From Natronosalvus caseinilyticus (GTDB lineage Archaea > Halobacteriota > Halobacteria > Halobacteriales > Natrialbaceae): 64,000 nucleotides of DNA. Below, piece by piece: positions 1 to 64,000 of the stretch. Numbering within the stretch: the stretch's first letter is position 1; every line of letters starts with the position of its first letter. The DNA is taken from contig NZ_CP071596.1 in the NCBI RefSeq assembly GCF_017357105.1, positions 3,906,001 to 3,970,000 on the forward strand, written 5' to 3'. Both the position numbers and the translations under genes were made by a program. Under the pieces are notes generated by a model. The model was not told the origin of the DNA. It saw nothing but the letters and a program-made list of their open reading frames with translations, and did not search any database.

Positions 1-587
1 GCCATCGCGTCCGCGTAGGCCGCGCCTGCGTCGCCGATTCGCCCGCCGACGACGGTCATGTCGCCGCCGTGGACGTTCACCATCGCCTTGGTCGTGAACC
101 CGGCTCGAGACGGGAGGAACACGTGCGAGTCGATGTCGGCGCGGCCGGCGTAGGCCGCAGCAGACTGACCGGCGTTTCCCGCAGACGCCAACGCGACGTC
201 GGTCGCGCCGTGCTGGTTCGCGGCCGTCATCGCGAGCGTCTGACCGCGGTCCTTGAACGTCCCCGTCGGGTTCCGACCCTCGTCTTTGATCAGGACGCGC
301 CCGACGCCGAGTTCGTCGGCGAGTTTCGCACAGTCGACCAGCGGCGTCGCGCCCTCGTCCATCGTCACCGCCGACTCGCGGGTGAAGGGAAGCAGTTCCT
401 CGTAGCGCCACATCGAGTCGAACGGGCGAGCCTCGAGGGTCTCCCGGTCGAGGTCGACCGCGTCGTAGTCGTAGGTCGGGTCGAGGATGCCGTCACAGTC
501 GGGACAGCGATGGGTGCCGGTTTCGGCGTCGAACGACGCTCCGCAGTCGATGCACTCGAGGCCGACGAACGCGTCCGTGGTGTCCAT
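1..587 (-). CDS. thrC: Threonine synthase, 5' part only (runs off the left edge)
   Basis: PLP-dependent enzyme making threonine from O-phosphohomoserine. Only the first 195 residues lie in the window. An N-terminal zinc ribbon is visible (Cys12, Cys15, Cys28, Cys31), followed by the PLP-lysine motif NPTGTFKDRG with Lys112 and the ASAGNAGQS loop near residue 134. The ATG at 585-587 is the first start ahead of the zinc ribbon. The zinc-ribbon form is common among haloarchaeal ThrC proteins. It diverges from the FAD oxidoreductase at 721, leaving a 133-base shared promoter region. No defect is visible in the part present. Confidence 0.9.
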   Translation of the reverse strand, partial: MDTTDAFVGLECIDCGASFDAETGTHRCPDCDGILDPTYDYDAVDLDRETLEARPFDSMWRYEELLPFTRESAVTMDEGATPLVDCAKLADELGVGRVLIKDEGRNPTGTFKDRGQTLAMTAANQHGATDVALASAGNAGQSAAAYAGRADIDSHVFLPSRAGFTTKAMVNVHGGDMTVVGGRIGDAGAAYADAM

Positions 588-720
588 ACCGAGCCTTGTG
601 ACGGCGAGACCAAATCCCTGTCCATCGCCCGGGACCGCCGGACGAAACGGTCGAATTCCGGGGTCGCCGTCGTCGATCGTAGGCACGACGGCTTAGTAGC
701 TCGCTACCGAACGAACCCGT

Positions 721-2025
721 ATGACACGAACGGCGTCGGTGGTCGTCGTCGGCGGCGGCCTCGCAGGACTCGTCACCGCACGCACGCTCGCGAGGGACGG
801 CTTCGACGTGACGCTGTACGAGCGACGCGGCGCCGTCGGCGGTCGCGTTCGAACGACCGAACGCGACGGCTACCGACTCGACCGCGGCTTCCAGGTGCTC
901 TTTACCGCCTACCCCGCCGTCCGCGCGGAACTCGACCTTCCCGCCCTGGACCTTCGCGAGTTCGCCCCCGGCGCGGTCATCGCTCGAGACGGTCGTCGGT
1001 CGACGCTCTCGGATCCGTTTCGCGACCCTGAAGGGGTACCCGAGACGCTGTGTAACTCCGACGTCACGCTCACGGACAAACTGGGGATCCTCCGACTCCG
1101 CCACCAGTTCGCCGGGCGAGATCCCGACCAGATCTTCGAGGGTCCCGACGCGACCATCGACCAGTACCTGCGGGATCAAGGATTTTCGGATCGGTTCATC
1201 GACAACTTCGCCGCCCCGTTCTACGGCGGGATTACCCTCGATCGAAGCCTCTCGACCTCGAAGCGAATCTTCGAGTACACCTTCCGGGCCCTCGCGGCGG
1301 GATCGATCGCCGTTCCCGCGAAGGGGATGGGACGGATCCCAGAGCAACTGGCCGCGAGCGCTGAATCCGAGGGGGTGGCGATCGAAACGGACACCACCGT
1401 GACGGCCGTCGACGCGACCGATGGCGGTGCCACCTGTACGCTCGAGCCAGCGGGTCGCAGACGCGAGGAAACCGTCGACGTCGACGCTGTGGTCGTCGCT
1501 ACCGACCCGCCGACGGCCCGAGAACTGACCGGCGTCGAGTCGATCCCCACGACCAGCAAGGGCTGTGTCACCCAGTACTACACGCTTCCTGGATGGACCG
1601 ACCTCGAGACCGGCAAACGATTGCTCCTCAACGCCGACGACGGTTCGGGGCCGAATCAGATCGTTCCCCACAGCGCGGTCGCACCCGCCTACGCGCCCAA
1701 CGGCTCGACGCTCCTAGGCGCGACCTACCTCGGTCAGCTCGAAGACGACGTCGACGACGAGGCGCTCGCCGGTCGAACCCGGCGGGCGCTCGAGTCGTGG
1801 TACCCCGATCGGCGATTCGACGACCTCGAGACGGTCCACACCGAACGCATCCCCTTCGCCCAGTTCGCCCAGCCACCTGGCATCCACGACGAGTTGCCGG
1901 GCCCGCGCGCTCCCAACGGGCGCTGCTATCTGGCGGGCGAGTACACCCGGTGGTCGTCGATTCAGGGGGCGCTCGAGAGCGGGCGGCGAGCGGCGCTCGC
2001 GGTTCGCGTCGATCTCGAGGGGTGA
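721..2025 (+). CDS. FAD-dependent amine oxidase / phytoene desaturase-like oxidoreductase
   Basis: A 434-residue flavoprotein. The N-terminus has a clear dinucleotide-binding Rossmann motif (VVVVGGGLAGLVTARTLA), an acidic residue closing the second strand (LYER) and the GGRV motif typical of the amine oxidase/phytoene desaturase superfamily. The C-terminal FAD motif is around CYLAGEYTRWSSIQGALESG. Substrate is unknown: carotenoid, porphyrin and amine substrates are all possible, and no carotenoid genes are nearby. A TATA-like GCTTAGTAG lies about 25-30 bases before the ATG, suggesting a leaderless transcript. It converges on the phosphoesterase gene with a 28-base gap. Confidence 0.85.
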   Translation: MTRTASVVVVGGGLAGLVTARTLARDGFDVTLYERRGAVGGRVRTTERDGYRLDRGFQVLFTAYPAVRAELDLPALDLREFAPGAVIARDGRRSTLSDPFRDPEGVPETLCNSDVTLTDKLGILRLRHQFAGRDPDQIFEGPDATIDQYLRDQGFSDRFIDNFAAPFYGGITLDRSLSTSKRIFEYTFRALAAGSIAVPAKGMGRIPEQLAASAESEGVAIETDTTVTAVDATDGGATCTLEPAGRRREETVDVDAVVVATDPPTARELTGVESIPTTSKGCVTQYYTLPGWTDLETGKRLLLNADDGSGPNQIVPHSAVAPAYAPNGSTLLGATYLGQLEDDVDDEALAGRTRRALESWYPDRRFDDLETVHTERIPFAQFAQPPGIHDELPGPRAPNGRCYLAGEYTRWSSIQGALESGRRAALAVRVDLEG

Positions 2026-2053
2026 AAGTCGCCGGGCGGGACGAAAGCGGCAA

Positions 2054-2836
2054 CTACAACAGATGCCGACACGCCTCGAGCGGCGGAAACCAGCGCGTTT
2101 CGTCGGCGGCCTCGTCGCGAATCACGGGATGGAACGGGTCGAGCGGGCAAATCACGGGCGACTGCAGGTCGGTTCCTCGGGCCCGGTTGATCGTCACGCC
2201 CGACGCGCTCCGGGTGAACGCCGGGAGCATCAAGACGTCGAGTCCGCGCCAGACGTCGCGCGCATAGAGAAAGCAAGGAAGCTTCCGTCCGCCGACCGAG
2301 AGCGCCGGGTGGTCGTGGCCAATGACGACTCGCTCGAGGCTCGAAGATTCGAGTGCCTGATGATCGTCGCTCTCGGGATTCGCGTCGAACGTCTCGAGGT
2401 CCGGCCGCTCGTGCCCGTGGCAGACCAGCGTCTCGCCGTCGGCCAGCACGTACGCGTCGGGAGCGTGTCCGTCGTAGACCGCCTCGAGCATCTTGTCGTG
2501 ATTTCCGGGGGTGACCACCAGTTCGCTACCGGCCTCGGCAACGACCCGCTCGAGGCGGGTGACGGTCCAGTCGGCCCCACGGGGTACGGTCGAAAACGAG
2601 TGCAGGAGGTCGCCAGCGACGACGACCGTTTCGGCGTCGACGCGACCGAGCAGGCGCTCGAGGCGGTCGATCACGTCGCCGCCGTCGTCGATCGGTGCCT
2701 CGACCCGAGAAGCCGCCGCCTTCCCGACGTGGAGGTCCGAGAGGACGAGCGCGTTGGCTCCCGGGACGAAGACGGCACGCTCGAGGAACTCGACGGGGGC
2801 GTCCACTCGAGCGGAGTCGGGAAAAGTGCCGGCCAT
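2054..2836 (-). CDS. Calcineurin-like metallophosphoesterase
   Basis: A 260-residue metallophosphoesterase of the archaeal ICC-like type. The metal-binding signature is complete and in order: DLHVGK near residue 34, GDLLHSF near 75, GNHDK near 111, and a late GHDHP near 175. Such enzymes hydrolyse phosphodiesters or phosphomonoesters; the substrate cannot be read from sequence. It lies 4 bases downstream of the archaeosortase gene on the same strand, so the two are probably co-transcribed. In many haloarchaea a related phosphoesterase sits beside the helicase gene lhr, which is not present here. Confidence 0.85.
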   Translation of the reverse strand: MAGTFPDSARVDAPVEFLERAVFVPGANALVLSDLHVGKAAASRVEAPIDDGGDVIDRLERLLGRVDAETVVVAGDLLHSFSTVPRGADWTVTRLERVVAEAGSELVVTPGNHDKMLEAVYDGHAPDAYVLADGETLVCHGHERPDLETFDANPESDDHQALESSSLERVVIGHDHPALSVGGRKLPCFLYARDVWRGLDVLMLPAFTRSASGVTINRARGTDLQSPVICPLDPFHPVIRDEAADETRWFPPLEACRHLL

Positions 2837-2840
2837 CGCC

Positions 2841-3818
2841 TCAATCGTCGCTCGGGGGCGTGAGTTGCTCGCCCGCGGGGTCGGGCTTGCCGAGGGCGTC
2901 GGCGAGGTCGTACTCGGTCCCGGTGAGGACGAACAGCGCCTCCTCGAGCGGTTCCACGACCTCCGGGAGGATGCGGATCACGAGGTAGGTGATCCCGACG
3001 AGGGCGACGATCGACAGCGACTGGGCGACGAAGTTGTGGGCGACGAGGAACGACGTCCGGTCGGCAGGCGACCCCATGTACGTCGTCGTAATGTAGATCA
3101 GCGGGTCGTACTGGAACCAGCCGAACGGCGAGGCGAGACCGATGAAGACGTTTCGGATCAGGTTCAGGAACCAGATGACGCCGATGGCGAGCGCGAACGC
3201 GGTGGCCTTTCGCCGGAGCGGCGCCTTCACGGCGGCGATCAATCCGCCGAAGATCGCCATACTCCCGATGCCGGTACACGCGAGCACGATGTAGGTCGTT
3301 CGCCCCGTCACCGTCTCGTCGGGGTCGAAGTCGAAGCGACTCTCGTAGCCGTTCGCACCCTCGTTGAGGCCCGGGCTGTGGCCGAGCAGTTCCATCCCGT
3401 AGTGGGTCTGAGCGGCCGTCGTCTCGATGAGCCAGGTCCGGGCGAACGGAATCGTCTCGACCGGGAGGTAGATGATTCCCATGAAGGCGACCGCCTTCGT
3501 GAGCACGAACAGGGACGTTCGGCCCCGGTACAGGAGATACCCCGTGTACGCACACAGCGGGAGGGCAGCGAGGCTCAACATGGTCTGAATCGGGCTCTGG
3601 GCCTCGCCGTAGTAGTAGGGAACCATCGTCAGCCAGAAGACGCCGAAGACGACCCAGGCACCGGCAGCCAGGTAGCGGGCGGCGTCCTCGTGGGCCTGCC
3701 ACTGGAGGGCAAGTGCGAGAACGAAGGCGCCGATCGCGACCCACGCCAGCGCGTCGGTGGCGCCGAACGACCCTACGGCCGCTGGCAGGGCCGTTACGGG
3801 CGGGGAGGACATTGTCAC
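2841..3818 (-). CDS. artA: Archaeosortase A
   Basis: A 325-residue polytopic membrane protein with about seven to eight hydrophobic segments. The exosortase/archaeosortase active-site signature is visible: Cys181 in LACTGIGS, Arg222 in NLIRNVFIGL, and a third basic position that could be Arg254 or His261 (AHNFVAQS). ArtA cuts PGF-CTERM proteins such as the S-layer glycoprotein and attaches a lipid anchor at the C-terminus. No PGF-CTERM substrate is encoded in this window. Translation may start at the third residue, since the protein begins Met-Thr-Met. It is the first gene of a probable operon with the phosphoesterase and diverges from the regulator at 3959. Confidence 0.9.
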   Translation of the reverse strand: MTMSSPPVTALPAAVGSFGATDALAWVAIGAFVLALALQWQAHEDAARYLAAGAWVVFGVFWLTMVPYYYGEAQSPIQTMLSLAALPLCAYTGYLLYRGRTSLFVLTKAVAFMGIIYLPVETIPFARTWLIETTAAQTHYGMELLGHSPGLNEGANGYESRFDFDPDETVTGRTTYIVLACTGIGSMAIFGGLIAAVKAPLRRKATAFALAIGVIWFLNLIRNVFIGLASPFGWFQYDPLIYITTTYMGSPADRTSFLVAHNFVAQSLSIVALVGITYLVIRILPEVVEPLEEALFVLTGTEYDLADALGKPDPAGEQLTPPSDD

Positions 3819-3958
3819 GCGAATTGACGGACTCGAGCGCTATCAACCTGACGCTGTGTGCCGCTCGGACACAACCGAGGTACTGACTTGCAGGTCAGTC
3901 AGTCGAAACGGCTCGAGAGACCGCGCCATTTTTTGCCATGTCGTGAGAATGCGGACAC

Positions 3959-4738
3959 ATGGTCGACGTCCTCGACAACAAACGCGCCGCGACGCGGTTT
4001 CGAATCCTCGTCGAGATCGCCGAACGGCAACCGGCCGTCAGCCAGGGCGAGATCGCCGCGGAGGTCGGCGTCACCAGCCAGGCCGTCAGCGAGTACATCC
4101 GCGACCTCGTCGAGGACGGCTTCGTCGAGAAGGAGGGACGCTCTCGCTACCGCGTCACGAACGAGGGCGTCGACTGGGTCTTCCAGGCCGCCGGCGACGT
4201 CCGCCGATTCGCCGACCACGTCACCGAGGACGTCCTCGGCGCCATGGGCGAGGACGCCGCCATCGCGAGTGCCGACCTCGAGGCTGGCGACCCCGTCTCG
4301 CTCACCGTCGAGGACGGCCTCCTCCACGCAGCCCCCGGCGAGGCCGGCCCCGCAACCGGCGTCGCCACTACTGACGCCGCTGCCGGATCGGACGTCGGCG
4401 TCACGAGTTTCGAGGGCGTCATCGACCTCGAGCCCGGTTCCGTGACGGTCTGGCAAGTCCCGCCGGTCCGCGCGGGCGGCAGCCAGTCGGCCAACTTCGA
4501 GGCCATCGCGGACGGTTGTGCCGACGCTGAGCTGGTACTGGCGACGGGCGTCGAAGCCATCGTGGCCCTCCGCGAGGCCGACGTCGAACCGGCGACCACG
4601 TTCGCCGTCGGGGCCGTCGCCGCCGACGCCGCCGAACGCGGCCTCGAGGTCGCCGTCGTCGCCACTACCGACGCCGTCGGGCGAGTCACCGACGTGCTCA
4701 GAGACGGCGACGTGGCCTACGAAGTGCTCGAGGGGTAG
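3959..4738 (+). CDS. MarR-like winged-helix regulator with C-terminal ligand-type domain
   Basis: A 259-residue protein. Residues 1-70 form a winged helix-turn-helix (SQGEIAAEVGVTSQAVSEYI is the recognition region, followed by the wing around KEGRSRYRVTNEG). The rest is Ala/Val/Asp-rich alternating beta-alpha sequence that I cannot assign; it could be a sensor domain. This architecture recurs in Halobacteria as a MarR-annotated regulator. It diverges from artA over 140 bases, so it may act on that promoter, but nothing in the sequence proves this. A T-run (TTTTTT) lies 30 bases before the ATG. Confidence 0.75.
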   Translation: MVDVLDNKRAATRFRILVEIAERQPAVSQGEIAAEVGVTSQAVSEYIRDLVEDGFVEKEGRSRYRVTNEGVDWVFQAAGDVRRFADHVTEDVLGAMGEDAAIASADLEAGDPVSLTVEDGLLHAAPGEAGPATGVATTDAAAGSDVGVTSFEGVIDLEPGSVTVWQVPPVRAGGSQSANFEAIADGCADAELVLATGVEAIVALREADVEPATTFAVGAVAADAAERGLEVAVVATTDAVGRVTDVLRDGDVAYEVLEG

Positions 4739-4773
4739 CGAGTAATGAGGTTCGTCGGTACCGGAACCAGACG

Positions 4774-5397
4774 CTAATCGGCGTGTTCTCGCACCGTCGC
4801 GTACGCCTCCTGTACCCGCTGGAACGACTCCTCGTCACCGCCGTGGTCGGGGTGGACCGCCTTGACTCGCTCGCGGTAGGCCTCGCGGATCGCCTCCGCG
4901 TCCGCCGTCGTCGAGACGCCGAGGGCCTCGTAGGCCCGCTTCAGGCGGTCCTCGACGGTCATCGTCCCGTACTCGCGCTCGTGCTCTCGCTCGAGCGGCG
5001 GCACCTCGAACGGAAGTCGATCGGACAGGTGGACGCCCGGCATCTCGTGTTCGGCCAGGATGAGGTACGTGGCGGTGCGTGCCTGGAGTCGAACGAACGC
5101 CTCCGCGTCGAAGGTGACGGCGACGTCTCGCTCGGGCAAATAGAACGCCACTGTCTCCCCTGCGTCCTCGAGTTCCCACTCCTCGAGGTAGCGTTCGTCG
5201 ATCGCCTGCAGATACGTCCGAATCTCGCCGCGGCGTCGTCGCTCGCTCGAGTACGTGTTCTCGCCGGTGACGACCCGACTCGGGAACAGCCGCTCGCCGA
5301 CAACGAAGAGCGTCGCGGCGATCCCGGTGAAAATCCCGCCGAGGACGAGCCCCCACAGAATCGCCGGTGGGATCGCCTCGAGGACGCTCGTTGGCAC
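4774..5397 (-). CDS. Membrane-anchored J-domain (DnaJ-like) protein
   Basis: A 207-residue protein with one N-terminal hydrophobic segment (about residues 9-32), a middle alpha/beta part, and a C-terminal J domain starting near residue 150. The HPD tripeptide that stimulates Hsp70 is present (KAVHPDHGG). Having the J domain at the C-terminus with a membrane anchor is a minority type III arrangement; it probably recruits DnaK to the inner face of the membrane, assuming the J domain faces the cytoplasm. It stands alone between the regulator, which converges on it, and the PAC2 operon. Confidence 0.8.
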   Translation of the reverse strand: MPTSVLEAIPPAILWGLVLGGIFTGIAATLFVVGERLFPSRVVTGENTYSSERRRRGEIRTYLQAIDERYLEEWELEDAGETVAFYLPERDVAVTFDAEAFVRLQARTATYLILAEHEMPGVHLSDRLPFEVPPLEREHEREYGTMTVEDRLKRAYEALGVSTTADAEAIREAYRERVKAVHPDHGGDEESFQRVQEAYATVREHAD

Positions 5398-5502
5398 GGA
5401 CCATCGTAGTCGCCGGAGCGTAAAGAACGGTTCGCTCGCGAACGTCGTGGACGGACACGGACGACGTTACAGGGGAGAAGAGGGAGACGAAACGGGCCGA
5501 CG

Positions 5503-6273
5503 TCAGCCGAAGTACCGCAAGTCGTCGTCGTTCGGGACGTCCATCGCCTGCTGTTGCTGTTCCATCTCCTGAATCTTGCCGATGACCTCCTCCATCTCGT
5601 CGGCGCGCTCGTCCAGGGGGTCGTAGTCGACGTCAAATCCGAGTCGCGTCTCGAGCACCTCGAGGACGGCACGGGCGCTCTTGGGATCGACGAGGTAGCC
5701 GCTGGTCTCGCCCATGAGACAGATCGCCTCGAATCCGCGGCGTTCCCCGAGACCGAGTAACAGCCCGGAGACGCCGACGATGCCGCCAGCCGGTTCGTCC
5801 TCACGGAACTCGACGCCGACGTTCTCGAGCGGTTCGATCAGCGACTCGTCGGTGACGGCGCCGAGGACGGCGTACTCGTCGATGAGTTCGCCCGTCGGCA
5901 CGCCACCGAGGGCGTACAGCTCCGTCGCGTCGAACTCCTCGGCGACGTCGAGAAACGCGTCCGTGAGAACGTAGTGGCCCGCGTTGGTCTGGGCTTGGTG
6001 ATCGCCCGTCAGGACGAGCACGTCTCGGCCCTCCTCGGGCGTCACCGCGTGGACCTCCGCGCAGGTCAGACTGGTGACGCCGTCTTCGACCGTCACCTGC
6101 GGCGGGAACTCGTGGGAGTAGATCCGTCGAACCAGGGTGCTCTCGGCCTCGAGTTCCTCGAGCAGGTGGTCGGCGACGAGTTTCCCGACGTGGCCGACGC
6201 CGGGAAGTCCCTCGATCAACACCGGTTCGTCGAGTGATGCCTCGGCGACCGCCTCGATATCGAGTTCGTCCAT
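5503..6273 (-). CDS. Proteasome assembly chaperone (PAC2) family protein
   Basis: A 256-residue PAC2-fold protein: LIEGLPGVGHVGKLVADHL near the N-terminus, HEFPPQVTVEDG, and the ALGGVPTGE loop are family hallmarks. The last 30 residues are a Gln/Glu/Met-rich helix ending in DDDLRYFG. The C-terminal tail resembles the HbYX-type tail of archaeal PbaB-like proteins (Tyr third from the end region), but here it reads RYFG, so docking to the proteasome is only a suggestion. It follows nop10 by 6 bases and is the last gene of the ribosomal/aIF2 operon. Confidence 0.85.
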   Translation of the reverse strand: MDELDIEAVAEASLDEPVLIEGLPGVGHVGKLVADHLLEELEAESTLVRRIYSHEFPPQVTVEDGVTSLTCAEVHAVTPEEGRDVLVLTGDHQAQTNAGHYVLTDAFLDVAEEFDATELYALGGVPTGELIDEYAVLGAVTDESLIEPLENVGVEFREDEPAGGIVGVSGLLLGLGERRGFEAICLMGETSGYLVDPKSARAVLEVLETRLGFDVDYDPLDERADEMEEVIGKIQEMEQQQQAMDVPNDDDLRYFG

Positions 6274-6279
6274 ACCGTA

Positions 6280-6459
6280 TCAGCGGACGCGACGTTTAAG
6301 AGCACGTCGGTACTCGCCGTGTCGGTCCTCGGGATCGAATGGCGCGGGCGCGCTGTTGACCGCGTCGGCACCGCACTCGGGGCACTCGTCGGAGAGGGTG
6401 TAAACTGGCCGGTCGTGAACCTCCTCCCACGCCGAGCAGATGTGGATGTCGGATTTCAT
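6280..6459 (-). CDS. nop10: H/ACA RNP component Nop10
   Basis: A 59-residue protein, part of the H/ACA ribonucleoprotein that guides pseudouridylation of RNA with Cbf5, Gar1 and L7Ae. Recognised from VYTLSDECPECG, the NSAPAPFDPED linker and the basic YRRALKRRVR tail. It sits between the aIF2-alpha gene and the PAC2 gene, the usual archaeal order. Only three cysteines are present (Cys8, Cys26, Cys29): the position that would complete the first CxxC is Trp11, so the zinc site is incomplete or uses another ligand. Confidence 0.92.
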   Translation of the reverse strand: MKSDIHICSAWEEVHDRPVYTLSDECPECGADAVNSAPAPFDPEDRHGEYRRALKRRVR

Positions 6460-6482
6460 CGTCGAAAACGGGAACAGCTAGG

Positions 6483-7283
6483 CTACTCGTCGTCAGTCCG
6501 CCGCTGGCGGTGGTACTCGCCGTCTCCGCCCTCGGCTTCGATCGCGCCGATTGCCCGCTCGGCACTGGCCTCGAGGACGCTCTCGGCGGTCTTGTAGTTC
6601 GGCGCGCGAACCTTGATCCGGTACTCGGGCGCTCCGACGTAGGTCACGTCGAGTTCGACGCCCTCGGGAATCTCGCCGTTCCCCTCGGCGGCCTCGAGCG
6701 CGGACCGAATCCCGTCGACGCCGCTCGGGGAGGGGTTCTCGAGGTCGACGTAGCCGGTGACGTTGACGTACGGTACCGAGACGTTCTCGCGGGCCGTCTC
6801 CACGATGGCATCGCGCTCGTCGTCGTCGAGGTCGGTGTCCTCGAGGGCCTCGTCGCCGTGGATAGCCGCCTGTTTGAACCCATCGTAGAGCGTGCCGTAG
6901 GCGCCCAGGAGTTCGTTGGCGATGGCGATATACTCCTCGTCGGCGATGTCCTCGCCGAAGGCGATCTCCATCCAGTTGTCGGCCTTCTGCTCGTTCTTCC
7001 ACTCCTGGATCTTATCGGAGCGCTGGTGGTCGTTGACGTCCTTGAGCGAGAGGTCGATCTGCTCGTGGGACTCGTCGACGTCGAGGACCTTGCAGACGGC
7101 GATCTGGCCCTCGCGAACGTGATCGCGGACGTTCTTGATCCAGCCGCTAGCGACCTCCGAGATGTGGATCAGGCCGCGCTTGTCCTGGTACTCCTCGAGG
7201 TCGACGAAGACGCCGAAGTCCTCGATCTCGTCGATCTTGCCGACGACGAGTTCGCCCGGTTCGGGCCAGCCGCTGTACTTCAT
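6483..7283 (-). CDS. eif2a: Translation initiation factor aIF2, alpha subunit
   Basis: A 266-residue subunit of the heterotrimeric factor that delivers initiator tRNA to the small ribosomal subunit. Residues 8-85 are an S1 OB-fold ([20 protein letters not shown], then [13 protein letters not shown]), followed by the helical domain and the C-terminal alpha/beta domain that contacts aIF2-gamma. The position equivalent to the eukaryotic regulatory serine lies in the GLIHISEV loop. The start overlaps the rps27e stop by 4 bases (ATGA), so translation is coupled. Length is normal for the family. Confidence 0.95.
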
Positions 7284-7453
7284 CGTGACTCGACGGTCTC
7301 GAGGACTTCGTGATCGATCTCGGCCTTCCCGCCAGTGGGAGTGGCGAGCGTGGTCCCACAGACGGCGCAGGCGACCTCCGAGGACGCCTTGCCGAAGACG
7401 ATCTGTTCGTTCTCACAGTCACTGCAACGGACGCGGTAGTAGCTTCCTGCCAT
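7280..7453 (-). CDS. rps27e: 30S ribosomal protein S27e
   Basis: A 57-residue zinc-ribbon ribosomal protein. The four cysteines are in CSDC and CAVC about 17 residues apart, with the conserved [11 protein letters not shown] between. The start [10 protein letters not shown] is chosen because it matches the compact family length; an upstream extension in the same frame overlaps rpl44e and is not plausible. Its stop overlaps the aIF2-alpha start by 4 bases. Confidence 0.95.
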
Positions 7454-7458
7454 CGAAA

Positions 7459-7743
7459 TCACTCCTGGAACTCGAGTCGGCCGGCGCGCCATCCCTCGCG
7501 GAGGTGGGCCTTGCCGCACTCGCTGCATCGGTACTTGAGGTCGGTTTTCTTCGTCGGCTTGTTCCCACTTGGCACCTTCGAGAACTTCCCGGAGTTCCCG
7601 ATCGTCGAGATTTTCCGGGCACGCTGTCGGTCGGCAATCTGCTTCATGCCGGTCTGGCGACCGGTTCGAACCTTCTCGACCTCGTGCTGATGGTGGGCCT
7701 GGCAGTGCGGGCAGTACGTATTGAAACGGCGTGGCATCTGCAT
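7459..7743 (-). CDS. rpl44e: 50S ribosomal protein L44e
   Basis: A 94-residue zinc-binding protein located near the ribosomal E site. CPHC near residue 11 and CSEC near 73 form the zinc site; GRQTG and the basic middle part are typical. The haloarchaeal start [14 protein letters not shown] is present. It is the first gene of the operon rpl44e-rps27e-aIF2alpha-nop10-PAC2. The 174-base gap to the divergent gene at 7918 contains the shared promoters. Confidence 0.95.
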
Positions 7744-7917
7744 GTTAACTCACTTGGAGTGGGCTAAGAGAGCCCCGTTTAAAACCCGTTTGGTTCGCCG
7801 TCGACTTCGCACTCGTCTCGTGGCGAACCGACGCCGGCCGAGACGTCGCCGGTCGGCGAGATAAGAGACAGGGGGTGCTTCGAAGCGCTTAATTCCCCAT
7901 CGTGCGAACCGCCGAGC

Positions 7918-8184
7918 ATGAAGCGGCTCATCATCCACGGGGACCCCGGCATTCGAAAGGGCGCCGTCGTCGAGCACGACGGGGAGGAACTGGTGTGCTT
8001 CGGCATCAGTCGCAACGGCGAGTGGCACGGGCCCGACCGGGTCCAGCTCTGGTGTACAGTCGGCGAGGAAAGCGAGTACGAGGACTTCCAGCGCCGCAAC
8101 TTCACGCCCCACTGGCTCGAGGTCGTTCGCGCGGACGCGAGCGAGATTACGGTTCTCGAGCCGAAGGGCGACCTGTTCGTCTGA
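7918..8184 (+). CDS. Small conserved haloarchaeal protein (HAH_0734 family)
   Basis: An 88-residue acidic soluble protein starting MKRLIIHGDPGIRKGA. The sequence matches the haloarchaeal family usually called HAH_0734, of unknown function. No membrane segment, cysteine pair or enzyme motif is visible. It diverges from the rpl44e operon, a position that may be conserved; co-regulation with translation genes is possible but unproven. Confidence 0.75.
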   Translation: MKRLIIHGDPGIRKGAVVEHDGEELVCFGISRNGEWHGPDRVQLWCTVGEESEYEDFQRRNFTPHWLEVVRADASEITVLEPKGDLFV

Positions 8185-8505
8185 TCTCGACTCGAGTGAC
8201 AGCGACAGCGACAGAGATGCACCCCCCCCCCCCCTGCGTCACCGCTTCGATCGCCGTGGCCGTAGATATGCGTCACCAGTTTCGCTATCGATCTGATAAG
8301 TACTCTTTCGCCCGGCGTAATGGTGCAAGGTTGTTCTAATCATCAGCCTGTTACCGTCGAACCTGCGTCCATTCGCGCTCGCGAAGAATCTATATAACTC
8401 TCGAAGAGATTCGGCAGCGCCCCCAGGACTCGAGTCGAGCGATAGAAACCCACACACGGCACCCGAATCACAACCCTTAACTACCGTACCGGGTTATCAT
8501 GAGCC
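8185..8505. other. Gene-free stretch with poly-C tract and isolated TATA-like box
   Basis: 321 bases between the HAH_0734-family gene and the tRNA. It contains a small CAGCGA repeat at about 8200-8213, a run of 13 C at 8222-8234, and a near-symmetrical TATA-like CTATATAAC at about 8390-8398 with no recognisable gene at the expected distance on either strand. The tRNA promoter is probably CCTTAAC near 8475. The one open frame here (complement of 8239-8457) has no features of a real protein. Confidence 0.6.
8222..8234. repeat. Homopolymer of 13 C
   Basis: An uninterrupted C run in non-coding DNA just after the HAH_0734-family gene. It is the longest mononucleotide run I noticed. It could be a slippage-prone variable tract or a base-calling artefact. 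Confidence 0.9.
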
Positions 8506-8580
8506 AGCGGGATGGGATAGCCAGGAGATTCCGGCGGGCTCATAACCCGCAGATCGGTAGTTCAAATCTACCTCCCGCTA
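8506..8580 (+). tRNA. Initiator tRNA-Met (CAT)
   Basis: 75 bases, no intron, CCA not encoded. Acceptor stem AGCGGGA/TCCCGCT, T stem GGTAG/CTACC with loop TTCAAAT, anticodon stem GCGGG/CCCGC with loop CTCATAA. Two hallmarks mark it as initiator rather than elongator: an A1-T72 end pair and three consecutive G-C pairs (GGG/CCC) at the bottom of the anticodon stem. Discriminator base is A. Confidence 0.96.
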
Positions 8581-8623
8581 TGTTTTGTCGCGAGCAAATT
8601 CGCGAGCGACGGAGATAACGTGA

Positions 8624-8634
8624 GTAGATTTGAA
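8624..8634 (-). repeat. Inverted copy of the tRNA T-arm segment
   Basis: GTAGATTTGAA is the exact reverse complement of TTCAAATCTAC in the tRNA (8561-8571) and in the displaced copy (8663-8673). With the latter it could form an 11-bp stem with a 28-base loop. Confidence 0.7.
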
Positions 8635-8658
8635 GCAGGGAGCGGCTTTACCGTGACC

Positions 8659-8682
8659 GTGGTTCAAATCTACCTCCCCTAA
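8659..8682 (+). repeat. Displaced copy of the initiator tRNA 3' end (possible att remnant)
   Basis: Seventeen bases (8662-8678) are identical to tRNA positions 8560-8576, and the match continues imperfectly to the tRNA end. The spacing is 102 bases. Downstream flanks of both copies also resemble each other (CGCGA....ATTCG.GA.CGAC), so this may be a decayed tandem duplication. tRNA 3' ends are standard integration sites for archaeal mobile elements, but no integrase is present here. Confidence 0.6.
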
Positions 8683-9100
8683 CTTCGACGCGATACTATT
8701 CGTGAACGACAGTAACGAGTAAGCAGACGAGTGACAGCCACGAGAGCGGTGCGTGCAGTCTTCGCGTCGATTACGTCCCGCTTCGTTCAGAACACGACCT
8801 CGAGGCGCCCGACTCTGAGGAAATACCGTCACGATATGAGCCGGTAGCCTTGCGAATATAGAGGACTTGGCGACGAAATTCGGTGGACACCGATCGAGGT
8901 TCTGGAGAGGTGGAAGCCGGCGGTTTCGATCGATATCTTGTAAACCGGCAACGTTCGCCATTTGATTGAAACCCAATACCACGTCAGTTTCCAACATGTA
9001 TCAAAAGCAATATTCGTGAGGAATGGACGTTCATCCAATTATTTGGTCGATACTCACACTCGTGATTGGGAAATAGTCAATGAAGAAAACAGTCGGAAGC

Positions 9101-9131
9101 TATTTATGTAATTAGTATCTGTACTCTTACT
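9101..9131 (+). promoter_or_regulatory. Promoter of the peptide transporter operon
   Basis: TATTTATG at 9101-9108 is a good haloarchaeal TATA element, preceded by a purine-rich BRE-like GGAAGC. It ends 24 bases before the ATG at 9132, which predicts a transcript starting at or within a base or two of the start codon. Confidence 0.6.
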
Positions 9132-11024
9132 ATGCCTCATAAAGACTTGAAGGCACCCGGCGCCCATCGTCGGGAGGTGCTACTGCTCGCAGGTGCTGCT
9201 GGTGCTGCTGGACTTGCAGGCTGTATGAGCGGTGACGATAATGGCAACGGCAACGGGAACACTAGCGGGAACGGCAACGGTGACGATGACGACGTCAGCG
9301 ACGACATCAGCGACCAAGCCGACGTGAGCGAACGGGAGATTCAGCCCGACTGGATCACGGCCTCCGCCTCCGAAGCCCAGGACCTGAACCCGCTTCGAAT
9401 CAACGACACGACGTCGTCGGCTCGGCTCGCGCCGCTGCTCGACGGCCCCTACGGCCTCGACGAAAACGACGAGTTCTACGGCTACTGGTTCGAAGACTAC
9501 GAAACCGAGGACAACAAGACGTGGACATTCCACCTCCGCGACAACCTCGAGTGGGGCGACGACTACGGCCAGATGACGACCGAGGACTGGGTATTCCACA
9601 TCGAGAACGTGGCCCAGCACGAGGACAACTGGGCCGCCCACGTCAACCAGTCGAACTGGGACGACGTCGAGAGCGTCACGGCGGTCGACGACACGACCCT
9701 CGAAGTCGAGATTGCGGCGGCGGATCCGCTGTTTGTTCGGCAGCCGACGTTCTGGGGAACGTACATCCTGCCGAAAGGACTCGTCGAACCGTACTTCCAG
9801 GACTACCAGGACGGAAACGAGGAAGCCGGCGATGAACTCAACAGTTCCGACGCCGTCCAGCAGCTGACGTACACGGGGAACCTCGGTCCGTACACGTTCG
9901 AAGAACGAGCCGTCGAGGACCGCTTCGTTGCCGTCCGTAACGAGGACTACTACAAACGCGGCGACGACGAGGACTGGGAGGACGCGCCGTACTTCGAGCA
10001 ATACACGATCAACATCCTCGAGGAAGAGAGCACGCGACTCGCGGAGTTCGAGACGGGCGGCCTCTCGACGGTCGGCATCCCGGCCGATCAGGTCGAGAAC
10101 TACCAGGGCCAGGACGACTACACCCTCGTGGAATCCGCGACGCCGTACTGTAGTATCCTCGCGTTCAACCAGCGCGCAAACGGCTGGGAGGAACTGCGAA
10201 AGCGCGAAGTTCGACGCGCCCTCTCGATGGCCATCGACAAAGAGACGGTCGCCAACGACATCTACCGCGGATTCGCGATTCCTGCACAGACGTTCCAACC
10301 GGAGTACTCCGACTTCTACGACGACAGCCAGGTGGACCCCGTCGGCGTCGGCGATAGCTACGACGTGGACGAGGCCCGATCGATGCTCGAGGAGAACCTG
10401 AGCGACGGATACAGCTACGACGGCGACGCGCTCCTCGATCCCGACGGCAATCAGGTCGTCCTGTCGTTCGTCTACACGAACGGGTCGCCGCTCACCGAGG
10501 ACTCCGCGCGATACATCGCGGACGCGCTCGGAGGCCTCGGCATCGACGTCGACTCGAACGGCGTGCCGTTTAACACGATGCTCGAGCAGTACGCGATGGT
10601 CGCCGAGGACGGCGAGCCACAGGGAATCTTCAACGACCCCGAGGCGGAGGATCCACAGGCACTGTCGAGCGCCCGAGAGTGGGATATGATGTGGGGAATC
10701 GGCTTCAACACGTACCCGCGGTCTCCGGGATCGATCGCCGCCTTCTGGACGGCTTCGTCCGGAACCAACTTCTACGGCTACGTCCCCGAGGAGGACCTCG
10801 GGGCGATGATTCAGGAAGGCGCGACGGCGACCGACGAAGCCGAGCAACAGGAAATCTTCGCCGAAGTGTTCGGCATCCTGAGCCGCGACCTCCCGGTCAA
10901 CTTCATGCACTTCCAGGACGACATCTACGGTTACCAGGACGAGGTCGTCTTCACCGAGGACCCGTCCCCGTCCTGGGGGTACAAGAGTAACTCCTGGTGG
11001 ATGACCGACGACCCGCACAACTGA
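9132..11024 (+). CDS. ABC transporter substrate-binding lipoprotein, oligopeptide/dipeptide family
   Basis: A 630-residue family-5 solute-binding protein. The N-terminus has a twin-arginine signal (HRREVLLLAGAAGAAGLAGC) whose Cys31 is the lipid-attachment residue, so it is a Tat-exported lipoprotein on the outer face of the membrane. A Gly/Asn/Asp-rich linker (residues 35-60) follows, then the binding domains with the conserved LRDNLEWGDDYG region. It is the first of five genes encoding a peptide-type importer; the exact substrate (peptide, sugar, nickel, other) cannot be told from sequence. A hairpin with a T-run follows the stop. Confidence 0.9.
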   Translation: MPHKDLKAPGAHRREVLLLAGAAGAAGLAGCMSGDDNGNGNGNTSGNGNGDDDDVSDDISDQADVSEREIQPDWITASASEAQDLNPLRINDTTSSARLAPLLDGPYGLDENDEFYGYWFEDYETEDNKTWTFHLRDNLEWGDDYGQMTTEDWVFHIENVAQHEDNWAAHVNQSNWDDVESVTAVDDTTLEVEIAAADPLFVRQPTFWGTYILPKGLVEPYFQDYQDGNEEAGDELNSSDAVQQLTYTGNLGPYTFEERAVEDRFVAVRNEDYYKRGDDEDWEDAPYFEQYTINILEEESTRLAEFETGGLSTVGIPADQVENYQGQDDYTLVESATPYCSILAFNQRANGWEELRKREVRRALSMAIDKETVANDIYRGFAIPAQTFQPEYSDFYDDSQVDPVGVGDSYDVDEARSMLEENLSDGYSYDGDALLDPDGNQVVLSFVYTNGSPLTEDSARYIADALGGLGIDVDSNGVPFNTMLEQYAMVAEDGEPQGIFNDPEAEDPQALSSAREWDMMWGIGFNTYPRSPGSIAAFWTASSGTNFYGYVPEEDLGAMIQEGATATDEAEQQEIFAEVFGILSRDLPVNFMHFQDDIYGYQDEVVFTEDPSPSWGYKSNSWWMTDDPHN

Positions 11025-11041
11025 ACTGCGGGGCCACTATC

Positions 11042-11125
11042 GGATAGCCGCTCGCCATCGACGGTACCGACGCCGTTCACCCGGTTCGTACGGGTGGGAT
11101 TTCTGCGCATCGGCTATCCTTTTTT
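11042..11125 (+). terminator. Intercistronic hairpin with T-run after the binding-protein gene
   Basis: GGATAGCCG (11042-11050) pairs perfectly with CGGCTATCC (11111-11119). Inside the loop a second stem CACCCG/CGGGTG (11078-11083 with 11091-11096, 7-base loop) is nested. The outer stem is followed at once by six T (11120-11125). This looks like a partial terminator or 3' stabiliser between the binding-protein gene and the permeases. Confidence 0.55.
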
Positions 11126-11249
11126 GATCGTAAACATACACACCGAAGGACATAAATCACATCATTCAAGTAATGCAAATATCGATCATGTACGTTAGAG
11201 CAAACAATCGTCACGGCACGCTCGGATACCGCTCGGGAGGGTGGTCAAG

Positions 11250-12227
11250 ATGAGTATGACGTGGTACATCGGTCGCCGACTGGCCTGGGCGCTCCTGGCG
11301 TCGTTCATCATCATGAGCGTCACGTTCGGCTTTCTCACGGCTTCGCCGAATCCGGCGACGAGTACGGTCGCCTGGGAAGCCGCCCAGGAGGGGGACAATC
11401 CGGAGGACGCGATCGAGACCTACGAACAAACGCGGGGAGAGGATCGACCGCTGAGCGAGCAGTACGTAGACTTCATGGTCTCGATGTACACGCTCGACTG
11501 GGGTGATTCGTACACATACGACACGGACGTCATGGAGGTCATCGGCAACTCCTGGGTTTACTCGGCGCTCGTCGTTGTCCCCTCGACGATCATCGCCGTC
11601 GTGGTCGGTTTCGCCGTCGGGATTTACTCCTCGACGCACCAGTACACCAAGTCGGACTACGCCGCGACGTTCTTCGCGTTCTTCGGCATCAGTGTCCCAA
11701 ACTTCTGGCTTTCGATCATGCTCATCCTCGTTGTCGGGGTGATGTTACAGTGGTTGCCAACCAGCTACGACAGCAGCGTGACGTTCTGGTCGCTCGAGCA
11801 CGTGAAGTACCTCATTATGCCCATCTTCGTGCTTACGACGGCGGCGGTCGCCTCCGAGATGCGATACGCGCGGGCGGAGACGCTCGAATACGTCAACGCG
11901 GAGTGGGTCAAGAGCGCGCGGGCGAAGGGGGTCAGCGAGTGGCGGATCATGTACCACCACATCTTCCGTCCGGCCACACCGGTGTTGATCACCATCCTGG
12001 TGGCCGACTTCGTCGGGATCATCTTCTCGACGGCGTACATCGTCGAGGTGATCTTCGGCATCCCTGGATTGGGGCTGGTCAGCTACAACGCCTTGATTCG
12101 AATGGATACGCCGCTGGTCCTGGCGACGACGCTGGTCCCAGTCATCCTGGCGATTCTCGCGAACCTGCTCCAGGACATCCTGTACACCGTGCTCGATCCA
12201 CGAATTAGCTACGAGGCGAGAAACTGA
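11250..12227 (+). CDS. ABC transporter permease, DppB type
   Basis: A 325-residue inner-membrane permease starting MSMTWYIGRRLAW. About six transmembrane helices are visible, with the EAA loop that contacts the ATPases around SARAKGVSEWRIMYHHIFRPA. The ATG at 11250 is chosen because GGGAGG lies at 11235-11240 with good Shine-Dalgarno spacing; a GTG nine bases upstream is the alternative. The stop overlaps the next gene's start by one base. Together with the next gene it forms the channel. Confidence 0.9.
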   Translation: MSMTWYIGRRLAWALLASFIIMSVTFGFLTASPNPATSTVAWEAAQEGDNPEDAIETYEQTRGEDRPLSEQYVDFMVSMYTLDWGDSYTYDTDVMEVIGNSWVYSALVVVPSTIIAVVVGFAVGIYSSTHQYTKSDYAATFFAFFGISVPNFWLSIMLILVVGVMLQWLPTSYDSSVTFWSLEHVKYLIMPIFVLTTAAVASEMRYARAETLEYVNAEWVKSARAKGVSEWRIMYHHIFRPATPVLITILVADFVGIIFSTAYIVEVIFGIPGLGLVSYNALIRMDTPLVLATTLVPVILAILANLLQDILYTVLDPRISYEARN

Positions 12228-13372
12228 TGGCAACTGACACGACCACATCCGACGCACTCGAGGTCACGTCCATCGACTGGGAGGAGTACGATCAGGGGCG
12301 GTTCAGGCTAGACCGTCGAACGATCGGAACGTACGGATCGCTCCTGCTGGTCGGATTGCTCTGGCTGTACGATTACTTCTATATCTCGGAACGGCTCCCG
12401 ATCGTCGACGCAGACCTGGGGCTGTTCGATCTCTCGCTCAACCCGAACAACGTCGACTGGCTGTTTCTGATGACGCTCGTCGCCGTGTTCTGGTTCGTCG
12501 GGGCACCGCTGTGGGAGAACAAGCGGATGACGATGTACTACTGGAAGAAATTCAGGCAGAATACCGCCGCCGTCTTGAGTCTGTACTTCCTCACGGGTAT
12601 CTTCCTCGTCGGCGCTCTCGGTCCGCGTATCATCGGTCAACCCGAGCCCGACTGGGGGAACCTGCTCGCGCCGCCGGTGTTCTTCGGGGGCACCTGGACC
12701 CACCCCTTCGGCACCCACCGGACCGGCGAGGACATCCTCGAGATCGTCGTCGCCGGGGCCGAAGTGAGCTTCCAGGTCGGACTCATCGCGACGCTTTTCA
12801 GCGTCGTGCTGGCAGCCATCGTCGGTGCCACGGCGGCCTTTATGGGCGGCTGGGCCGACGCCTTGCTGATGCGATTCGTCGACCTGCTGATGACGTTCCC
12901 GACGTTCTTCCTGATCATCCTGCTGATCTACATCTACGGCGGGAGCCTGTTCTTGCTCATCGTCATCCTCGCGTTCACCGGATGGGGCGGGACGGCCCGG
13001 CTAATCAGGAGCGAGGCGCTCCAGCGAAGCGAGGAGGAGTACATAAGCGCGGCGGAGGCGGCTGGCGCGAGCCGGGCGTACATCATCCGGCGTCACATCC
13101 TCCCGAACGTCTCGAACACGATCATCACGGCCGCGACACTGCTGATTCCCGGCATGATCCTGACCGAGGCGGTCATCGCGTTCCTCGGGTTCGGCGATCC
13201 CGACGTCTGGTCGTGGGGTCGGATCATCGCCGCGGGCCGAGGGAACCTCGGCGACGCGTGGTGGATCGCGACGATCCCAGGGATTTTCCTGTTCTTCACC
13301 GTGCTGTCGTTCAACTTCCTCGGTGACGCGCTTCGAGACGCACTCGACCCACGACACGAGACAGAACAATGA
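12227..13372 (+). CDS. ABC transporter permease, DppC type
   Basis: A 381-residue permease. The first 110 residues include two extra hydrophobic segments typical of haloarchaeal DppC proteins; the core BPD-transport domain follows, with the EAA motif around SAAEAAGASRAYIIRRHILPN. It heterodimerises with the upstream permease. The start codon overlaps the previous stop by one base and the stop overlaps the next start by four, so the cluster is tightly coupled. Confidence 0.9.
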   Translation: MATDTTTSDALEVTSIDWEEYDQGRFRLDRRTIGTYGSLLLVGLLWLYDYFYISERLPIVDADLGLFDLSLNPNNVDWLFLMTLVAVFWFVGAPLWENKRMTMYYWKKFRQNTAAVLSLYFLTGIFLVGALGPRIIGQPEPDWGNLLAPPVFFGGTWTHPFGTHRTGEDILEIVVAGAEVSFQVGLIATLFSVVLAAIVGATAAFMGGWADALLMRFVDLLMTFPTFFLIILLIYIYGGSLFLLIVILAFTGWGGTARLIRSEALQRSEEEYISAAEAAGASRAYIIRRHILPNVSNTIITAATLLIPGMILTEAVIAFLGFGDPDVWSWGRIIAAGRGNLGDAWWIATIPGIFLFFTVLSFNFLGDALRDALDPRHETEQ

Positions 13373-14436
13373 CTGACGACCCACTACTCTCCGTTCGCGA
13401 CCTGCACACGGTGTTTCACACGGACGAAGGCACAGTTCACGCCGTCGACGGCGTCAGCTTCGACGTCGAACGCGGTGAAACAGTCTGTATCGTCGGTGAA
13501 AGCGGGAGCGGCAAGTCCGTGACCACCGAATCGATCACTCGGATCCTCAAGATGCCGCCAGGAGAGATCGCCAGTGGGGAGATCGTCTTCGACGGCCAGG
13601 ACGTAACGGCGATGTCGGACAAAGAGATTCGCCAGATTCGAGGAGGGCGGATCAGCCACATCTTCCAGAACCCACAGAGTGCACTCAATCCAGTGTACAC
13701 CGTCGGCGCCCAGATCCGCGAAGCGATCAACACTCACCAGGACCTCGCGAAGGCGGCCGCCCGCGAGCGGGCGATCGAACTGCTCGACGAGGTCGGCATT
13801 CCGGAAGCAGCCTCCCGCATCGACGACTATCCCCACGAATTCAGTGGGGGGATGAAACAACGTGCGATCATCGCGATGGCGCTCGCGTGCGAACCCGACC
13901 TCCTGATCGCCGACGAACCGACGACGGCGCTCGACGTCACCATCGAATCGCAGATTCTCGACTTGCTGATGGACCTCCAGGAGGAGTTCGACATGTCGAT
14001 CATCTTCGTCACGCACGACCTCGGCGTCGTCGCCGAGGTCGCCGACCGCGTCATCGTCATGTACGCCGGGAAAGTCATGGAACGGGCCGACGTCTACGAT
14101 CTCTTCGACAACCCGGCCCATCCCTACACGCGGGCCCTGCTCAAGTGCCTCCCGGGCAGCAGCGGGACGATCGAACCGATCGGCGGGACGCTTCCGAGCG
14201 TCCTGAGCCCGCCTGACGGCTGTCGGTTCGCCGATCGATGCCCCTACGCGATCGACGACTGTACCGTCGGGAATCAGCCGGACCTCGTTCCCGCGACGAC
14301 CGGCGACCACACCGTCTCCTGTCTCTACTATCACGACGGCTACGACGAGTCTGTCGTCCTCGAAGAGCGGCCCCAGAACGGTGCGAACGCGACGCGTTCA
14401 CGACCGGTTTCGGGCACCGGAGGTGATCGTCGATGA
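13369..14436 (+). CDS. ABC transporter ATP-binding protein, DppD type
   Basis: A 355-residue ATPase. Walker A is GESGSGKS near residue 44, the signature is FSGGMKQR near 160, Walker B is LLIADEPTTALD, and the switch histidine is in FVTHDLG. The C-terminal oligopeptide-type domain contains a cysteine cluster (CRFADRCPYAIDDC, then a later Cys) known in this family to bind an iron-sulfur cluster in some members. Overlaps both neighbours by four bases. Confidence 0.92.
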   Translation: MTDDPLLSVRDLHTVFHTDEGTVHAVDGVSFDVERGETVCIVGESGSGKSVTTESITRILKMPPGEIASGEIVFDGQDVTAMSDKEIRQIRGGRISHIFQNPQSALNPVYTVGAQIREAINTHQDLAKAAARERAIELLDEVGIPEAASRIDDYPHEFSGGMKQRAIIAMALACEPDLLIADEPTTALDVTIESQILDLLMDLQEEFDMSIIFVTHDLGVVAEVADRVIVMYAGKVMERADVYDLFDNPAHPYTRALLKCLPGSSGTIEPIGGTLPSVLSPPDGCRFADRCPYAIDDCTVGNQPDLVPATTGDHTVSCLYYHDGYDESVVLEERPQNGANATRSRPVSGTGGDRR

Positions 14437-15755
14437 GCGCTCCGGGTCCGAACCCGCTCCTCGAGGTGCGCGACCTCGAGAAACACTACCCGATCACGAA
14501 GGGGATACTCAAGCGCGAGATCGGGCGCGTCCGCGCCGTCGACGGAATCGACATCACCGTCGAGCGCGGACAGACGGTCGGCCTGGTCGGCGAGTCCGGG
14601 TGTGGCAAGTCGACGGCCGCGACCACCATCCTCCAGCTCGAGGAGGCGACGGCCGGGCAGGTCCTCTTCGACGGAGAAGACGTCACCGAGTTCGGAAAGA
14701 GCGGCATGAAGCGCTTCCGTCGGCGTGCCCAGATGATCTTCCAGGATCCGGACTCGAGTTTCGATCCACGGATGTCGATCGGCGAATCGGTGGCCGAGCC
14801 GTTGCTCGTCAATGGGATGGACGACCGACAGCGGCGACGACGGATCGTCGAACAGCTCCTCGTCAGGGTCGGCCTGCAGGCGTCGGACGCGGATCGCTAC
14901 CCCCACGAGTTCAGCGGTGGCCAGAAGCAGCGAATCGCGCTCGCCCGGGCGCTTTCGGTCAATCCCGACCTCCTCGTCGCCGACGAGCCAGTGTCGGCAC
15001 TGGACGTCTCGATCCAAGCGGAGATCCTCTCGATCATGGAAGAACTCCAGAGGGAGTTCGGCCTGGGAATTCTGATCATCAGTCACAATCTCGGCGTCAT
15101 CCGGGAGATCTGTGATCGCGTCGGCGTGATGTACCTCGGCCAGATCGTCGAGGAGGGGCCGACAGAGGAGATCTTCAACGATCCACAGCACCCCTACACG
15201 CGGGCGCTGATCTCTTCGATTCCGGTCCCCGACCCACACCTGAGCCGCGACGAGGTCTCGCTGTCGGGAGACGTCCCCAGCCCGTCGAACCCACCGAAGG
15301 GATGCCGATTCCACACCCGCTGTCCCGAAGTGATCCAGCCCGACGGCTACGACTTCGACCAGGAGACCTGGCGACACGTCATGGACTACAAGTATCGCGT
15401 CCAGGACGGGTCGCTCGACGCCGAATCGATCCGCGAGAGCGTCGTCACGGAAGACGAAACCTACGACGAGCCGAACGAAGTCCCGTTCGAGCCGTTCGAA
15501 TCGAGACTTCGTTCGGAGTTCTCGATTCCGGCCCTGCTCCCCGACGAGCGAGCCGAAGAGGTCTTCGATCGATCGGTACAGTCAGTCTACGATGGGAACC
15601 TCGAGGATGCAGCGTCACTCCTTCGCGAAGAGTTCGAGACCGTCTGTCGCCAGGAGACGCCAGCAGAGGTTCACGTCACGTCCGATCACCGGGCGGCCTG
15701 CCACCTCGCGGAAGCGGAAACCGCCGTCGAAGCGCCGGCCCGCTCGAGCGACTAA
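14433..15755 (+). CDS. ABC transporter ATP-binding protein, DppF type
   Basis: A 440-residue ATPase, partner of the DppD-type subunit. Walker A GESGCGKS near residue 51, signature FSGGQKQR near 163, Walker B LLVADEPVSALD, switch histidine in IISHNLG. The C-terminal oligopeptide domain is about 100 residues longer than in bacteria: an acidic insert lies between CRFHTRCPEV and the closing CRQETP...HRAAC segment. This extension is common in haloarchaeal homologues. Last gene of the operon; a T-rich stretch follows the stop. Confidence 0.92.
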   Translation: MSAPGPNPLLEVRDLEKHYPITKGILKREIGRVRAVDGIDITVERGQTVGLVGESGCGKSTAATTILQLEEATAGQVLFDGEDVTEFGKSGMKRFRRRAQMIFQDPDSSFDPRMSIGESVAEPLLVNGMDDRQRRRRIVEQLLVRVGLQASDADRYPHEFSGGQKQRIALARALSVNPDLLVADEPVSALDVSIQAEILSIMEELQREFGLGILIISHNLGVIREICDRVGVMYLGQIVEEGPTEEIFNDPQHPYTRALISSIPVPDPHLSRDEVSLSGDVPSPSNPPKGCRFHTRCPEVIQPDGYDFDQETWRHVMDYKYRVQDGSLDAESIRESVVTEDETYDEPNEVPFEPFESRLRSEFSIPALLPDERAEEVFDRSVQSVYDGNLEDAASLLREEFETVCRQETPAEVHVTSDHRAACHLAEAETAVEAPARSSD

Positions 15756-16050
15756 CGCCGGTTCTGAACTGATTTTCTAGCGATTTCCCGGCGGTTACCA
15801 GCGTGTTTCCAATAGTTTTCCACCGGTCATCCAACAGTCTTTCAACCGGTTTCTCGAGCGATGCGAATCGAGATGTCGGTAATGTGGGTCGTGAGAAACG
15901 TGAAATCGGCTCTTGCTCGAGGTCGGGACGGGCGTACGTTCGACGTTGATTCGAGAAGTGATTGGGTCGCGGCAGACGATGTGAGCGGCCGCGACGGCTG
16001 GTGGTCGGTTCAGGTATTCGTTACTCGTCACTCGTCACTCGAGTTCGGCC

Positions 16051-16620
16051 TCAATCGTCGCCATCTTCGTCGACGATGACGACCTCTCCGTCGACGACGT
16101 CGACGTTGATCAGCGTCTTCACGTCGTAGCCCGCGTCCGCGACCTTGTTCTCGCCGCCTTCTTTCTTGATGACGGCGACGGTGTCGACGACCTCGGCCCC
16201 GATCTCGTCGAGCGCGCCCAAAACCGCGGCGAGGGTGCCACCGGTCGAGAGGACGTCGTCGAGAACGAGTACGCGCTCGCCCTCGTACACGTCGTTGATA
16301 AACATCTCGTTCTCCGAGTAGCCAGTCTTCTGGGAGATCGAGACCTCACCCTCGAGGCCGTACTCGCGCTTGCGGATGACCGTCAGCGGGATGTCGGTCA
16401 TGAGCGAGACGGCCGTCGAGATGTGGATGCCCATCGCCGCCGGGGTGACGATCCGGTCGACGTCCTCGAGGTCGGCCTTGCGCGTGATGCGGATGACGAT
16501 TTCGCGGAGGAGGGAGGGCTCGAGTTTGGGGACGCCGTCGCTGATGGGGTGGACGAAGTAGTGGTAGCCGTTCTTCTCGATGATGGGGGCCTCGAGGAGC
16601 GACCGTTTCAACTGATCCAT
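16051..16620 (-). CDS. hpt: Hypoxanthine/guanine phosphoribosyltransferase-like protein
   Basis: A 189-residue purine salvage enzyme transferring phosphoribose from PRPP to a purine base. The PRPP-binding loop [14 protein letters not shown] (about residues 118-131) is intact, and the archaeal N-terminus [19 protein letters not shown] is clear. The start [12 protein letters not shown] is preferred over an in-frame Met 21 codons upstream because it matches the family N-terminus. The archaeal Hpt and Apt proteins are close, so adenine as substrate is possible. Confidence 0.88.
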
Positions 16621-16735
16621 GTCGTGGATGCGGGAGATATCGAGTAAAAGGTGACGATACGCGCCGCGCCTCGAGTCACCCATCTCTCGAAACGGGTCTT
16701 GTACCCGGGACAGCCACGGGCCGCCGATTCTCCCG

Positions 16736-17311
16736 CTACCGTCCGTAACTCAGCTCCGGGGGCTCGTCGCCGTGGCCGACGCGCATGTTCCGTTCGTAGT
16801 AGATGTGAGCGGCCGCCGTCGCGGTGATCGTCACCGAGAGGAGCCCCGCCCAGGCGAGTTCCGAGAACAGGGTGAGCGGGTAGATTCCGAGCCAGAGCGC
16901 GGCCACGAGCGCACAGCCGATCGCACCCAGCGAGAGGTACAGTTCGCGCCAGGCGAACTCGCTGCCGGGAACGATTTCGAGGTAGACGTTGAGGTCGCTC
17001 GTTCGATCGGTCGGCTCGATGACCCCATCGTCGGAGTCGAATCGAAGGATGCCGGCGGTGTCCATCTTCGGGAGGTGCGTCTGCTGGAGGGTCGTGTAGA
17101 CGCGCTTTCGTTGCTCCGGGGTGACGCCCTCGAGGGTGGTCTCGTACTCCCAGGCGGCGACCTGCTGGGCGAGGTCGCCGAGTTCGACGGGTCGATCGTC
17201 CTGTTTCAGAAACTGGAGGACGTAGCGGCGTCGCTGATTGCGAAGGACTTCGAAGATTTCACCCTTCGAGAGCGGGCTCGGCCGGCCGGGTCGATCCATG
17301 CGCATCGTCAC
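16736..17311 (-). CDS. DUF7344-type winged-helix protein with two membrane segments
   Basis: A 191-residue protein. Residues 15-110 resemble the haloarchaeal DUF7344 winged helix ([17 protein letters not shown], then [15 protein letters not shown]), a putative DNA-binding fold. Residues 122-165 hold two hydrophobic helices, so the regulator would be membrane-bound with both ends on the same side. The first residues offer three methionines (MTMRM); the true start may be the second or third. It stands between hpt and coaBC with gaps over 100 bases on either side. Confidence 0.75.
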
Positions 17312-17462
17312 CTCGCGTCACCAACCGTGGGGGGACGAGTCGTCATCGATTGACGGCAAGAACGCCACGTATATAATTCTCGTGACGGTCTCATTTCCCG
17401 ATATATCTCGAGAATGAAACGATCGAGCGCTCCACAGTCGTCACGTCGTTTACCTCGTCCAG

Positions 17463-18620
17463 TTAACCTTCGAGGACGACGCCGAGCGAACGGGCGATTT
17501 CCTCCGCCAGACCGTCCTTCCCGCCCGAAAACTCGGCGGCGTTCTCGGCGTGAACGAGGAGTGCCCGCGTTCGATCCTCACCCATGACGCTGGCGTCGTT
17601 CGCGACGACGAAGGCCGCGTCGACCCGCTCCAGCACCGCTCGTGCGGCGTCGATCATCGCCTCGTCTTCGCCGCTCGTCTCGGCCTTGAACGCGACGATG
17701 GGCAGGTCGGGACGAGCGTCGCGCACCCGATCGATGAGTTTCGGCGTCGGCTCGAGGTCGAGGGTCACGTCCTGCCCGGAGCGAAGCTTCGAGTCGCTGG
17801 CCTCGACGGTGTAGTCGCCGACGGCGGCGGCCGAGACGAGCACGTCCGCCTCGTCGCAGGCCTCGAGCGTTGCCTCGAGCATCTCCGCGGCGCTCTCGAC
17901 GGCCTGGACGTCAGCGTAGGGGACGTCGTCGCCGTCGTGGATCAGCGTCACGTCGGCCCCGAGGGCGTAACACGTGCGGGCGACCGCCCGGCCCATCTTC
18001 CCCGAGGAGCGGTTCGTCAGCACGCGAACGGGGTCGATCGGTTCGCTGGTCGCGCCGCTGGTGACGACGACCCGGCGGCCCTCGAGCGGATCGTCGCCGG
18101 TCGCGCGGGCCACCGCACAGACGATGGCTTCTTCGGTGGCGATCTTGGCCTTCCCCTCCTCTACGCGCGGATCGACGAAGTCGACGCCCCAGGACTCGAC
18201 GCTCTCGATGGCCTCGAGCACGCCTGGGTGACCGTACATCGGTTCGTGCATGGCCGGGGCGACGACGACGGGGATGCCGGCGCCGAGGGCCGTCGTCGCG
18301 CAGGTCGTGACCGGGGTGTCGTCGACTGCCCCCGCAATTTTTCCCACGGTGTTGGCCGTCGCCGGCGCGAGCAAGAGGACGTCGGCCCAGCCGTCGTTCC
18401 CACAGAGTTCGACGTGTTCGACCCCGCCCGTGATTTCGGTGACGACCTCGCTGTCGGTCGCGAACTCGAGCGCCCACGGGTGGATGATCCCGCGGGCACT
18501 GTCGGTCATCACTGCGCGGACGCTCGCCCCCTGCCGGCACAACTCGTGAGCGAGTTCGACCGTCTTGACGGCCGCGATCGACCCCGAAACCCCGAGCGCG
18601 ACGTTGACTCCCTCGAGCAT
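17463..18620 (-). CDS. coaBC: Bifunctional phosphopantothenoylcysteine decarboxylase / phosphopantothenate-cysteine ligase
   Basis: A 385-residue two-domain enzyme of coenzyme A synthesis. The N-terminal flavoprotein (CoaC, residues 1-175) shows LLLAPATANTVGKIA and the PAMHEPMY motif; the C-terminal ligase (CoaB, 190-385) begins VVVTSGATSEPIDPVR with the NRSSGKMG nucleotide loop. Length is normal. In archaea the ligase acts on 4'-phosphopantothenate with CTP or ATP. Monocistronic as far as the gaps show. Confidence 0.94.
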   Translation of the reverse strand: MLEGVNVALGVSGSIAAVKTVELAHELCRQGASVRAVMTDSARGIIHPWALEFATDSEVVTEITGGVEHVELCGNDGWADVLLLAPATANTVGKIAGAVDDTPVTTCATTALGAGIPVVVAPAMHEPMYGHPGVLEAIESVESWGVDFVDPRVEEGKAKIATEEAIVCAVARATGDDPLEGRRVVVTSGATSEPIDPVRVLTNRSSGKMGRAVARTCYALGADVTLIHDGDDVPYADVQAVESAAEMLEATLEACDEADVLVSAAAVGDYTVEASDSKLRSGQDVTLDLEPTPKLIDRVRDARPDLPIVAFKAETSGEDEAMIDAARAVLERVDAAFVVANDASVMGEDRTRALLVHAENAAEFSGGKDGLAEEIARSLGVVLEG

Positions 18621-18710
18621 TCTCGGTTGGACTTCGGAGGGAGGTGTAAAATGCGTATGGATCGCCGTCGGTCATCGAATGGCCGACTGCCTTCGTGGTG
18701 CGCGAGCGGC

Positions 18711-19448
18711 TCAGTCGCGAGCGACGCTCGGGTGCATCGTCGGCTCGGCCTCGAGCGGCTCGGAGAACGCCTCGAGCATCCGTTCTCTCGCCCGTTCGTC
18801 CCGCTCGCGTCGCTCCGCCTCGTCGATCTCCTCGCAGGCCGGCGGCACGTCCCGGTCGCGGCCCGTGAAGTAGCCCTCGGGGGCGATCCAGTCGTGGTAG
18901 AACGGAACGCCAGAGTCGTGGATCACCGCGAGACCGACCTTCGCGCCGTGGCCGGCGGCGACGATCGCCTGGTGGGGCTCGCCCGCAAGCCGTCCAGCCG
19001 CGTAGACGGCGTCGACGGCCGTCCGACCTGCCTCGTCGACGCTGACCACGTGCTTGCTGCCGCGCTGTTCGCGACCGACGTCGAGGGGCGTGAGGTACTC
19101 GCTGTCGGGCCAGGAGGCGGCGATCACCCGATGCGCCTCGAGCGGTTCGCCACCCTCGGTCTCGAGGACGAATCCCGCTTCGGGTGTCTGGGAATCGCGT
19201 TGTTCGACGCTCGTGACGTACCCGAGTTCGAACTCGGCGCCGGCGTTCCCGGCGTGTTCGCGAACGAGCGCGAGGTACCGGCGGGCGTCGACGCCGTCAG
19301 GGAACCCGGGGTAGTTCTCGAGGCTGGCGTTGCGTGCCAGGATCGATTCGCCCCCGTCCACGACGAGGGTGTCCAGTCCGTTGCGGGCGGTGTAGATGGC
19401 CGCCGAGAGGCCGGCGACACCACCGCCGACGATGCAGACGTCTTGCAT
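18711..19448 (-). CDS. Thioredoxin-reductase-like FAD protein without the redox CxxC
   Basis: A 245-residue flavoprotein. The N-terminal CIVGGGVAGLSAAIYTARNG is a Rossmann FAD motif and the C-terminal AVDAVYAAGRLAGEPHQAIVAAGHGAK is the second FAD contact, both as in thioredoxin reductase. However, the NADPH domain is reduced and no CxxC pair is present: the cysteines are isolated (Cys5 and one near residue 208). It is therefore probably not a disulfide reductase; an oxidoreductase of unknown substrate. The tail is rich in charged residues. Confidence 0.8.
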   Translation of the reverse strand: MQDVCIVGGGVAGLSAAIYTARNGLDTLVVDGGESILARNASLENYPGFPDGVDARRYLALVREHAGNAGAEFELGYVTSVEQRDSQTPEAGFVLETEGGEPLEAHRVIAASWPDSEYLTPLDVGREQRGSKHVVSVDEAGRTAVDAVYAAGRLAGEPHQAIVAAGHGAKVGLAVIHDSGVPFYHDWIAPEGYFTGRDRDVPPACEEIDEAERRERDERARERMLEAFSEPLEAEPTMHPSVARD

Positions 19449-19589
19449 ACTCGAGTGTGGACGAGAGCGGTATAGAAACGCTCCGACTCGGGACGAGCGC
19501 GCTCTGAACGATGCGAATTGACGGTGGTTCGGCGGAGGTGGAGCAGCCGCTGCGGCGACAACGACACAACAACTCGCCGCATGCCCGAC

Positions 19590-19597
19590 GCTTTATA
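19590..19597 (+). promoter_or_regulatory. TATA-like box of the D-lactate dehydrogenase-like gene
   Basis: GCTTTATA just before position 19598 ends 23 bases before the ATG at 19621, giving a predicted start of transcription at the start codon (leaderless). Confidence 0.55.
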
Positions 19598-19620
19598 CGA
19601 TCGACGGCCAACAGAGGGGT

Positions 19621-22600
19621 ATGGCAACCGAGCGCGGCGCCGACCCCGCCGCCGACTCTCGAGCGACCTACGACTACCGGAGCGACGACGTCGACCGCCC
19701 CGCGCTCGTCGAGGATATATCACGCGTCGTCGAGGGCGAGGTTCGTGCCGACTCGTACTCCCGTTCCCTCTACGCGACCGACGCGAGCATCTACGAGATG
19801 ACGCCAATCGCCGTCGTCTTCCCGACCTCGACGGCCGACGTCGCCGCCGTGATGGACTACTGCGCTCGCCGCGAGATTCCCGTCCTCCCCCGCGGCGGCG
19901 GCACCAGCCTTGCCGGCCAGAGCGTCAACGAGGCCGTCGTCCTCGACTTCACGACCGACATGGACGCCCTCCTCGAGGTCGACTTCGAGGGTCGGCGCGC
20001 GACGGCCCAGCCCGGGATCACACTCGGGCGACTCAACGAGGCCATCGCCCCGCACGACCTGAAGTTCGCACCTGACCCTGCCTGGGGCGACAAGAGCGCC
20101 CTCGGGGGCGCCATCGGCAACAACTCGACGGGGGCCCACTCTCTGCAGTACGGCAAGACCGACGCCTACGTCGAGGAGGTGGAAGTCGTTCTCGCCGACG
20201 GCACAGTCACCCGCTTCGGCGAGGTCGCCCTCGCGGACCTCCCCGACCTCGCCGACGGCGACGACCTCGAGTCGCAAATTTACACCGAAGTGGCGCGAAT
20301 TCTCGAGGACGAGGGTGAGCTGATCGCGGATCGGTACCCCGACCTCAAGCGCAACGTCTCGGGGTACAACCTGGACTGGCTGCTCGAGGACGCCCGCGGA
20401 TCGGTTCGGGAAGCTGGCGAACCCGACGCCGACGGCGGCACGATCAACCTCGCGAAACTCCTCTGTGGCAGCGAGGGCACCCTTGCTATCGTCACCGAGG
20501 CCACTGTCGCCCTCGAGCCGATTCCCGAGACCAAGAGCATGGCCCTGCTGGCCTACGACAGCGTGCTCGAGGCGGTCGCCGATGTCGAATCCATCGTCGC
20601 ACACGACCCCGCGGCGGTCGAACTGGTCGACGACGTGTTGATCGACCTCGCCCGCGGGACCGCGGAGTTCGTCGAGGTGACCGAGATGCTTCCGGAGGGG
20701 ACCGGAGCCGTCCTCCTCGTCGAGTTCTACGCCGAGGACGATGCCGACGGAAAACGGAAGGTGGCGAACCTGCTCGCCGACCGATGTCCGACCGTCGCGA
20801 CGGCCGTCGACGCCGACCCCGCCGACGAACGCCCCGTCCTCGAGGCCGACGTCCGCGCGTTCGACGCCCTCGAGGCCTACGACGAGACCACCAGGGCAAA
20901 GGTCTGGAACCTCCGCAAGTCCGGCCTCCCGATCTTGCTCTCGCGGACGACCGACGAGAAACACGTCGCGTTCATCGAGGACACCGCCATCCCGCCCGAA
21001 CACCTCGCCGCGTTCGTCGCCGACTTCCAGGAAGTGCTGGAAGCCCACGACACCTACGCGAGTTTCTACGCCCACGCGGGCCCCGGCGTTCTCCACATTC
21101 GGCCGCTCGTGAACACCAAGACGGAATCGGGGCTCGAGAATATGGAATCGATCGCCGACGCCGCGACGGACCTGGTCGTCGAGTACGAGGGGTCGGTCTC
21201 GGGCGAGCACGGCGACGGGCGCGCCCGCACGCAGTGGAACCACAAACTGTACGGCGACGAGCTCTGGGAGACCTTCGAGCGGCTGAAGACGGCGTTCGAC
21301 TCCGACTGGCTCCTGAACCCCGGCCAGGTCGTCTACCGCGAGGACGACCCCACGGCGATGACCGAGCACCACCGCTTCGGCCCCGACTACGCCTTCGACG
21401 CCGACTTCGACCCCGCACTCGAGTGGGACGTCGACAACGGCTTCCAGGGCATGGTCGAACTCTGTCACGGCTGTGGCGGCTGTCGGGGCGACCAGTCGAC
21501 GACCGGCGGGGTGATGTGTCCGACCTACCGAGCCAGTCGCGAGGAGATTACCAGCACGCGCGGGCGGGCGAACACCTTGCGTCAGGCAATGAGCGGCGAC
21601 CTCGAGCCCGGCGAGGCCTTCACCGACGAGTTCCTCGACGAGGTGCTGGACCTCTGTATCGGCTGCAAGGGCTGTGCGATCGATTGTCCCAGCGAGGTCG
21701 ACATGGCGAAGCTCAAAGCCGAGGTGACCCACGAACATCACCAGCGACACGGCGCGAGCCTGCGCGACCGCCTGTTCGCGAACGTGCACGACCTCTCGCG
21801 GTGGGGCTCCCGGCTGGCTCCGCTGTCGAACCTCGGACCGAAGATACCGGGTGCACGGCGGGTGATGGAGGCCGTCGCCGGCATCAGCGCCGACAAACCC
21901 CTGCCCCGATTCCACCGCCGGACGTTCACCAACTGGTTCCAGGACCGTGGCGGCACCCTGCGGCCACTCTCGGGAGCGACGCGGAAGGCGGTCGTCTACC
22001 CGGACACGTTCACGAACTACAACAATCCCCGGGCGGGGAAAGCTGCCGTGCGCGTCCTCGAGGCCGCCGGTGTCCACGTCGCGGTGCCGGACGACGTGGG
22101 CGATACGGGCCGCCCTGCGTTCTCGAAGGGATTTCTCGAGCAGGCGAGAGCGACCGCCCGGGAGAACGTGGAGACGCTCGAGCCAGCGATCGAGGACGGC
22201 TGGGAGGTGGTTGTCCTCGAGCCCTCCGACGCCGTCATGTTCCAGTCGGATTACCTCGACCTCCTCGGCGAGGACGCCCGTCCCCTCTCGCAGGCGACCT
22301 ACGGGGTCTGTGAGTACCTCGACGCGTTCGGCCTCGACGAAGAGCTCTCGTTCGCACCGAGGAACGAGACGCTCACCTACCACGGCCACTGCCACCAGAA
22401 GGCGACCCGGAAGGACCACCACGCCGTCGGAGTCCTCCGGCGGGCGGGCTACCGCGTCGATCCGCTCGACTCGGGCTGTTGTGGGATGGCCGGCAGTTTC
22501 GGCTACGAGGCCGAACACGCCTCGATGAGTGCGGCCATCGGGCAGATTCTGTACGACCAGGTCGAGGAGAGCCCGGGTGAGCGGGTCGTCGCCCCCGGTG

Positions 22601-22704
22601 CCTCCTGTCGCACCCAACTGGCGGGCCGTGGACGGAACCACGCCCGACCACAGACGCCCATCGAGTGCCTCGAAGAGGCCCTGGGGACACAATCGAAGTA
22701 TTAA
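19621..22704 (+). CDS. FAD-linked D-lactate dehydrogenase-like protein fused to Fe-S and CCG domains
   Basis: A 1027-residue three-part protein. Residues about 30-560 are a PCMH-type FAD domain and its C-terminal oxidase cap (PRGGGTSLAGQS and GAIGNNSTGAHS contact FAD). Residues about 610-700 hold two 4Fe-4S sites (CHGCGGC...C and CIGCKGCAIDCP). The last 300 residues are a CCG heterodisulfide-reductase-like domain (GHCHQKA, SGCCGMAGSFGYE, APGASC). Homologues oxidise D-lactate or glycolate and pass electrons to the membrane quinone pool. Substrate unproven. No membrane segment is visible. Confidence 0.88.
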   Translation: MATERGADPAADSRATYDYRSDDVDRPALVEDISRVVEGEVRADSYSRSLYATDASIYEMTPIAVVFPTSTADVAAVMDYCARREIPVLPRGGGTSLAGQSVNEAVVLDFTTDMDALLEVDFEGRRATAQPGITLGRLNEAIAPHDLKFAPDPAWGDKSALGGAIGNNSTGAHSLQYGKTDAYVEEVEVVLADGTVTRFGEVALADLPDLADGDDLESQIYTEVARILEDEGELIADRYPDLKRNVSGYNLDWLLEDARGSVREAGEPDADGGTINLAKLLCGSEGTLAIVTEATVALEPIPETKSMALLAYDSVLEAVADVESIVAHDPAAVELVDDVLIDLARGTAEFVEVTEMLPEGTGAVLLVEFYAEDDADGKRKVANLLADRCPTVATAVDADPADERPVLEADVRAFDALEAYDETTRAKVWNLRKSGLPILLSRTTDEKHVAFIEDTAIPPEHLAAFVADFQEVLEAHDTYASFYAHAGPGVLHIRPLVNTKTESGLENMESIADAATDLVVEYEGSVSGEHGDGRARTQWNHKLYGDELWETFERLKTAFDSDWLLNPGQVVYREDDPTAMTEHHRFGPDYAFDADFDPALEWDVDNGFQGMVELCHGCGGCRGDQSTTGGVMCPTYRASREEITSTRGRANTLRQAMSGDLEPGEAFTDEFLDEVLDLCIGCKGCAIDCPSEVDMAKLKAEVTHEHHQRHGASLRDRLFANVHDLSRWGSRLAPLSNLGPKIPGARRVMEAVAGISADKPLPRFHRRTFTNWFQDRGGTLRPLSGATRKAVVYPDTFTNYNNPRAGKAAVRVLEAAGVHVAVPDDVGDTGRPAFSKGFLEQARATARENVETLEPAIEDGWEVVVLEPSDAVMFQSDYLDLLGEDARPLSQATYGVCEYLDAFGLDEELSFAPRNETLTYHGHCHQKATRKDHHAVGVLRRAGYRVDPLDSGCCGMAGSFGYEAEHASMSAAIGQILYDQVEESPGERVVAPGASCRTQLAGRGRNHARPQTPIECLEEALGTQSKY

Positions 22705-22734
22705 AGGCCGAATCGTGGGGAGATACGTGTACGA

Positions 22735-22995
22735 ATGATCGAGGTACCTCTCCAGACGATCGACAACCTGCTGCGCCCCTTCCACATGGGCCACGCCCTC
22801 ATCGGGTTGCTCGTGCTCGCGATTCTCGGGACGCTCCCGCTGAAGTCGATGAAGATCATGGGCATCAACCTCGCCGCGCTGGGTGCGCTGTTCCTGCTGG
22901 TACCGACGAGCCTGACCGACAACATGGTCGTCTTCCGCCTGATCGGGATCGTGCTGGTGCTGGTCGGCCCGATTCTCTACGCCGGCGGCAGGTAG
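22735..22995 (+). CDS. Small membrane protein of unknown function
   Basis: An 86-residue protein with two or three hydrophobic helices (about residues 18-38, 42-58 and 64-84) and almost no soluble part. A TATA-like ATTAAAGG lies about 30 bases before the ATG, so it probably has its own promoter despite following the D-lactate dehydrogenase-like gene by only 30 bases. I do not recognise the family. Confidence 0.65.
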   Translation: MIEVPLQTIDNLLRPFHMGHALIGLLVLAILGTLPLKSMKIMGINLAALGALFLLVPTSLTDNMVVFRLIGIVLVLVGPILYAGGR

Positions 22996-23061
22996 ACTCG
23001 AGTCCCCGGTAGATTCTGTCTCGCTTCTGTTCTCGAGATTGCCGACGACTCGAGCCGCCGC

Positions 23062-23100
23062 TACCGGTTCGATACCGGTATACTATCGGTTTTATAGTAT
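23062..23100. terminator. Two adjacent hairpins between convergent genes
   Basis: TACCGGT (23062-23068) pairs with ACCGGTA (23074-23080) across a 5-base loop, and ATACTAT (23080-23086) pairs with ATAGTAT (23094-23100) across a 7-base loop containing four T. They lie between the ends of the small membrane protein and the lipoprotein gene and could end transcription in both directions. Confidence 0.45.
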
Positions 23101-23125
23101 TATCGGGAGAAGGTGGTCGAAGGTG

Positions 23126-23848
23126 CTACTCGAAGGTCGCAACTAGTTCCCCTTCCTCGATCGGACTTGGTCCGTCGGCCTCGTACGCCTCGACGTCGTG
23201 AGTACCGACGCGAACCCTGGCTGCGCCCGTTTCGTCGATCGCGTAGGCGACCCCGTCGTCCCCGATGTCCGCCTGCCACTCGTTGCCGTCCTCGTCGGCA
23301 CCGTAGGTAGCGCCCGCGAGACGACGGCAAAACATCACCGTAATCTCGTCGTCCCACCCGAGGAGGTGCTGTTCTCGCACGCTGTTGGCGACGTCGAAAA
23401 CGTATTCTCCACTCGATTCGCACAGGACGCTGTGGGTGATGTAGGCTTCTTCGAAGTCCGCGACGTACTCGAAGATGGCGTCGTCGTCGAACCAATTCGG
23501 CGGGTCGGGGTACGGAATCGTGGCCGCGGTTTCGTACTCGCGCGTCTCGTCGCCGCGCTCGAGTTCGACGGTCTCCGATTCCCTCGTACACTCCGGCCGT
23601 TCCACCTGGCCGTCGAAGGCGGCGACGACGGACTTCGCGTCGAGCGTTCGTGGGCCCCCGTCGGGATCGGTAGTGGAGTTCGAGTCGCTGTCGTTTCCGT
23701 TCTCATCATTGGTCCCGTTCTCGTCCGATCCATCGCTATCGGTTCCGTCTCCTGGGTCACCAGTGGAATCGGATCCAAGCGACTGGTCGAGGCAACCGGC
23801 GGCCGCGACTGTCGTGCCGACAGCAGCGACCAGCGTTCGTCGGTGCAT
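23126..23848 (-). CDS. Tat-exported lipoprotein of unknown function, paralogue of 49366-50064
   Basis: A 240-residue protein. The start MHRRTLVAAVGTTVAAAGC gives a twin-arginine signal and a lipobox cysteine at residue 19. A low-complexity Asp/Ser/Gly/Asn linker (20-60) follows, then a compact domain with RPECTRESETVELERGD, IPYPDPPNWFDDDAI and LVATFE at the end. The domain aligns over its whole length with the lipoprotein at 49366-50064; neither has a known motif. Shared features include paired cysteines (RPEC and LLC/VLC) that could form a disulfide. An identical GCTAAAA element sits 41 bases upstream in both. Confidence 0.75.
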   Translation of the reverse strand: MHRRTLVAAVGTTVAAAGCLDQSLGSDSTGDPGDGTDSDGSDENGTNDENGNDSDSNSTTDPDGGPRTLDAKSVVAAFDGQVERPECTRESETVELERGDETREYETAATIPYPDPPNWFDDDAIFEYVADFEEAYITHSVLCESSGEYVFDVANSVREQHLLGWDDEITVMFCRRLAGATYGADEDGNEWQADIGDDGVAYAIDETGAARVRVGTHDVEAYEADGPSPIEEGELVATFE

Positions 23849-23888
23849 GAGCGAAAAATTTGTTAGAAAGCCCATATAATTGTGCCAA

Positions 23889-23906
23889 GCTAAAACCTGC
23901 GTTTCA
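23889..23906 (-). promoter_or_regulatory. Upstream element shared with the lipoprotein paralogue
   Basis: On the plus strand GCTAAAAcCtgCGTTTcA starts exactly 41 bases from the lipoprotein start. The paralogue has GCTAAAAtCgtCGTTTtA at the same distance. In the sense direction TTTTAGC could be the TATA element, predicting a leader of about 15-20 bases. Confidence 0.5.
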
Positions 23907-23973
23907 CCCACCGACGCCGCGTGTGACGCACCTCCGACGACGTCGCTGTCTCTCTCCACGTAGCGCCACCTGC

Positions 23974-24270
23974 TCAATCGACGTACAGCGAGTACGCGAT
24001 CACCAGAAAGCCCCCGAGCACGAGCAGACTCTCGATCAAAACGCCCACGGCCAACGCCACCTCGAGCACCTCGAAGAGCACGCCGGCGAGGACGAACCCA
24101 AGCGTCACGACGCCGAACCCGACCGCGAGCAGACCGAGTTCCCGCCGTCTGGTTCGCCGGTAGGCCTTGAGCGTCAGGAACGTGATCGTCCCGCCGACGA
24201 CCAGGATCAACGTCTTGACGATCGCCAGCGCGATCATCACGGTCACGTCGCTGGGTGCGTTTGGACTCAT
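23974..24270 (-). CDS. Small membrane protein, DUF7521-like
   Basis: A 98-residue protein with three hydrophobic helices (about 10-33, 45-66 and 72-95) and a basic loop RRTRRRE. It resembles the haloarchaeal DUF7521 group, which is regularly paired with a small HTH regulator, as here: its start overlaps the stop of that regulator by four bases. Function unknown. Confidence 0.72.
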   Translation of the reverse strand: MSPNAPSDVTVMIALAIVKTLILVVGGTITFLTLKAYRRTRRRELGLLAVGFGVVTLGFVLAGVLFEVLEVALAVGVLIESLLVLGGFLVIAYSLYVD

Positions 24271-24644
24271 AATTCCTCGCGGACTTCCGACCAGAGGTCG
24301 GCCAGACGTTCGTCGGCCGTCCGCGGCGGGCGCTCGATTCTGGCGCTCAGGGTGTTGTCGTCCTCGAGTGCGAGCGTGATTTCGGAGAAGGCGACCCCGT
24401 ACTTGCTCGCGTGGTGGCCGTCGCGTCGAATCTCGGTCGACTCTTCGAGCAGGGTCGCCTCGGTCAGCGACTCGAGTTTTCGGTACAGCGTCGACTGTGG
24501 GATGTCACAGCGGGCGTTGAGTTCTGCGGCTGTCATGGGTTCGTCGAGGTGGCGGATGATTTCACGGCTATCGGGATCGTCCAGGGCGGCACAGACGTCC
24601 TCGGCCGAGGGGGCAGCGTCCGAGGTGAGCGGATCCCGAACCAT
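24267..24644 (-). CDS. ArsR-like winged-helix transcription regulator
   Basis: A 125-residue regulator. The helix-turn-helix is around MTAAELNARCDIPQSTLYRK (residues 37-56), followed by the wing (STEIRRDGHHASKYGVAF). No metal-binding cysteine set of classical ArsR is seen. It precedes and overlaps the DUF7521-like membrane gene, so the pair is probably translated together; a membrane protein plus cytoplasmic regulator pair is common in haloarchaea. Confidence 0.8.
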   Translation of the reverse strand: MVRDPLTSDAAPSAEDVCAALDDPDSREIIRHLDEPMTAAELNARCDIPQSTLYRKLESLTEATLLEESTEIRRDGHHASKYGVAFSEITLALEDDNTLSARIERPPRTADERLADLWSEVREEL

Positions 24645-24740
24645 TCGCGTGGAAATTCGAAGAAGGAGCCTTTAATCCCATCGGTCGAGGAGGCGACACA
24701 ACCCGAATACGTTCGCGGCGATTCGCGTCGCGGATCACGC

Positions 24741-24829
24741 AGACCTCGAGCGCCAGTCCGCCGACCTCGAGCGTCTCGTCGTCTATTTAGACCTCGAGCG
24801 CCAGTCCGCCGACCTCGAGCGCCTCGTCG
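24741..24829 (-). repeat. 48-bp-period tandem duplication of the 3' end of the ADH synthase gene
   Basis: Copy A (24741-24781) lies just after the stop codon and copy B (24789-24829) is the end of the coding sequence. They match at 40 of 41 positions. The period of 48 is a multiple of three, so copy A continues in the same frame after the TAA and encodes DETLEVGGLALEV, against DEALEVGGLALEV in the gene. Confidence 0.9.
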
Positions 24830-25587
24830 ACGTCCCGGTCGTCGTGGACGACCGCGGCGACGGCACGGGCGATCCCCTCGGAGTCTTCGTGCTGGAAGAT
24901 CGACCGACCCATCGAGACACCCGCACCGCCGGCGTCCACGGCGCCGCGAACCATCTCGAGGGTCTGGCGGTCGGTGCCGCGGGAACCGCCGGCGATGACG
25001 ACCGGGAGCCGGGTAGCCTCGACAACGTGTTCGAAACTGTCGGCGTCGCCGCTGTAGCCGGTCTTCACGACGTCGGCACCGACCTCCTCGGCGAGACGGA
25101 CGGCGTGGCCGAGCGCCTCGGGGTCGTCGCCCGCGACGTCGGGGCCGCGCGCGTAGGCCATCGCGAGGACCGGGATACCGAAGCGATCGGCCGCACTGGT
25201 CAGTTTCGAGAGGTCCTCGAGCTGGCCGGGTTCGTGGGTCGAACCGACGTTGATGTGAAAGGAGACGGCGTCGGCGCCGGCCCGGATCGCGTCCTCGACG
25301 GTCCCCGTGAGGCGCTTGTCGTTTTCGTCCGGGCCGATTGTCGTCGAGGCGTTGAGGTGAACGATGTAGCCCGCGTCGTTCTTGCTCGAGTGGACGCGCG
25401 GGGCGATGCCGCGCTGGGTCAAGACGGCGTCGGCGCCGCCGCGCGTGACCGCATCGATGGTCGATTCGATGTCTTTCAGGCCCGTGACGGGGCCGAGGGT
25501 GATTCCGTGGTCCATCGGAACGATGACGTACCGCCCGTCTGTCCCGATGCGGTCGAGTCGTGCGTCGAGTCCGGCTGTCGAAGTCAT
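24787..25587 (-). CDS. 2-amino-3,7-dideoxy-D-threo-hept-6-ulosonate synthase (archaeal aromatic pathway)
   Basis: A 266-residue aldolase-fold enzyme of the archaeal route to 3-dehydroquinate that replaces DAHP synthase. The N-terminal VPMDHGITLGP, the Schiff-base lysine region VVKTGYSGD and the phosphate-binding IAGGSRG are family marks that it shares with class I archaeal fructose-bisphosphate aldolase, the main alternative call. The start MTSTAGLDARL is preferred to a Met six codons upstream. It lies 26 bases after trpA in the same direction, which supports an aromatic role. The last 14 codons are duplicated after the stop. Confidence 0.85.
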   Translation of the reverse strand: MTSTAGLDARLDRIGTDGRYVIVPMDHGITLGPVTGLKDIESTIDAVTRGGADAVLTQRGIAPRVHSSKNDAGYIVHLNASTTIGPDENDKRLTGTVEDAIRAGADAVSFHINVGSTHEPGQLEDLSKLTSAADRFGIPVLAMAYARGPDVAGDDPEALGHAVRLAEEVGADVVKTGYSGDADSFEHVVEATRLPVVIAGGSRGTDRQTLEMVRGAVDAGGAGVSMGRSIFQHEDSEGIARAVAAVVHDDRDVDEALEVGGLALEV

Positions 25588-25613
25588 ATTGCGAATGTGT
25601 AGCAAACTGGTGG

Positions 25614-26456
25614 TTATGGCTGTTCTGGTTGCGGTACGTTTTCCGGGTTCGCCCCGCGGGTGGCGCCCTCGGCGAGTTCGCGAGCCCTCACCTCGAGGCG
25701 GGCCGCGGTCTCGGCGGTCGATTTCCCGGTTTCGTGGCCCTCGGCAACGATGTCGACCAGGGCGCTCCCGACGATGATTCCGTCGGCCCCCGCGGCGACG
25801 ATGCGCTCGGCGTGCTCGCCCGTCTTGATGCCGAAGCCGACCGCCTTCGGGACGTCCCAGTTGGCCAGTCGCTCGAGGCTCGTCCCTGTCTGATCGGAGA
25901 CGTCCTCGCGCGCGCCGGTCGTCCCGAGTCTCGCCTGAACGTAGACGTACCCCGAGACGCGCTCGCGCATCCGCTCGAGGCGCTCGCCGTGGGTGGTCGG
26001 CGCGACGATGAAGATCAGATCGAGACCGAACTCGTCGCAGGCCTCACGCAGCGGGTCGGCCTCCTCGGCGGGCAGGTCAGGGACGACGAATCCCTCGAGG
26101 CCGACCTCGGCGGCGCGTTCGACGAACGATCTGGGCCCTCGTTCTTCGCCAAATTGGTAGATCAGATTGTAATAGGTCATACACACCAGCGGCGCCTCGA
26201 CCTCGAGATCCTCGACAAACTCGAAGAAGCGCTCGGGCGTCATCCCGCCCTCGAGCGCCCGGATCACGGCCTCCTGGATCGTCGGTCCCTCCGCGATCGG
26301 CTCCGAGAAGGGGAGGCCGAGTTCGATCACGTCCGCGCCACCCCGGTCCAGGGCCTCGACGTACTCGAGGGAGGCCTCGTAGGTCGGATCGCCCGCCGCG
26401 AGGTACGGGACGAACGCGGGGCCGTCGGCGAACGCCGCATCGATGCGGTCACTCAT
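25614..26456 (-). CDS. trpA: Tryptophan synthase alpha chain
   Basis: A 280-residue TIM barrel cleaving indole-3-glycerol phosphate to indole and glyceraldehyde 3-phosphate. The catalytic glutamate is in [11 protein letters not shown], and the second catalytic residue is the Asp in the [10 protein letters not shown] region; the phosphate loop is [10 protein letters not shown] with SALVD. The start MSDRIDAAF overlaps the trpB stop by four bases, giving coupled translation. The C-terminus ([17 protein letters not shown]) is a short disordered tail. Confidence 0.95.
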
Positions 26457-27805
26457 CGCAGTCCCCCCTCGCTCGCGAAGACCGACAGGTCGGGCGCGGC
26501 CTCGAGCCCTCGTTTTTCCGTCTCCTCGATCACCGTTTCCAGGTCCTTGTCGCCGCGGCCGGAGACGGTGACGACGACCGAGTCTCCCAGCACTTCGTCC
26601 GCGTCGTCGCGCCCAGCCGCTTCGTGCAGGAACCCGAATGCGTGGGCCGTCTCGAGCGCCGGGATGATCCCCTCCTCGGTCGAGAGGCAGTGGAAGGCCT
26701 CGAGCGCGGCGGTGTCGTCGACGGTCACGGGCGTCACCCGCCCCGTTTTGACGAGGTGCGCGAGTTCGGGGCCGACGCCAGCGTAGTCGAGTCCGGCGGA
26801 GACGCTGTGTGACTCCATGATCTGGCCGTGGGAGTCCTGCAGGAGGTGCGTTCGTGCGCCGTGGAGGACGCCCTCTGTGCCCGTCGAGAGCGTCGCGGAG
26901 TTGGGGGCGACTCCTGCATCTTCGTCGACCTCGAGCGAGGAGCCGCCGGCTTCGACGGCGTACAGCGACACGGACTCGTCGGCGGTAAAGTGGTGAAACG
27001 CCCCCATCGTGTTCGACCCGCCGCCCGCACACGCAAGAACAGAGTCTGGGAGCGAGCCGATCTGCTCGAGACACTGCTCGCGCGCCTCTTCGGAGATCAC
27101 CGATTGGAAGTCCCGGACCATCGCCGGGAACGGGTGGGGGCCGACGACCGAGCCGATGACGTAGTGGGTATCCTCGACCGTCTGGGACCAGTCGCGCATC
27201 GTCTCCGAGATGGCTTCCTTGAGCGTTCCGCGACCCGCATCGACCGGGTTCACCTCGGCGCCGTTGATCCGCATTCGGAAGACGTTGGGTCGCTGGCGGT
27301 TCACGTCCGTTCGACCCATGTAGATCTCGCAGGGCATGTCCAGATGGGCGGCGGCCATCGCGGTCGCCGTACCGTGCTGGCCGGCGCCCGTCTCGGCGAT
27401 GATTCGCTCCTTACCCATGTACTTCGCGAGCAGGACCTGTCCGAGGGCGTTGTTCAGTTTGTGCGCGCCCCCGTGGACCAGGTCCTCGCGCTTGAGGTAC
27501 ACGTCACGGTCGTAGCGCTCGCTGAGTCGATCGGCCCGCTGGAGTGGCGTCGGGCGTCCGCCGAAGTCCCGAAGTCGTTGCCGGAACTCGTCCATGAAGC
27601 CGTCCTCGTTTTCGAGGACGTAGCGCCGGTAGGCGTCCTCGAGTTCCTCGAGGGCGGGCATCAGCGCCTCGGGGACGTACTGACCGCCGAAGCGGCCGAA
27701 GCTTCCGTCCTCGAGAGATCGATCGTCCCCCTCGTGTTCGGTTTCGGTCTCGTGCGCGGATGGAGTGCGTTCGGTGCCGTCGTCGCTCGTCTCTAATTCG
27801 GTCAT
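26453..27805 (-). CDS. trpB: Tryptophan synthase beta chain
   Basis: A 450-residue PLP enzyme joining indole and serine. The PLP lysine is in [12 protein letters not shown] (near residue 115), the phosphate cradle is [10 protein letters not shown], and the COMM-domain residues follow. Compared with bacterial TrpB (about 400 residues) the first 40 residues are an acidic, Thr/Glu-rich extension that looks disordered; translation might begin later but no better start is visible. Overlaps both trpC and trpA by four bases. Confidence 0.95.
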
Positions 27806-28587
27806 GTCGTATCTGCCTCTGCCGTCGTCAGTCGTCGGGTGTTCGCTCGTACGTCACCGTCGGTTTCGCCCGCGTGGTCCATGATCGCGCTCCCGGCGAG
27901 CAGCGCGTCGGCTCCCGCGTCGCGCATTCGACGGACGTCGTCGGGCGTCGAAATCCCGCTCTCGGCGATCAGCGTCACGTTGTCGGGGACGTGGGGCGCG
28001 ACCGACTCGAAGGTTTCGAGGTCGACCTCGAGGCGAGCCAGATCACGGTTGTTCACGCCCACGATGTCGGCGCCCGCCTCGAGAGCCGTCTCGAGTTCCG
28101 TCCGGTCGTGGACCTCCACGAGGACCTGAAACCCTCGGTCCCGCGCGGCCGCGAGCAGCCCTGCGAGGTCGTCGACGAAGCGGGCGATCAAGAGCACGAG
28201 ATCGGCTTCCACGAGATCGAGGTGGGCTTCCTCGAGGACGAAGTCCTTGCGCAACACGGGAACGTCGACGGCCGTTCGAACGTCTCGAAGCGCGTCAGCG
28301 GAACCGCCGAAGTGAGTCGGTTCGGTGAGGACGGAGATAGTCGTCGCCCCGCCCGCGACCATCTCCCGGGCGAGGGTAGCCGGATCGTCGTCCCGAACCC
28401 TGTCGCTCGTGGGGCTCGTCGGCTTTACTTCCGCAATGATCGGCACCCGTCCATCGGCTTCGGCCCGTTCGAGCGCGCGTGAGAACGAGCGCGGGTCGAC
28501 GTCGAGAACCGCGTCGGCCCCGCCGCGTTCCCCGGCCGACTCGAGGATCGACCGGACGGGCGGCGCGAGGTCACCAGTGGTTTCCAT
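27802..28587 (-). CDS. trpC: Indole-3-glycerol phosphate synthase
   Basis: A 261-residue TIM barrel closing the indole ring from CdRP. Family signatures are [32 protein letters not shown] and LIAESGIS, including the catalytic Lys/Glu positions. First gene of the trpC-trpB-trpA-ADH synthase cluster. A TATA-like sequence 26 bases before the ATG predicts a leaderless transcript, with an inverted repeat between TATA box and start codon. Confidence 0.95.
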
Positions 28588-28620
28588 TATCGTACATCAA
28601 TGTACTATTCTATACATAAG
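28588..28620 (-). promoter_or_regulatory. trp operon promoter with inverted repeat
   Basis: Read on the minus strand, TTATGTATAG (28619-28610) is a TATA box 26 bases before the trpC ATG. Between them the inverted repeat GTACA-TCAA-TGTAC occupies 28592-28605, at the expected transcription start. The TGTAC half-sites recall the TGTACA TRP box bound by TrpY in Methanothermobacter; a similar operator role here is inference. Confidence 0.5.
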
Positions 28621-28689
28621 GCTTGCGGGACGCATGCAAATATCCAGCCCACCGGTACCGTATTATGCCCCGTCCACCACACGACGAGC

Positions 28690-29982
28690 ATGCACGTCAC
28701 CCTCTCGCCCTCGAGCGTTCGCGGGACCGCCCGCGCGCCGCCATCGAAGAGTTACACCCACCGGGCCATCCTGGCTGCGGGCTACGCCGACGAGGCGACC
28801 GTCCACGATCCGCTCTGGTCGGCCGACACGAAAGCGACTGCACGCGCCGTCGAGGCCTTCGGCGGGGACGTCCTGCGGGCGGGCGACGAGCGACTCGAGG
28901 TCTCTGGGTTCGACGGTCGGCCAAGCGTCCCGGACAACGTGATCGACTGCGCCAACAGCGGCACGACGATGCGCCTGGTAACCGCGACAGCAGCGCTGGC
29001 CGACGGGACGACCGTCCTCACGGGCGACGAATCGCTTCGCTCGCGCCCGCAGGGACCGCTGCTCGAGGCGATCGACGACCTCGGCGGCGAGGCGTTCAGC
29101 ACGCGCGGGAACGGCCAGGCGCCGCTGGTCGTGACCGGTCCCGTTTCTGGAAACCGCGTCTCGATCCCCGGCGACGTCTCCTCGCAGTACGTGTCGGCCC
29201 TGCTGATGGCCGGCAGCCTGCTCGAGGACGGCCTCGAGGTCGCCCTCGAGACGGAACTCAAGTCCGCACCCTACGTCGACGTGACTCTCGAGGTGCTCGA
29301 CGACTTCGGTGTCACCGCCCGACGGACGGACGACGGCTTCGCCGTCGACGGCGACCAGTCCTACGAGGCTGCGGACGGCGCCTACCACGTTCCGGGCGAC
29401 TTCTCTTCGATCTCGTACCTGGCCGCCGCCGGGGCCGTCGCCGGCGACGAAAGCGTCCGCGTCCGCGGCGTCTACCCGAGCGCACAGGGCGACAGCGCCA
29501 TCCTCGAGATCCTCGAGCGCATGGGCGCCGACGTGGTCTGGGACCACGGGGAAGGGATCCTCGAGGTCTCCCGGAGTGACCTCGAGGGCGTCGAGGTGTC
29601 GGTCGCGGACACGCCCGACCTGCTACCGACAATCGCGGTCCTGGGCGCCGTCGCCGAGGGCGACACCCACATCACGGACGCCGAGCACGTCCGCTACAAG
29701 GAGACCGACCGCGTGAGCGCGATGGCCGAAGAACTGGGAAAGATGGGCGTGCGGACGACGGAGGAGCGCGAGTCCCTGACCGTCCACGGCAGCGACTCCT
29801 CGCTCGAGGGCGCGGCGGTCGACGGTCGGGGCGACCACCGGATCGTCATGTCGCTGGCTGTCGCCGCTCTCCAGGCAGCGGGCGAGACGCGGATCGAGGG
29901 CGCCGAACACGTCGACGTCTCGTTCCCGTCGTTCTTCGACGTGCTCTACGATCTGGGAGTGAGACTCGAGCGGTCAGCGTAG
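28690..29982 (+). CDS. aroA: 3-phosphoshikimate 1-carboxyvinyltransferase (EPSP synthase)
   Basis: A 430-residue shikimate-pathway enzyme transferring enolpyruvate from PEP to shikimate 3-phosphate. Substrate-binding motifs are intact: [51 protein letters not shown] and [11 protein letters not shown]. The start MHVTLSPSS is chosen by family N-terminus and a TATTATGC box 22-29 bases upstream. It diverges from trpC, so aromatic amino-acid genes share this 100-base promoter region. Confidence 0.95.
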
Positions 29983-30122
29983 GTCGAGCCTCGAGAAAAT
30001 AGCTACGTCGAATCTCGAGCGTGAGACGGTCTCGAACGGCTGATCGACTCGACAGAGCGGGCCAAACGAGGGGTCGCCAATACGCGAATTCCATTAAGTA
30101 CCTCTCGTCACAAGGTATAGCT

Positions 30123-30164
30123 ATGAAGGGCATTTTGGCGGCGCCGACGTTTCCCTCTCCATAG
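30123..30164 (+). CDS. Possible 13-codon leader peptide
   Basis: ATG AAG GGC to TAG, encoding MKGILAAPTFPSP. ATTAAG at 30093-30098 lies 25-30 bases before its ATG, which is the spacing for a leaderless message. It precedes the RNA polymerase epsilon-like gene by 90 bases. It may be nothing more than a chance frame; no ribosome-binding site is needed for leaderless translation, so the sequence alone cannot decide. Confidence 0.25.
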   Translation: MKGILAAPTFPSP

Positions 30165-30254
30165 TGGTAGCTTCGCGGCCAGAGTACGAACCTATCACTC
30201 GAGGAGAACGCGAGCGAGGGTTTTTCACCGTCAACGTTCCATCCACGCACGAGG

Positions 30255-31085
30255 ATGAGTCCGAACGGCGTGCCGCAGGGAGCCAGGCTCGAGCGACCGA
30301 GTGGCGACGACGGCGAGCGGGAAATCGAAACCCGTCCCGGCTCGGGGTCGCTCTCGCGGGCCGCTCACCAGCGCGACGCCACCGTTCGCCAGTGGGGCGT
30401 CATCACCCCGAGTGCGACCGTCATCGGTCGACCCGACTCGCCCGGGACGGACCTCTCGTCGAGCGTCCGTCGACTCCACGACGAGCAGCACCCCGCGACA
30501 CCCGGCTACGCCGAGCGTGCCCACCGTCTCGACCGGTTGCGGACGACCCAGGCGTTCTGTAACGCCCTCGAGTTGACGCCGTGGCAGCGGGATCTGGCAC
30601 TCGGCGTGATGGACGAAATCGACCTCACCGCGTTCGGGAGCCAGCGCGCCATCGCGACGGTCGCACTGGTGGTGATCCGTCACGTCGTCGACGTCGACCG
30701 GCGCGCGTACTTCGGCCTCGACGACGTGGACGTGAGCGAACTCTCGCCCGAGCGGATGGAAGAACTGTTCGGCCAGTACCGCGCCCACGACATCACCGAC
30801 GACCCGACGTTCGAACGACTCGCGGCCCGCCACGGGCTCGATACGACGAGTCTCAACCGACTTCGCCGCGTACTCAAGGGACAACTCGAGGGCGAGCTCC
30901 CGGCCTACGGACGGACGCCCTACCGCGATCCGAACCTGCCGACGGGCGTGACGGAATCCGTCGAGGCAGACGACGCGACAAGCGAGGATGACTCGGGTAA
31001 CGAGAATGCGACGAGTGATGCCGGTACCGACGCCGACATCGACGACGCGGGCGACGAGTTCCACGGTGAATTCCACGACGAGTGA
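30255..31085 (+). CDS. DNA-directed RNA polymerase subunit epsilon-like protein (haloarchaeal)
   Basis: A 276-residue protein. The central part (about residues 40-215) with PGYAERAHRLDRLRTTQAFC, LTPWQRDLALGVMDEIDL, GSQRAIATVALVVIRHVVD and SLNRLRRVLK is helical and resembles the second cyclin-like repeat of TFB-type factors and the haloarchaeal epsilon subunit. The function of epsilon in transcription is not established. The C-terminus is a long Asp/Glu/Ser/Gly tail (230-276). Assignment by remembered family resemblance, so the name is less certain than for neighbours. Confidence 0.65.
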   Translation: MSPNGVPQGARLERPSGDDGEREIETRPGSGSLSRAAHQRDATVRQWGVITPSATVIGRPDSPGTDLSSSVRRLHDEQHPATPGYAERAHRLDRLRTTQAFCNALELTPWQRDLALGVMDEIDLTAFGSQRAIATVALVVIRHVVDVDRRAYFGLDDVDVSELSPERMEELFGQYRAHDITDDPTFERLAARHGLDTTSLNRLRRVLKGQLEGELPAYGRTPYRDPNLPTGVTESVEADDATSEDDSGNENATSDAGTDADIDDAGDEFHGEFHDE

Positions 31086-31144
31086 TACCGGCAACGGCTT
31101 CGAGCGGGGCGGCCCTTTTGTGGACGGCGACCCTACCACGCACG

Positions 31145-31882
31145 ATGACCACCGACCAGTCGAGCCCGATCGACGACGAGCGCGGCCTCGAGTCGAACGA
31201 CTCCGGAGCGAGTACCGGCGACGGGCCGGACACAATCACTCTCTACGCGGACTACGTCTGCCCGTTCTGTTACCTCGGGCGCCAGTCCCTCGAGCGCTAC
31301 CGGGAGTCCCGGGCGGAACCGCTCGCCATCGACTGGCACCCGTTCGACCTCCGACGCGGGAAGCGAAACCCCGACGGCTCGATCGATCACGACGCCGACG
31401 ACGGCAAGGACGACGAGTACTTTGAGCAGGCCAGAGAGAACGTCCGCAGACTCCAGGAGCGCTACGACGTCGAGATGGTTCAGGACCTCGCCATCGAGGT
31501 CGACTCCTACGACGCCCAGCTCGCCTCATTGGCCGTCGCCTCCGCCGTGCCCGAGCGCTGGGAGGCGTTCGACGTCGCGATCTACGACACCCTGTGGCAG
31601 GACGGCCGCGACATCGGCGACCACGACGTCCTGCTCGAAATCGCCGACGAGGTCGGCGTCTCCAGCGACGTCGTTCGGGAGGCACTCGATGACGAAGACG
31701 AAGATGAAGACGAGCGCCTTCGATCACGCCTCGAGGAGCTGTTTTCGGAGGCGGGCCGAGCCGGCGTTCGTGGCGTCCCGACGTTCGTCTACGACGGCTA
31801 CGCCGCCCAGGGTGCGGTTCCGCCCGAACACCTCGAGCGGCTGGTCGAAGGCGAGGACGGAGCGGAAGTCAGCAGCCAGTAG
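31145..31882 (+). CDS. DsbA/FrnE-family thiol oxidoreductase
   Basis: A 245-residue thioredoxin-fold protein. The active site CPFC is in YADYVCPFCYLGRQSL, and the cis-proline loop is GVRGVPTFVY. The long helical insert between them is typical of FrnE and 2-hydroxychromene-2-carboxylate isomerase relatives. There is no signal peptide, so it should act in the cytoplasm. The start MTTDQSSPIDDE opens an acidic disordered stretch of 30 residues. A 10-residue Asp/Glu patch is near residue 187. Confidence 0.88.
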   Translation: MTTDQSSPIDDERGLESNDSGASTGDGPDTITLYADYVCPFCYLGRQSLERYRESRAEPLAIDWHPFDLRRGKRNPDGSIDHDADDGKDDEYFEQARENVRRLQERYDVEMVQDLAIEVDSYDAQLASLAVASAVPERWEAFDVAIYDTLWQDGRDIGDHDVLLEIADEVGVSSDVVREALDDEDEDEDERLRSRLEELFSEAGRAGVRGVPTFVYDGYAAQGAVPPEHLERLVEGEDGAEVSSQ

Positions 31883-31889
31883 TCCGCGC

Positions 31890-32720
31890 TCACTCGAGTT
31901 TCTCGAGCGCGTCGAAGAAGTTCACCGACGGCCCCGCCAGCGTGATCGGATCGTCGGCAGCCCGGACCGTTATCGTCTCGGGCAGGTCCAGTGGCTGTCG
32001 ATTGCGCCCGTCGCTGATCGCCCAGGCCGTCTCGGCGCCCGAGGCTGTGAGCGTGATTTCGCTCTCGGCCCCGACGACCAGCGGGGGCATCGCCTCGGTC
32101 GCACACATCTGCGTGACGACGAACGCGTCGACGGTCGGCCGAACCAGCGGGCCTCCCTCACTCAGGTTGTAGGCCGTCGAGCCGGTCGCCGTCGAGACGA
32201 GGACGCCGTCGGCCCGGCTCGTGGTGTAGGTCTCGCCGTCGACTGCGACTTCGACGTCGACCCCACCCGCCGGCCCCCGCTTCGGGCCGTGGACGACGAC
32301 CTCGTTGAGCGCCGGTGCGAGCGTCCAACCGTTGCCGGTTGCTGTCAGGCGGGCGACGGAACGACCGGTGATCGATCCCGTTTCGTGGGCTTCCTCGAGC
32401 AACGTCTCGACCGTCTCGACGGCGTCGGCGGGAGAGATGGCGTTCAGAAAGCCGACCTCGCCGAGGTTGACGCCGACCAGGGGGGCGCCGCCGGCCTCGC
32501 GGGCCGTAAAGAGGAACGTCCCGTCGCCACCGATGCTGACGACGAACGCGCAGTCGTTCATCGCCTCGAGCGGGGCAGAATCCGCGTCGATTGCCCGTCC
32601 GGTCGCCTCGTCGACGACGGCGTGGTCACCGTGGTCGTGGACGGTCCGGATGAGCGAGGCCGCGAGTCGCTGTGCCCGGTCGTTCCCTCGCTGAGCGACA
32701 ATGCCGACGTCGACTCCCAT
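31890..32720 (-). CDS. nadK: NAD kinase
   Basis: A 276-residue kinase making NADP from NAD with ATP or polyphosphate. The catalytic/ATP motif is SIGGDGTFLF (about residue 70), followed by NLGEVGFLN, NEVVVHGPKRGP and SRADGVLVSTATGSTAYNLS, all characteristic. The start MGVDVGIVAQRG is chosen because it opens the Rossmann fold directly; an upstream in-frame Met would add 45 residues of no family resemblance. It converges on the DsbA/FrnE gene with a 7-base gap and diverges from the KaiC-like gene. Confidence 0.93.
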   Translation of the reverse strand: MGVDVGIVAQRGNDRAQRLAASLIRTVHDHGDHAVVDEATGRAIDADSAPLEAMNDCAFVVSIGGDGTFLFTAREAGGAPLVGVNLGEVGFLNAISPADAVETVETLLEEAHETGSITGRSVARLTATGNGWTLAPALNEVVVHGPKRGPAGGVDVEVAVDGETYTTSRADGVLVSTATGSTAYNLSEGGPLVRPTVDAFVVTQMCATEAMPPLVVGAESEITLTASGAETAWAISDGRNRQPLDLPETITVRAADDPITLAGPSVNFFDALEKLE

Positions 32721-32933
32721 ACCTGCCGGGTAGCGTCTCCGCGGGCAAAAACCCATCCTATCCAGTTTCGGGCTGGGACGGCAACGAGTTCCAGGTTGGC
32801 CAAGGCGGCAACAACATTCATCGTTCTGGGGCGTTTCCCCGGAAACGAACGTCACCGCCCGAACGCGACGACACCATGGACCACCCTGCCGACCCCCAAC
32901 CCCGGACGCGAACCCCCCTGCGGAGTGGTTACG

Positions 32934-34010
32934 ATGGGTGAGGACCTCGAGGACGACTGGTTCGAGCGCGCCCTCGAGGAACGCGAAACCGAGACCGACG
33001 ACGGCGAGGAAACGGTGGGCGACGAGCGAGCAGAAGACGGTGTCGACGACTCGGGAATCGAGGGTTCCGACGACTCGGAAATCGAAGGCTCCGACGACTC
33101 GGAAATCGAAGGTTCCGACGACTCGGACGACTCCTCGACCTCGCTGTTCGACGAGGACTTCGGCAGCGCCCTCGACAACGTCGAGGTGCCGGACGTCGGC
33201 GCCGATACGGGATTTTCGGGAGACGCCCAGACAGGGCCGAACGGCTTCGACGACCTCGACTTCGACCTCGGTGGACCGGAAGAAACCGATTTCGACGCGG
33301 ACGTCGACAGCGAGTTACCGCGGATCGACCTGGGAATCGACGGCCTCGACCGAATGATCCAGGGTGGCGTCCCCGAACGCACGCTCATGGTCGCGATGGG
33401 GCCCGCCGGCACCGGCAAGACCACGTTCGGCCTCCAGTTCCTCCACTACGGCCTCGAGTGCGGCGAGAACGCCGTGTTCATCACGCTCGAGGAGAGTCGC
33501 GAACGGGTGATCAACAGCGCCACCGAGAAGGGCTACCCCTTCGACGAGTACGTCGAGACGGGCCAGCTCGCGGTCGTCGGCGTTGACCCGATCGAGATGG
33601 CGAACAGCCTCACTTCTATCCGGAACGACCTGCCTCGACTCATCGAGGACTTCGGCGCGTCGCGACTCGTCCTCGACTCCGTCTCGCTGCTCGAGATGAT
33701 GTACGAGGACCGGGCGAAGCGCCGCAACGAGATCTACGACTTCACGCGCAGCCTCAAGGAAGCGGGCGTCACGGCGATGCTGACGAGCGAGGTATCGGAA
33801 ACCTCGCCGTACGCCTCCCGGTACGGGATCGTCGAGTACCTCACCGACGCCGTGTTCGTCCTGCAGTACGTGCGCCCGGACGACTTCCGGGAGACGCGGC
33901 TGGCGATCGAGATCCAGAAGATCCGGGACGCGAACCACTCCCGGGAGAAGAAACCGTACGAGATCACGAGTGAGGGGCTGTCGGTATACCAGCAGGCCAA
34001 CCTGTTCTGA
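32934..34010 (+). CDS. KaiC-like RecA-superfamily ATPase with acidic N-terminal extension
   Basis: A 358-residue protein. Residues 1-120 are very acidic and contain an 8-residue tandem repeat (GSDDSEIE). Residues 125-358 form one KaiC/RadA-type ATPase domain: Walker A GPAGTGKTT, catalytic Glu in ITLEES, Walker B LVLDSVSLLEM. Single-domain haloarchaeal KaiC relatives are often linked to signal transduction; the role here is unknown. The start MGEDLEDDWFE is selected because further upstream the frame crosses nadK and the DsbA gene. Confidence 0.82.
   Translation: MGEDLEDDWFERALEERETETDDGEETVGDERAEDGVDDSGIEGSDDSEIEGSDDSEIEGSDDSDDSSTSLFDEDFGSALDNVEVPDVGADTGFSGDAQTGPNGFDDLDFDLGGPEETDFDADVDSELPRIDLGIDGLDRMIQGGVPERTLMVAMGPAGTGKTTFGLQFLHYGLECGENAVFITLEESRERVINSATEKGYPFDEYVETGQLAVVGVDPIEMANSLTSIRNDLPRLIEDFGASRLVLDSVSLLEMMYEDRAKRRNEIYDFTRSLKEAGVTAMLTSEVSETSPYASRYGIVEYLTDAVFVLQYVRPDDFRETRLAIEIQKIRDANHSREKKPYEITSEGLSVYQQANLF
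33045..33116 (+). repeat. Three 24-bp tandem repeats inside the KaiC-like gene
   Basis: Units at 33045-33068, 33069-33092 and 33093-33116 each encode DDS(G/E)IEGS; a partial fourth follows. Units 2 and 3 differ by one base. Copy number may vary between strains. Confidence 0.9.
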
Positions 34011-34146
34011 TCCTCTCCTCGTCTCCCGCTCCTGCCCTCTTCCCTCCCCTTTCCACGTGAGCGCCCGACAAGCTGGTATCGATCGACGCGCTCGTTCGCC
34101 GCCGACAGAACGCTTATTCGTTTCACTTCCATCAGATTCACCTAGA

Positions 34147-36111
<1,965 letters not shown>

Positions 36112-36251
36112 TGTTTCGTCGTTTCCGGAGAAGCGAAATCGATGGCAGAGACGGATCCTGGTCGTCTATCGGCCGACTCGAACGATAACGAGGCCACCTC
36201 GAGCAGTGATGGCGCCGGTCCAAGCGATTACGTCGCGTGAAAAGGCCACAC

Positions 36252-36257
36252 TTATAT
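36252..36257 (+). promoter_or_regulatory. TATA-like box of the Bat-type regulator
   Basis: TTATAT ends 24 bases before the ATG at 36282, predicting leaderless transcription independent of the upstream acs gene. Confidence 0.5.
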
Positions 36258-36281
36258 TCGTGTTAGAAGATATCACGAAGC

Positions 36282-38435
36282 ATGTCCGTCGATGGATCGG
36301 CGGTGCTGACGACGACTCGGTACGAGGCGCTGTTGAACACCGCCGAAACCCACCGCGAGGCCCTCGTCGTTCGGTTGTGCGGCGACGTCGGCCTTCGCCC
36401 GGCGGAGGTCGTCCGATTGACGCCGGGTTGCGTCCGACAGCTTCGCGCCGATCCACCACGATACGGGCTCGCCGTTCCCGCCTCGACGGAGTCGAGCGAC
36501 GATGTCGCTCGAGTCGCCTACCTCCCGACTCGCGTCGAACGAGCGCTTCGCCAGTACGCCCACGGCAACGGCATTGGCGACGACGACCGCCTCGTTCCCG
36601 TCACGCCGCGTCGCGTCCAGATGCTCGTCGCCGAGGTGAGCACCCGGGCGAGCGAGCGATTCGACGATCCGACGCTCGAGACCGTCTCCTCGAGCGATCT
36701 GCGACGCTTTTTCGCGAAACGCTCACTTCGCGAAACTCATAACCCACAAGCCGTCAAGGCTGCCGGTGGCTGGCAGAGTTTCGAGGCACTCGAGCCCTAC
36801 CTCCCCAGCCCGACGCCCGACGAGCTGGTTCGAGCGTTCGAGCCGCTCGAAACGGGGGGCCCGCCGGATCGACCGTCGATCCCCTCGGCCCTCTCGAACG
36901 GTGGTCGACCGGTAGAGGAACGAGCGAATGAATCGGCGGGGAATTCGACGGCAGACACGCTGCGAGACGCGCTCGAGCACTCCGACCGATATGCCTGGTT
37001 CCGCCTCGACGCAGACGGACGTATCGACCGCTGGAGCGAGGGGGCAGCCGACTGCTTCGGCTACGCGGCGGCGGACGTGATCGGCTCACACGTCCGAATC
37101 CTCTTTCCGGACGCGGCCGTCGACGAGGGCGTTCCCGACCGACTGCTCGAGACCGTGCACGACGAAGACGGGGTCGACGTCGACGGGTGGCGCTGCCGAG
37201 CGGACGGGTCGCAGGTGCACGTGATGGAGACGATCGTCCCTCTCGTCGCCGACGGGAACCGGGGGTTCGTCGTTCTCTCGTGCCAGGACTCGACCCCTGA
37301 CCATCGGCAGCGGTTCGAACCCGCTCGAGCGGTCACGGACGCGCTGCTCGAGGCCTCGACGCACGAGACCGTCGAAACAGCGGTCTGTCGCGCACTCGTC
37401 GACGAGGGGCCGTACGAATTCGCCTGGATCGACCGAACGACCGCCTCGCGAACCCGCCGGGAGTGGTACGCCGCGAGCGGCCTCGAGGACGCGACGATCG
37501 AGCACTTGCAGACGGTCCTCGAGGAAGCCGACGAAGTGAACCACGGCGACCTGGACGACGGAAGCGTCCAGACGAACGTCTCGATCGACGATTTCGACGG
37601 GGCGCTCCTCGCGGTTCCCGTCCGCTACGGCGACACCGTCTACGGGACGCTGATCCTTGGAACAGCGCGCGAGACGGTCGACGAACGGGAACGGGCCTGG
37701 CTCGAGACCCTCGGTTCCCAGGTCGGTCACACTATCGCGGCCGTCCGGCGACGCAACCTCCTGCTCTCCGACGCGGTGATCGAACTCGAGTTCGCCTGCC
37801 GGGACGCGGCGTCGTTCTTCGTCGACGCCAGCGCCCGACTCGACTGTCGGTTCGAACTCGACTCGCTCGTCCCCATCGACGACCACACCCAGCTGTACTA
37901 CGTCCACGTCACCGACGCCACCCCGGCAGCGGTCTTCGAGCACGCCGAATCGGACGCCGGCATTCGAGAGTGCCGGGTGATCGACACCTACGCGGACGGC
38001 AGCCGCCTCGAGTTCGTCGTCGAGGGCTCCTCGCCGGCGCTCACGCTGATGGAGTACGGCGTGACCGTACTCGAGTCGGTGACCAGGGACGGGACGACGA
38101 CGATCACGGCCGAGTGCGCGAGCGATACAGACGTCAGAACCGTCGTCGATGGCCTGTGCGCAGCGTTTCCCGCGTCGGAGCTCGTCGGAAAGCGCCAGGT
38201 CGAGCGCTCCGTCCAGACGGCCCGCGCGTTTCGAACGGGCCTGGAGGAGCGACTCACCGACCGCCAGGAGGCCGCGCTTCGAGCGGCGTACTTCGGCGGC
38301 TACTACGACTGGCCTCGTGAAAGCACGGCCGAGGAGATCGCCGACGCGATGGACGTCTCCTCACCGACCCTGCACAACCACCTCAGGAAAGGCCAGCACG
38401 AACTGTTGCGGACGTTCTTCGACGACCGGCCCTAA
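36282..38435 (+). CDS. Bat-type (bacterio-opsin activator) regulator with recombinase-like N-terminus, PAS, GAF and HTH_10
   Basis: A 717-residue sensor-regulator. Residues 10-190 resemble the catalytic core of tyrosine recombinases: GLRPAEVVRLTP with Arg39, SSDLRR with Arg141, GGW with Trp164 and EPYL with Tyr173; the box II histidine is Ser138. Residues 220-325 are a PAS domain (RDALEHSDRYAWFRLDADGRI), 345-490 a GAF-like domain, 500-650 the Bat-associated domain, and 657-710 the HTH_10 (LTDRQEAALRAAYFGGYYDW). Bat proteins respond to redox or light and activate transcription. Lying between two acs genes it is probably their regulator. Confidence 0.85.
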   Translation: MSVDGSAVLTTTRYEALLNTAETHREALVVRLCGDVGLRPAEVVRLTPGCVRQLRADPPRYGLAVPASTESSDDVARVAYLPTRVERALRQYAHGNGIGDDDRLVPVTPRRVQMLVAEVSTRASERFDDPTLETVSSSDLRRFFAKRSLRETHNPQAVKAAGGWQSFEALEPYLPSPTPDELVRAFEPLETGGPPDRPSIPSALSNGGRPVEERANESAGNSTADTLRDALEHSDRYAWFRLDADGRIDRWSEGAADCFGYAAADVIGSHVRILFPDAAVDEGVPDRLLETVHDEDGVDVDGWRCRADGSQVHVMETIVPLVADGNRGFVVLSCQDSTPDHRQRFEPARAVTDALLEASTHETVETAVCRALVDEGPYEFAWIDRTTASRTRREWYAASGLEDATIEHLQTVLEEADEVNHGDLDDGSVQTNVSIDDFDGALLAVPVRYGDTVYGTLILGTARETVDERERAWLETLGSQVGHTIAAVRRRNLLLSDAVIELEFACRDAASFFVDASARLDCRFELDSLVPIDDHTQLYYVHVTDATPAAVFEHAESDAGIRECRVIDTYADGSRLEFVVEGSSPALTLMEYGVTVLESVTRDGTTTITAECASDTDVRTVVDGLCAAFPASELVGKRQVERSVQTARAFRTGLEERLTDRQEAALRAAYFGGYYDWPRESTAEEIADAMDVSSPTLHNHLRKGQHELLRTFFDDRP

Positions 38436-38663
38436 CTGTCTAGATACCGCAAGTCGCTCGTCGCCCACGCGCTGTCCTGACAGTTGGAGATACTCGTCTC
38501 GAACACGTTCGGGTTGTGCCCAGAATATATTCCGCCCCCAAATACCCAAAATAATCGCCAAATTAACCTCATTCGACTGATTACTCGAGCTTCCCATCTG
38601 GCGTGATTTTGCTCACCTAGAGTCGGTATTTACCCCCCTTATCTCGTATTGCTGTAGTGTAAC
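38436..38663 (+). promoter_or_regulatory. AT-rich upstream region of acs copy 2
   Basis: 228 bases of non-coding DNA. Between about 38515 and 38580 the sequence is unusually AT-rich (AATATATTCC, CCAAATACCC, AATAATCGCC, AAATTAACC), a plausible activator-binding zone. Nearer the gene, GTATTTAC and CTTATCTC (38638-38645) are candidate TATA elements 19-38 bases before the ATG. Which protein binds is not shown. Confidence 0.4.
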
Positions 38664-40637
<1,974 letters not shown>

Positions 40638-40711
40638 GGAGGGGCCTGGGTAGATCACCGCTTATCGATTATCGAGACCACAATCACAGCACACGATACA
40701 CGAACGATACA

Positions 40712-41164
40712 ATGCCAGATAATACCACTCACGAACCGGAGAACGAAGAACGGACCGTCGCGACCGATGGCGGCCGTTCGGACGTCGAACGAGAGAAGGA
40801 GATCGACTACCTGGACGTCGAGATTAACCTGCTGAAGCCGGGAACCCCGTTCATGCGGGATCACAACAGGGTCATTCTGTCGGGATTCGCCCTCTGGGCG
40901 GTGATCGTCTTCGGACCGATCACCGCGACGCGGCTGGCCCCAGGCGTGATGACCCAGACGATTCCGGGACTGGGGTTTCCGCTTCACTACTTCCTGATCG
41001 CGATCGTCGGACCAGGCGGTGCGCTGTTGTTATCGGTCTGGTACGTGCGTAAGCGCGACAAGATCGACGAGAAGTACGGAATCGAGCAGATACAGGCGCC
41101 AGAAACGACCCAGACCGACACCAGTTCGGAGCCGGCGGCGACCGACGGAGGTGTCGATCGATGA
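40712..41164 (+). CDS. DUF4212 small membrane subunit of a sodium:solute symporter
   Basis: A 150-residue protein with an acidic N-terminus, the DUF4212 signature YLDVEINLLKPGTPFMRDHN, two transmembrane helices (about 54-76 and 88-110) and a hydrophilic tail. Members occur beside SSS-family transporters of acetate and similar acids and are presumed accessory subunits. Its stop overlaps the symporter start by four bases. A candidate promoter GCTTATCG is about 50 bases upstream. Confidence 0.88.
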   Translation: MPDNTTHEPENEERTVATDGGRSDVEREKEIDYLDVEINLLKPGTPFMRDHNRVILSGFALWAVIVFGPITATRLAPGVMTQTIPGLGFPLHYFLIAIVGPGGALLLSVWYVRKRDKIDEKYGIEQIQAPETTQTDTSSEPAATDGGVDR

Positions 41165-42879
41165 ACGGTCTCGCGTTCACCGTGCTCTCGCTGATCGGGG
41201 ACACATCTATCCTCCTGCAGGGAGACGAAGAATTGCTTCCCGAAGGGCTGAACATCGGATTTAAACCGATCCCGGCGATCATCGTCATCGCGATGATGGG
41301 GCTGTTTCTGGCGGCCGGCGTCTTCTACAAGGTGGCAGATACGTCGGACATGTGGGTCGCTGGGCGCTCGATCGGGAACATCGAGAACGGCATGGCCATC
41401 GGTTCGAACTGGATGTCGGCGGCGTCGTACCTCGGTATGGCCGCTCTCATCGCGCTGTCGGGCGTCTACGGCCTGGCGTTCGTCGTCGGCTGGACAACCG
41501 GCTACTTCGTTCTGCTCATCTTCCTGGCAGCCCAGATGCGTCGCTTCGGAAAGTACACCGCACCGGACTTCGTCGGCGATCGATTCAACTCCGACGCCGC
41601 CCGGGCCATCGCGGCGGTCACCACGTTCCTGATCGGGTTCGTCTACGCGCTCGGGCAGGCCCGAGGGATGGGACTCGTCGGCCTGTACATCCTCGGCGAT
41701 CCCGGGATTCCGGGGCTAAGCGGCTACCAGGCGATGATGATCATCTTCATGGTCATCACCATTGCCTACCTGTCGCTGTCGGGGATGCTCGGGGCGACCA
41801 AGACCATGGTTCTCCAGTACGTCATCCTCATCGGCGCGTTCCTGATCGGCGTGCTGGTTACCGGGTGGACGGCGGGCTACTCGACGTTCCTGCCACAGCT
41901 CGAGTACGGCGCGTTGATTACCGAACTCAGCAGCGAGTTCTACGATCCGTTCGCGGGCGGAAGCTACTACCTGTGGGTCGCGACGGCGTTCAGTCTAATC
42001 TTCGGGACCTGCGGACTCCCCCACGTGCTGGTTCGATTCTACACGGTCGAGAACGAACGAACCGCACGCTGGTCGTGCACCTGGGGGCTGTTCTTCATCT
42101 GTCTGCTGTACCTGTCGGCACCCGCGTACGCGGCGTTTGGGACCGATCTCTACAGTAACGAAGTCCGCCCGGCGTACGGTGATCCCGGTATGAGCGGCGA
42201 GGCTGGAGACGTCATCGTCGTGCTGGCGACACAACTGGCAGGTCTGCCGACCTGGCTCGTCGGTTTCGTCGCTGCGGGCGGTATCGCCGCGGCGGTCGCG
42301 ACGGTCGCCGGACTGTTCATTGCCGGCTCGTCGGCCATCTCGCACGACATCTACGCGAACATCATCAACCCCGACGCGACCCAGCGTCAACAGGTCCTCG
42401 TCGGCAGACTGAGCATCGTCGCGCTCGGCGTGCTGACGATCCTGTTCTCGCTCAACCCGGCCCAGCCCATCGCGGCGCTGGTCGGCTTCGCGTTCTCGCT
42501 CGCGGCCATCGTGCTGTTCCCGATGTTCTTCCTCGGACTCTGGTGGGAGAACACCAATCGTCCGGGAGCGCTCGCCGGAATGTCGACCGGACTGATCGTC
42601 TGGCTCATTCCGATGTTCAACGAGGGACACTTCCAGACCACGCCCTGGGGAATCGGGTTCCTCGAGACGTGGATGCCTGCCATCGGCTCCGGACTGATCG
42701 GCGTTCCGGTCGTCTTCGCTGTCACCATCGCCGTTTCGCTGGTCACTGCAGAACCGCCCCTCGAGACCAAGCAGATGGTCAGGCAGTGTCACAGTCCGGA
42801 ACCGATGCCCAAAGACAAGACGGCGGCCGACGTGGTCGCTGAGAAGAACGGCGGCGGACCAACGCCGGCGGACGACTAA
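41161..42879 (+). CDS. Sodium:solute symporter family protein, probable acetate permease
   Basis: A 572-residue membrane protein of the SSS (APC-fold) family with about 13 transmembrane helices. The sodium-site region MWVAGRSIGNIENGMAIGSN is clear. The type that pairs with DUF4212 is related to ActP and to the VC_2705 family; transport of acetate or another short monocarboxylate is inferred from the adjoining acs genes. The hydrophilic tail after residue 545 is basic then acidic. Confidence 0.88.
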   Translation: MNGLAFTVLSLIGDTSILLQGDEELLPEGLNIGFKPIPAIIVIAMMGLFLAAGVFYKVADTSDMWVAGRSIGNIENGMAIGSNWMSAASYLGMAALIALSGVYGLAFVVGWTTGYFVLLIFLAAQMRRFGKYTAPDFVGDRFNSDAARAIAAVTTFLIGFVYALGQARGMGLVGLYILGDPGIPGLSGYQAMMIIFMVITIAYLSLSGMLGATKTMVLQYVILIGAFLIGVLVTGWTAGYSTFLPQLEYGALITELSSEFYDPFAGGSYYLWVATAFSLIFGTCGLPHVLVRFYTVENERTARWSCTWGLFFICLLYLSAPAYAAFGTDLYSNEVRPAYGDPGMSGEAGDVIVVLATQLAGLPTWLVGFVAAGGIAAAVATVAGLFIAGSSAISHDIYANIINPDATQRQQVLVGRLSIVALGVLTILFSLNPAQPIAALVGFAFSLAAIVLFPMFFLGLWWENTNRPGALAGMSTGLIVWLIPMFNEGHFQTTPWGIGFLETWMPAIGSGLIGVPVVFAVTIAVSLVTAEPPLETKQMVRQCHSPEPMPKDKTAADVVAEKNGGGPTPADD

Positions 42880-42881
42880 CG

Positions 42882-43349
42882 ATGTACGAACGCATACTCA
42901 TCCCGACGGACGGTAGCAGCGTGGCGGAGGTAGCGGTCGAGCACGGGCTCGACTTAGCGGAGAAGTACGGCGCGGAGGTACACGCGCTGTACGTCGTCGA
43001 CACCGACGCGGTGGCCTACGGACTGGGCACCGAGCAGGTGGATCGACTTCGGCAGGGCAACTTCCAGGGCATGACCGAGCTTCGCGAGAAGGCGGAAGCC
43101 GCGACCGGGTACGTTCGCGACCTCGCCGAGGCGAGGAGCATCTCGGTGGTCGAACACTACTCGGGCGGTCGACCGCACGCCCTGATCGCCGACTACGTCG
43201 AGGACAACGATATCGACCTCGTCGTCATGGGCAGCCACGGTCGCTCCGGGGTCAGACGCGCCCTGCTGGGTAGCGTCACCGAACGGACCCTGCGGTCGAC
43301 GACCGTTCCGGTGCTCGTCGTCGACGCCCGGAAGTCGGTCGACGAATAA
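42882..43349 (+). CDS. Universal stress protein (UspA family)
   Basis: A 155-residue UspA-fold protein starting MYERILIPTDGS. The ATP-binding loop GSHGRSGVRRALLGSVTE (G-2x-G-9x-G-S pattern) is intact, so it should bind ATP. It begins 2 bases after the symporter stop and is therefore co-transcribed; Usp genes frequently follow SSS transporters in haloarchaea, possibly as regulatory partners. Confidence 0.9.
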   Translation: MYERILIPTDGSSVAEVAVEHGLDLAEKYGAEVHALYVVDTDAVAYGLGTEQVDRLRQGNFQGMTELREKAEAATGYVRDLAEARSISVVEHYSGGRPHALIADYVEDNDIDLVVMGSHGRSGVRRALLGSVTERTLRSTTVPVLVVDARKSVDE

Positions 43350-43482
43350 CGGTAGCCCCGGTAACCCGTTCCGTTTTTCGTGTTTTCATCGCTCAGTAGC
43401 AGTGATCTCGAGACTACGGTTCGCGTTCGAAATGATCTTCGGCTCACGTTCGGTGACGACCTCGAGAACCCCGCCCCCACCC

Positions 43483-43713
43483 TCACCGCTTCTCGCCGGA
43501 GCCGTACCACTCCCGGGCCAGTTCGAGATTCCAGACGAACGCGAAGTAGGCGACGATTCCCGCGAGCATGAGCGCGTAGTACGCCCAGGTTGGCCCCTCG
43601 AGGGCGCTGAAGATGAGCTCGACGATCGTCACCCAAATGATCGCGAACAGCAGATCCACCAGTATTCCCCACCGCTCCTCGCGGGCGGTCTCGAGCCACG
43701 TGCCCGGTTTCAT
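43483..43713 (-). CDS. Small membrane protein of unknown function
   Basis: A 76-residue protein with two transmembrane helices (about 18-40 and 46-65) and a charged end (LAREWYGSGEKR). It resembles short haloarchaeal membrane proteins of the DUF8119 type, a weak assignment. It converges on the usp gene; the 133-base gap contains a T-run (TTTTT) near 43374. Confidence 0.6.
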   Translation of the reverse strand: MKPGTWLETAREERWGILVDLLFAIIWVTIVELIFSALEGPTWAYYALMLAGIVAYFAFVWNLELAREWYGSGEKR

Positions 43714-43884
43714 CGTGAGTCACCCTGCGCCGCCAACGATCCCGTCGAGTGCATGCCGGTGTGTGTCCCGGTGTGAGCAAAAAGCTACCGCCGAAGCGGC
43801 TCTCGGCCAGCGTCCACGAGCGGTCTCGAGCCGGAGCGAGTACGGATCCGAACGCACATATGTCCCAGCAAGCTACGCGTTCGT

Positions 43885-44439
43885 ATGAACGAGCGTCGCA
43901 ACCCCGAGGTCGCCGTCCTCCGACTCGGCCACCGCCCCGGGCGAGACGAGCGAATGACGACCCACGTCGGCCTGACGGCCCGGGCGCTGGGTGCCGACCG
44001 CGTCCTCCTCCCGGACAACGCCGGCCAGTCCCTCGAGACGGTCGCGGACATCACCGAGCGCTTCGGCGGGCCGTTCGCGGTCGAGTTAACCGATTCCCCC
44101 CAGGGCGTCATCCGCGGGTGGGACGGCAAGGTGGTCCACCTCACGATGTACGGCGAGCGCGTCCAGGACGTTGAGGACGCCGTTCGAACGGCCCACCACG
44201 AGGACGGCGACCCCCTCCTGGTCGTCGTCGGCGCCGAGAAGGTGCCCTTCGACGTCTACGAGGAGGCCGACTGGAACGTCGGCGTGACGAATCAGCCTCA
44301 CTCCGAGGTCGCGGGGCTGGCCGTCTTCCTCGACCGCCTGTTCGAGGGGTGCGAGCTCGAGTGCGAGTGGGAAGACGCGGATCGACGCGTGGTTCCGATG
44401 GAGACAGGTAAGCGGGTCGTTTCGGCCGACGAGGAGTGA
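43885..44439 (+). CDS. trm56: tRNA (cytidine(56)-2'-O)-methyltransferase
   Basis: A 184-residue SPOUT methyltransferase that adds a 2'-O-methyl group to C56 in the T loop of archaeal tRNAs. VLRLGHRPGRDERMTTHVGLTARALGA, LPDNAGQSLETV and the knotted C-terminal VVGAEKVPFDVYEEADWNVGVT(N)QPHSEVAGLAVFLDRL are the family signature, including the GAEKVP SAM-binding loop. Length is normal. Monocistronic by gap size. Confidence 0.92.
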   Translation: MNERRNPEVAVLRLGHRPGRDERMTTHVGLTARALGADRVLLPDNAGQSLETVADITERFGGPFAVELTDSPQGVIRGWDGKVVHLTMYGERVQDVEDAVRTAHHEDGDPLLVVVGAEKVPFDVYEEADWNVGVTNQPHSEVAGLAVFLDRLFEGCELECEWEDADRRVVPMETGKRVVSADEE

Positions 44440-44596
44440 GGGTCAGAGACAGGTAGCCCCAAACCAGGACACCCACACTCGAGAGACACAAACTCGCGGT
44501 TCGACGCCGACACGGTAGACAGCGTCGTGGACAGCGTACCGAATAACGAGCATTGAGTAACAAGACTTAATGGCCGCATGCGATTAGTACGGGGTA

Positions 44597-45121
44597 ATGG
44601 CTTTTGAGGACCTGCTCGAGGACCCGGTTATCCAGAAGTACTTACACGAGCTCGTCGGTCCCAAGGGGATGCCCGTCGCGGCGGCACCGCCGGACGGAGA
44701 GGTGACCGACGAGGAACTCGCCGAGACGCTGGACCTCGAACTGAACGACGTGCGGCGGGCGCTGTTCATCCTGTACGAGAACGACCTCGCCACCTACCGT
44801 CGCCTCCGCGACGAGGATTCCGGCTGGCTCACCTACCTCTGGACGTTCGAGTACGAGAACATCCCGGAGAACCTCGAGGAGGAGCTCTACCGGCTCTACG
44901 ACGCCCTCCTCGACCGTCGGGAGTACGAGCAGAACCACGAGTTCTACCTCTGTGAGATCTGTTCGATTCGCTTCGAGTTCGGCGAAGCGATGGACTTCGG
45001 CTTCGAGTGCCCCGAGTGTGGCTCGCCCGTCGAATCGATGGACAACAGCCGGCTCGTCCGGGCGATGGACGACCGCCTCGACGCCCTCGAGGACGAACTC
45101 AACGTCGAATCCACCGCCTGA
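44597..45121 (+). CDS. tfe: Transcription factor E (TFIIE-alpha homologue)
   Basis: A 174-residue factor that stabilises the open promoter complex with TBP, TFB and RNA polymerase. Residues 1-85 are the extended winged helix (VTDEELAETLDLELNDVRRALFILYENDLA), then a coiled helix, then a zinc ribbon CEIC...CPEC (about residues 117-141). The stop overlaps the start of the DUF2110 gene by one base, so translation is coupled. Confidence 0.95.
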   Translation: MAFEDLLEDPVIQKYLHELVGPKGMPVAAAPPDGEVTDEELAETLDLELNDVRRALFILYENDLATYRRLRDEDSGWLTYLWTFEYENIPENLEEELYRLYDALLDRREYEQNHEFYLCEICSIRFEFGEAMDFGFECPECGSPVESMDNSRLVRAMDDRLDALEDELNVESTA

Positions 45122-45804
45122 TGGTCGTCCTCGCAACCAAACTGTACGTCGACGGCGATGCCCGCCAGCGGGCGCTGGATTCCCTGCGATCGCTGGTCGA
45201 CAACGAGATCGGCGAACTCGACGTCGAGTTCGAGCTCGGCGTCCGACACGACGACTTCCCCTCCGTCACGATCGAGGGCGAGGACGCCGTCGTCGCCCGC
45301 AACGTCCTCCGCGAGGAGTGGGGCGAAATAGTCCCCGACCTCGAGGCCGGGGAAACCTACGTCGGCACGCTCGAATCGTGGGACGACGACGGGTTCGTCC
45401 TCGACGTCGGAACCGAGACCGGGGTTCGAATCCCGGCCGACCAGCTGGGCCTGGGACCGGGATCACCCGCACAGGTCAGAGAGCGCTTCGGCCTGGTCCA
45501 GCACCTGCCACTGCAGTTCGTCTACCGGCCGGACGAGGCGGACGGATCGCGGCTGGCCGACGCCGAACGCGACCGCCTCTTCGAGTGGACGCGCGGGGCC
45601 GGCCGCCTGAACGTCAACAGCGCGACCCGCGCGGAGGTCCGGGCGACGCTCAATCGCGCCGGCCACGCCCAGGACTACGTCACGGTCGAACGGCTGGGCT
45701 TACTCGAGCAGAGCGTCATCTGTACGGACGACACGGACCCGCCGGGGCTACTCTCGAGCATCGGCTCGTACCTGCCGGCGGAGTTGCGCTGCGTCGTTCC
45801 CTGA
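45121..45804 (+). CDS. DUF2110 protein coupled to TFE
   Basis: A 227-residue protein of unknown function. Residues 75-140 (GETYVGTLESWDDDGFVLDVG, then the VRIPADQL region) look like an S1/OB-type beta barrel; residues 155-200 (GRLNVNSATRAEVRATLNRAGHAQDYVTVERLG) are helical and recall a helix-hairpin-helix. Both would suit nucleic acid binding, but this is inference. It starts on the last base of the tfe stop codon and is followed after one base by the DUF5803 gene. Confidence 0.85.
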   Translation: MVVLATKLYVDGDARQRALDSLRSLVDNEIGELDVEFELGVRHDDFPSVTIEGEDAVVARNVLREEWGEIVPDLEAGETYVGTLESWDDDGFVLDVGTETGVRIPADQLGLGPGSPAQVRERFGLVQHLPLQFVYRPDEADGSRLADAERDRLFEWTRGAGRLNVNSATRAEVRATLNRAGHAQDYVTVERLGLLEQSVICTDDTDPPGLLSSIGSYLPAELRCVVP

Positions 45805-45805
45805 T

Positions 45806-46585
45806 ATGGCAGCTGTCACCCGCCGCCTCGTCCTCGCAACGCTCGCCGTGGCTCTGCTCACGACGATCGCCGGGTGTACGATGCTCTTCGGCGGCATCTC
45901 CGACGAGACCCTCGACGAGTCCCAGTCGTACGACGACCTCCGGGACCGCGAGGCGGACGTCGCCATCGACGTCGAGAGCGGATCGTTCATCAGTGACGGG
46001 GAGTTCCGCGCCGTCTACGACCTGAACGACACCGAACACGTGTCGCTATACCGGTCGACGCTCTACCGCGAGGAGCCACTCGAGGTTCGGGCCGTCCGCT
46101 ACTGGTACCCGAACGGCACCGAACTCACCGGCTCCGAACTCGAGGTCGATCAGGACCGCTCGAGCACCGACATCCGGGTTCCGGACGGCAACGGGACGCT
46201 GGCGTTCACCGGTCCCGCGAGCCAGCGTCAGTTCTACCTGCCGGCGTACGTCGACGGGTCTTACGAGGTCATCCTCCCTGCCGGATATCGATCGACGAAC
46301 TACCTCTTCGGGTCGGTGAACCCGGGCGGGCACGAACGGGAGGTCGTCGACGACCGGGAGCATCTCCGGTGGGAGCACGTCGATAGCTCGATCTCGATCC
46401 GGTACTACCTGGGACGGGACGTCTTCATCTTCGCCGGCGTCGTCCTCGTGGTCGTCACCGTCGGTGGTGCTGGCGTCGCCTACTACTACCGGAAGATCAA
46501 GGCCCTCGAAGAGAAACGGAAGTCGATGGGCCTCGACGTCGAGCTCGAAGACGACTCGGGAAAGGGGCCGCCACCGGGGATGTAG
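45806..46585 (+). CDS. DUF5803 membrane-anchored lipoprotein-like protein
   Basis: A 259-residue protein. An N-terminal signal ends in a lipobox (LLTTIAGC, Cys24). An extracellular beta-rich domain follows with VSLYRSTLYREEPLEVRAVRYW and FTGPASQRQFYLPAY. One transmembrane helix (about 207-230) precedes a short basic-acidic cytoplasmic tail. Unlike other lipoproteins in the window it lacks a double-Arg Tat motif in a strict form (TRR is present near the start). Third gene of the tfe operon, an odd partner for a transcription factor. Confidence 0.8.
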   Translation: MAAVTRRLVLATLAVALLTTIAGCTMLFGGISDETLDESQSYDDLRDREADVAIDVESGSFISDGEFRAVYDLNDTEHVSLYRSTLYREEPLEVRAVRYWYPNGTELTGSELEVDQDRSSTDIRVPDGNGTLAFTGPASQRQFYLPAYVDGSYEVILPAGYRSTNYLFGSVNPGGHEREVVDDREHLRWEHVDSSISIRYYLGRDVFIFAGVVLVVVTVGGAGVAYYYRKIKALEEKRKSMGLDVELEDDSGKGPPPGM

Positions 46586-46636
46586 GCGGCTCGAGGCTGA
46601 ATACAGTGAATACAGACAGCTCTCGAGGCGTGACGC

Positions 46637-47686
46637 TCAGGATAACGACAGACCGCGGATCTCGACCGTGTCGCCGTCCTCGACGCGCCCGATGACCGCC
46701 CCGTCGGTCTCGTCGACGAGCGCCTCGGCGTCTGACTCGTCCAGAGCCACCACGAAGCCGGTCCCCATGTTGAACGTGCGGTGCATCTCCTCGTCGGCGA
46801 CGTTCCCCTCCTCGGCGACGAACTCGAAGATCGGCTGGGCCGGCAGAGGCTCCTCGATCACGTACCGGTTCTCGCCCATTCGGAGCAGGTTCGTCCACCC
46901 GCCGCCCGTGACGTGTGCGGCGGCTCGAACGTTGTGGCGTCGCATCGGCTCGAGCAAGTGCGTGTACAGACGGGTCGGTCGAAGCAGTTCCTCGCCGATA
47001 GTGACCTCGGGGTTCAGCGGAAAGGTGTCACCGTAATCGTGGTTCCGGGTCACGGCCTCGCGGGCGAGCGTGAGGCCGTTCGAGTGGATGCCGTTCGAGG
47101 GGAAGCCGACGAGGACGTCGCCTGCTTCGGCGTCTTCATCGAGAATTTCATCTTTGAGCGCGAGACCGGCGCAGGTTCCGGCGAGGTCGAAGCCGGTGAC
47201 GACCTCGGGCATGACCGCGGTTTCGCCGCCGAGGAGGGTGAGGTTCGCCTCCTCGAGACCGGTCGCCAGCCCCTCGCCGATTTCGGCGGTGAGGTCGTCG
47301 TCGGGTTCGTCGACCGCGAGGTAGTCGACGAACGCGACCGGTTCGACGCCCGCGGCGACGAGGTCGTTGACGTTCATCGCGATGCAGTCGATACCGATGG
47401 TCGAGAAGTCTTCGATGGCCTCGGCGACGAGGAGCTTGGTGCCGACCCCGTCGGTCGCCAGCGCGAGGTAGCGGTCACCGATGTCGAGCAGGCCGGCGTA
47501 CTCGGTCGTTATACCGCTCCCGAACGCCTCGAGGAGCGCGGCCGTGGCGTCCTCGCTGGCGTCGATGTCGACGCCCGTCTCGGCGTAGGTGAGTTCCTCC
47601 GGCTCACCGTTACCGTCGCCGCTGTCGTCGCCGTCCCCGTCGCCACCGCCGGAACCACCCCCCACCTCGTTCGCCTCGTTGGTCAT
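46637..47686 (-). CDS. purM: Phosphoribosylformylglycinamidine cyclo-ligase
   Basis: A 349-residue purine synthesis enzyme (AIR synthase). TYAETGVDIDASEDA, LALATDGVGTKLLVAEA, IAMNVNDLVAAGVEPVAFVDYLAV and FPSNGIHSNGLTLAR identify it and hold the ATP and substrate residues. The N-terminus has a 20-residue Gly/Asp/Ser-rich extension (GGGSGGGDGDGDDSG) absent from bacterial PurM. The start MTNEANEVG is the closest ATG upstream of that extension. Converges on the DUF5803 gene. Confidence 0.94.
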   Translation of the reverse strand: MTNEANEVGGGSGGGDGDGDDSGDGNGEPEELTYAETGVDIDASEDATAALLEAFGSGITTEYAGLLDIGDRYLALATDGVGTKLLVAEAIEDFSTIGIDCIAMNVNDLVAAGVEPVAFVDYLAVDEPDDDLTAEIGEGLATGLEEANLTLLGGETAVMPEVVTGFDLAGTCAGLALKDEILDEDAEAGDVLVGFPSNGIHSNGLTLAREAVTRNHDYGDTFPLNPEVTIGEELLRPTRLYTHLLEPMRRHNVRAAAHVTGGGWTNLLRMGENRYVIEEPLPAQPIFEFVAEEGNVADEEMHRTFNMGTGFVVALDESDAEALVDETDGAVIGRVEDGDTVEIRGLSLS

Positions 47687-47852
47687 GCTCGAGAGAGCAC
47701 GGGGCGAGGCCAAAAGGTCACCGGTCCAGCGTCGGAGTGGGCGAGCCGACAGATGCCACACCGACCGACAGTGTCGCGTTCGGCGACTCGCGTTTGGTGG
47801 CGTCGAGTGCGGTAGTGTCGAGTGCGGCAGTTCGATCTAGCCGCTCGAGAGG

Positions 47853-48197
47853 TCAGGCCTCACCGACAGCCAGTTCGATGACCCCCTCGAACGCGAGGGA
47901 CTCCGCTCCCTCGAGTAAAACTACGTCGCCCTCGCCCCTGTCGTACTCGACGAGCCCGTGATCCGCTAGCATTGGCAGATGCACGTGGACGAGCGAAACG
48001 TGAACGTCCCGTCGAGCGCGTCGACGGTCCTCGGCGTCGTCCGGCAGGCACTCCCGTCTCGCAACCGCCTCGGCGAGGCCCTCGACTGTATCCTGCCCTC
48101 GTTCCGTGAGTGTCGTGAGGAGCCGTCGTCGTCGTGGATTCGCGAGTATCCGGTGTGCGACCTCCTGATTGCGAACCGTCGGTCGTGTCTTCGACAT
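47853..48197 (-). CDS. DUF7344-type winged-helix protein, soluble
   Basis: A 114-residue protein. NQEVAHRILANPRRRRLLTTL starts the winged helix and VHVHLPMLADHGLVEYDRG is the recognition/wing part; both patterns match the proteins at 16736-17311 and 59213-59614. No membrane segment. Probably a DNA-binding regulator of unknown target. The start MSKTRPTVRNQE is selected because an upstream extension is Arg/Cys-rich and not protein-like. Confidence 0.75.
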   Translation of the reverse strand: MSKTRPTVRNQEVAHRILANPRRRRLLTTLTERGQDTVEGLAEAVARRECLPDDAEDRRRARRDVHVSLVHVHLPMLADHGLVEYDRGEGDVVLLEGAESLAFEGVIELAVGEA

Positions 48198-48352
48198 CGT
48201 ACCAGCCCCTTCTCGAGTATCGAGGTGAAAACTGCGCCTAACCATGCAGATACGTCGACAAAAGGCCGCAGTCAGACACTGTCGACGACGAAACACGCGA
48301 CGGCAACGACAGCGAACCGCCTCCACTCCCGCCCGCTCGAGTCGCTACCCGC

Positions 48353-49270
48353 TCAAAACGGACTCGAGAGGTAGGCCTTCGGAATCGCGTTCCGAACCGT
48401 GACCAGCGGGTCGACCACCTGGCTGATCTCGAGGCCGCCGACCAGGCTCGAGAACATGTACGCCTCGGTGTCGTCGAAGTCGTGCTCGGCGGCGAGCAAC
48501 GCGATGGCGTCCTGGTTCGCGAGTTCGCAGGCCGCCTCGAGCGTCTCGGCGCTCGCGATGGGCTTCCAGGCGTCGCTCGTCTCGACCAGCGGGCGCTCGA
48601 GGCTCGTTGCAGGGTCGGAGAGCACCTCGAGGGTGACGTCGATTTCGGTGGCGATCTCCGAACCCGTCCCGCACATTTCGCCGTCGGCCATCGCAGCCTT
48701 GCAGTCGCCCATCGCGAGCATGGCGCCCTCCTGGAAGACGGGGAAGTAGACCGCGTTGCCGGCCGTAATATCGGTCGTATCGAGGTTGCCGCCGTGGTCG
48801 TGGGGCACGAGCGTGCTGTAGCCGTCCTCGGCGGTGGCGACGCCGATGGTTCCGATCACCGGCGCGAGCGGCACCTCGAGGTTCCCAAAGGCGAGAGTAT
48901 CGCCGTCGACCGGCGTCATCTTCGACCGCGGCGACTCGACGTTCTCGTGACTGTCGAGCAACCCGAAGCCGTCGATGGTGACGACCCGGCCCGCGTCCTC
49001 CGCGATGCGAATTTCCTCGATCTCGACCCGGAGTACGTCCCCTGGCGAGGCTCCGTCGACCGCGATGGGACCCGTCGCCGCGTTCACCTCCTCGGGGACC
49101 GCCTTGAGGACGTCCGAATCATCCTGGATCGCGCCCTCGAGGCTGTCGGCCGTCTCGACGGTCAGGCGATCGCCCGACTCGACGGTGATCGCCGGCTCGA
49201 GGTCGGGAGTGAATTCGTAGAGTTTGCCGTCCTCGTAGCTGATCGTGTGGTCGGTATCGATATCGGTCAT
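48353..49270 (-). CDS. Acetamidase/formamidase family protein
   Basis: A 305-residue protein of the FmdA/AmdA family, which hydrolyses short amides to ammonia and acid. The family signature runs GPIAVDGASPGDVLRVEIEE and later DCKAAMADGEMCGTGSEI, with HDHGGNLDTTD in between. The start MTDIDTDHTISYEDG is the one that fits the family N-terminus. No amide transporter is next to it. Substrate not known. Confidence 0.88.
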   Translation of the reverse strand: MTDIDTDHTISYEDGKLYEFTPDLEPAITVESGDRLTVETADSLEGAIQDDSDVLKAVPEEVNAATGPIAVDGASPGDVLRVEIEEIRIAEDAGRVVTIDGFGLLDSHENVESPRSKMTPVDGDTLAFGNLEVPLAPVIGTIGVATAEDGYSTLVPHDHGGNLDTTDITAGNAVYFPVFQEGAMLAMGDCKAAMADGEMCGTGSEIATEIDVTLEVLSDPATSLERPLVETSDAWKPIASAETLEAACELANQDAIALLAAEHDFDDTEAYMFSSLVGGLEISQVVDPLVTVRNAIPKAYLSSPF

Positions 49271-49365
49271 GGCTCGAGTACAAAGAAGGGATGCCCCGGC
49301 CATCAAACCGCGTGGTCGTTCGCGGCCGTCGACCATTCCAGTTCGATGAGGTGGCCCTCGAGTGC

Positions 49366-50064
49366 TCAGAACATCACCCCACCCTCGAACGTCGCCACCA
49401 GCGTCCCGTCCTCGAGAGGATCCGGCGCCGTGGCCTCACGCTCGTCCCGTTCGAGGGCCGCGGCGTCATGAAACTCCGCCCTCGCGACGCCACCCCTGTC
49501 GATGGCGTAGACGACCGCGCTGAATCCGATGTCGGCCTCCCAGACCGCTCCGTCATCGGAGACGCCCGCTGTCGCGCCGGCCGCACGCAGCAAGAAGACG
49601 GTCGTGACTCCCTCGTGCCAGTCGAAGGTCTCACGTTCCCGAACGCTGTGACCGATGCGGAGGATTCGACCCGAACCGGATCGGTCACACAGCAGGTCGT
49701 GAGTGAGGTACGCTTCATCGAACGCGATGAGATAGTCGATCACCGCCTCTTCGTCGAATCCCTCCGGCATGACGGGGTAGGGGATCGTTTCGGCCGTCTC
49801 GTGCTCCTCGCGGTCGTCCCCGTACTCTACCTCGACCGTCTCCGACTCGACGTCGCACTCGGGCCGGGTCGGTTCGCCGTCGAACGCCTCGAGGACGCGG
49901 CTCTCGTCCCCACCACCGCCGTCAGTTCCACCGTCGTCACCGTTCTCACCGTTTTCAGCGCCGTTTCTGTCGTTCACACTCGAGGGTCTAGCTTCGTCGG
50001 CCAGACAGCCCGCCGCGGCCGCCGTCGTGGCACCGAGTGCAGCCAGTATTGCTCGCCTGTTCAT
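49366..50064 (-). CDS. Tat-exported lipoprotein of unknown function, paralogue of 23126-23848
   Basis: A 232-residue protein. MNRRAILAALGATTAAAAGC is a twin-arginine signal with lipobox cysteine 20. A low-complexity linker (Asn/Gly/Asp) is followed by a domain with RPECDVESETVEVEYGD, IPYPVMPEGFDEEAVIDYL, EAYLTHDLLC and LVATFEG, aligning closely with the lipoprotein at 23126. Start chosen by the signal. Function unknown; the extracellular domain is probably beta-rich. The shared promoter element is 41 bases upstream. Confidence 0.75.
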   Translation of the reverse strand: MNRRAILAALGATTAAAAGCLADEARPSSVNDRNGAENGENGDDGGTDGGGGDESRVLEAFDGEPTRPECDVESETVEVEYGDDREEHETAETIPYPVMPEGFDEEAVIDYLIAFDEAYLTHDLLCDRSGSGRILRIGHSVRERETFDWHEGVTTVFLLRAAGATAGVSDDGAVWEADIGFSAVVYAIDRGGVARAEFHDAAALERDEREATAPDPLEDGTLVATFEGGVMF

Positions 50065-50104
50065 ACCCGTTCGTACGAAAACAGCGGTGAAAAAGCCGAT
50101 GAAG

Positions 50105-50124
50105 GCTAAAATCGTCGTTTTAGC
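50105..50124 (-). promoter_or_regulatory. Palindromic upstream element shared with the other lipoprotein
   Basis: GCTAAAA-TCGTCG-TTTTAGC is a perfect 7-bp inverted repeat starting 41 bases before the lipoprotein ATG. The same GCTAAAA at the same distance precedes the paralogue at 23848, where only the left half and a shorter GTTT right half remain. Confidence 0.5.
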
Positions 50125-50140
50125 TTGGAAGAACGGATCG

Positions 50141-50782
50141 TCAGAACGGGAGGCCGAACTCGAGGTAAAACAGCGCGAGCAGGCCGGCACACGTCGCGAA
50201 CGTCACCGCGAAGACGGGCTTGCTCCACTCGAGGACGGACTTGCCGTCGAGCGGCCCAAAGGGGATCATGTTGAACGCGGCCAGGAACAGGTTGATCACG
50301 ACGCCCATGTGTCCGATCTGCTGGAGGAGCGCCGGTCCCTCGAGCACCCGCGTCCCGACGAGCACCGGCAAGAAGAGGCCGGCGAGAATCAGGTTCGTCA
50401 CCGGGCCGGCGACGGAGATCAGCCCGTTCTCGCGATAGGTAATCTGTCCCCGGTGGTAGACGGCGCCCGGCGCGGCGAAGAGGAAGCCGATCAGCGCGCT
50501 CATGATCGCGAGAAAGAGCATCTGGTAGTCGGCCCGAAACGCCGCAACCTGGCCGAAGCGAACCGCGACGACCTTGTGAGCGAGTTCGTGCAAGAGGAAC
50601 GCGACGCCGACGGTGACGAAGCTCAGCGCGATCATCGTCGCAAAGTGGCCGGGCGAAGCCCGTCCGAGGTGAATGGGGGCGAGCAGGAGGGCGAACGCGA
50701 CGCTCAGGACGATCCACGCGAGCGCCAGGTCGAACAGTTCCCGATCACTGAAGGTGAGCGGGGAGGGTCGCTCGTAGCTCAC
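50141..50782 (-). CDS. Site-2-protease-like zinc metalloprotease (M50 family)
   Basis: A 213-residue membrane protease with six hydrophobic segments. The zinc motif HELAH is at residue 65 inside a membrane helix, and the third ligand is in FNMIPFGPLDGK (NPxxxxDG-type). Such enzymes cut transmembrane segments inside the bilayer. Its start overlaps the TraB-family stop by four bases; the lipoprotein downstream has its own promoter. Confidence 0.92.
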   Translation of the reverse strand: MSYERPSPLTFSDRELFDLALAWIVLSVAFALLLAPIHLGRASPGHFATMIALSFVTVGVAFLLHELAHKVVAVRFGQVAAFRADYQMLFLAIMSALIGFLFAAPGAVYHRGQITYRENGLISVAGPVTNLILAGLFLPVLVGTRVLEGPALLQQIGHMGVVINLFLAAFNMIPFGPLDGKSVLEWSKPVFAVTFATCAGLLALFYLEFGLPF

Positions 50783-52554
50783 GAGAGGACCTCGTAGATC
50801 AACTCGAGACTGTTCTGGGCGCCCCTGATGAGTTCGTTCATCAACGCGTCGACCCCGCCGAGTTCACCGCCGGCCAGCCACGGTAAGACGACCAGGGGGA
50901 AGAGGAACGTCGCGATCATGCTCCCGACGTTCGTCAGTGCGACGATCATGATGAGTCGGAACAGCGGCACGTCGAACATCTCCTCGATGGACTCCGTGAT
51001 GGGTTTCGACGTGTCGCCGATGATGGTGTTGAGCGTCCTGATGTCCGTGACGTTCACCGGCCGGTACCGGAGCTCGACGTAGCCGGCGAACCAGCCGGGA
51101 GCCAGGAGCGGGTTGATGCTCGTGAGCCAGGCGATGGCGCCACCGACGCCGGCGCTGGTCCAGCGCGCACCGGCCAGGCGAGCCAGCGTGAACGCGAAGA
51201 CGCCGTTGAACAGGAACCACGCGAGGAACACCTTGAGCAAGAAGACGTCCCGGACGCCGGCCATCAACAGGAGGAAGAAGAAGCTGACGAAGGCGATCAT
51301 CACGAGGTAGCCGATGACCTTGAAGATCGAGAACCGGCGACTGGATGCCGTTCCCGTGATCGACTCCATAGCCGGCAGGGTCTCGGGCGCCGCGAGGTAG
51401 CGTTCGATGCCGGCTTTGTGGCCGGCGCCGACGACGGCGACGACGTCGTAACCCTGCCCTCTGAGCGTGTGGAGTTTGTGAGCGATGAAGGCGTCTCGCT
51501 CGTCGATCAGCGCGTTGGCCCCCCTCGGACTGAACCGGCGGAACTCCTCCATCATGGCGGCGACGACGTCCCCGTCGGTCATCTCCTCGATGTCGATCTC
51601 CTCGATGTTCTCGACGTCCGACGTGAGCGCTTCGAGCAAGAGACCGATGGCCGCGCCGATGGCGACGCCGATCCCGAGTCCGGCGAGTCCGCTGACGAGG
51701 CCACGGATAGCGAAGTCCCCGGCCGCCTCGAGCGCACCGGCGTCGAACGGGCCGACGAACGTCTCGGTCGCGACCAGTACCCCCATTCCGACGACGCCGA
51801 GCACGGCACCCGTAACCACCCGGAGCGAAGAGCCGCTGAGCAAGCGACCGGTGTACTCGTCTGCGTGCTCGAGCGACGGGAGAAAGAGCAACCCGACGAA
51901 GAGCCCGCCGATCAGCCCGATGCCGAGCGCGCCCACGTACTGAAGCATCGTCGGATTCGTAATTCCGAGGCCGAGTGCGCTCTCGAGGCCGGCCGTGGTG
52001 GCGAACAGGGTTCCGAAGAGGAGCCCAAGGGCGAGGCCGAACACCCCGCCGAAGGCGACCGAAAGCGTCCGGGGATCGGTGACCCCGAGGGCGAGCCCGC
52101 CGACCATCTTGAGCTTCTCGGTGGCGGTGAGCCGTGCCCAGAACCGCTGAATCGTCACCTGAATGTCCCGGTCGACGAGGGCGACGCCGTGGCCGTTGCG
52201 CTCGGCCGCCTCGATGGCCGCCTGCATGTCGGCGCCGGGTTCGACGTCGAACTGTTCGCCGAGGCGAGACTGGACGTACGAGAGCATCCAGTAGGCCAGA
52301 AACTGGAAGACGGTGTTGCCGCTCAGGAGGTCCTTCGCTTCGATGTCGTCGGGCGTGCCGCCCTGCATCTGGCGGTACCGCCCCTCGTCGAGTTCGACGG
52401 CGACGACGTCGGGGTCCTCGCGGTCGATCGTCTCGTGGACGTCGTCGACGCTCCGCTGGGAGACGTGGGCCGTCCCGAGAACGTGGATCGAGCCACGACC
52501 CCGTTCCGGCGGTTCGGGTGGGTCCGGAACGGTCGCATCACCTGCATCGCTCAT
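50779..52554 (-). CDS. TraB/PrgY-family membrane protein
   Basis: A 591-residue protein. The N-terminal TraB domain (about 20-200) has the GTAHVSQRSV and VAVELDEGRY motifs of the Tiki/GumN/TraB superfamily, whose members include metal-dependent proteases. Residues about 205-345 and 445-591 contain eight or more transmembrane helices, with a linker holding the VVGAGHKAGIERYL motif that completes the fold. It is the first gene of a two-gene operon with the site-2-protease-like gene. PrgY proteins inhibit peptide pheromones in bacteria; the archaeal role is unknown. The start MSDAGDATVPD is the closest to the TraB domain. Confidence 0.88.
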   Translation of the reverse strand: MSDAGDATVPDPPEPPERGRGSIHVLGTAHVSQRSVDDVHETIDREDPDVVAVELDEGRYRQMQGGTPDDIEAKDLLSGNTVFQFLAYWMLSYVQSRLGEQFDVEPGADMQAAIEAAERNGHGVALVDRDIQVTIQRFWARLTATEKLKMVGGLALGVTDPRTLSVAFGGVFGLALGLLFGTLFATTAGLESALGLGITNPTMLQYVGALGIGLIGGLFVGLLFLPSLEHADEYTGRLLSGSSLRVVTGAVLGVVGMGVLVATETFVGPFDAGALEAAGDFAIRGLVSGLAGLGIGVAIGAAIGLLLEALTSDVENIEEIDIEEMTDGDVVAAMMEEFRRFSPRGANALIDERDAFIAHKLHTLRGQGYDVVAVVGAGHKAGIERYLAAPETLPAMESITGTASSRRFSIFKVIGYLVMIAFVSFFFLLLMAGVRDVFLLKVFLAWFLFNGVFAFTLARLAGARWTSAGVGGAIAWLTSINPLLAPGWFAGYVELRYRPVNVTDIRTLNTIIGDTSKPITESIEEMFDVPLFRLIMIVALTNVGSMIATFLFPLVVLPWLAGGELGGVDALMNELIRGAQNSLELIYEVLS

Positions 52555-52660
52555 TGTCGGGGTAACTCGCTCACGGCTTTTACCAGTATCGAAGGGTAAC
52601 GAAATGTTCCTCGAGCGGTAGGCGGACGATCCGATACCGGCTCCGGATACGAGCGCCCGA

Positions 52661-52906
52661 TCACCGTCGTCGACGACCACCGGTTAGCGCGGCCACCTCG
52701 AGGAGCAGCGCGGAGAGGACGAGGCCGAGCACGACGATTCCCGCCAGGCGGAACGTCAGGCCGTCGATCGACCGCGCGGCGAGCCACGCGAGGCCGAGCA
52801 TGGTGGCGAGAACGAGGCCGCCGACGAGTACCTGACCGGGAACCCCCAGCCATCGGCGTAGGGTTCTGTAGCTGTCTCTATCTCTACCGCTGTCTCGGGC
52901 ACCCAT
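52661..52906 (-). CDS. Small membrane protein of unknown function
   Basis: An 81-residue protein with a charged N-terminus (GARDSGRDRDSYRTLRRW), two transmembrane helices (about 27-46 and 52-72) and a basic end (GGRRRR). Codon use is ordinary. Not recognised. It lies 106 bases upstream of the TraB gene on the same strand and may be expressed with it. Confidence 0.5.
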   Translation of the reverse strand: MGARDSGRDRDSYRTLRRWLGVPGQVLVGGLVLATMLGLAWLAARSIDGLTFRLAGIVVLGLVLSALLLEVAALTGGRRRR

Positions 52907-53029
52907 CGGTTCGTTCGTCCCGAGTCCGCAGGCCACCGTGATAAGTGCTGGTGTTGATACTCGAGGCGCGTCGCAGGTGATCGAAACCGACCGAAAGACA
53001 CTGATTCCCGGACGGAGAAGCCAGCAGCG

Positions 53030-53476
53030 ATGACCGCGCTCCTCGAGACGCTGATCGAAAACCGCGAGATGGTCCAGCCGAATCACTCGAACAACCTCGA
53101 GACGGCCCACGGGGGGAACGTCATGCTCTGGATGGACGAGATCGGCGCGATGTCGGCGATGCGGTTTTCGGGCGAGACCTGCGTCACGGCCCGGGTCGAC
53201 CGAATGAACTTCGAGCGGCCGATCCAGGTCGGCGACGTGGCGTTCATCTCGGCGTACGTCTTCGAGGCCGGTCGGACGAGCATCAAGACGCGACTTCGGA
53301 CCTACCGCGAGGACCTCCGAACGGGCGAGCGAGAGAAGACGACCGAGTCGGTCTTCACGTTCGTCGCCGTCGACGATGACGGCAAGCCAACGCCGGTTCC
53401 GGACCTGACGGTCGAATCCGAGCGCGGCGACGAGTTACGTCGGGAGGCGCTGGAGTACGATACCGGCGATCGCTGA
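53030..53476 (+). CDS. Acyl-CoA thioesterase (hotdog fold)
   Basis: A 148-residue hotdog-fold thioesterase of the BFIT/YciA group. MVQPNHSNNLETAHGGNVMLWMDEIGA is the HGG-type active-site segment, with the conserved Asn and Asp residues; VTARVDRMNFERPIQVGD follows. It hydrolyses acyl-CoA to acid and CoA; chain length preference unknown. Single gene between divergent and codirectional neighbours. Confidence 0.9.
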   Translation: MTALLETLIENREMVQPNHSNNLETAHGGNVMLWMDEIGAMSAMRFSGETCVTARVDRMNFERPIQVGDVAFISAYVFEAGRTSIKTRLRTYREDLRTGEREKTTESVFTFVAVDDDGKPTPVPDLTVESERGDELRREALEYDTGDR

Positions 53477-53591
53477 GCGCTCGGTGACACGGGCCGCGTC
53501 TACAGTGGGACGTCAGTACCGGACTGTCCGCCGTCCGACCGATGGAACGCGACCGACGCTACTAACCCGACGAGCGTCGTCGGACCCGACG

Positions 53592-54539
53592 ATGAGAATC
53601 GCGATCACGGGTGGCACCGGATTCGTGGGATCGCACTTGGCTCGACGCCTCGGCGACGACGGGCACGACCTCGTGCTGATCGCTCGAGGGGTCGACGAGC
53701 CCAACGTCGACCTGCTCGAGCGTGAGAACGTCGAATTCGTCCCAGCCGCCGTGACCGACGAGCGGACGCTACGTGAGGCGTTCGTCGACTGCGAGGCCGT
53801 GGTCCACCTCGCCGGAATCAATCACGAGCGCAGGGCACAGACGTACGAGGCCGTCCACGTCGACGGGACGAGGAACGTCGTCGAGGCGGCGACCGACGCG
53901 GGCGTCTCGACGCTCGTCCTCACGAGCTACCTGCGCGCACGTCCGGACTGCGGGTGCGCGTACCACGAGTCGAAGTGGGAAGCTGAACGGATTGTCCGCC
54001 GGTCGGGACTCGAGTACACGGTCGTCAAACCCGGCGTGGTCTACGGACCGGGGGATCGGATGCTATGGGGAATCGCCCGCTCGCTCGCGACCGTTCCGGT
54101 GTTCCCGCGGGTCGGGCTCAGAGCGCGTCGGATTCGGCCGGTCGCGATCGAGGACCTCGTCGACGTACTGGCGGCGTCGATCCTCGAGGACCGGCTCTCG
54201 GAGACGACGGTCGCCGTCACGGGCCCGGAGGAGCTGACGGTAACCGACCTCGTGAACCGCGTCGGCGACGTGATCGGGCGCTCGCCCCTGATCGTTCCCG
54301 CGCCGGTTCACGCGCAGATTGCCCTGTCCTGGGTCCAGGAACGAGCGCTCGAAACGCCCATCGTGACGACCGCCGGCGTCCGAATGCTCGCCGAAGAGGC
54401 GACTGAGCCGGCGCCGGAGGGCGTGTGCGATCCCCTGCCTGACGCACTGCGGCCGACCCGGCCAGTTACGCCTGAACGAATCGCGGCAGGCCTTCCCCGT
54501 CTGAAGCCGTTCGGCGTCGGGGACCTTCGGTGGCCCTGA
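53592..54539 (+). CDS. NAD(P)-binding NDUFA9-like / atypical SDR protein
   Basis: A 315-residue extended-type SDR. The Rossmann motif TGGTGFVGSHLARRL is at residues 6-20, with VVHLAGINH and the Tyr-Lys region YHESKWEAE, where the usual YxxxK is represented by Tyr-His-Glu-Ser-Lys. Closest to the NDUFA9/NmrA-like group found in archaea and cyanobacteria, which often acts as epimerase- or reductase-like protein. Start chosen at the first residue of the Rossmann strand. Confidence 0.85.
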   Translation: MRIAITGGTGFVGSHLARRLGDDGHDLVLIARGVDEPNVDLLERENVEFVPAAVTDERTLREAFVDCEAVVHLAGINHERRAQTYEAVHVDGTRNVVEAATDAGVSTLVLTSYLRARPDCGCAYHESKWEAERIVRRSGLEYTVVKPGVVYGPGDRMLWGIARSLATVPVFPRVGLRARRIRPVAIEDLVDVLAASILEDRLSETTVAVTGPEELTVTDLVNRVGDVIGRSPLIVPAPVHAQIALSWVQERALETPIVTTAGVRMLAEEATEPAPEGVCDPLPDALRPTRPVTPERIAAGLPRLKPFGVGDLRWP

Positions 54540-54607
54540 CGATCGAGGGCGATCCGCCGGACTCGAGTTCGCCTCCCTCCCCGTCCCTCCCCGCCCCTGT
54601 CTCGGAC

Positions 54608-55666
54608 CTACGGAAACCGAATCGTTGCTTCGGTGGGATCGATCTCGACCCGTCCACCGATCGGGATCGGCACTGTCGGCCATGCATGGCCGAACTCGAG
54701 GCCCTGCACCACCGGCGCGTCGGGGTTGTACTCCGCGAGGACGTCCGCGACCACCTCGCGCTGTTGCTCCCGGTAGGTTTCGCGCCACTCGGGCGGCCGA
54801 TCCTGCTGGTGTGACCGGGACGCCGGTCGACCGACGAGCACGCCCGCGAAGCGCTCGAGCAGACCGCGTTCACCCAATGCGCGCAACACGCCGGCGACCC
54901 ACTCGGGGACGGGGACCTCCTCGGACGTTTCGAGGGCGAGCACCGTCCCCTCGAGCGCGGCGTCCCCGGGCAGGTACCGGTCCGCGAGGAACTGCTGGTC
55001 GATGATCTCGAGACAGCCGCCCCAGACCCGTCCGGCGACGGCGTCGGTCCCGCCAGACCAGTGCCAGCCGTCGCTCGCTTCCGTCTCACGTGGCTCCTCG
55101 AGAGCCTCGGGATCGGCCCAGTTTCCGGGCTGGTCGGTGAATCGCTTGGCCGGTTCGACCGTCCCGATCGAGTCCTCGAAGAACGCCCGCTCGGCGTACT
55201 CGATGGTGTGATCGAACAGCTCGCCGTCCATCGCCAGTTCGACCATCACCGCGGGACCGTAGAACGAGACGATTCCGAGGTTCCACAGGTACGTCGCGAG
55301 ATTGGTGTTGTCGCTGTAGCCGTAGAATCGCGTTGGGTTCTCACGGAGGACGTCCGGCTCGAGGTGTGAGAGCATCCGGATCTGGTCGTTGCCGCCGATG
55401 ACGGCGATCACCCCGTCGACGTCGGGGTCCGCGAAGGCATCCATTACGTCTCGAGCCCGGGCTTCGGGGTTCTCGTAGAGTTCCTCCCGGCCCATCTCCG
55501 TGGTCGGATACTCGACCGGCTCGAGGTCGAAGACGGTTCGCAGGCGCTCGAGTCCCAGTTCGTAGACGTGAGGTGCCTCGAGCGCGGGATTCGACGCCGG
55601 AGCGACGACGGCGATCCGGCTTCCGCGCTCGAGTGGCGGTGGCGTGACGAACTCCTGATCGTCCAT
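54608..55666 (-). CDS. S66-family LD-carboxypeptidase-like peptidase
   Basis: A 352-residue serine peptidase-like protein. VVAPASNP opens the domain, the nucleophile serine lies in FYGYSDNTNL (near residue 119), and the C-terminal catalytic Glu/His are in VWGGCLEII and GLEFGHAWPTVPIPIGG. In bacteria the family trims peptidoglycan tetrapeptides or inactivates microcin C; haloarchaea lack murein, so a peptide or antibiotic substrate is more likely. Length is normal. Confidence 0.9.
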   Translation of the reverse strand: MDDQEFVTPPPLERGSRIAVVAPASNPALEAPHVYELGLERLRTVFDLEPVEYPTTEMGREELYENPEARARDVMDAFADPDVDGVIAVIGGNDQIRMLSHLEPDVLRENPTRFYGYSDNTNLATYLWNLGIVSFYGPAVMVELAMDGELFDHTIEYAERAFFEDSIGTVEPAKRFTDQPGNWADPEALEEPRETEASDGWHWSGGTDAVAGRVWGGCLEIIDQQFLADRYLPGDAALEGTVLALETSEEVPVPEWVAGVLRALGERGLLERFAGVLVGRPASRSHQQDRPPEWRETYREQQREVVADVLAEYNPDAPVVQGLEFGHAWPTVPIPIGGRVEIDPTEATIRFP

Positions 55667-55732
55667 AGGTGTGACTGTGCCGGTCGGCTCAAGAAACTAT
55701 GCCAGGTTTGCGAGGCGATAGCACGGTCCGGG

Positions 55733-56521
55733 TCAGCCGAGCAGGTCCTCGAGTTCCGCCAGCGAATCGAGAACGTACGTCGGCTCCAGGTCGGCGGCCG
55801 CGACGTCGGCGCGACTCGCCACGCCAGTCGTCACCAGCGCGGTATCCGTCCCGGCCCGCACGCCGAGTTCGATGTCCGTATTCAACCGGTCGCCGACGAC
55901 GAGGGTTCGCTCCGGGCCACCCTCGAGGCCCAGGCGCTCGAACGCGGCGTCGGCCGCGATTTCCGAGGGCTTGCCGAGGATGCCGTCGACCTCGCGCTCC
56001 GCAACGGCCTCCATCGCAGCGATGATCGTCCCCGACCCGGGAACCATTCCCCCGTCGGTCGGGATCGTCACGTCCGGGTCCGTCCCGTAGAACGCGTCGG
56101 CGGACTCGAGCGCCGTCAGCGCGTCGCCGAGGTCGTCGTAGGTCAGGTCGCGGTCGATCGACCCAAGGACGACGGCCGCCTCCCGTGGGTCGTCGGTCAC
56201 GGCGAGCGAGGCCGCCTCGAGCAGGGCCTCGAGTCGTGACTCCCCGACGACGAAGACGGACGTCTCCGGGTGGGCGTCCGCGAGGAACTCGGCGGCGACG
56301 GTTCCGGACGTGAGCACGCGACGCGGATCGACGGCGAGGTCGTGCGCCGACAGTCGCTCCTCGTAGTGGGCCGCCCCGCGGGTCGGGTTGTTCGAGAACA
56401 GCAGGCGGTCGCAGCCGGCGTCGTCGATCGCCCGGATGCCCGCGGCCGCGCCCGGCAGCAGTCGGTCGCCGCGGACGAGGGTTCCGTCGACGTCGAGGAT
56501 CACCGCCTCGTAGCGCGTCAT
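55733..56521 (-). CDS. HAD-superfamily IIA phosphatase (NagD/PGP-like)
   Basis: A 262-residue HAD hydrolase. Motif I AVILDVDGTLVRGD carries the nucleophile Asp and acid/base Asp, motif II is FSNNPTRG, and motifs III/IV are KPSEIAADAAFERLG and VVGDRLNTDIELG. The cap is C2A type as in NagD or glycolate/glycerol-phosphate phosphatases. The start MTRYEAVILD is four residues before motif I strand; two upstream Met codons would add up to 25 residues. Confidence 0.9.
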   Translation of the reverse strand: MTRYEAVILDVDGTLVRGDRLLPGAAAGIRAIDDAGCDRLLFSNNPTRGAAHYEERLSAHDLAVDPRRVLTSGTVAAEFLADAHPETSVFVVGESRLEALLEAASLAVTDDPREAAVVLGSIDRDLTYDDLGDALTALESADAFYGTDPDVTIPTDGGMVPGSGTIIAAMEAVAEREVDGILGKPSEIAADAAFERLGLEGGPERTLVVGDRLNTDIELGVRAGTDTALVTTGVASRADVAAADLEPTYVLDSLAELEDLLG

Positions 56522-56628
56522 GGCCGGCATCTGGCGCGCGAGCGTGTTGAGCCTTCGGGTCGCAGCGTTCGCGCCGGCACGAGATGGCTGTACCAATCCT
56601 TATTCACACCCCGGCCGTACCACCTGCC

Positions 56629-57093
56629 ATGACACTCGAGGTCGAGCCCCCGGATCCGCCCGAACTCTCCTACGTCGACCCCAACGAGTACGAGGACGCG
56701 ACCGTCGTCGGCGAACCCGACGACATCGACTACCGCCGCGAGGAACTCCAGGCGTTCCTCGAGGAGGGCGCCTGGGAGGAGGCCTTCGACGCCTGGCGCG
56801 AGGACGCCGACCTCGAGCCGCGAGCGTTCGAGATCGCGACCGACCTCGGCCTGTTCTCGCAATTCGACTTCTTCTGGGACGACTTCGCCGACCGCGTCGG
56901 CTACCACGCACCGGGCATTCCCGAGGACTGGCAGGAAAAGGAGTATCACCCGAAACTCGACTCCTGGGGGACCGTCTCCTCGATCAATGCCGAGCTCACG
57001 GAGTTCGGGCAACTGGTCTGTGAGCTCCTCAAGGACGAGTACATCGACTGGGAAGCCGAGTACGAGCCACCGGAGGACTTGCCGGACTTCTAG
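56629..57093 (+). CDS. Acidic conserved haloarchaeal protein of unknown function
   Basis: A 154-residue, very acidic soluble protein rich in Asp, Glu, Trp, Tyr and Phe (for example FSQFDFFWDDFADRVGY). No motif, cysteine or membrane segment. It is predicted helical after residue 40. Starts at MTLEVEPPDPPEL rather than an upstream Met that lies in the promoter. A TATA-like CCTTATTC sits about 30 bases upstream. Not recognised beyond its haloarchaeal style. Confidence 0.65.
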   Translation: MTLEVEPPDPPELSYVDPNEYEDATVVGEPDDIDYRREELQAFLEEGAWEEAFDAWREDADLEPRAFEIATDLGLFSQFDFFWDDFADRVGYHAPGIPEDWQEKEYHPKLDSWGTVSSINAELTEFGQLVCELLKDEYIDWEAEYEPPEDLPDF

Positions 57094-57199
57094 ACGCACG
57101 AGTCAGCCACTCACAGCTCTGAGGAACACCGAGAAACAGTGACCGCAAGGAACAGTAACCGCGAGCTACATAAACCGCGCTAGAAGCGTCCAGAAGGCG

Positions 57200-58204
57200 T
57201 CAGCGGAGTTCGGGCGCGACTTCCTCGCCCAGCCGATAGATGCACTCGCGCATGGCCTCGGTGTCGGTGCCCGGGTGGTACGTTCGGAAGATGACGTGGA
57301 TGTCGTCACCCAGCACTTCCCGATAGGTCTCGAGCTCGTCGGTGACCTGTTCGGGCGTGCCGAAAATCGCCTGCTCCTTCAGTTCTTGCTTGCGCTCTGC
57401 GGGGAGTTCCTCGACGGGCTCGCCGGAGAAAATCTCGGCGTAGCGTCGCTGGATGTAGAGGTAGCCGTCTCGCATGGCCTCCCAGGCCGCCTCGCGGGAA
57501 TCGCCGACGAAGCCGTGCTTGATGACGTAGATGCCGAAGTCGTCGTCCAGTCCTTCCTCCTCGCGTACGTTTCGAATGTCCTCGACGCGCTTCTCGAGGC
57601 CCCGAAGCGAGAGCGACGAGGGCGCACACCAGGCGTCGGCGGTCCGTGCGGCCCGCCTGACGGCCGGCTTGGCCTTTCCGCCCAGCATGATCGGGACGTC
57701 ACCATCGGGTTTTGGCGTGACGGTCACGTCGTGGGAGACGTCGTGAAACTGCGCGTCGTATTCGAGCGGGCCTTCGGACCAGGCGGCCCGGCAGAGGTCG
57801 ACCTGGTCGGCCAGGCGCTCGACCCGTTCCTCGCGGGGAACACCGAAGGCGTCGAACTCCCGGGGATTGGAGCCGATGGCGAGTCCGAGGGTCATCCGCC
57901 CGCCCGAGAGCAGGTCGACGGTCGCGGCGTCCTCTGCGAGGCGCACGCCGTCGTACAGCGGCGCGAGCGCGATGCAGGTCCCGATCTCGACGTTCTCGGT
58001 TGCGGCGGCGAGCGCGCCCAGGGTGGGCATCGTCGCCGAGAGGTAGCCGTCCTCGGCGAAGTGGTGTTCCGAGACCCACGCGCTATCGAGGCCGACGTCG
58101 TCGATGGCCCGGCCAAGCTCGAGGACCTCGTCGTAGAGTTCGCTCATCGAGCGGTCGTCGTCCGGCCGCTGCTGGCACGTGAACAGCCCGGTGCCGAGTT
58201 GCAT
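57200..58204 (-). CDS. LLM-class flavin-dependent oxidoreductase
   Basis: A 334-residue luciferase-like monooxygenase/F420-dependent family TIM barrel. Markers are AWVSEHHFAEDGYLSATMPTLGALAAAT, the cofactor loop LGLAIGSNPREFDAFGV and VPIMLGGKAKPAVRRAARTADAWC. Whether it uses FMN or F420 cannot be decided here; haloarchaea have F420. The start MQLGTGLFTCQQ is the natural first beta strand. Substrate unknown. Confidence 0.88.
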   Translation of the reverse strand: MQLGTGLFTCQQRPDDDRSMSELYDEVLELGRAIDDVGLDSAWVSEHHFAEDGYLSATMPTLGALAAATENVEIGTCIALAPLYDGVRLAEDAATVDLLSGGRMTLGLAIGSNPREFDAFGVPREERVERLADQVDLCRAAWSEGPLEYDAQFHDVSHDVTVTPKPDGDVPIMLGGKAKPAVRRAARTADAWCAPSSLSLRGLEKRVEDIRNVREEEGLDDDFGIYVIKHGFVGDSREAAWEAMRDGYLYIQRRYAEIFSGEPVEELPAERKQELKEQAIFGTPEQVTDELETYREVLGDDIHVIFRTYHPGTDTEAMRECIYRLGEEVAPELR

Positions 58205-58305
58205 GGTGTGAAAATTGCCCGAGGGAGGTAAAGTCGTTTCTACACGACGGCGTCTATACACGATGCACGACGACCGACACACGACGGACAAATGGCGATC
58301 GACGG

Positions 58306-58938
58306 CTACTCGTGACCGCCTCGCTCGTGGCGATACGCGTCGCCCGCTCGAGCCAGCGTACGCGCGACGCGAATCGGCTCCGGGCGACCACCTTCTGGCG
58401 TGAACGCCCGGACGAACGACGCAGCCCGGTCCATGTCGAGGCCGACTGCGCGAACGTAGACGGTCTCCGCTCCGTCTGAACTCATCTCCTCTGAACCTGC
58501 CGAGTCCGAACCCGTCTCACCCTCGAGACGAACCGATCGCCTCGGCGGGAGCGACCGATACCGCTCGAGGCGCGTCTCGAGCGCCTCGCCGGAAAACGCC
58601 TCGCGGATGCCCGACTCGAGACCGTCGCTCTCCTCGAAGGTGACCGCGACGACGGGAACGCTCGTCCGATCGTGGATCGTCTCGAGGTCGAGCAGGTTGT
58701 ACCAGGCGGGAGCGACCGCGCCGACGAAACAGACGCGAACGTCGGGGCGATCGAGACTGGTGACGAGCGAGACGATCGCCTCGGTCGCATCGAGGCCGCC
58801 GACGGTACACCGGTCGAAAATCGCGCCGTCGAGCACGCGGTCGGCGCGGACGACGGCGCCGGCGAGCGTGCTCTGGTCAGCCCCGGGCCGGTACGACTCG
58901 GCGACACCGAGCGCTCGCGTCCCGGGTTTCAGGTTCAT
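58306..58938 (-). CDS. Endonuclease dU (DUF99 family)
   Basis: A 210-residue DUF99 (UPF0215) protein. MNLKPGTRALGVAESY, the GAVVRADRVLDGAIFDRCTVGGLDATEAI stretch and VCFVGAVAPAWYNLLDL identify the family, whose Pyrococcus member cuts DNA at deoxyuridine (endonuclease dU) in uracil repair. An insert of about 20 Ser/Gly/Glu residues (near 138-158) is specific to this branch. Monocistronic. Biochemical role by family only. Confidence 0.85.
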   Translation of the reverse strand: MNLKPGTRALGVAESYRPGADQSTLAGAVVRADRVLDGAIFDRCTVGGLDATEAIVSLVTSLDRPDVRVCFVGAVAPAWYNLLDLETIHDRTSVPVVAVTFEESDGLESGIREAFSGEALETRLERYRSLPPRRSVRLEGETGSDSAGSEEMSSDGAETVYVRAVGLDMDRAASFVRAFTPEGGRPEPIRVARTLARAGDAYRHERGGHE

Positions 58939-58965
58939 CGCGGTCCCGCTCTGTGAACCGACGCG

Positions 58966-59139
58966 CTAGTTGCGATCTTTGATGTCTTTGAGCCGATCGA
59001 GCAGTTCCTCGCTCGAGGCGCCGTTTTCGAATTCGATACTCCCCTGGTGGTTGGTTTCGTCCGACTTCACCGCGTCGTCCTCGTCAAAATCCGTATCGAC
59101 GTCTCGTTGTTCGGACTCGTCGTAGCTTCCGAACCCCAT
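58966..59139 (-). CDS. DUF5786 small acidic protein
   Basis: A 57-residue protein starting MGFGSYDESEQRDVDTD. Very acidic with a helical end (SEELLDRLKDIKDRN). It matches the short haloarchaeal family called DUF5786, of unknown function. The start is fixed by MGFGSYDESEQ, which is the conserved N-terminus. Lies between DUF99 and a DUF7344-type gene on the same strand, with gaps of 27 and 73 bases. Confidence 0.85.
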   Translation of the reverse strand: MGFGSYDESEQRDVDTDFDEDDAVKSDETNHQGSIEFENGASSEELLDRLKDIKDRN

Positions 59140-59212
59140 ACGCGGTAAACTACAGGCCGAAGCCAAATAAGAATACTGGCACCACGTCGATACGTTCGCC
59201 GACTCGAGGCCG

Positions 59213-59614
59213 TCAGTTACTGACCAGCGCCTGTCGTTCCTCTTCCAGTCGCTGACAGCCCAGGACCAGCGACTCGGGGAGTTCGTCGGCGTGGGCGTAG
59301 AGCGCCTCGAACACCACAGCCACCTCTTCGAACCGCGGACCGCGGGAGGCGACCAATGGGTCCGACTCCCACTCGACGAACCCCCGGTCGGCCAGGAAGG
59401 GAAGATGGCGGTGGTAGAGTTCCATCCGGAGCATCTCGGGGTCTTCGGGGACGTCCGGATTGATCGCCCGTTCCGGGAGCGGAACCGTCTCGTCTGGCGA
59501 GACATCCATGAGCGAAACGATGAGCTGACGTCGCGGTTCGGCCGAGAGGGTTTCGAAGACGTCGTCCCACTTCCGTATCGTGTCCGTGCCGTTCTCGAAT
59601 CGAACCATTGTCAT
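59213..59614 (-). CDS. DUF7344-type winged-helix protein
   Basis: A 133-residue protein. WDDVFETLSAEPRRQLIVSLM opens the winged helix; ELYHRHLPFLADRGFVEWESD is the recognition/wing segment shared with the proteins at 16736 and 47853. The last 45 residues form a helical tail. No membrane helix. It starts MTMVRFENG; the third residue is an equally good start. A regulator by fold, with unknown targets. Confidence 0.78.
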   Translation of the reverse strand: MTMVRFENGTDTIRKWDDVFETLSAEPRRQLIVSLMDVSPDETVPLPERAINPDVPEDPEMLRMELYHRHLPFLADRGFVEWESDPLVASRGPRFEEVAVVFEALYAHADELPESLVLGCQRLEEERQALVSN

Positions 59615-59821
59615 GCCAACACGTTCGATCTGATCCTACTTAAGCGGACGACCTAATCGAACCAACGCTGACCGGTCACGAGAGCGAAAAGTGACGGGAG
59701 CAGACTCGTCCTCGAGCGTCCTGAACAGCACTCGACGGCCCTCAGAATCGGTCGACGCCCACTGGATCGGGTGCTCGCTCGAGGGCCAGCGTTTTGGTCG
59801 TCGGCGCGGATTCGTTCGTAT

Positions 59822-60437
59822 ATGGACGTCCACCACGTCACCGAGGAGGCCGATACGTTCACCTGCAACGCGTTCCTGGTCACCGACGGACGAACCACGC
59901 TCGTCGACGCCGGCGCGATGGACGGCGTCGTCGACGCTATCCGCGAACACACCGACGCCCTCGAGGCCGTCGTCCTGACCCACCAGCACGGCGACCACGT
60001 GGCCGAACTCGAGGCCGTCGTCGACGCGTTCGACCCCGCGGTGTACGCGTACGCGGATCACCCGCTCCGGACCGAGGCGCTCGAGGCCGGCGAGACAGTT
60101 CGGATCGGCGACGAGGACTTCGAGGTGGTGTACACGCCGGGCCACGCCGACGATCACGTCTCGCTGGTCTCGGCGACGACCCTGTTCAGCGGCGACGTCG
60201 TCGTCCACGACGATGGCGCGTTCGACTACGGCAGTTTCGGACGGACCGATATGCCAGGACAGTCACGGGAGACGCTCATCGAGAGCCTTCAGCACCTGCT
60301 CGATCGGCTTCCCGAGGGCGTCGAGCAACCTGTACGCCGGTCACGGCGAGGTGTTCCACGGGGACATCAGGGACGTTATCGAGACGGCGCTCGAGCGGGC
60401 GGAGAAGCGAGAGCCGAAGTATCCCGACGAGCAGTAA
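59822..60437 (+). pseudogene. Metallo-beta-lactamase-fold hydrolase (glyoxalase II-like) with a +1 frameshift
   Basis: The frame MDVHHVTEEADTFTCNAFLV runs intact through the metal motif THQHGDHV, GHADDH and SGDVVV, about 170 residues. At 60326 an extra C breaks the frame: before it the code reads LLDRLPEGVE, after it the next frame reads NLYAGHGEVFHGDIRDVIETALERA to the stop at 60437. Removing that one base restores a 204-residue protein. The lost part contains AGHG, the last metal histidine. Either a recent pseudogene or a one-base sequence error; no other damage is visible. Confidence 0.82.
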
Positions 60438-60461
60438 TCCGGCATCATTAGTATAGTTATT

Positions 60462-60490
60462 GTAGTTGCTATGGTCTATATAGTAACTAC
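60462..60490. terminator. AT-rich hairpin after the metallo-hydrolase gene
   Basis: GTAGTTGCTAT (60462-60472) pairs with ATAGTAACTAC (60480-60490) over 11 bp with one G-T pair and a 7-base loop. It lies in the 245-base gap between convergent genes (the metallo-hydrolase and L40e), so a terminator is likeliest; an operator is the alternative. The rest of the gap shows nothing else. Confidence 0.4.
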
Positions 60491-60682
60491 AAATACGATA
60501 TTAGACGCACTGTTCGGATAGCGATACCGCGGCAATTCCACGTCGTTGCGAACCACCTTCCTCTGTAACCAGCAGAGGGGCCGTGACCTCGGACGGACGA
60601 AACGATCGCTACAGTTACTAACGCCTGACGGCGCTATCGCTACGCGACCGACCTCGAGTGGAGAGAAGAGACGCCGGATCGA

Positions 60683-60832
60683 TCAGGCCGCGCGGGCTTC
60701 CTTCGCCTTCGGGCGGAGGTTCTTGTAGCCGCACTTGCGACAGCGCGTCGCTCGCTGGGAGTTGCGGGCGTTACAGCGCATGCAGATCATCTTCTCGAGC
60801 GTCCGTTTTTCCGCGGCGTCGAAACTGGCCAT
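60683..60832 (-). CDS. rpl40e: 50S ribosomal protein L40e
   Basis: A 49-residue ribosomal protein with the zinc site CMRC...CRKC ([28 protein letters not shown]). The start [17 protein letters not shown] is the conserved archaeal N-terminus. A TATA-like CGTTATAT (read on the minus strand) is about 20-27 bases upstream, consistent with a leaderless message. Normal length. Confidence 0.95.
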
Positions 60833-60970
60833 ACCGGTCGTTAGCCAGAGGGCCATATAACGGCTGTGATCCCTCCTTCGAGATACGACCACGGGACGCG
60901 AACCTCGAGCCGCACGGAACTCGAACCGTCGAACGGTACGCTTACAACCGGTTCGACCCTTTCGCCGAGC

Positions 60971-61192
60971 GTGAGCGACGACAGGGTGACTTCGATGCGA
61001 GCGATGCTGGTCCACCGGGGCATCCAGGCAATGGGCGTGGGCTTCGTCCTCTCGGGACTCGGCGTCGGTGTGCTGCTCGCCAGACAGGACGGCGTGGCAC
61101 TCGGCGTCGTCGCCATCCCGCCGCTGGTTCTCTGCGGGGTCGGCGTCCTGTTGCTGGTGCTCGTCGGGTATCGGGGCTCGACCGAGAGCTGA
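60971..61192 (+). CDS. Small two-helix membrane protein of unknown function
   Basis: About 73 residues if translation starts at the GTG at 60971, where CTTACA at 60941-60946 would give a leaderless start; ATG codons at 60995 and 61004 are alternatives (65 or 62 residues). Two transmembrane helices ([20 protein letters not shown] and [20 protein letters not shown]) make up most of it. It diverges from rpl40e. Not recognised. Confidence 0.55.
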
Positions 61193-61214
61193 TGGATCCG
61201 GGAGAGAAACCGAC

Positions 61215-61721
61215 TCACGTGTCCTCGTCTGCCAGATAGTCCGCCTGCACGGCGACGACTTCGCTCGAGTCCGCACACCCGGCGTACCGCCGCAGCGGTT
61301 CCTCGTTGAGCGTCAGGAACGTTTCACCCCAGCGAAACGGCTCGAGCAGGTCGGCAGCGGCTTCCTCGTGGCCGAAGATGCGGAGCGCCGCGGCGAGCGC
61401 CTCCACGGTCGTCAGCCGGAACGGGCGGCCGTAGTTGACGGGGTTAGCGGCGACCAGGAAGGGGAGCGCCCGGTGGACGCCCGACATCGAGAACGCGGCC
61501 TGCTCGGCGGACTCCCACGAGCAGTCGAGCGCCACGAGCGTGTCGAGGGCGTCGTCGGCGTCCGCCGGCGAGAGCGCCCGCTCGGCGTGGGGGTTGAGCA
61601 CGACCCCGTAGGGGACGGCCCGCATCGAGCGATGGAGGATCGCCCGGTCGAAGCGCTCGAGGCGCCGGGCCGTGCACTTCTTCGGGTCGTCGTCGCCCTC
61701 GTAGTAGACGTGACACTCCAC
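61215..61721 (-). CDS. tsr3: 16S rRNA aminocarboxypropyltransferase (DUF367)
   Basis: A 168-residue Tsr3-type SPOUT-like enzyme that transfers the aminocarboxypropyl group of SAM to a modified uridine of small-subunit r[54 protein letters not shown] and [28 protein letters not shown] are family signatures. Translation probably starts at the GTG of VECHVYYEG; an upstream TTG is less likely. It follows the Rieske gene on the same strand after 108 bases. Confidence 0.9.
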
Positions 61722-61829
61722 GCCTCGAGAGAGGAGCGAGGGGACCAAAAGGAGGTCGATCTCTGCGTTCCCGATCTCGTTCGGAGGATGGTACCAGAGA
61801 CGGAACCTGCCTCGAGCCGACGACCGAGC

Positions 61830-63656
61830 TCAGGCTTCGTGGATCGCCTCCCCACGATTCAGCCGCGAGGCAATCCGGAACGTCTGCTCGGCCTCGCGGT
61901 TCGTCGGGAAGTGGGCGGCCATGTACCGCGCCGTTGCGAGCAGCGGCATCCGTCGCGTACGCTCGTCAACCGGCGATTCACCAGTCCCCGCATCGGCCGC
62001 TCCCTCCCTCGCGAGCAGGTCGAACTGTCGGAACGCCGCCTCGACGTTCTGGAGCGTGTGGAAGCCGGCGTCCTCGCGGAGGAGCCCGCGGCCGAGCGTC
62101 TCCTTCAGGTCGTCGGGGTCGCCGCCACAATCGAAGAACTCGGCGACGAGTCGACCCGCCTCGTCGACCTCGCCCTCGCGGTCGAACGTCTCGAGGAGGG
62201 CCTCGAGGATCACGTCCGGCTCTCGTCCGGTCTCGTTGTCGCCCGGCTCCGGTACCGGCGCGGGCGGCGTGTTGAGGAATCGATCGAGGTAGACGCTCAT
62301 CGCAGCGTCGAACACGCCGCGGTACAGTTCGACGGCGTCGGTCCGGCGGGTCGTCTGGTGGACGGCGTTGGCGTAGGTGAAGGTGTGGTGGACCGTGTTC
62401 CAGTCGGTGAACTCGTTGGCGACGCCGAACTGGGCGACCCGCGTCGTGGCCGCTCGCGTGACGACTGCCGCGAGGTCCTCGGTCGTCGCGCCGTCGGCGA
62501 CGGCGTCGGCCAGTGCGTCGACGATGGCTTCGGGGTCGTCACCCAGCAACGTGGCCTCGAGATCGGCCGGCGCTTCCCACTCGCCTGCCTCGCGAGCGTC
62601 CGCACCCTCCGCGGCCAGCGCCTCGAGGCCGCTCGTCTCGCCCACGTCGCCGCCGTAGACCTCCTCGAGCAGGGCCACGAGGTCGACCGGCTGTCGCCAC
62701 GCCGAGGACTCGTCGCTCCGGGTGGCAGTCACCAGCGGCTCGACCAGCGACGCGAGGACGTCCCCCGCGAGGTCCCAGCCGACGTGCTCGAGGGACTCGA
62801 AGGCCGTGTTGGCGAAGTCCAGCACGTGGCCGGTCGTGAGGTAGGGGTGGTCCGTGGCGGCGGCGAAGACGATTTCGGCGACCTCGGATTCAGCGTGGCC
62901 GGCCGCGACGGCCGTCCGCAGACAGCGCTCGGCGCCGTCGGCATCACGCACCTCGACGCACTCGCGGAACCAGTCTTTGAGGCGTTCAAGGGACACCTCG
63001 CTCGTCGAGAACGAGGGCTGGTCGAACTTGGGTGGTTCGCCCGCGCAGTCGCTCGCGACGTGGCGAACGCCGGTGTAGAGCGCGCGCTTTCGGTCCTCGG
63101 GTTCGAGGTCGTCCATCACGTTCGCCATGCAACCAAGAATGGTGGCTCCGGAGGACCAGCCCAAGTCCCGGTACCGCGTGGCGAACTCGAGCGTCGTCGC
63201 CATCGGTTCCGTGTACTCCACGTTGGCGTCCAGCAGGCCGATGGTCGACTTGGCGGTCACCAGCCGCAGGTTCTCCTCGAGCCCCGTTTCCAACCTCTTT
63301 GCCCAGTGTTCGGCCGGCGAGGTCTCGAGCGGGGGGTTCGGGTCGACGTAGACGGTGCCGTCGCGGACCTCCGTCGGGTACGTGCGGACGTCGTCGGCCC
63401 ACGGATCGAACGTGTCCCCACAGGAGAGTTCGAACCGGGCGTGGTGCCAGTGGCAGGTCAGGATGCCGTCGTCGACGGTTCCCTCCGCGAGGGGAAAGCC
63501 CATGTGCGGACAGCGATTGTCGACCGCCCGGACCTCGCCCTCGTGGTAGAAGAGGGCGATGGCCGTGCCGTTCTTCGAGAGCAGTTCGCGACCGTTCTCT
63601 CGCAGGTTCTCGAGGGAGACCGCCTCGACGAACCCCGATTCACTGTCGGATGACAT
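61830..63656 (-). CDS. Rieske [2Fe-2S] protein fused to a long duplicated helical domain
   Basis: A 608-residue protein. Residues 1-107 are a small Rieske ferredoxin-type domain with ligands Cys49, His51, Cys68 and His71 (CPHMGFPLAEG and CHWHHARF). The remaining 500 residues are helical. Two segments look alike, VAEIVFAAATDH..HVLDFANTAF (about 259-286) and LAAVVTRAATT...HHTFTYANAVH (about 395-433), each with conserved His and Ala-Asn, suggesting an internal duplication and perhaps a metal site. No hydroxylase domain of the usual Rieske oxygenase type is present. Questin-oxidase-like proteins are a weak alternative. The leaderless promoter is TTTAGG about 25 bases upstream. Confidence 0.82.
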   Translation of the reverse strand: MSSDSESGFVEAVSLENLRENGRELLSKNGTAIALFYHEGEVRAVDNRCPHMGFPLAEGTVDDGILTCHWHHARFELSCGDTFDPWADDVRTYPTEVRDGTVYVDPNPPLETSPAEHWAKRLETGLEENLRLVTAKSTIGLLDANVEYTEPMATTLEFATRYRDLGWSSGATILGCMANVMDDLEPEDRKRALYTGVRHVASDCAGEPPKFDQPSFSTSEVSLERLKDWFRECVEVRDADGAERCLRTAVAAGHAESEVAEIVFAAATDHPYLTTGHVLDFANTAFESLEHVGWDLAGDVLASLVEPLVTATRSDESSAWRQPVDLVALLEEVYGGDVGETSGLEALAAEGADAREAGEWEAPADLEATLLGDDPEAIVDALADAVADGATTEDLAAVVTRAATTRVAQFGVANEFTDWNTVHHTFTYANAVHQTTRRTDAVELYRGVFDAAMSVYLDRFLNTPPAPVPEPGDNETGREPDVILEALLETFDREGEVDEAGRLVAEFFDCGGDPDDLKETLGRGLLREDAGFHTLQNVEAAFRQFDLLAREGAADAGTGESPVDERTRRMPLLATARYMAAHFPTNREAEQTFRIASRLNRGEAIHEA

Positions 63657-63762
63657 ACGAGAACGATGGATGAGGAGTCCTAAAGGCGTTCCCTGAAATC
63701 AATTTAAGCACGTCGAGCGGCAGAAACGGGTCTCGTGGTGAAAAGAGAACGCGGCGAGACTC

Positions 63763-63790
63763 GAGGGTCAAGGGTCGAGGGTCGAGGGTC
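63763..63790. repeat. Four tandem copies of a 7-base unit GAGGGTC
   Basis: GAGGGTC, AAGGGTC, GAGGGTC, GAGGGTC in the non-coding gap between the Rieske gene and the last partial gene. A simple-sequence tract that may vary in copy number. Confidence 0.85.
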
Positions 63791-63864
63791 GAATCTCGAT
63801 CGGCCACCGACGAAAACGGATTCGAAGGCGCGAAAAACCGAATTGGGATCGGATTCGAACGGGG

Positions 63865-64000
63865 TTACTTGTGTCGCTCGAGCAGGTCGTAGCTGCGCTC
63901 CCACTCGGCGTCGTCGTCGAAGTACCGCTCCGCGAGCGGCTCCTCGGGCATCTCGCCCAGTTCCTTCTTCTGTTGCTGGTAGGACGGACGCTCGTCGACG
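63865..64000 (-). CDS. 3' end of an unidentified gene (runs off the right edge)
   Basis: An open frame on the minus strand enters from the right edge and ends with TAA at 63865-63867. It encodes 44 residues ending in DDDAEWERSYDLLERHK with ELGEMPEEPLAERYF before. The acidic, Arg/Leu-rich composition and the clean stop suggest a real protein, but too little is present to name it. Confidence 0.6.
   Translation of the reverse strand, partial: VDERPSYQQQKKELGEMPEEPLAERYFDDDAEWERSYDLLERHK

Follow-up and report, generated by a model that had tools for sequence, protein, structure and literature searches.

Within the window (the whole stretch of 64,000 nucleotides that was analyzed) lies a gene, here called intBat, in which a tyrosine-recombinase core is joined to a Bat-type regulator. 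From sequence comparison across the family we consider it probable, on balance, that this core is catalytically dead and provides a looping acetate regulator with its second DNA-binding module. The architecture itself is already on record. What we add is the decay of catalysis combined with a frozen helix, the near-universal position between acs genes, and a set of cis elements, two of which are missing where the regulator is missing and are helically phased relative to each other.

Domain organisation and fold of the regulator

The gene and its domains, all on the forward strand, are as follows.

36282..38435, +: intBat, predicted regulator of 717 aa with an ATG start, composed of an apparently dead tyrosine-recombinase core, PAS, GAF, BAT and HTH_10
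36303..36854, +: tyrosine-recombinase-fold domain, residues 8-191 (profile matches, AF2 model, PDB structure matches)
36957..37304, +: PAS domain, residues 226-341 (profile match)
37359..37736, +: GAF domain, residues 360-485 (Pfam match)
37770..38234, +: BAT domain PF15915, residues 497-651 (Pfam match, E=2e-48)
38253..38408, +: HTH_10 DNA-binding domain PF04967, residues 658-709 (Pfam match, E=2e-17)

The open reading frame call and the Pfam matches bear out an earlier sequence-only reading, which had described an open reading frame at 36282-38435 (+) with PAS, GAF, BAT and HTH_10 domains fused to a recombinase-like N-terminus of about 190 residues. The residues it had named (R39, S138, R141, W164 and Y173) were found at the positions given, and two acs genes do flank the regulator, both on its strand. 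Profile searches scored the sensor domains at 2e-9 (PAS_9), 2e-10 (GAF_2) and 1e-10 (TIGR00229). A BAT domain followed by a C-terminal HTH_10, together with PAS and GAF, identifies intBat as a Bat-type regulator, and the PAS, GAF, BAT, HTH_10 order is that of the haloarchaeal Bat and Bat-like proteins (REC-PAS-GAF-BAT-HTH_10). However, the divergent N-terminal REC domain of Bat (PMC5847659) is absent and the recombinase core stands in its place; the target of Bat is bop, whereas that predicted for intBat is the acetate operon. Known cases exist in the Bat family in which REC is replaced by other domains (PMC5847659). The combination of Phage_integrase, BAT and HTH_10, in some members with GAF_2, constitutes fam30-04 of Badel, Da Cunha and Oberto 2021 (PMC8371274). 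intBat shows this combination and belongs to that family, whose members are listed in the available text of that paper as integrases by their Pfam content, without function, residue analysis, gene context or sites.

Searched alone, the N-terminus of intBat matched Phage_integrase (PF00589) with E=1.2e-5 and 25.6 bits, just under the Pfam cut-off of 27.1 bits, and the NCBIfam model XerA_Arch with E=4.8e-7. All 46 of 46 homologous N-termini matched PF00589, the best at 5e-14. A single-sequence search of the PDB with the intBat N-terminus returned chance matches only, and a profile search was needed to find archaeal XerA (4a8e; E=2e-13 with a profile of the homologous N-termini). The AF2 model of the N-terminus (pLDDT 90.2, pTM 0.86) adopts the catalytic-core fold of tyrosine recombinases, and its best structural matches in the PDB were phage Brujita integrase, Cre and XerA, with XerH and SPbeta MrpR/YopR also found. 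The structure prediction and fold search proposed in the sequence-only reading thus returned a tyrosine-recombinase core and not an unrelated fold. Most tyrosine recombinases clamp their DNA with a core-binding (SAM-like) domain; intBat lacks this domain, which counts against the explanation we favour.

Two known systems are close in fold. Archaeal XerA (4a8e, 5hxy) shares the catalytic-domain fold and is matched by sequence profile, but it also contains a core-binding domain, its active site is intact and its function is chromosome dimer resolution. The master repressor MrpR/YopR of the Bacillus phage SPbeta (8a0a, 8bj6; PMC10516654) is a DNA-binding transcription regulator with a catalysis-dead recombinase fold, as intBat is proposed to be. 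Unlike intBat, it has retained an N-terminal core-binding domain as well as the Lys and the Tyr, and it is a phage repressor without sensor or HTH_10 domains; the two proteins have no close sequence relation. The authors of the MrpR work considered that dead recombinases acting as regulators may be common (PMC10516654).

Origin of the core and fate of its active site

Of 125 genomes in the family, 115 contain the domain, as do 294 of the 392 in the order, and the reading frames that carry it are mostly 550-850 aa long. The fused domains group together in one clade (support 100/100) on a long stem, and the sequences closest to them come from stand-alone integrases (about 200 aa), of which the same genome encodes two. 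These two (L010 at C1:3689223 and L011 at C1:1799092) are integrases of about 198 aa that consist of the catalytic domain alone, lack a core-binding domain and still carry all catalytic residues. The short stand-alone haloarchaeal integrases (these two with L150, L156 and L166) are the proteins closest to the intBat N-terminus, at 31-45% identity, but they differ from it in keeping R, K, H, R, W and Y, in their variable recognition helices and in having no acs neighbours. The tree is most simply read as a single ancient fusion event with largely vertical descent afterwards. In Haloferax denitrificans (L092) the regulator is split over two frames, through a frameshift or a sequencing error.

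Among 91 distinct fused domains, Arg141 was kept in 91, Trp164 in 89, Arg39 in 81, Tyr173 in 69 and the box II His in 4. The two Lys residues of the beta2-beta3 hairpin, found in 24 of 25 stand-alone integrases, are lost family-wide in the fused proteins, so that the catalytic set R-K-H-R-H/W-Y is not found in the intBat family (91 fused proteins). The fused proteins of Haloferax combine Thr39, Arg138 and Leu173, and hence are without R39, His and Tyr together. The sequence-only reading had held that only the box II histidine was replaced; it overlooked a second catalytic loss, that of the hairpin Lys. Its remark that the tyrosine and both arginines are retained stands for Arg141, invariant in 91/91, and not for Tyr173 (69/91) or Arg39 (81/91, Thr in Haloferax), and the alignment it had suggested for these three residues shows only Arg141 to be invariant across the 91 fused proteins. 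Because Tyr173, Arg39 and the box II His are not retained family-wide and the Lys is lost, catalysis does not appear to be under selection. These patterns argue for a catalytically dead recombinase core with no integrase activity. The box II His is kept only in four fused proteins (L080, L130, L131 and L133), all of the Halalkalicoccus clade, which have the Tyr as well and may represent an earlier stage of catalytic decay.

When conservation was compared with that in 25 stand-alone integrases, the three largest losses in the fused domains were Lys75, Lys69 and His138, with Tyr173 also down. The largest gains included M114, R111, Q113 and R110, and further gains were seen at Y/H24, R122, T23 and Y14. 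The four leading positions map to one helix.

36606..36659, +: helix 109-126 before box II, expected to be the major-groove recognition helix (AF2 model, conservation comparison)

R110, R111, Q113 and M114 are near-invariant at the start of this helix in the fused domains, whereas the same positions vary among the stand-alone integrases, each of which has its own target. In Cre the counterpart of the helix before box II, helix J, sits in the major groove of the target DNA. The pattern is what would be expected if one fixed DNA sequence were still read and no longer cut. Together with the fold, it fits the suggestion of the sequence-only reading that the recombinase fold could be a second DNA-binding module.

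The acetate locus and its candidate regulatory elements

The genes and elements around the regulator are as follows.

34147..36111, +: acs8-like AMP-forming acetyl-CoA synthetase, upstream flank (ORF, conserved upstream acs in homologous loci)
36257..36281, +: E3, inverted repeat TTCG-N15-CGAA(G) between the regulator TATA box and start codon (100/118 unique upstream regions)
38432..38443, no strand: E1, dyad CTAACTGTCTAG (CTAR-N4-YTAR) overlapping the regulator stop codon (128/165 intergenic regions)
38607..38621, +: E2, TTTTGCTCACCTAGA, activator-like, just upstream of the acs7 TATA box (164/165 intergenic regions)
38627-38632: acs7 TATA box, TATTTA
38664..40637, +: acs7-like acetyl-CoA synthetase, first gene of the acetate operon (ORF, conserved context)
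40712..41164, +: DUF4212, small membrane protein of the SSF transporter (ORF, context, order annotated in L337)
41161..42879, +: sodium:solute symporter, ActP-type acetate transporter (ORF, context)
42882..43349, +: universal stress protein, last gene of the operon (ORF, context)

The alignment block MGDRDEVPNDG points to the true start of acs8. In all 94 loci analyzed for context (59 named and 35 fused, the latter picked by rank from the order-wide list), an acs gene on the same strand was found on both sides of the fused gene wherever the contig shows both sides. Genes for DUF4212, the SSF transporter and the universal stress protein then follow in most loci with long enough flanks. Gene order was stable in all loci seen, and acs neighbours were absent at the five stand-alone integrase loci (L010, L011, L150, L156, L166). 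On a plasmid of Haloferax alexandrinus the identical order is annotated, with the gene named 'bacterio-opsin activator domain-containing protein'.

In H. volcanii, acs7-A0155-actP-uspA forms one 4.6-kb transcript, made on acetate only and not on glucose or casamino acids (PMC7746861), and in H. mediterranei acetate raises both flanking acs genes about 3-fold (PMC11784441). No regulator is named in the available text of these two papers. Since acs7 is HVO_A0156 and acs8 is HVO_A0158 in H. volcanii, the regulator should be HVO_A0157, which we predict to be intBat. A literature search found no mention of HVO_A0157, no Bat-family acetate regulator and no reported binding, expression or mutant results for intBat.

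The E2 pattern TT-N3-[AC]A-N-YTAG was found just upstream of the acs7 TATA box in 164 of 165 distinct regulator-acs7 intergenic regions, and the E1 pattern CTAR-N4-YTAR near the regulator stop codon in 128 of the 165. A first set of 87 loci gave 59 occurrences of E1 in the regulator-acs7 region and 3 in the flanking DNA (1.05 Mb). Taken by itself, the window has E1 at one place where about one is expected, which is not significant; the weight of E1 comes from the comparison. Neither element was found upstream of acs7 in genomes without the fused regulator (0/12, acs7 orthologs 78-87% identical). E1 is missing in several clades with short intergenic regions, which counts against our preferred explanation. 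Most genomes without the regulator have upstream of acs7 a GGGAAYGTTTAT-type promoter (L311-L320, L322), much like the acs8 promoter elsewhere; a deletion of the acs8-regulator block with a switch in promoter use would give this picture.

The sequence-only reading had proposed that the protein bridges two sites, for example the two acs promoters. Bridging of the acs promoters was tested by shared elements and rejected, E1 being found in 0/50 and E2-like sequences in 5/50 of the acs8 upstream regions of genomes with the regulator. Two phased sites do have comparative support, and they are E1, which marks the 3' end of the regulator, and E2, the candidate UAS of acs7, rather than the two acs promoters.

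A search of the genome with the exact E2 pattern gave a single occurrence and no wider regulon, and looser patterns were too noisy. E1-like dyads occur at 10 further places in the genome, some on stop codons or beside a TetR-type gene, so that this type of dyad alone defines no regulon. A palindrome, CTAACCGGTTAG, lies 15 bp before a TetR-type regulator gene (C1:665741; L202:2542) and is probably that gene's own operator. E1 and E2 share the half-site YTAG, which resembles Bat-type sites, and HTH_10 alone could therefore bind both. As a TAG-core site beside the TATA box, E2 resembles the bop UAS. In the same genome, a REC-type Bat paralog of 705 aa (C1:1289356-1291605; L204:2557-4806) carries two such dyads, CTAAN4TTAG, one across its stop codon and the other about 120 bp before its start, a hint that dyads of this type are general HTH_10 sites.

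The sequence between E1 and E2 is not conserved. Its length falls into modes of 162-166, 172-175, 182-186, 194-197 and 206-207, with a mean step of 10.6 bp, and distances of 116-118 and 147-148 were seen in other families. The modes at 164, 185, 195 and 206 appeared in the first 50 distances and recurred in 100 newly fetched regions, which also filled the missing step near 174. Phylogenetically independent pairs differed by 5, 9, 9, 9, 10, 10, 11, 11, 11, 11, 12, 12, 15, 17, 18, 21, 22, 31, 31, 32, 67 and 135. The periodicity of 10.5-10.6 bp has a p of about 1e-4 to 5e-4, a post hoc value on an approximate tree, with motifs and phasing test developed on the same kind of data and two mis-assigned distances (L075, L264) left out of the final test. 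A minority of distances is off phase (117, 142, 147 and 201), which again counts against the favoured explanation. E1 can lie anywhere between -9 and +215 relative to the stop codon, and no phase was found in this distance. Two sites spaced by varying whole helical turns, as in looping regulators, are thus present, post hoc (p about 1e-4). Helical phasing over 11-20 turns is the signature of looping, and we regard it as good but not final evidence that the DNA between E1 and E2 is looped.

E3 has the family form TTCGC-N13-GCGAAAC-ATG. TTCG-N8..22-CGAA was found in 100 of 118 distinct regulator upstream regions, compared with 0.9 in shuffles, the spacer being mostly 15-16 bp. In many regions GCGAAAC recurs about 75, 85, 96, 107 or 119 bp farther upstream, the distance apparently growing by some 11 bp per step; L068 and L049 are examples of such paired CGAAAC copies, one distal and one proximal, and the window copy is at 36257-36281. 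The E3 motif differs from E1 and E2. Two motif classes and two candidate DNA-binding domains suggest a possible division of labour, in which HTH_10 may read the YTAG sites and the recombinase (Int) core may read GCGAAAC or part of E2. In some clades E1 is dispensable although the Int helix is unchanged, which makes it unlikely that this helix targets E1 alone.

Proposed mode of action and its rivals

In our preferred explanation, intBat would be a dedicated regulator, most likely an activator, of the acetate uptake and activation operon acs7-DUF4212-actP-uspA. Its core would have been captured once from the short stand-alone haloarchaeal integrases, losing catalysis and keeping sequence-specific DNA binding. 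PAS and GAF would sense a signal, and a dimer or higher oligomer would present two kinds of DNA-binding domain. The protein would bind E2 by the acs7 TATA box and, on the same face of the helix, E1 where its own gene ends, looping the intervening 11-20 turns, and it would probably control its own promoter through E3. We infer the occupation of E1, E2 and E3, the participation of the Int core (not only HTH_10) in one contact, the loop, the signal and the direction of regulation. We favour activation, since E2 adjoins the TATA box like haloarchaeal activator sites and the operon is silent without acetate. More tentatively, and with less than even confidence, the core, of a kind that ancestrally joined two DNA sites, may have been domesticated once in Halobacteriales to give a transcription activator a second DNA-binding arm, synapsis being reused as a phased loop between the acs7 promoter and the gene end; such a loop might possibly also form within intBat's own promoter.

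The recombinase fold might instead be only structural or serve oligomerisation, with HTH_10 dimers binding E1, E2 and E3 and any looping arising from tetramerisation by way of PAS/GAF or the Int core. The shared YTAG half-site, the dyads at both ends of the REC-type paralog and the poor conservation of the catalytic residues would all agree with this, yet it leaves unexplained why conservation rose most on the expected major-groove helix (R110, R111, Q113, M114), and a second, unrelated motif (GCGAAAC, E3) stands at the gene's own promoter; we find it rather doubtful. That the three elements belong to other regulators or to general promoter architecture, with intBat acting elsewhere and its position by acs due to co-inheritance, seems unlikely: CTAA...TTAG palindromes do occur near a TetR-type gene and other genes, but the near-universal acs context speaks against it, as does the absence of E1 and E2 from 12/12 acs7 promoters without intBat and their presence in nearly all with it. 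A domain still working, perhaps conditionally, as a recombinase and inverting, deleting or otherwise rearranging DNA of the acs region, would agree with the presence of R39, R141, W164 and Y173 in the window protein and with the His kept in four Halalkalicoccus-clade proteins. We judge it highly improbable given the family-wide loss of the hairpin Lys, the loss of His in 87/91 and of Tyr in 22/91, the combined absence of R39, His and Tyr in Haloferax, and the stable gene order.

The acetate operon is expressed on acetate only and its regulator is unnamed in the available text of the papers searched; the present analysis points to one gene, two to three sites and a spacing rule. The predicted HVO_A0157, the sites and the spacing rule are testable in H. 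volcanii, a standard model archaeon. Most studied archaeal regulators act beside the promoter, and phased regulatory sites 11-20 turns apart would, if the explanation is true, be unusual for archaea. intBat would then also exemplify, in cells and across an order, the conversion of a recombinase into a transcription factor; the comparable example that we found is a phage repressor.
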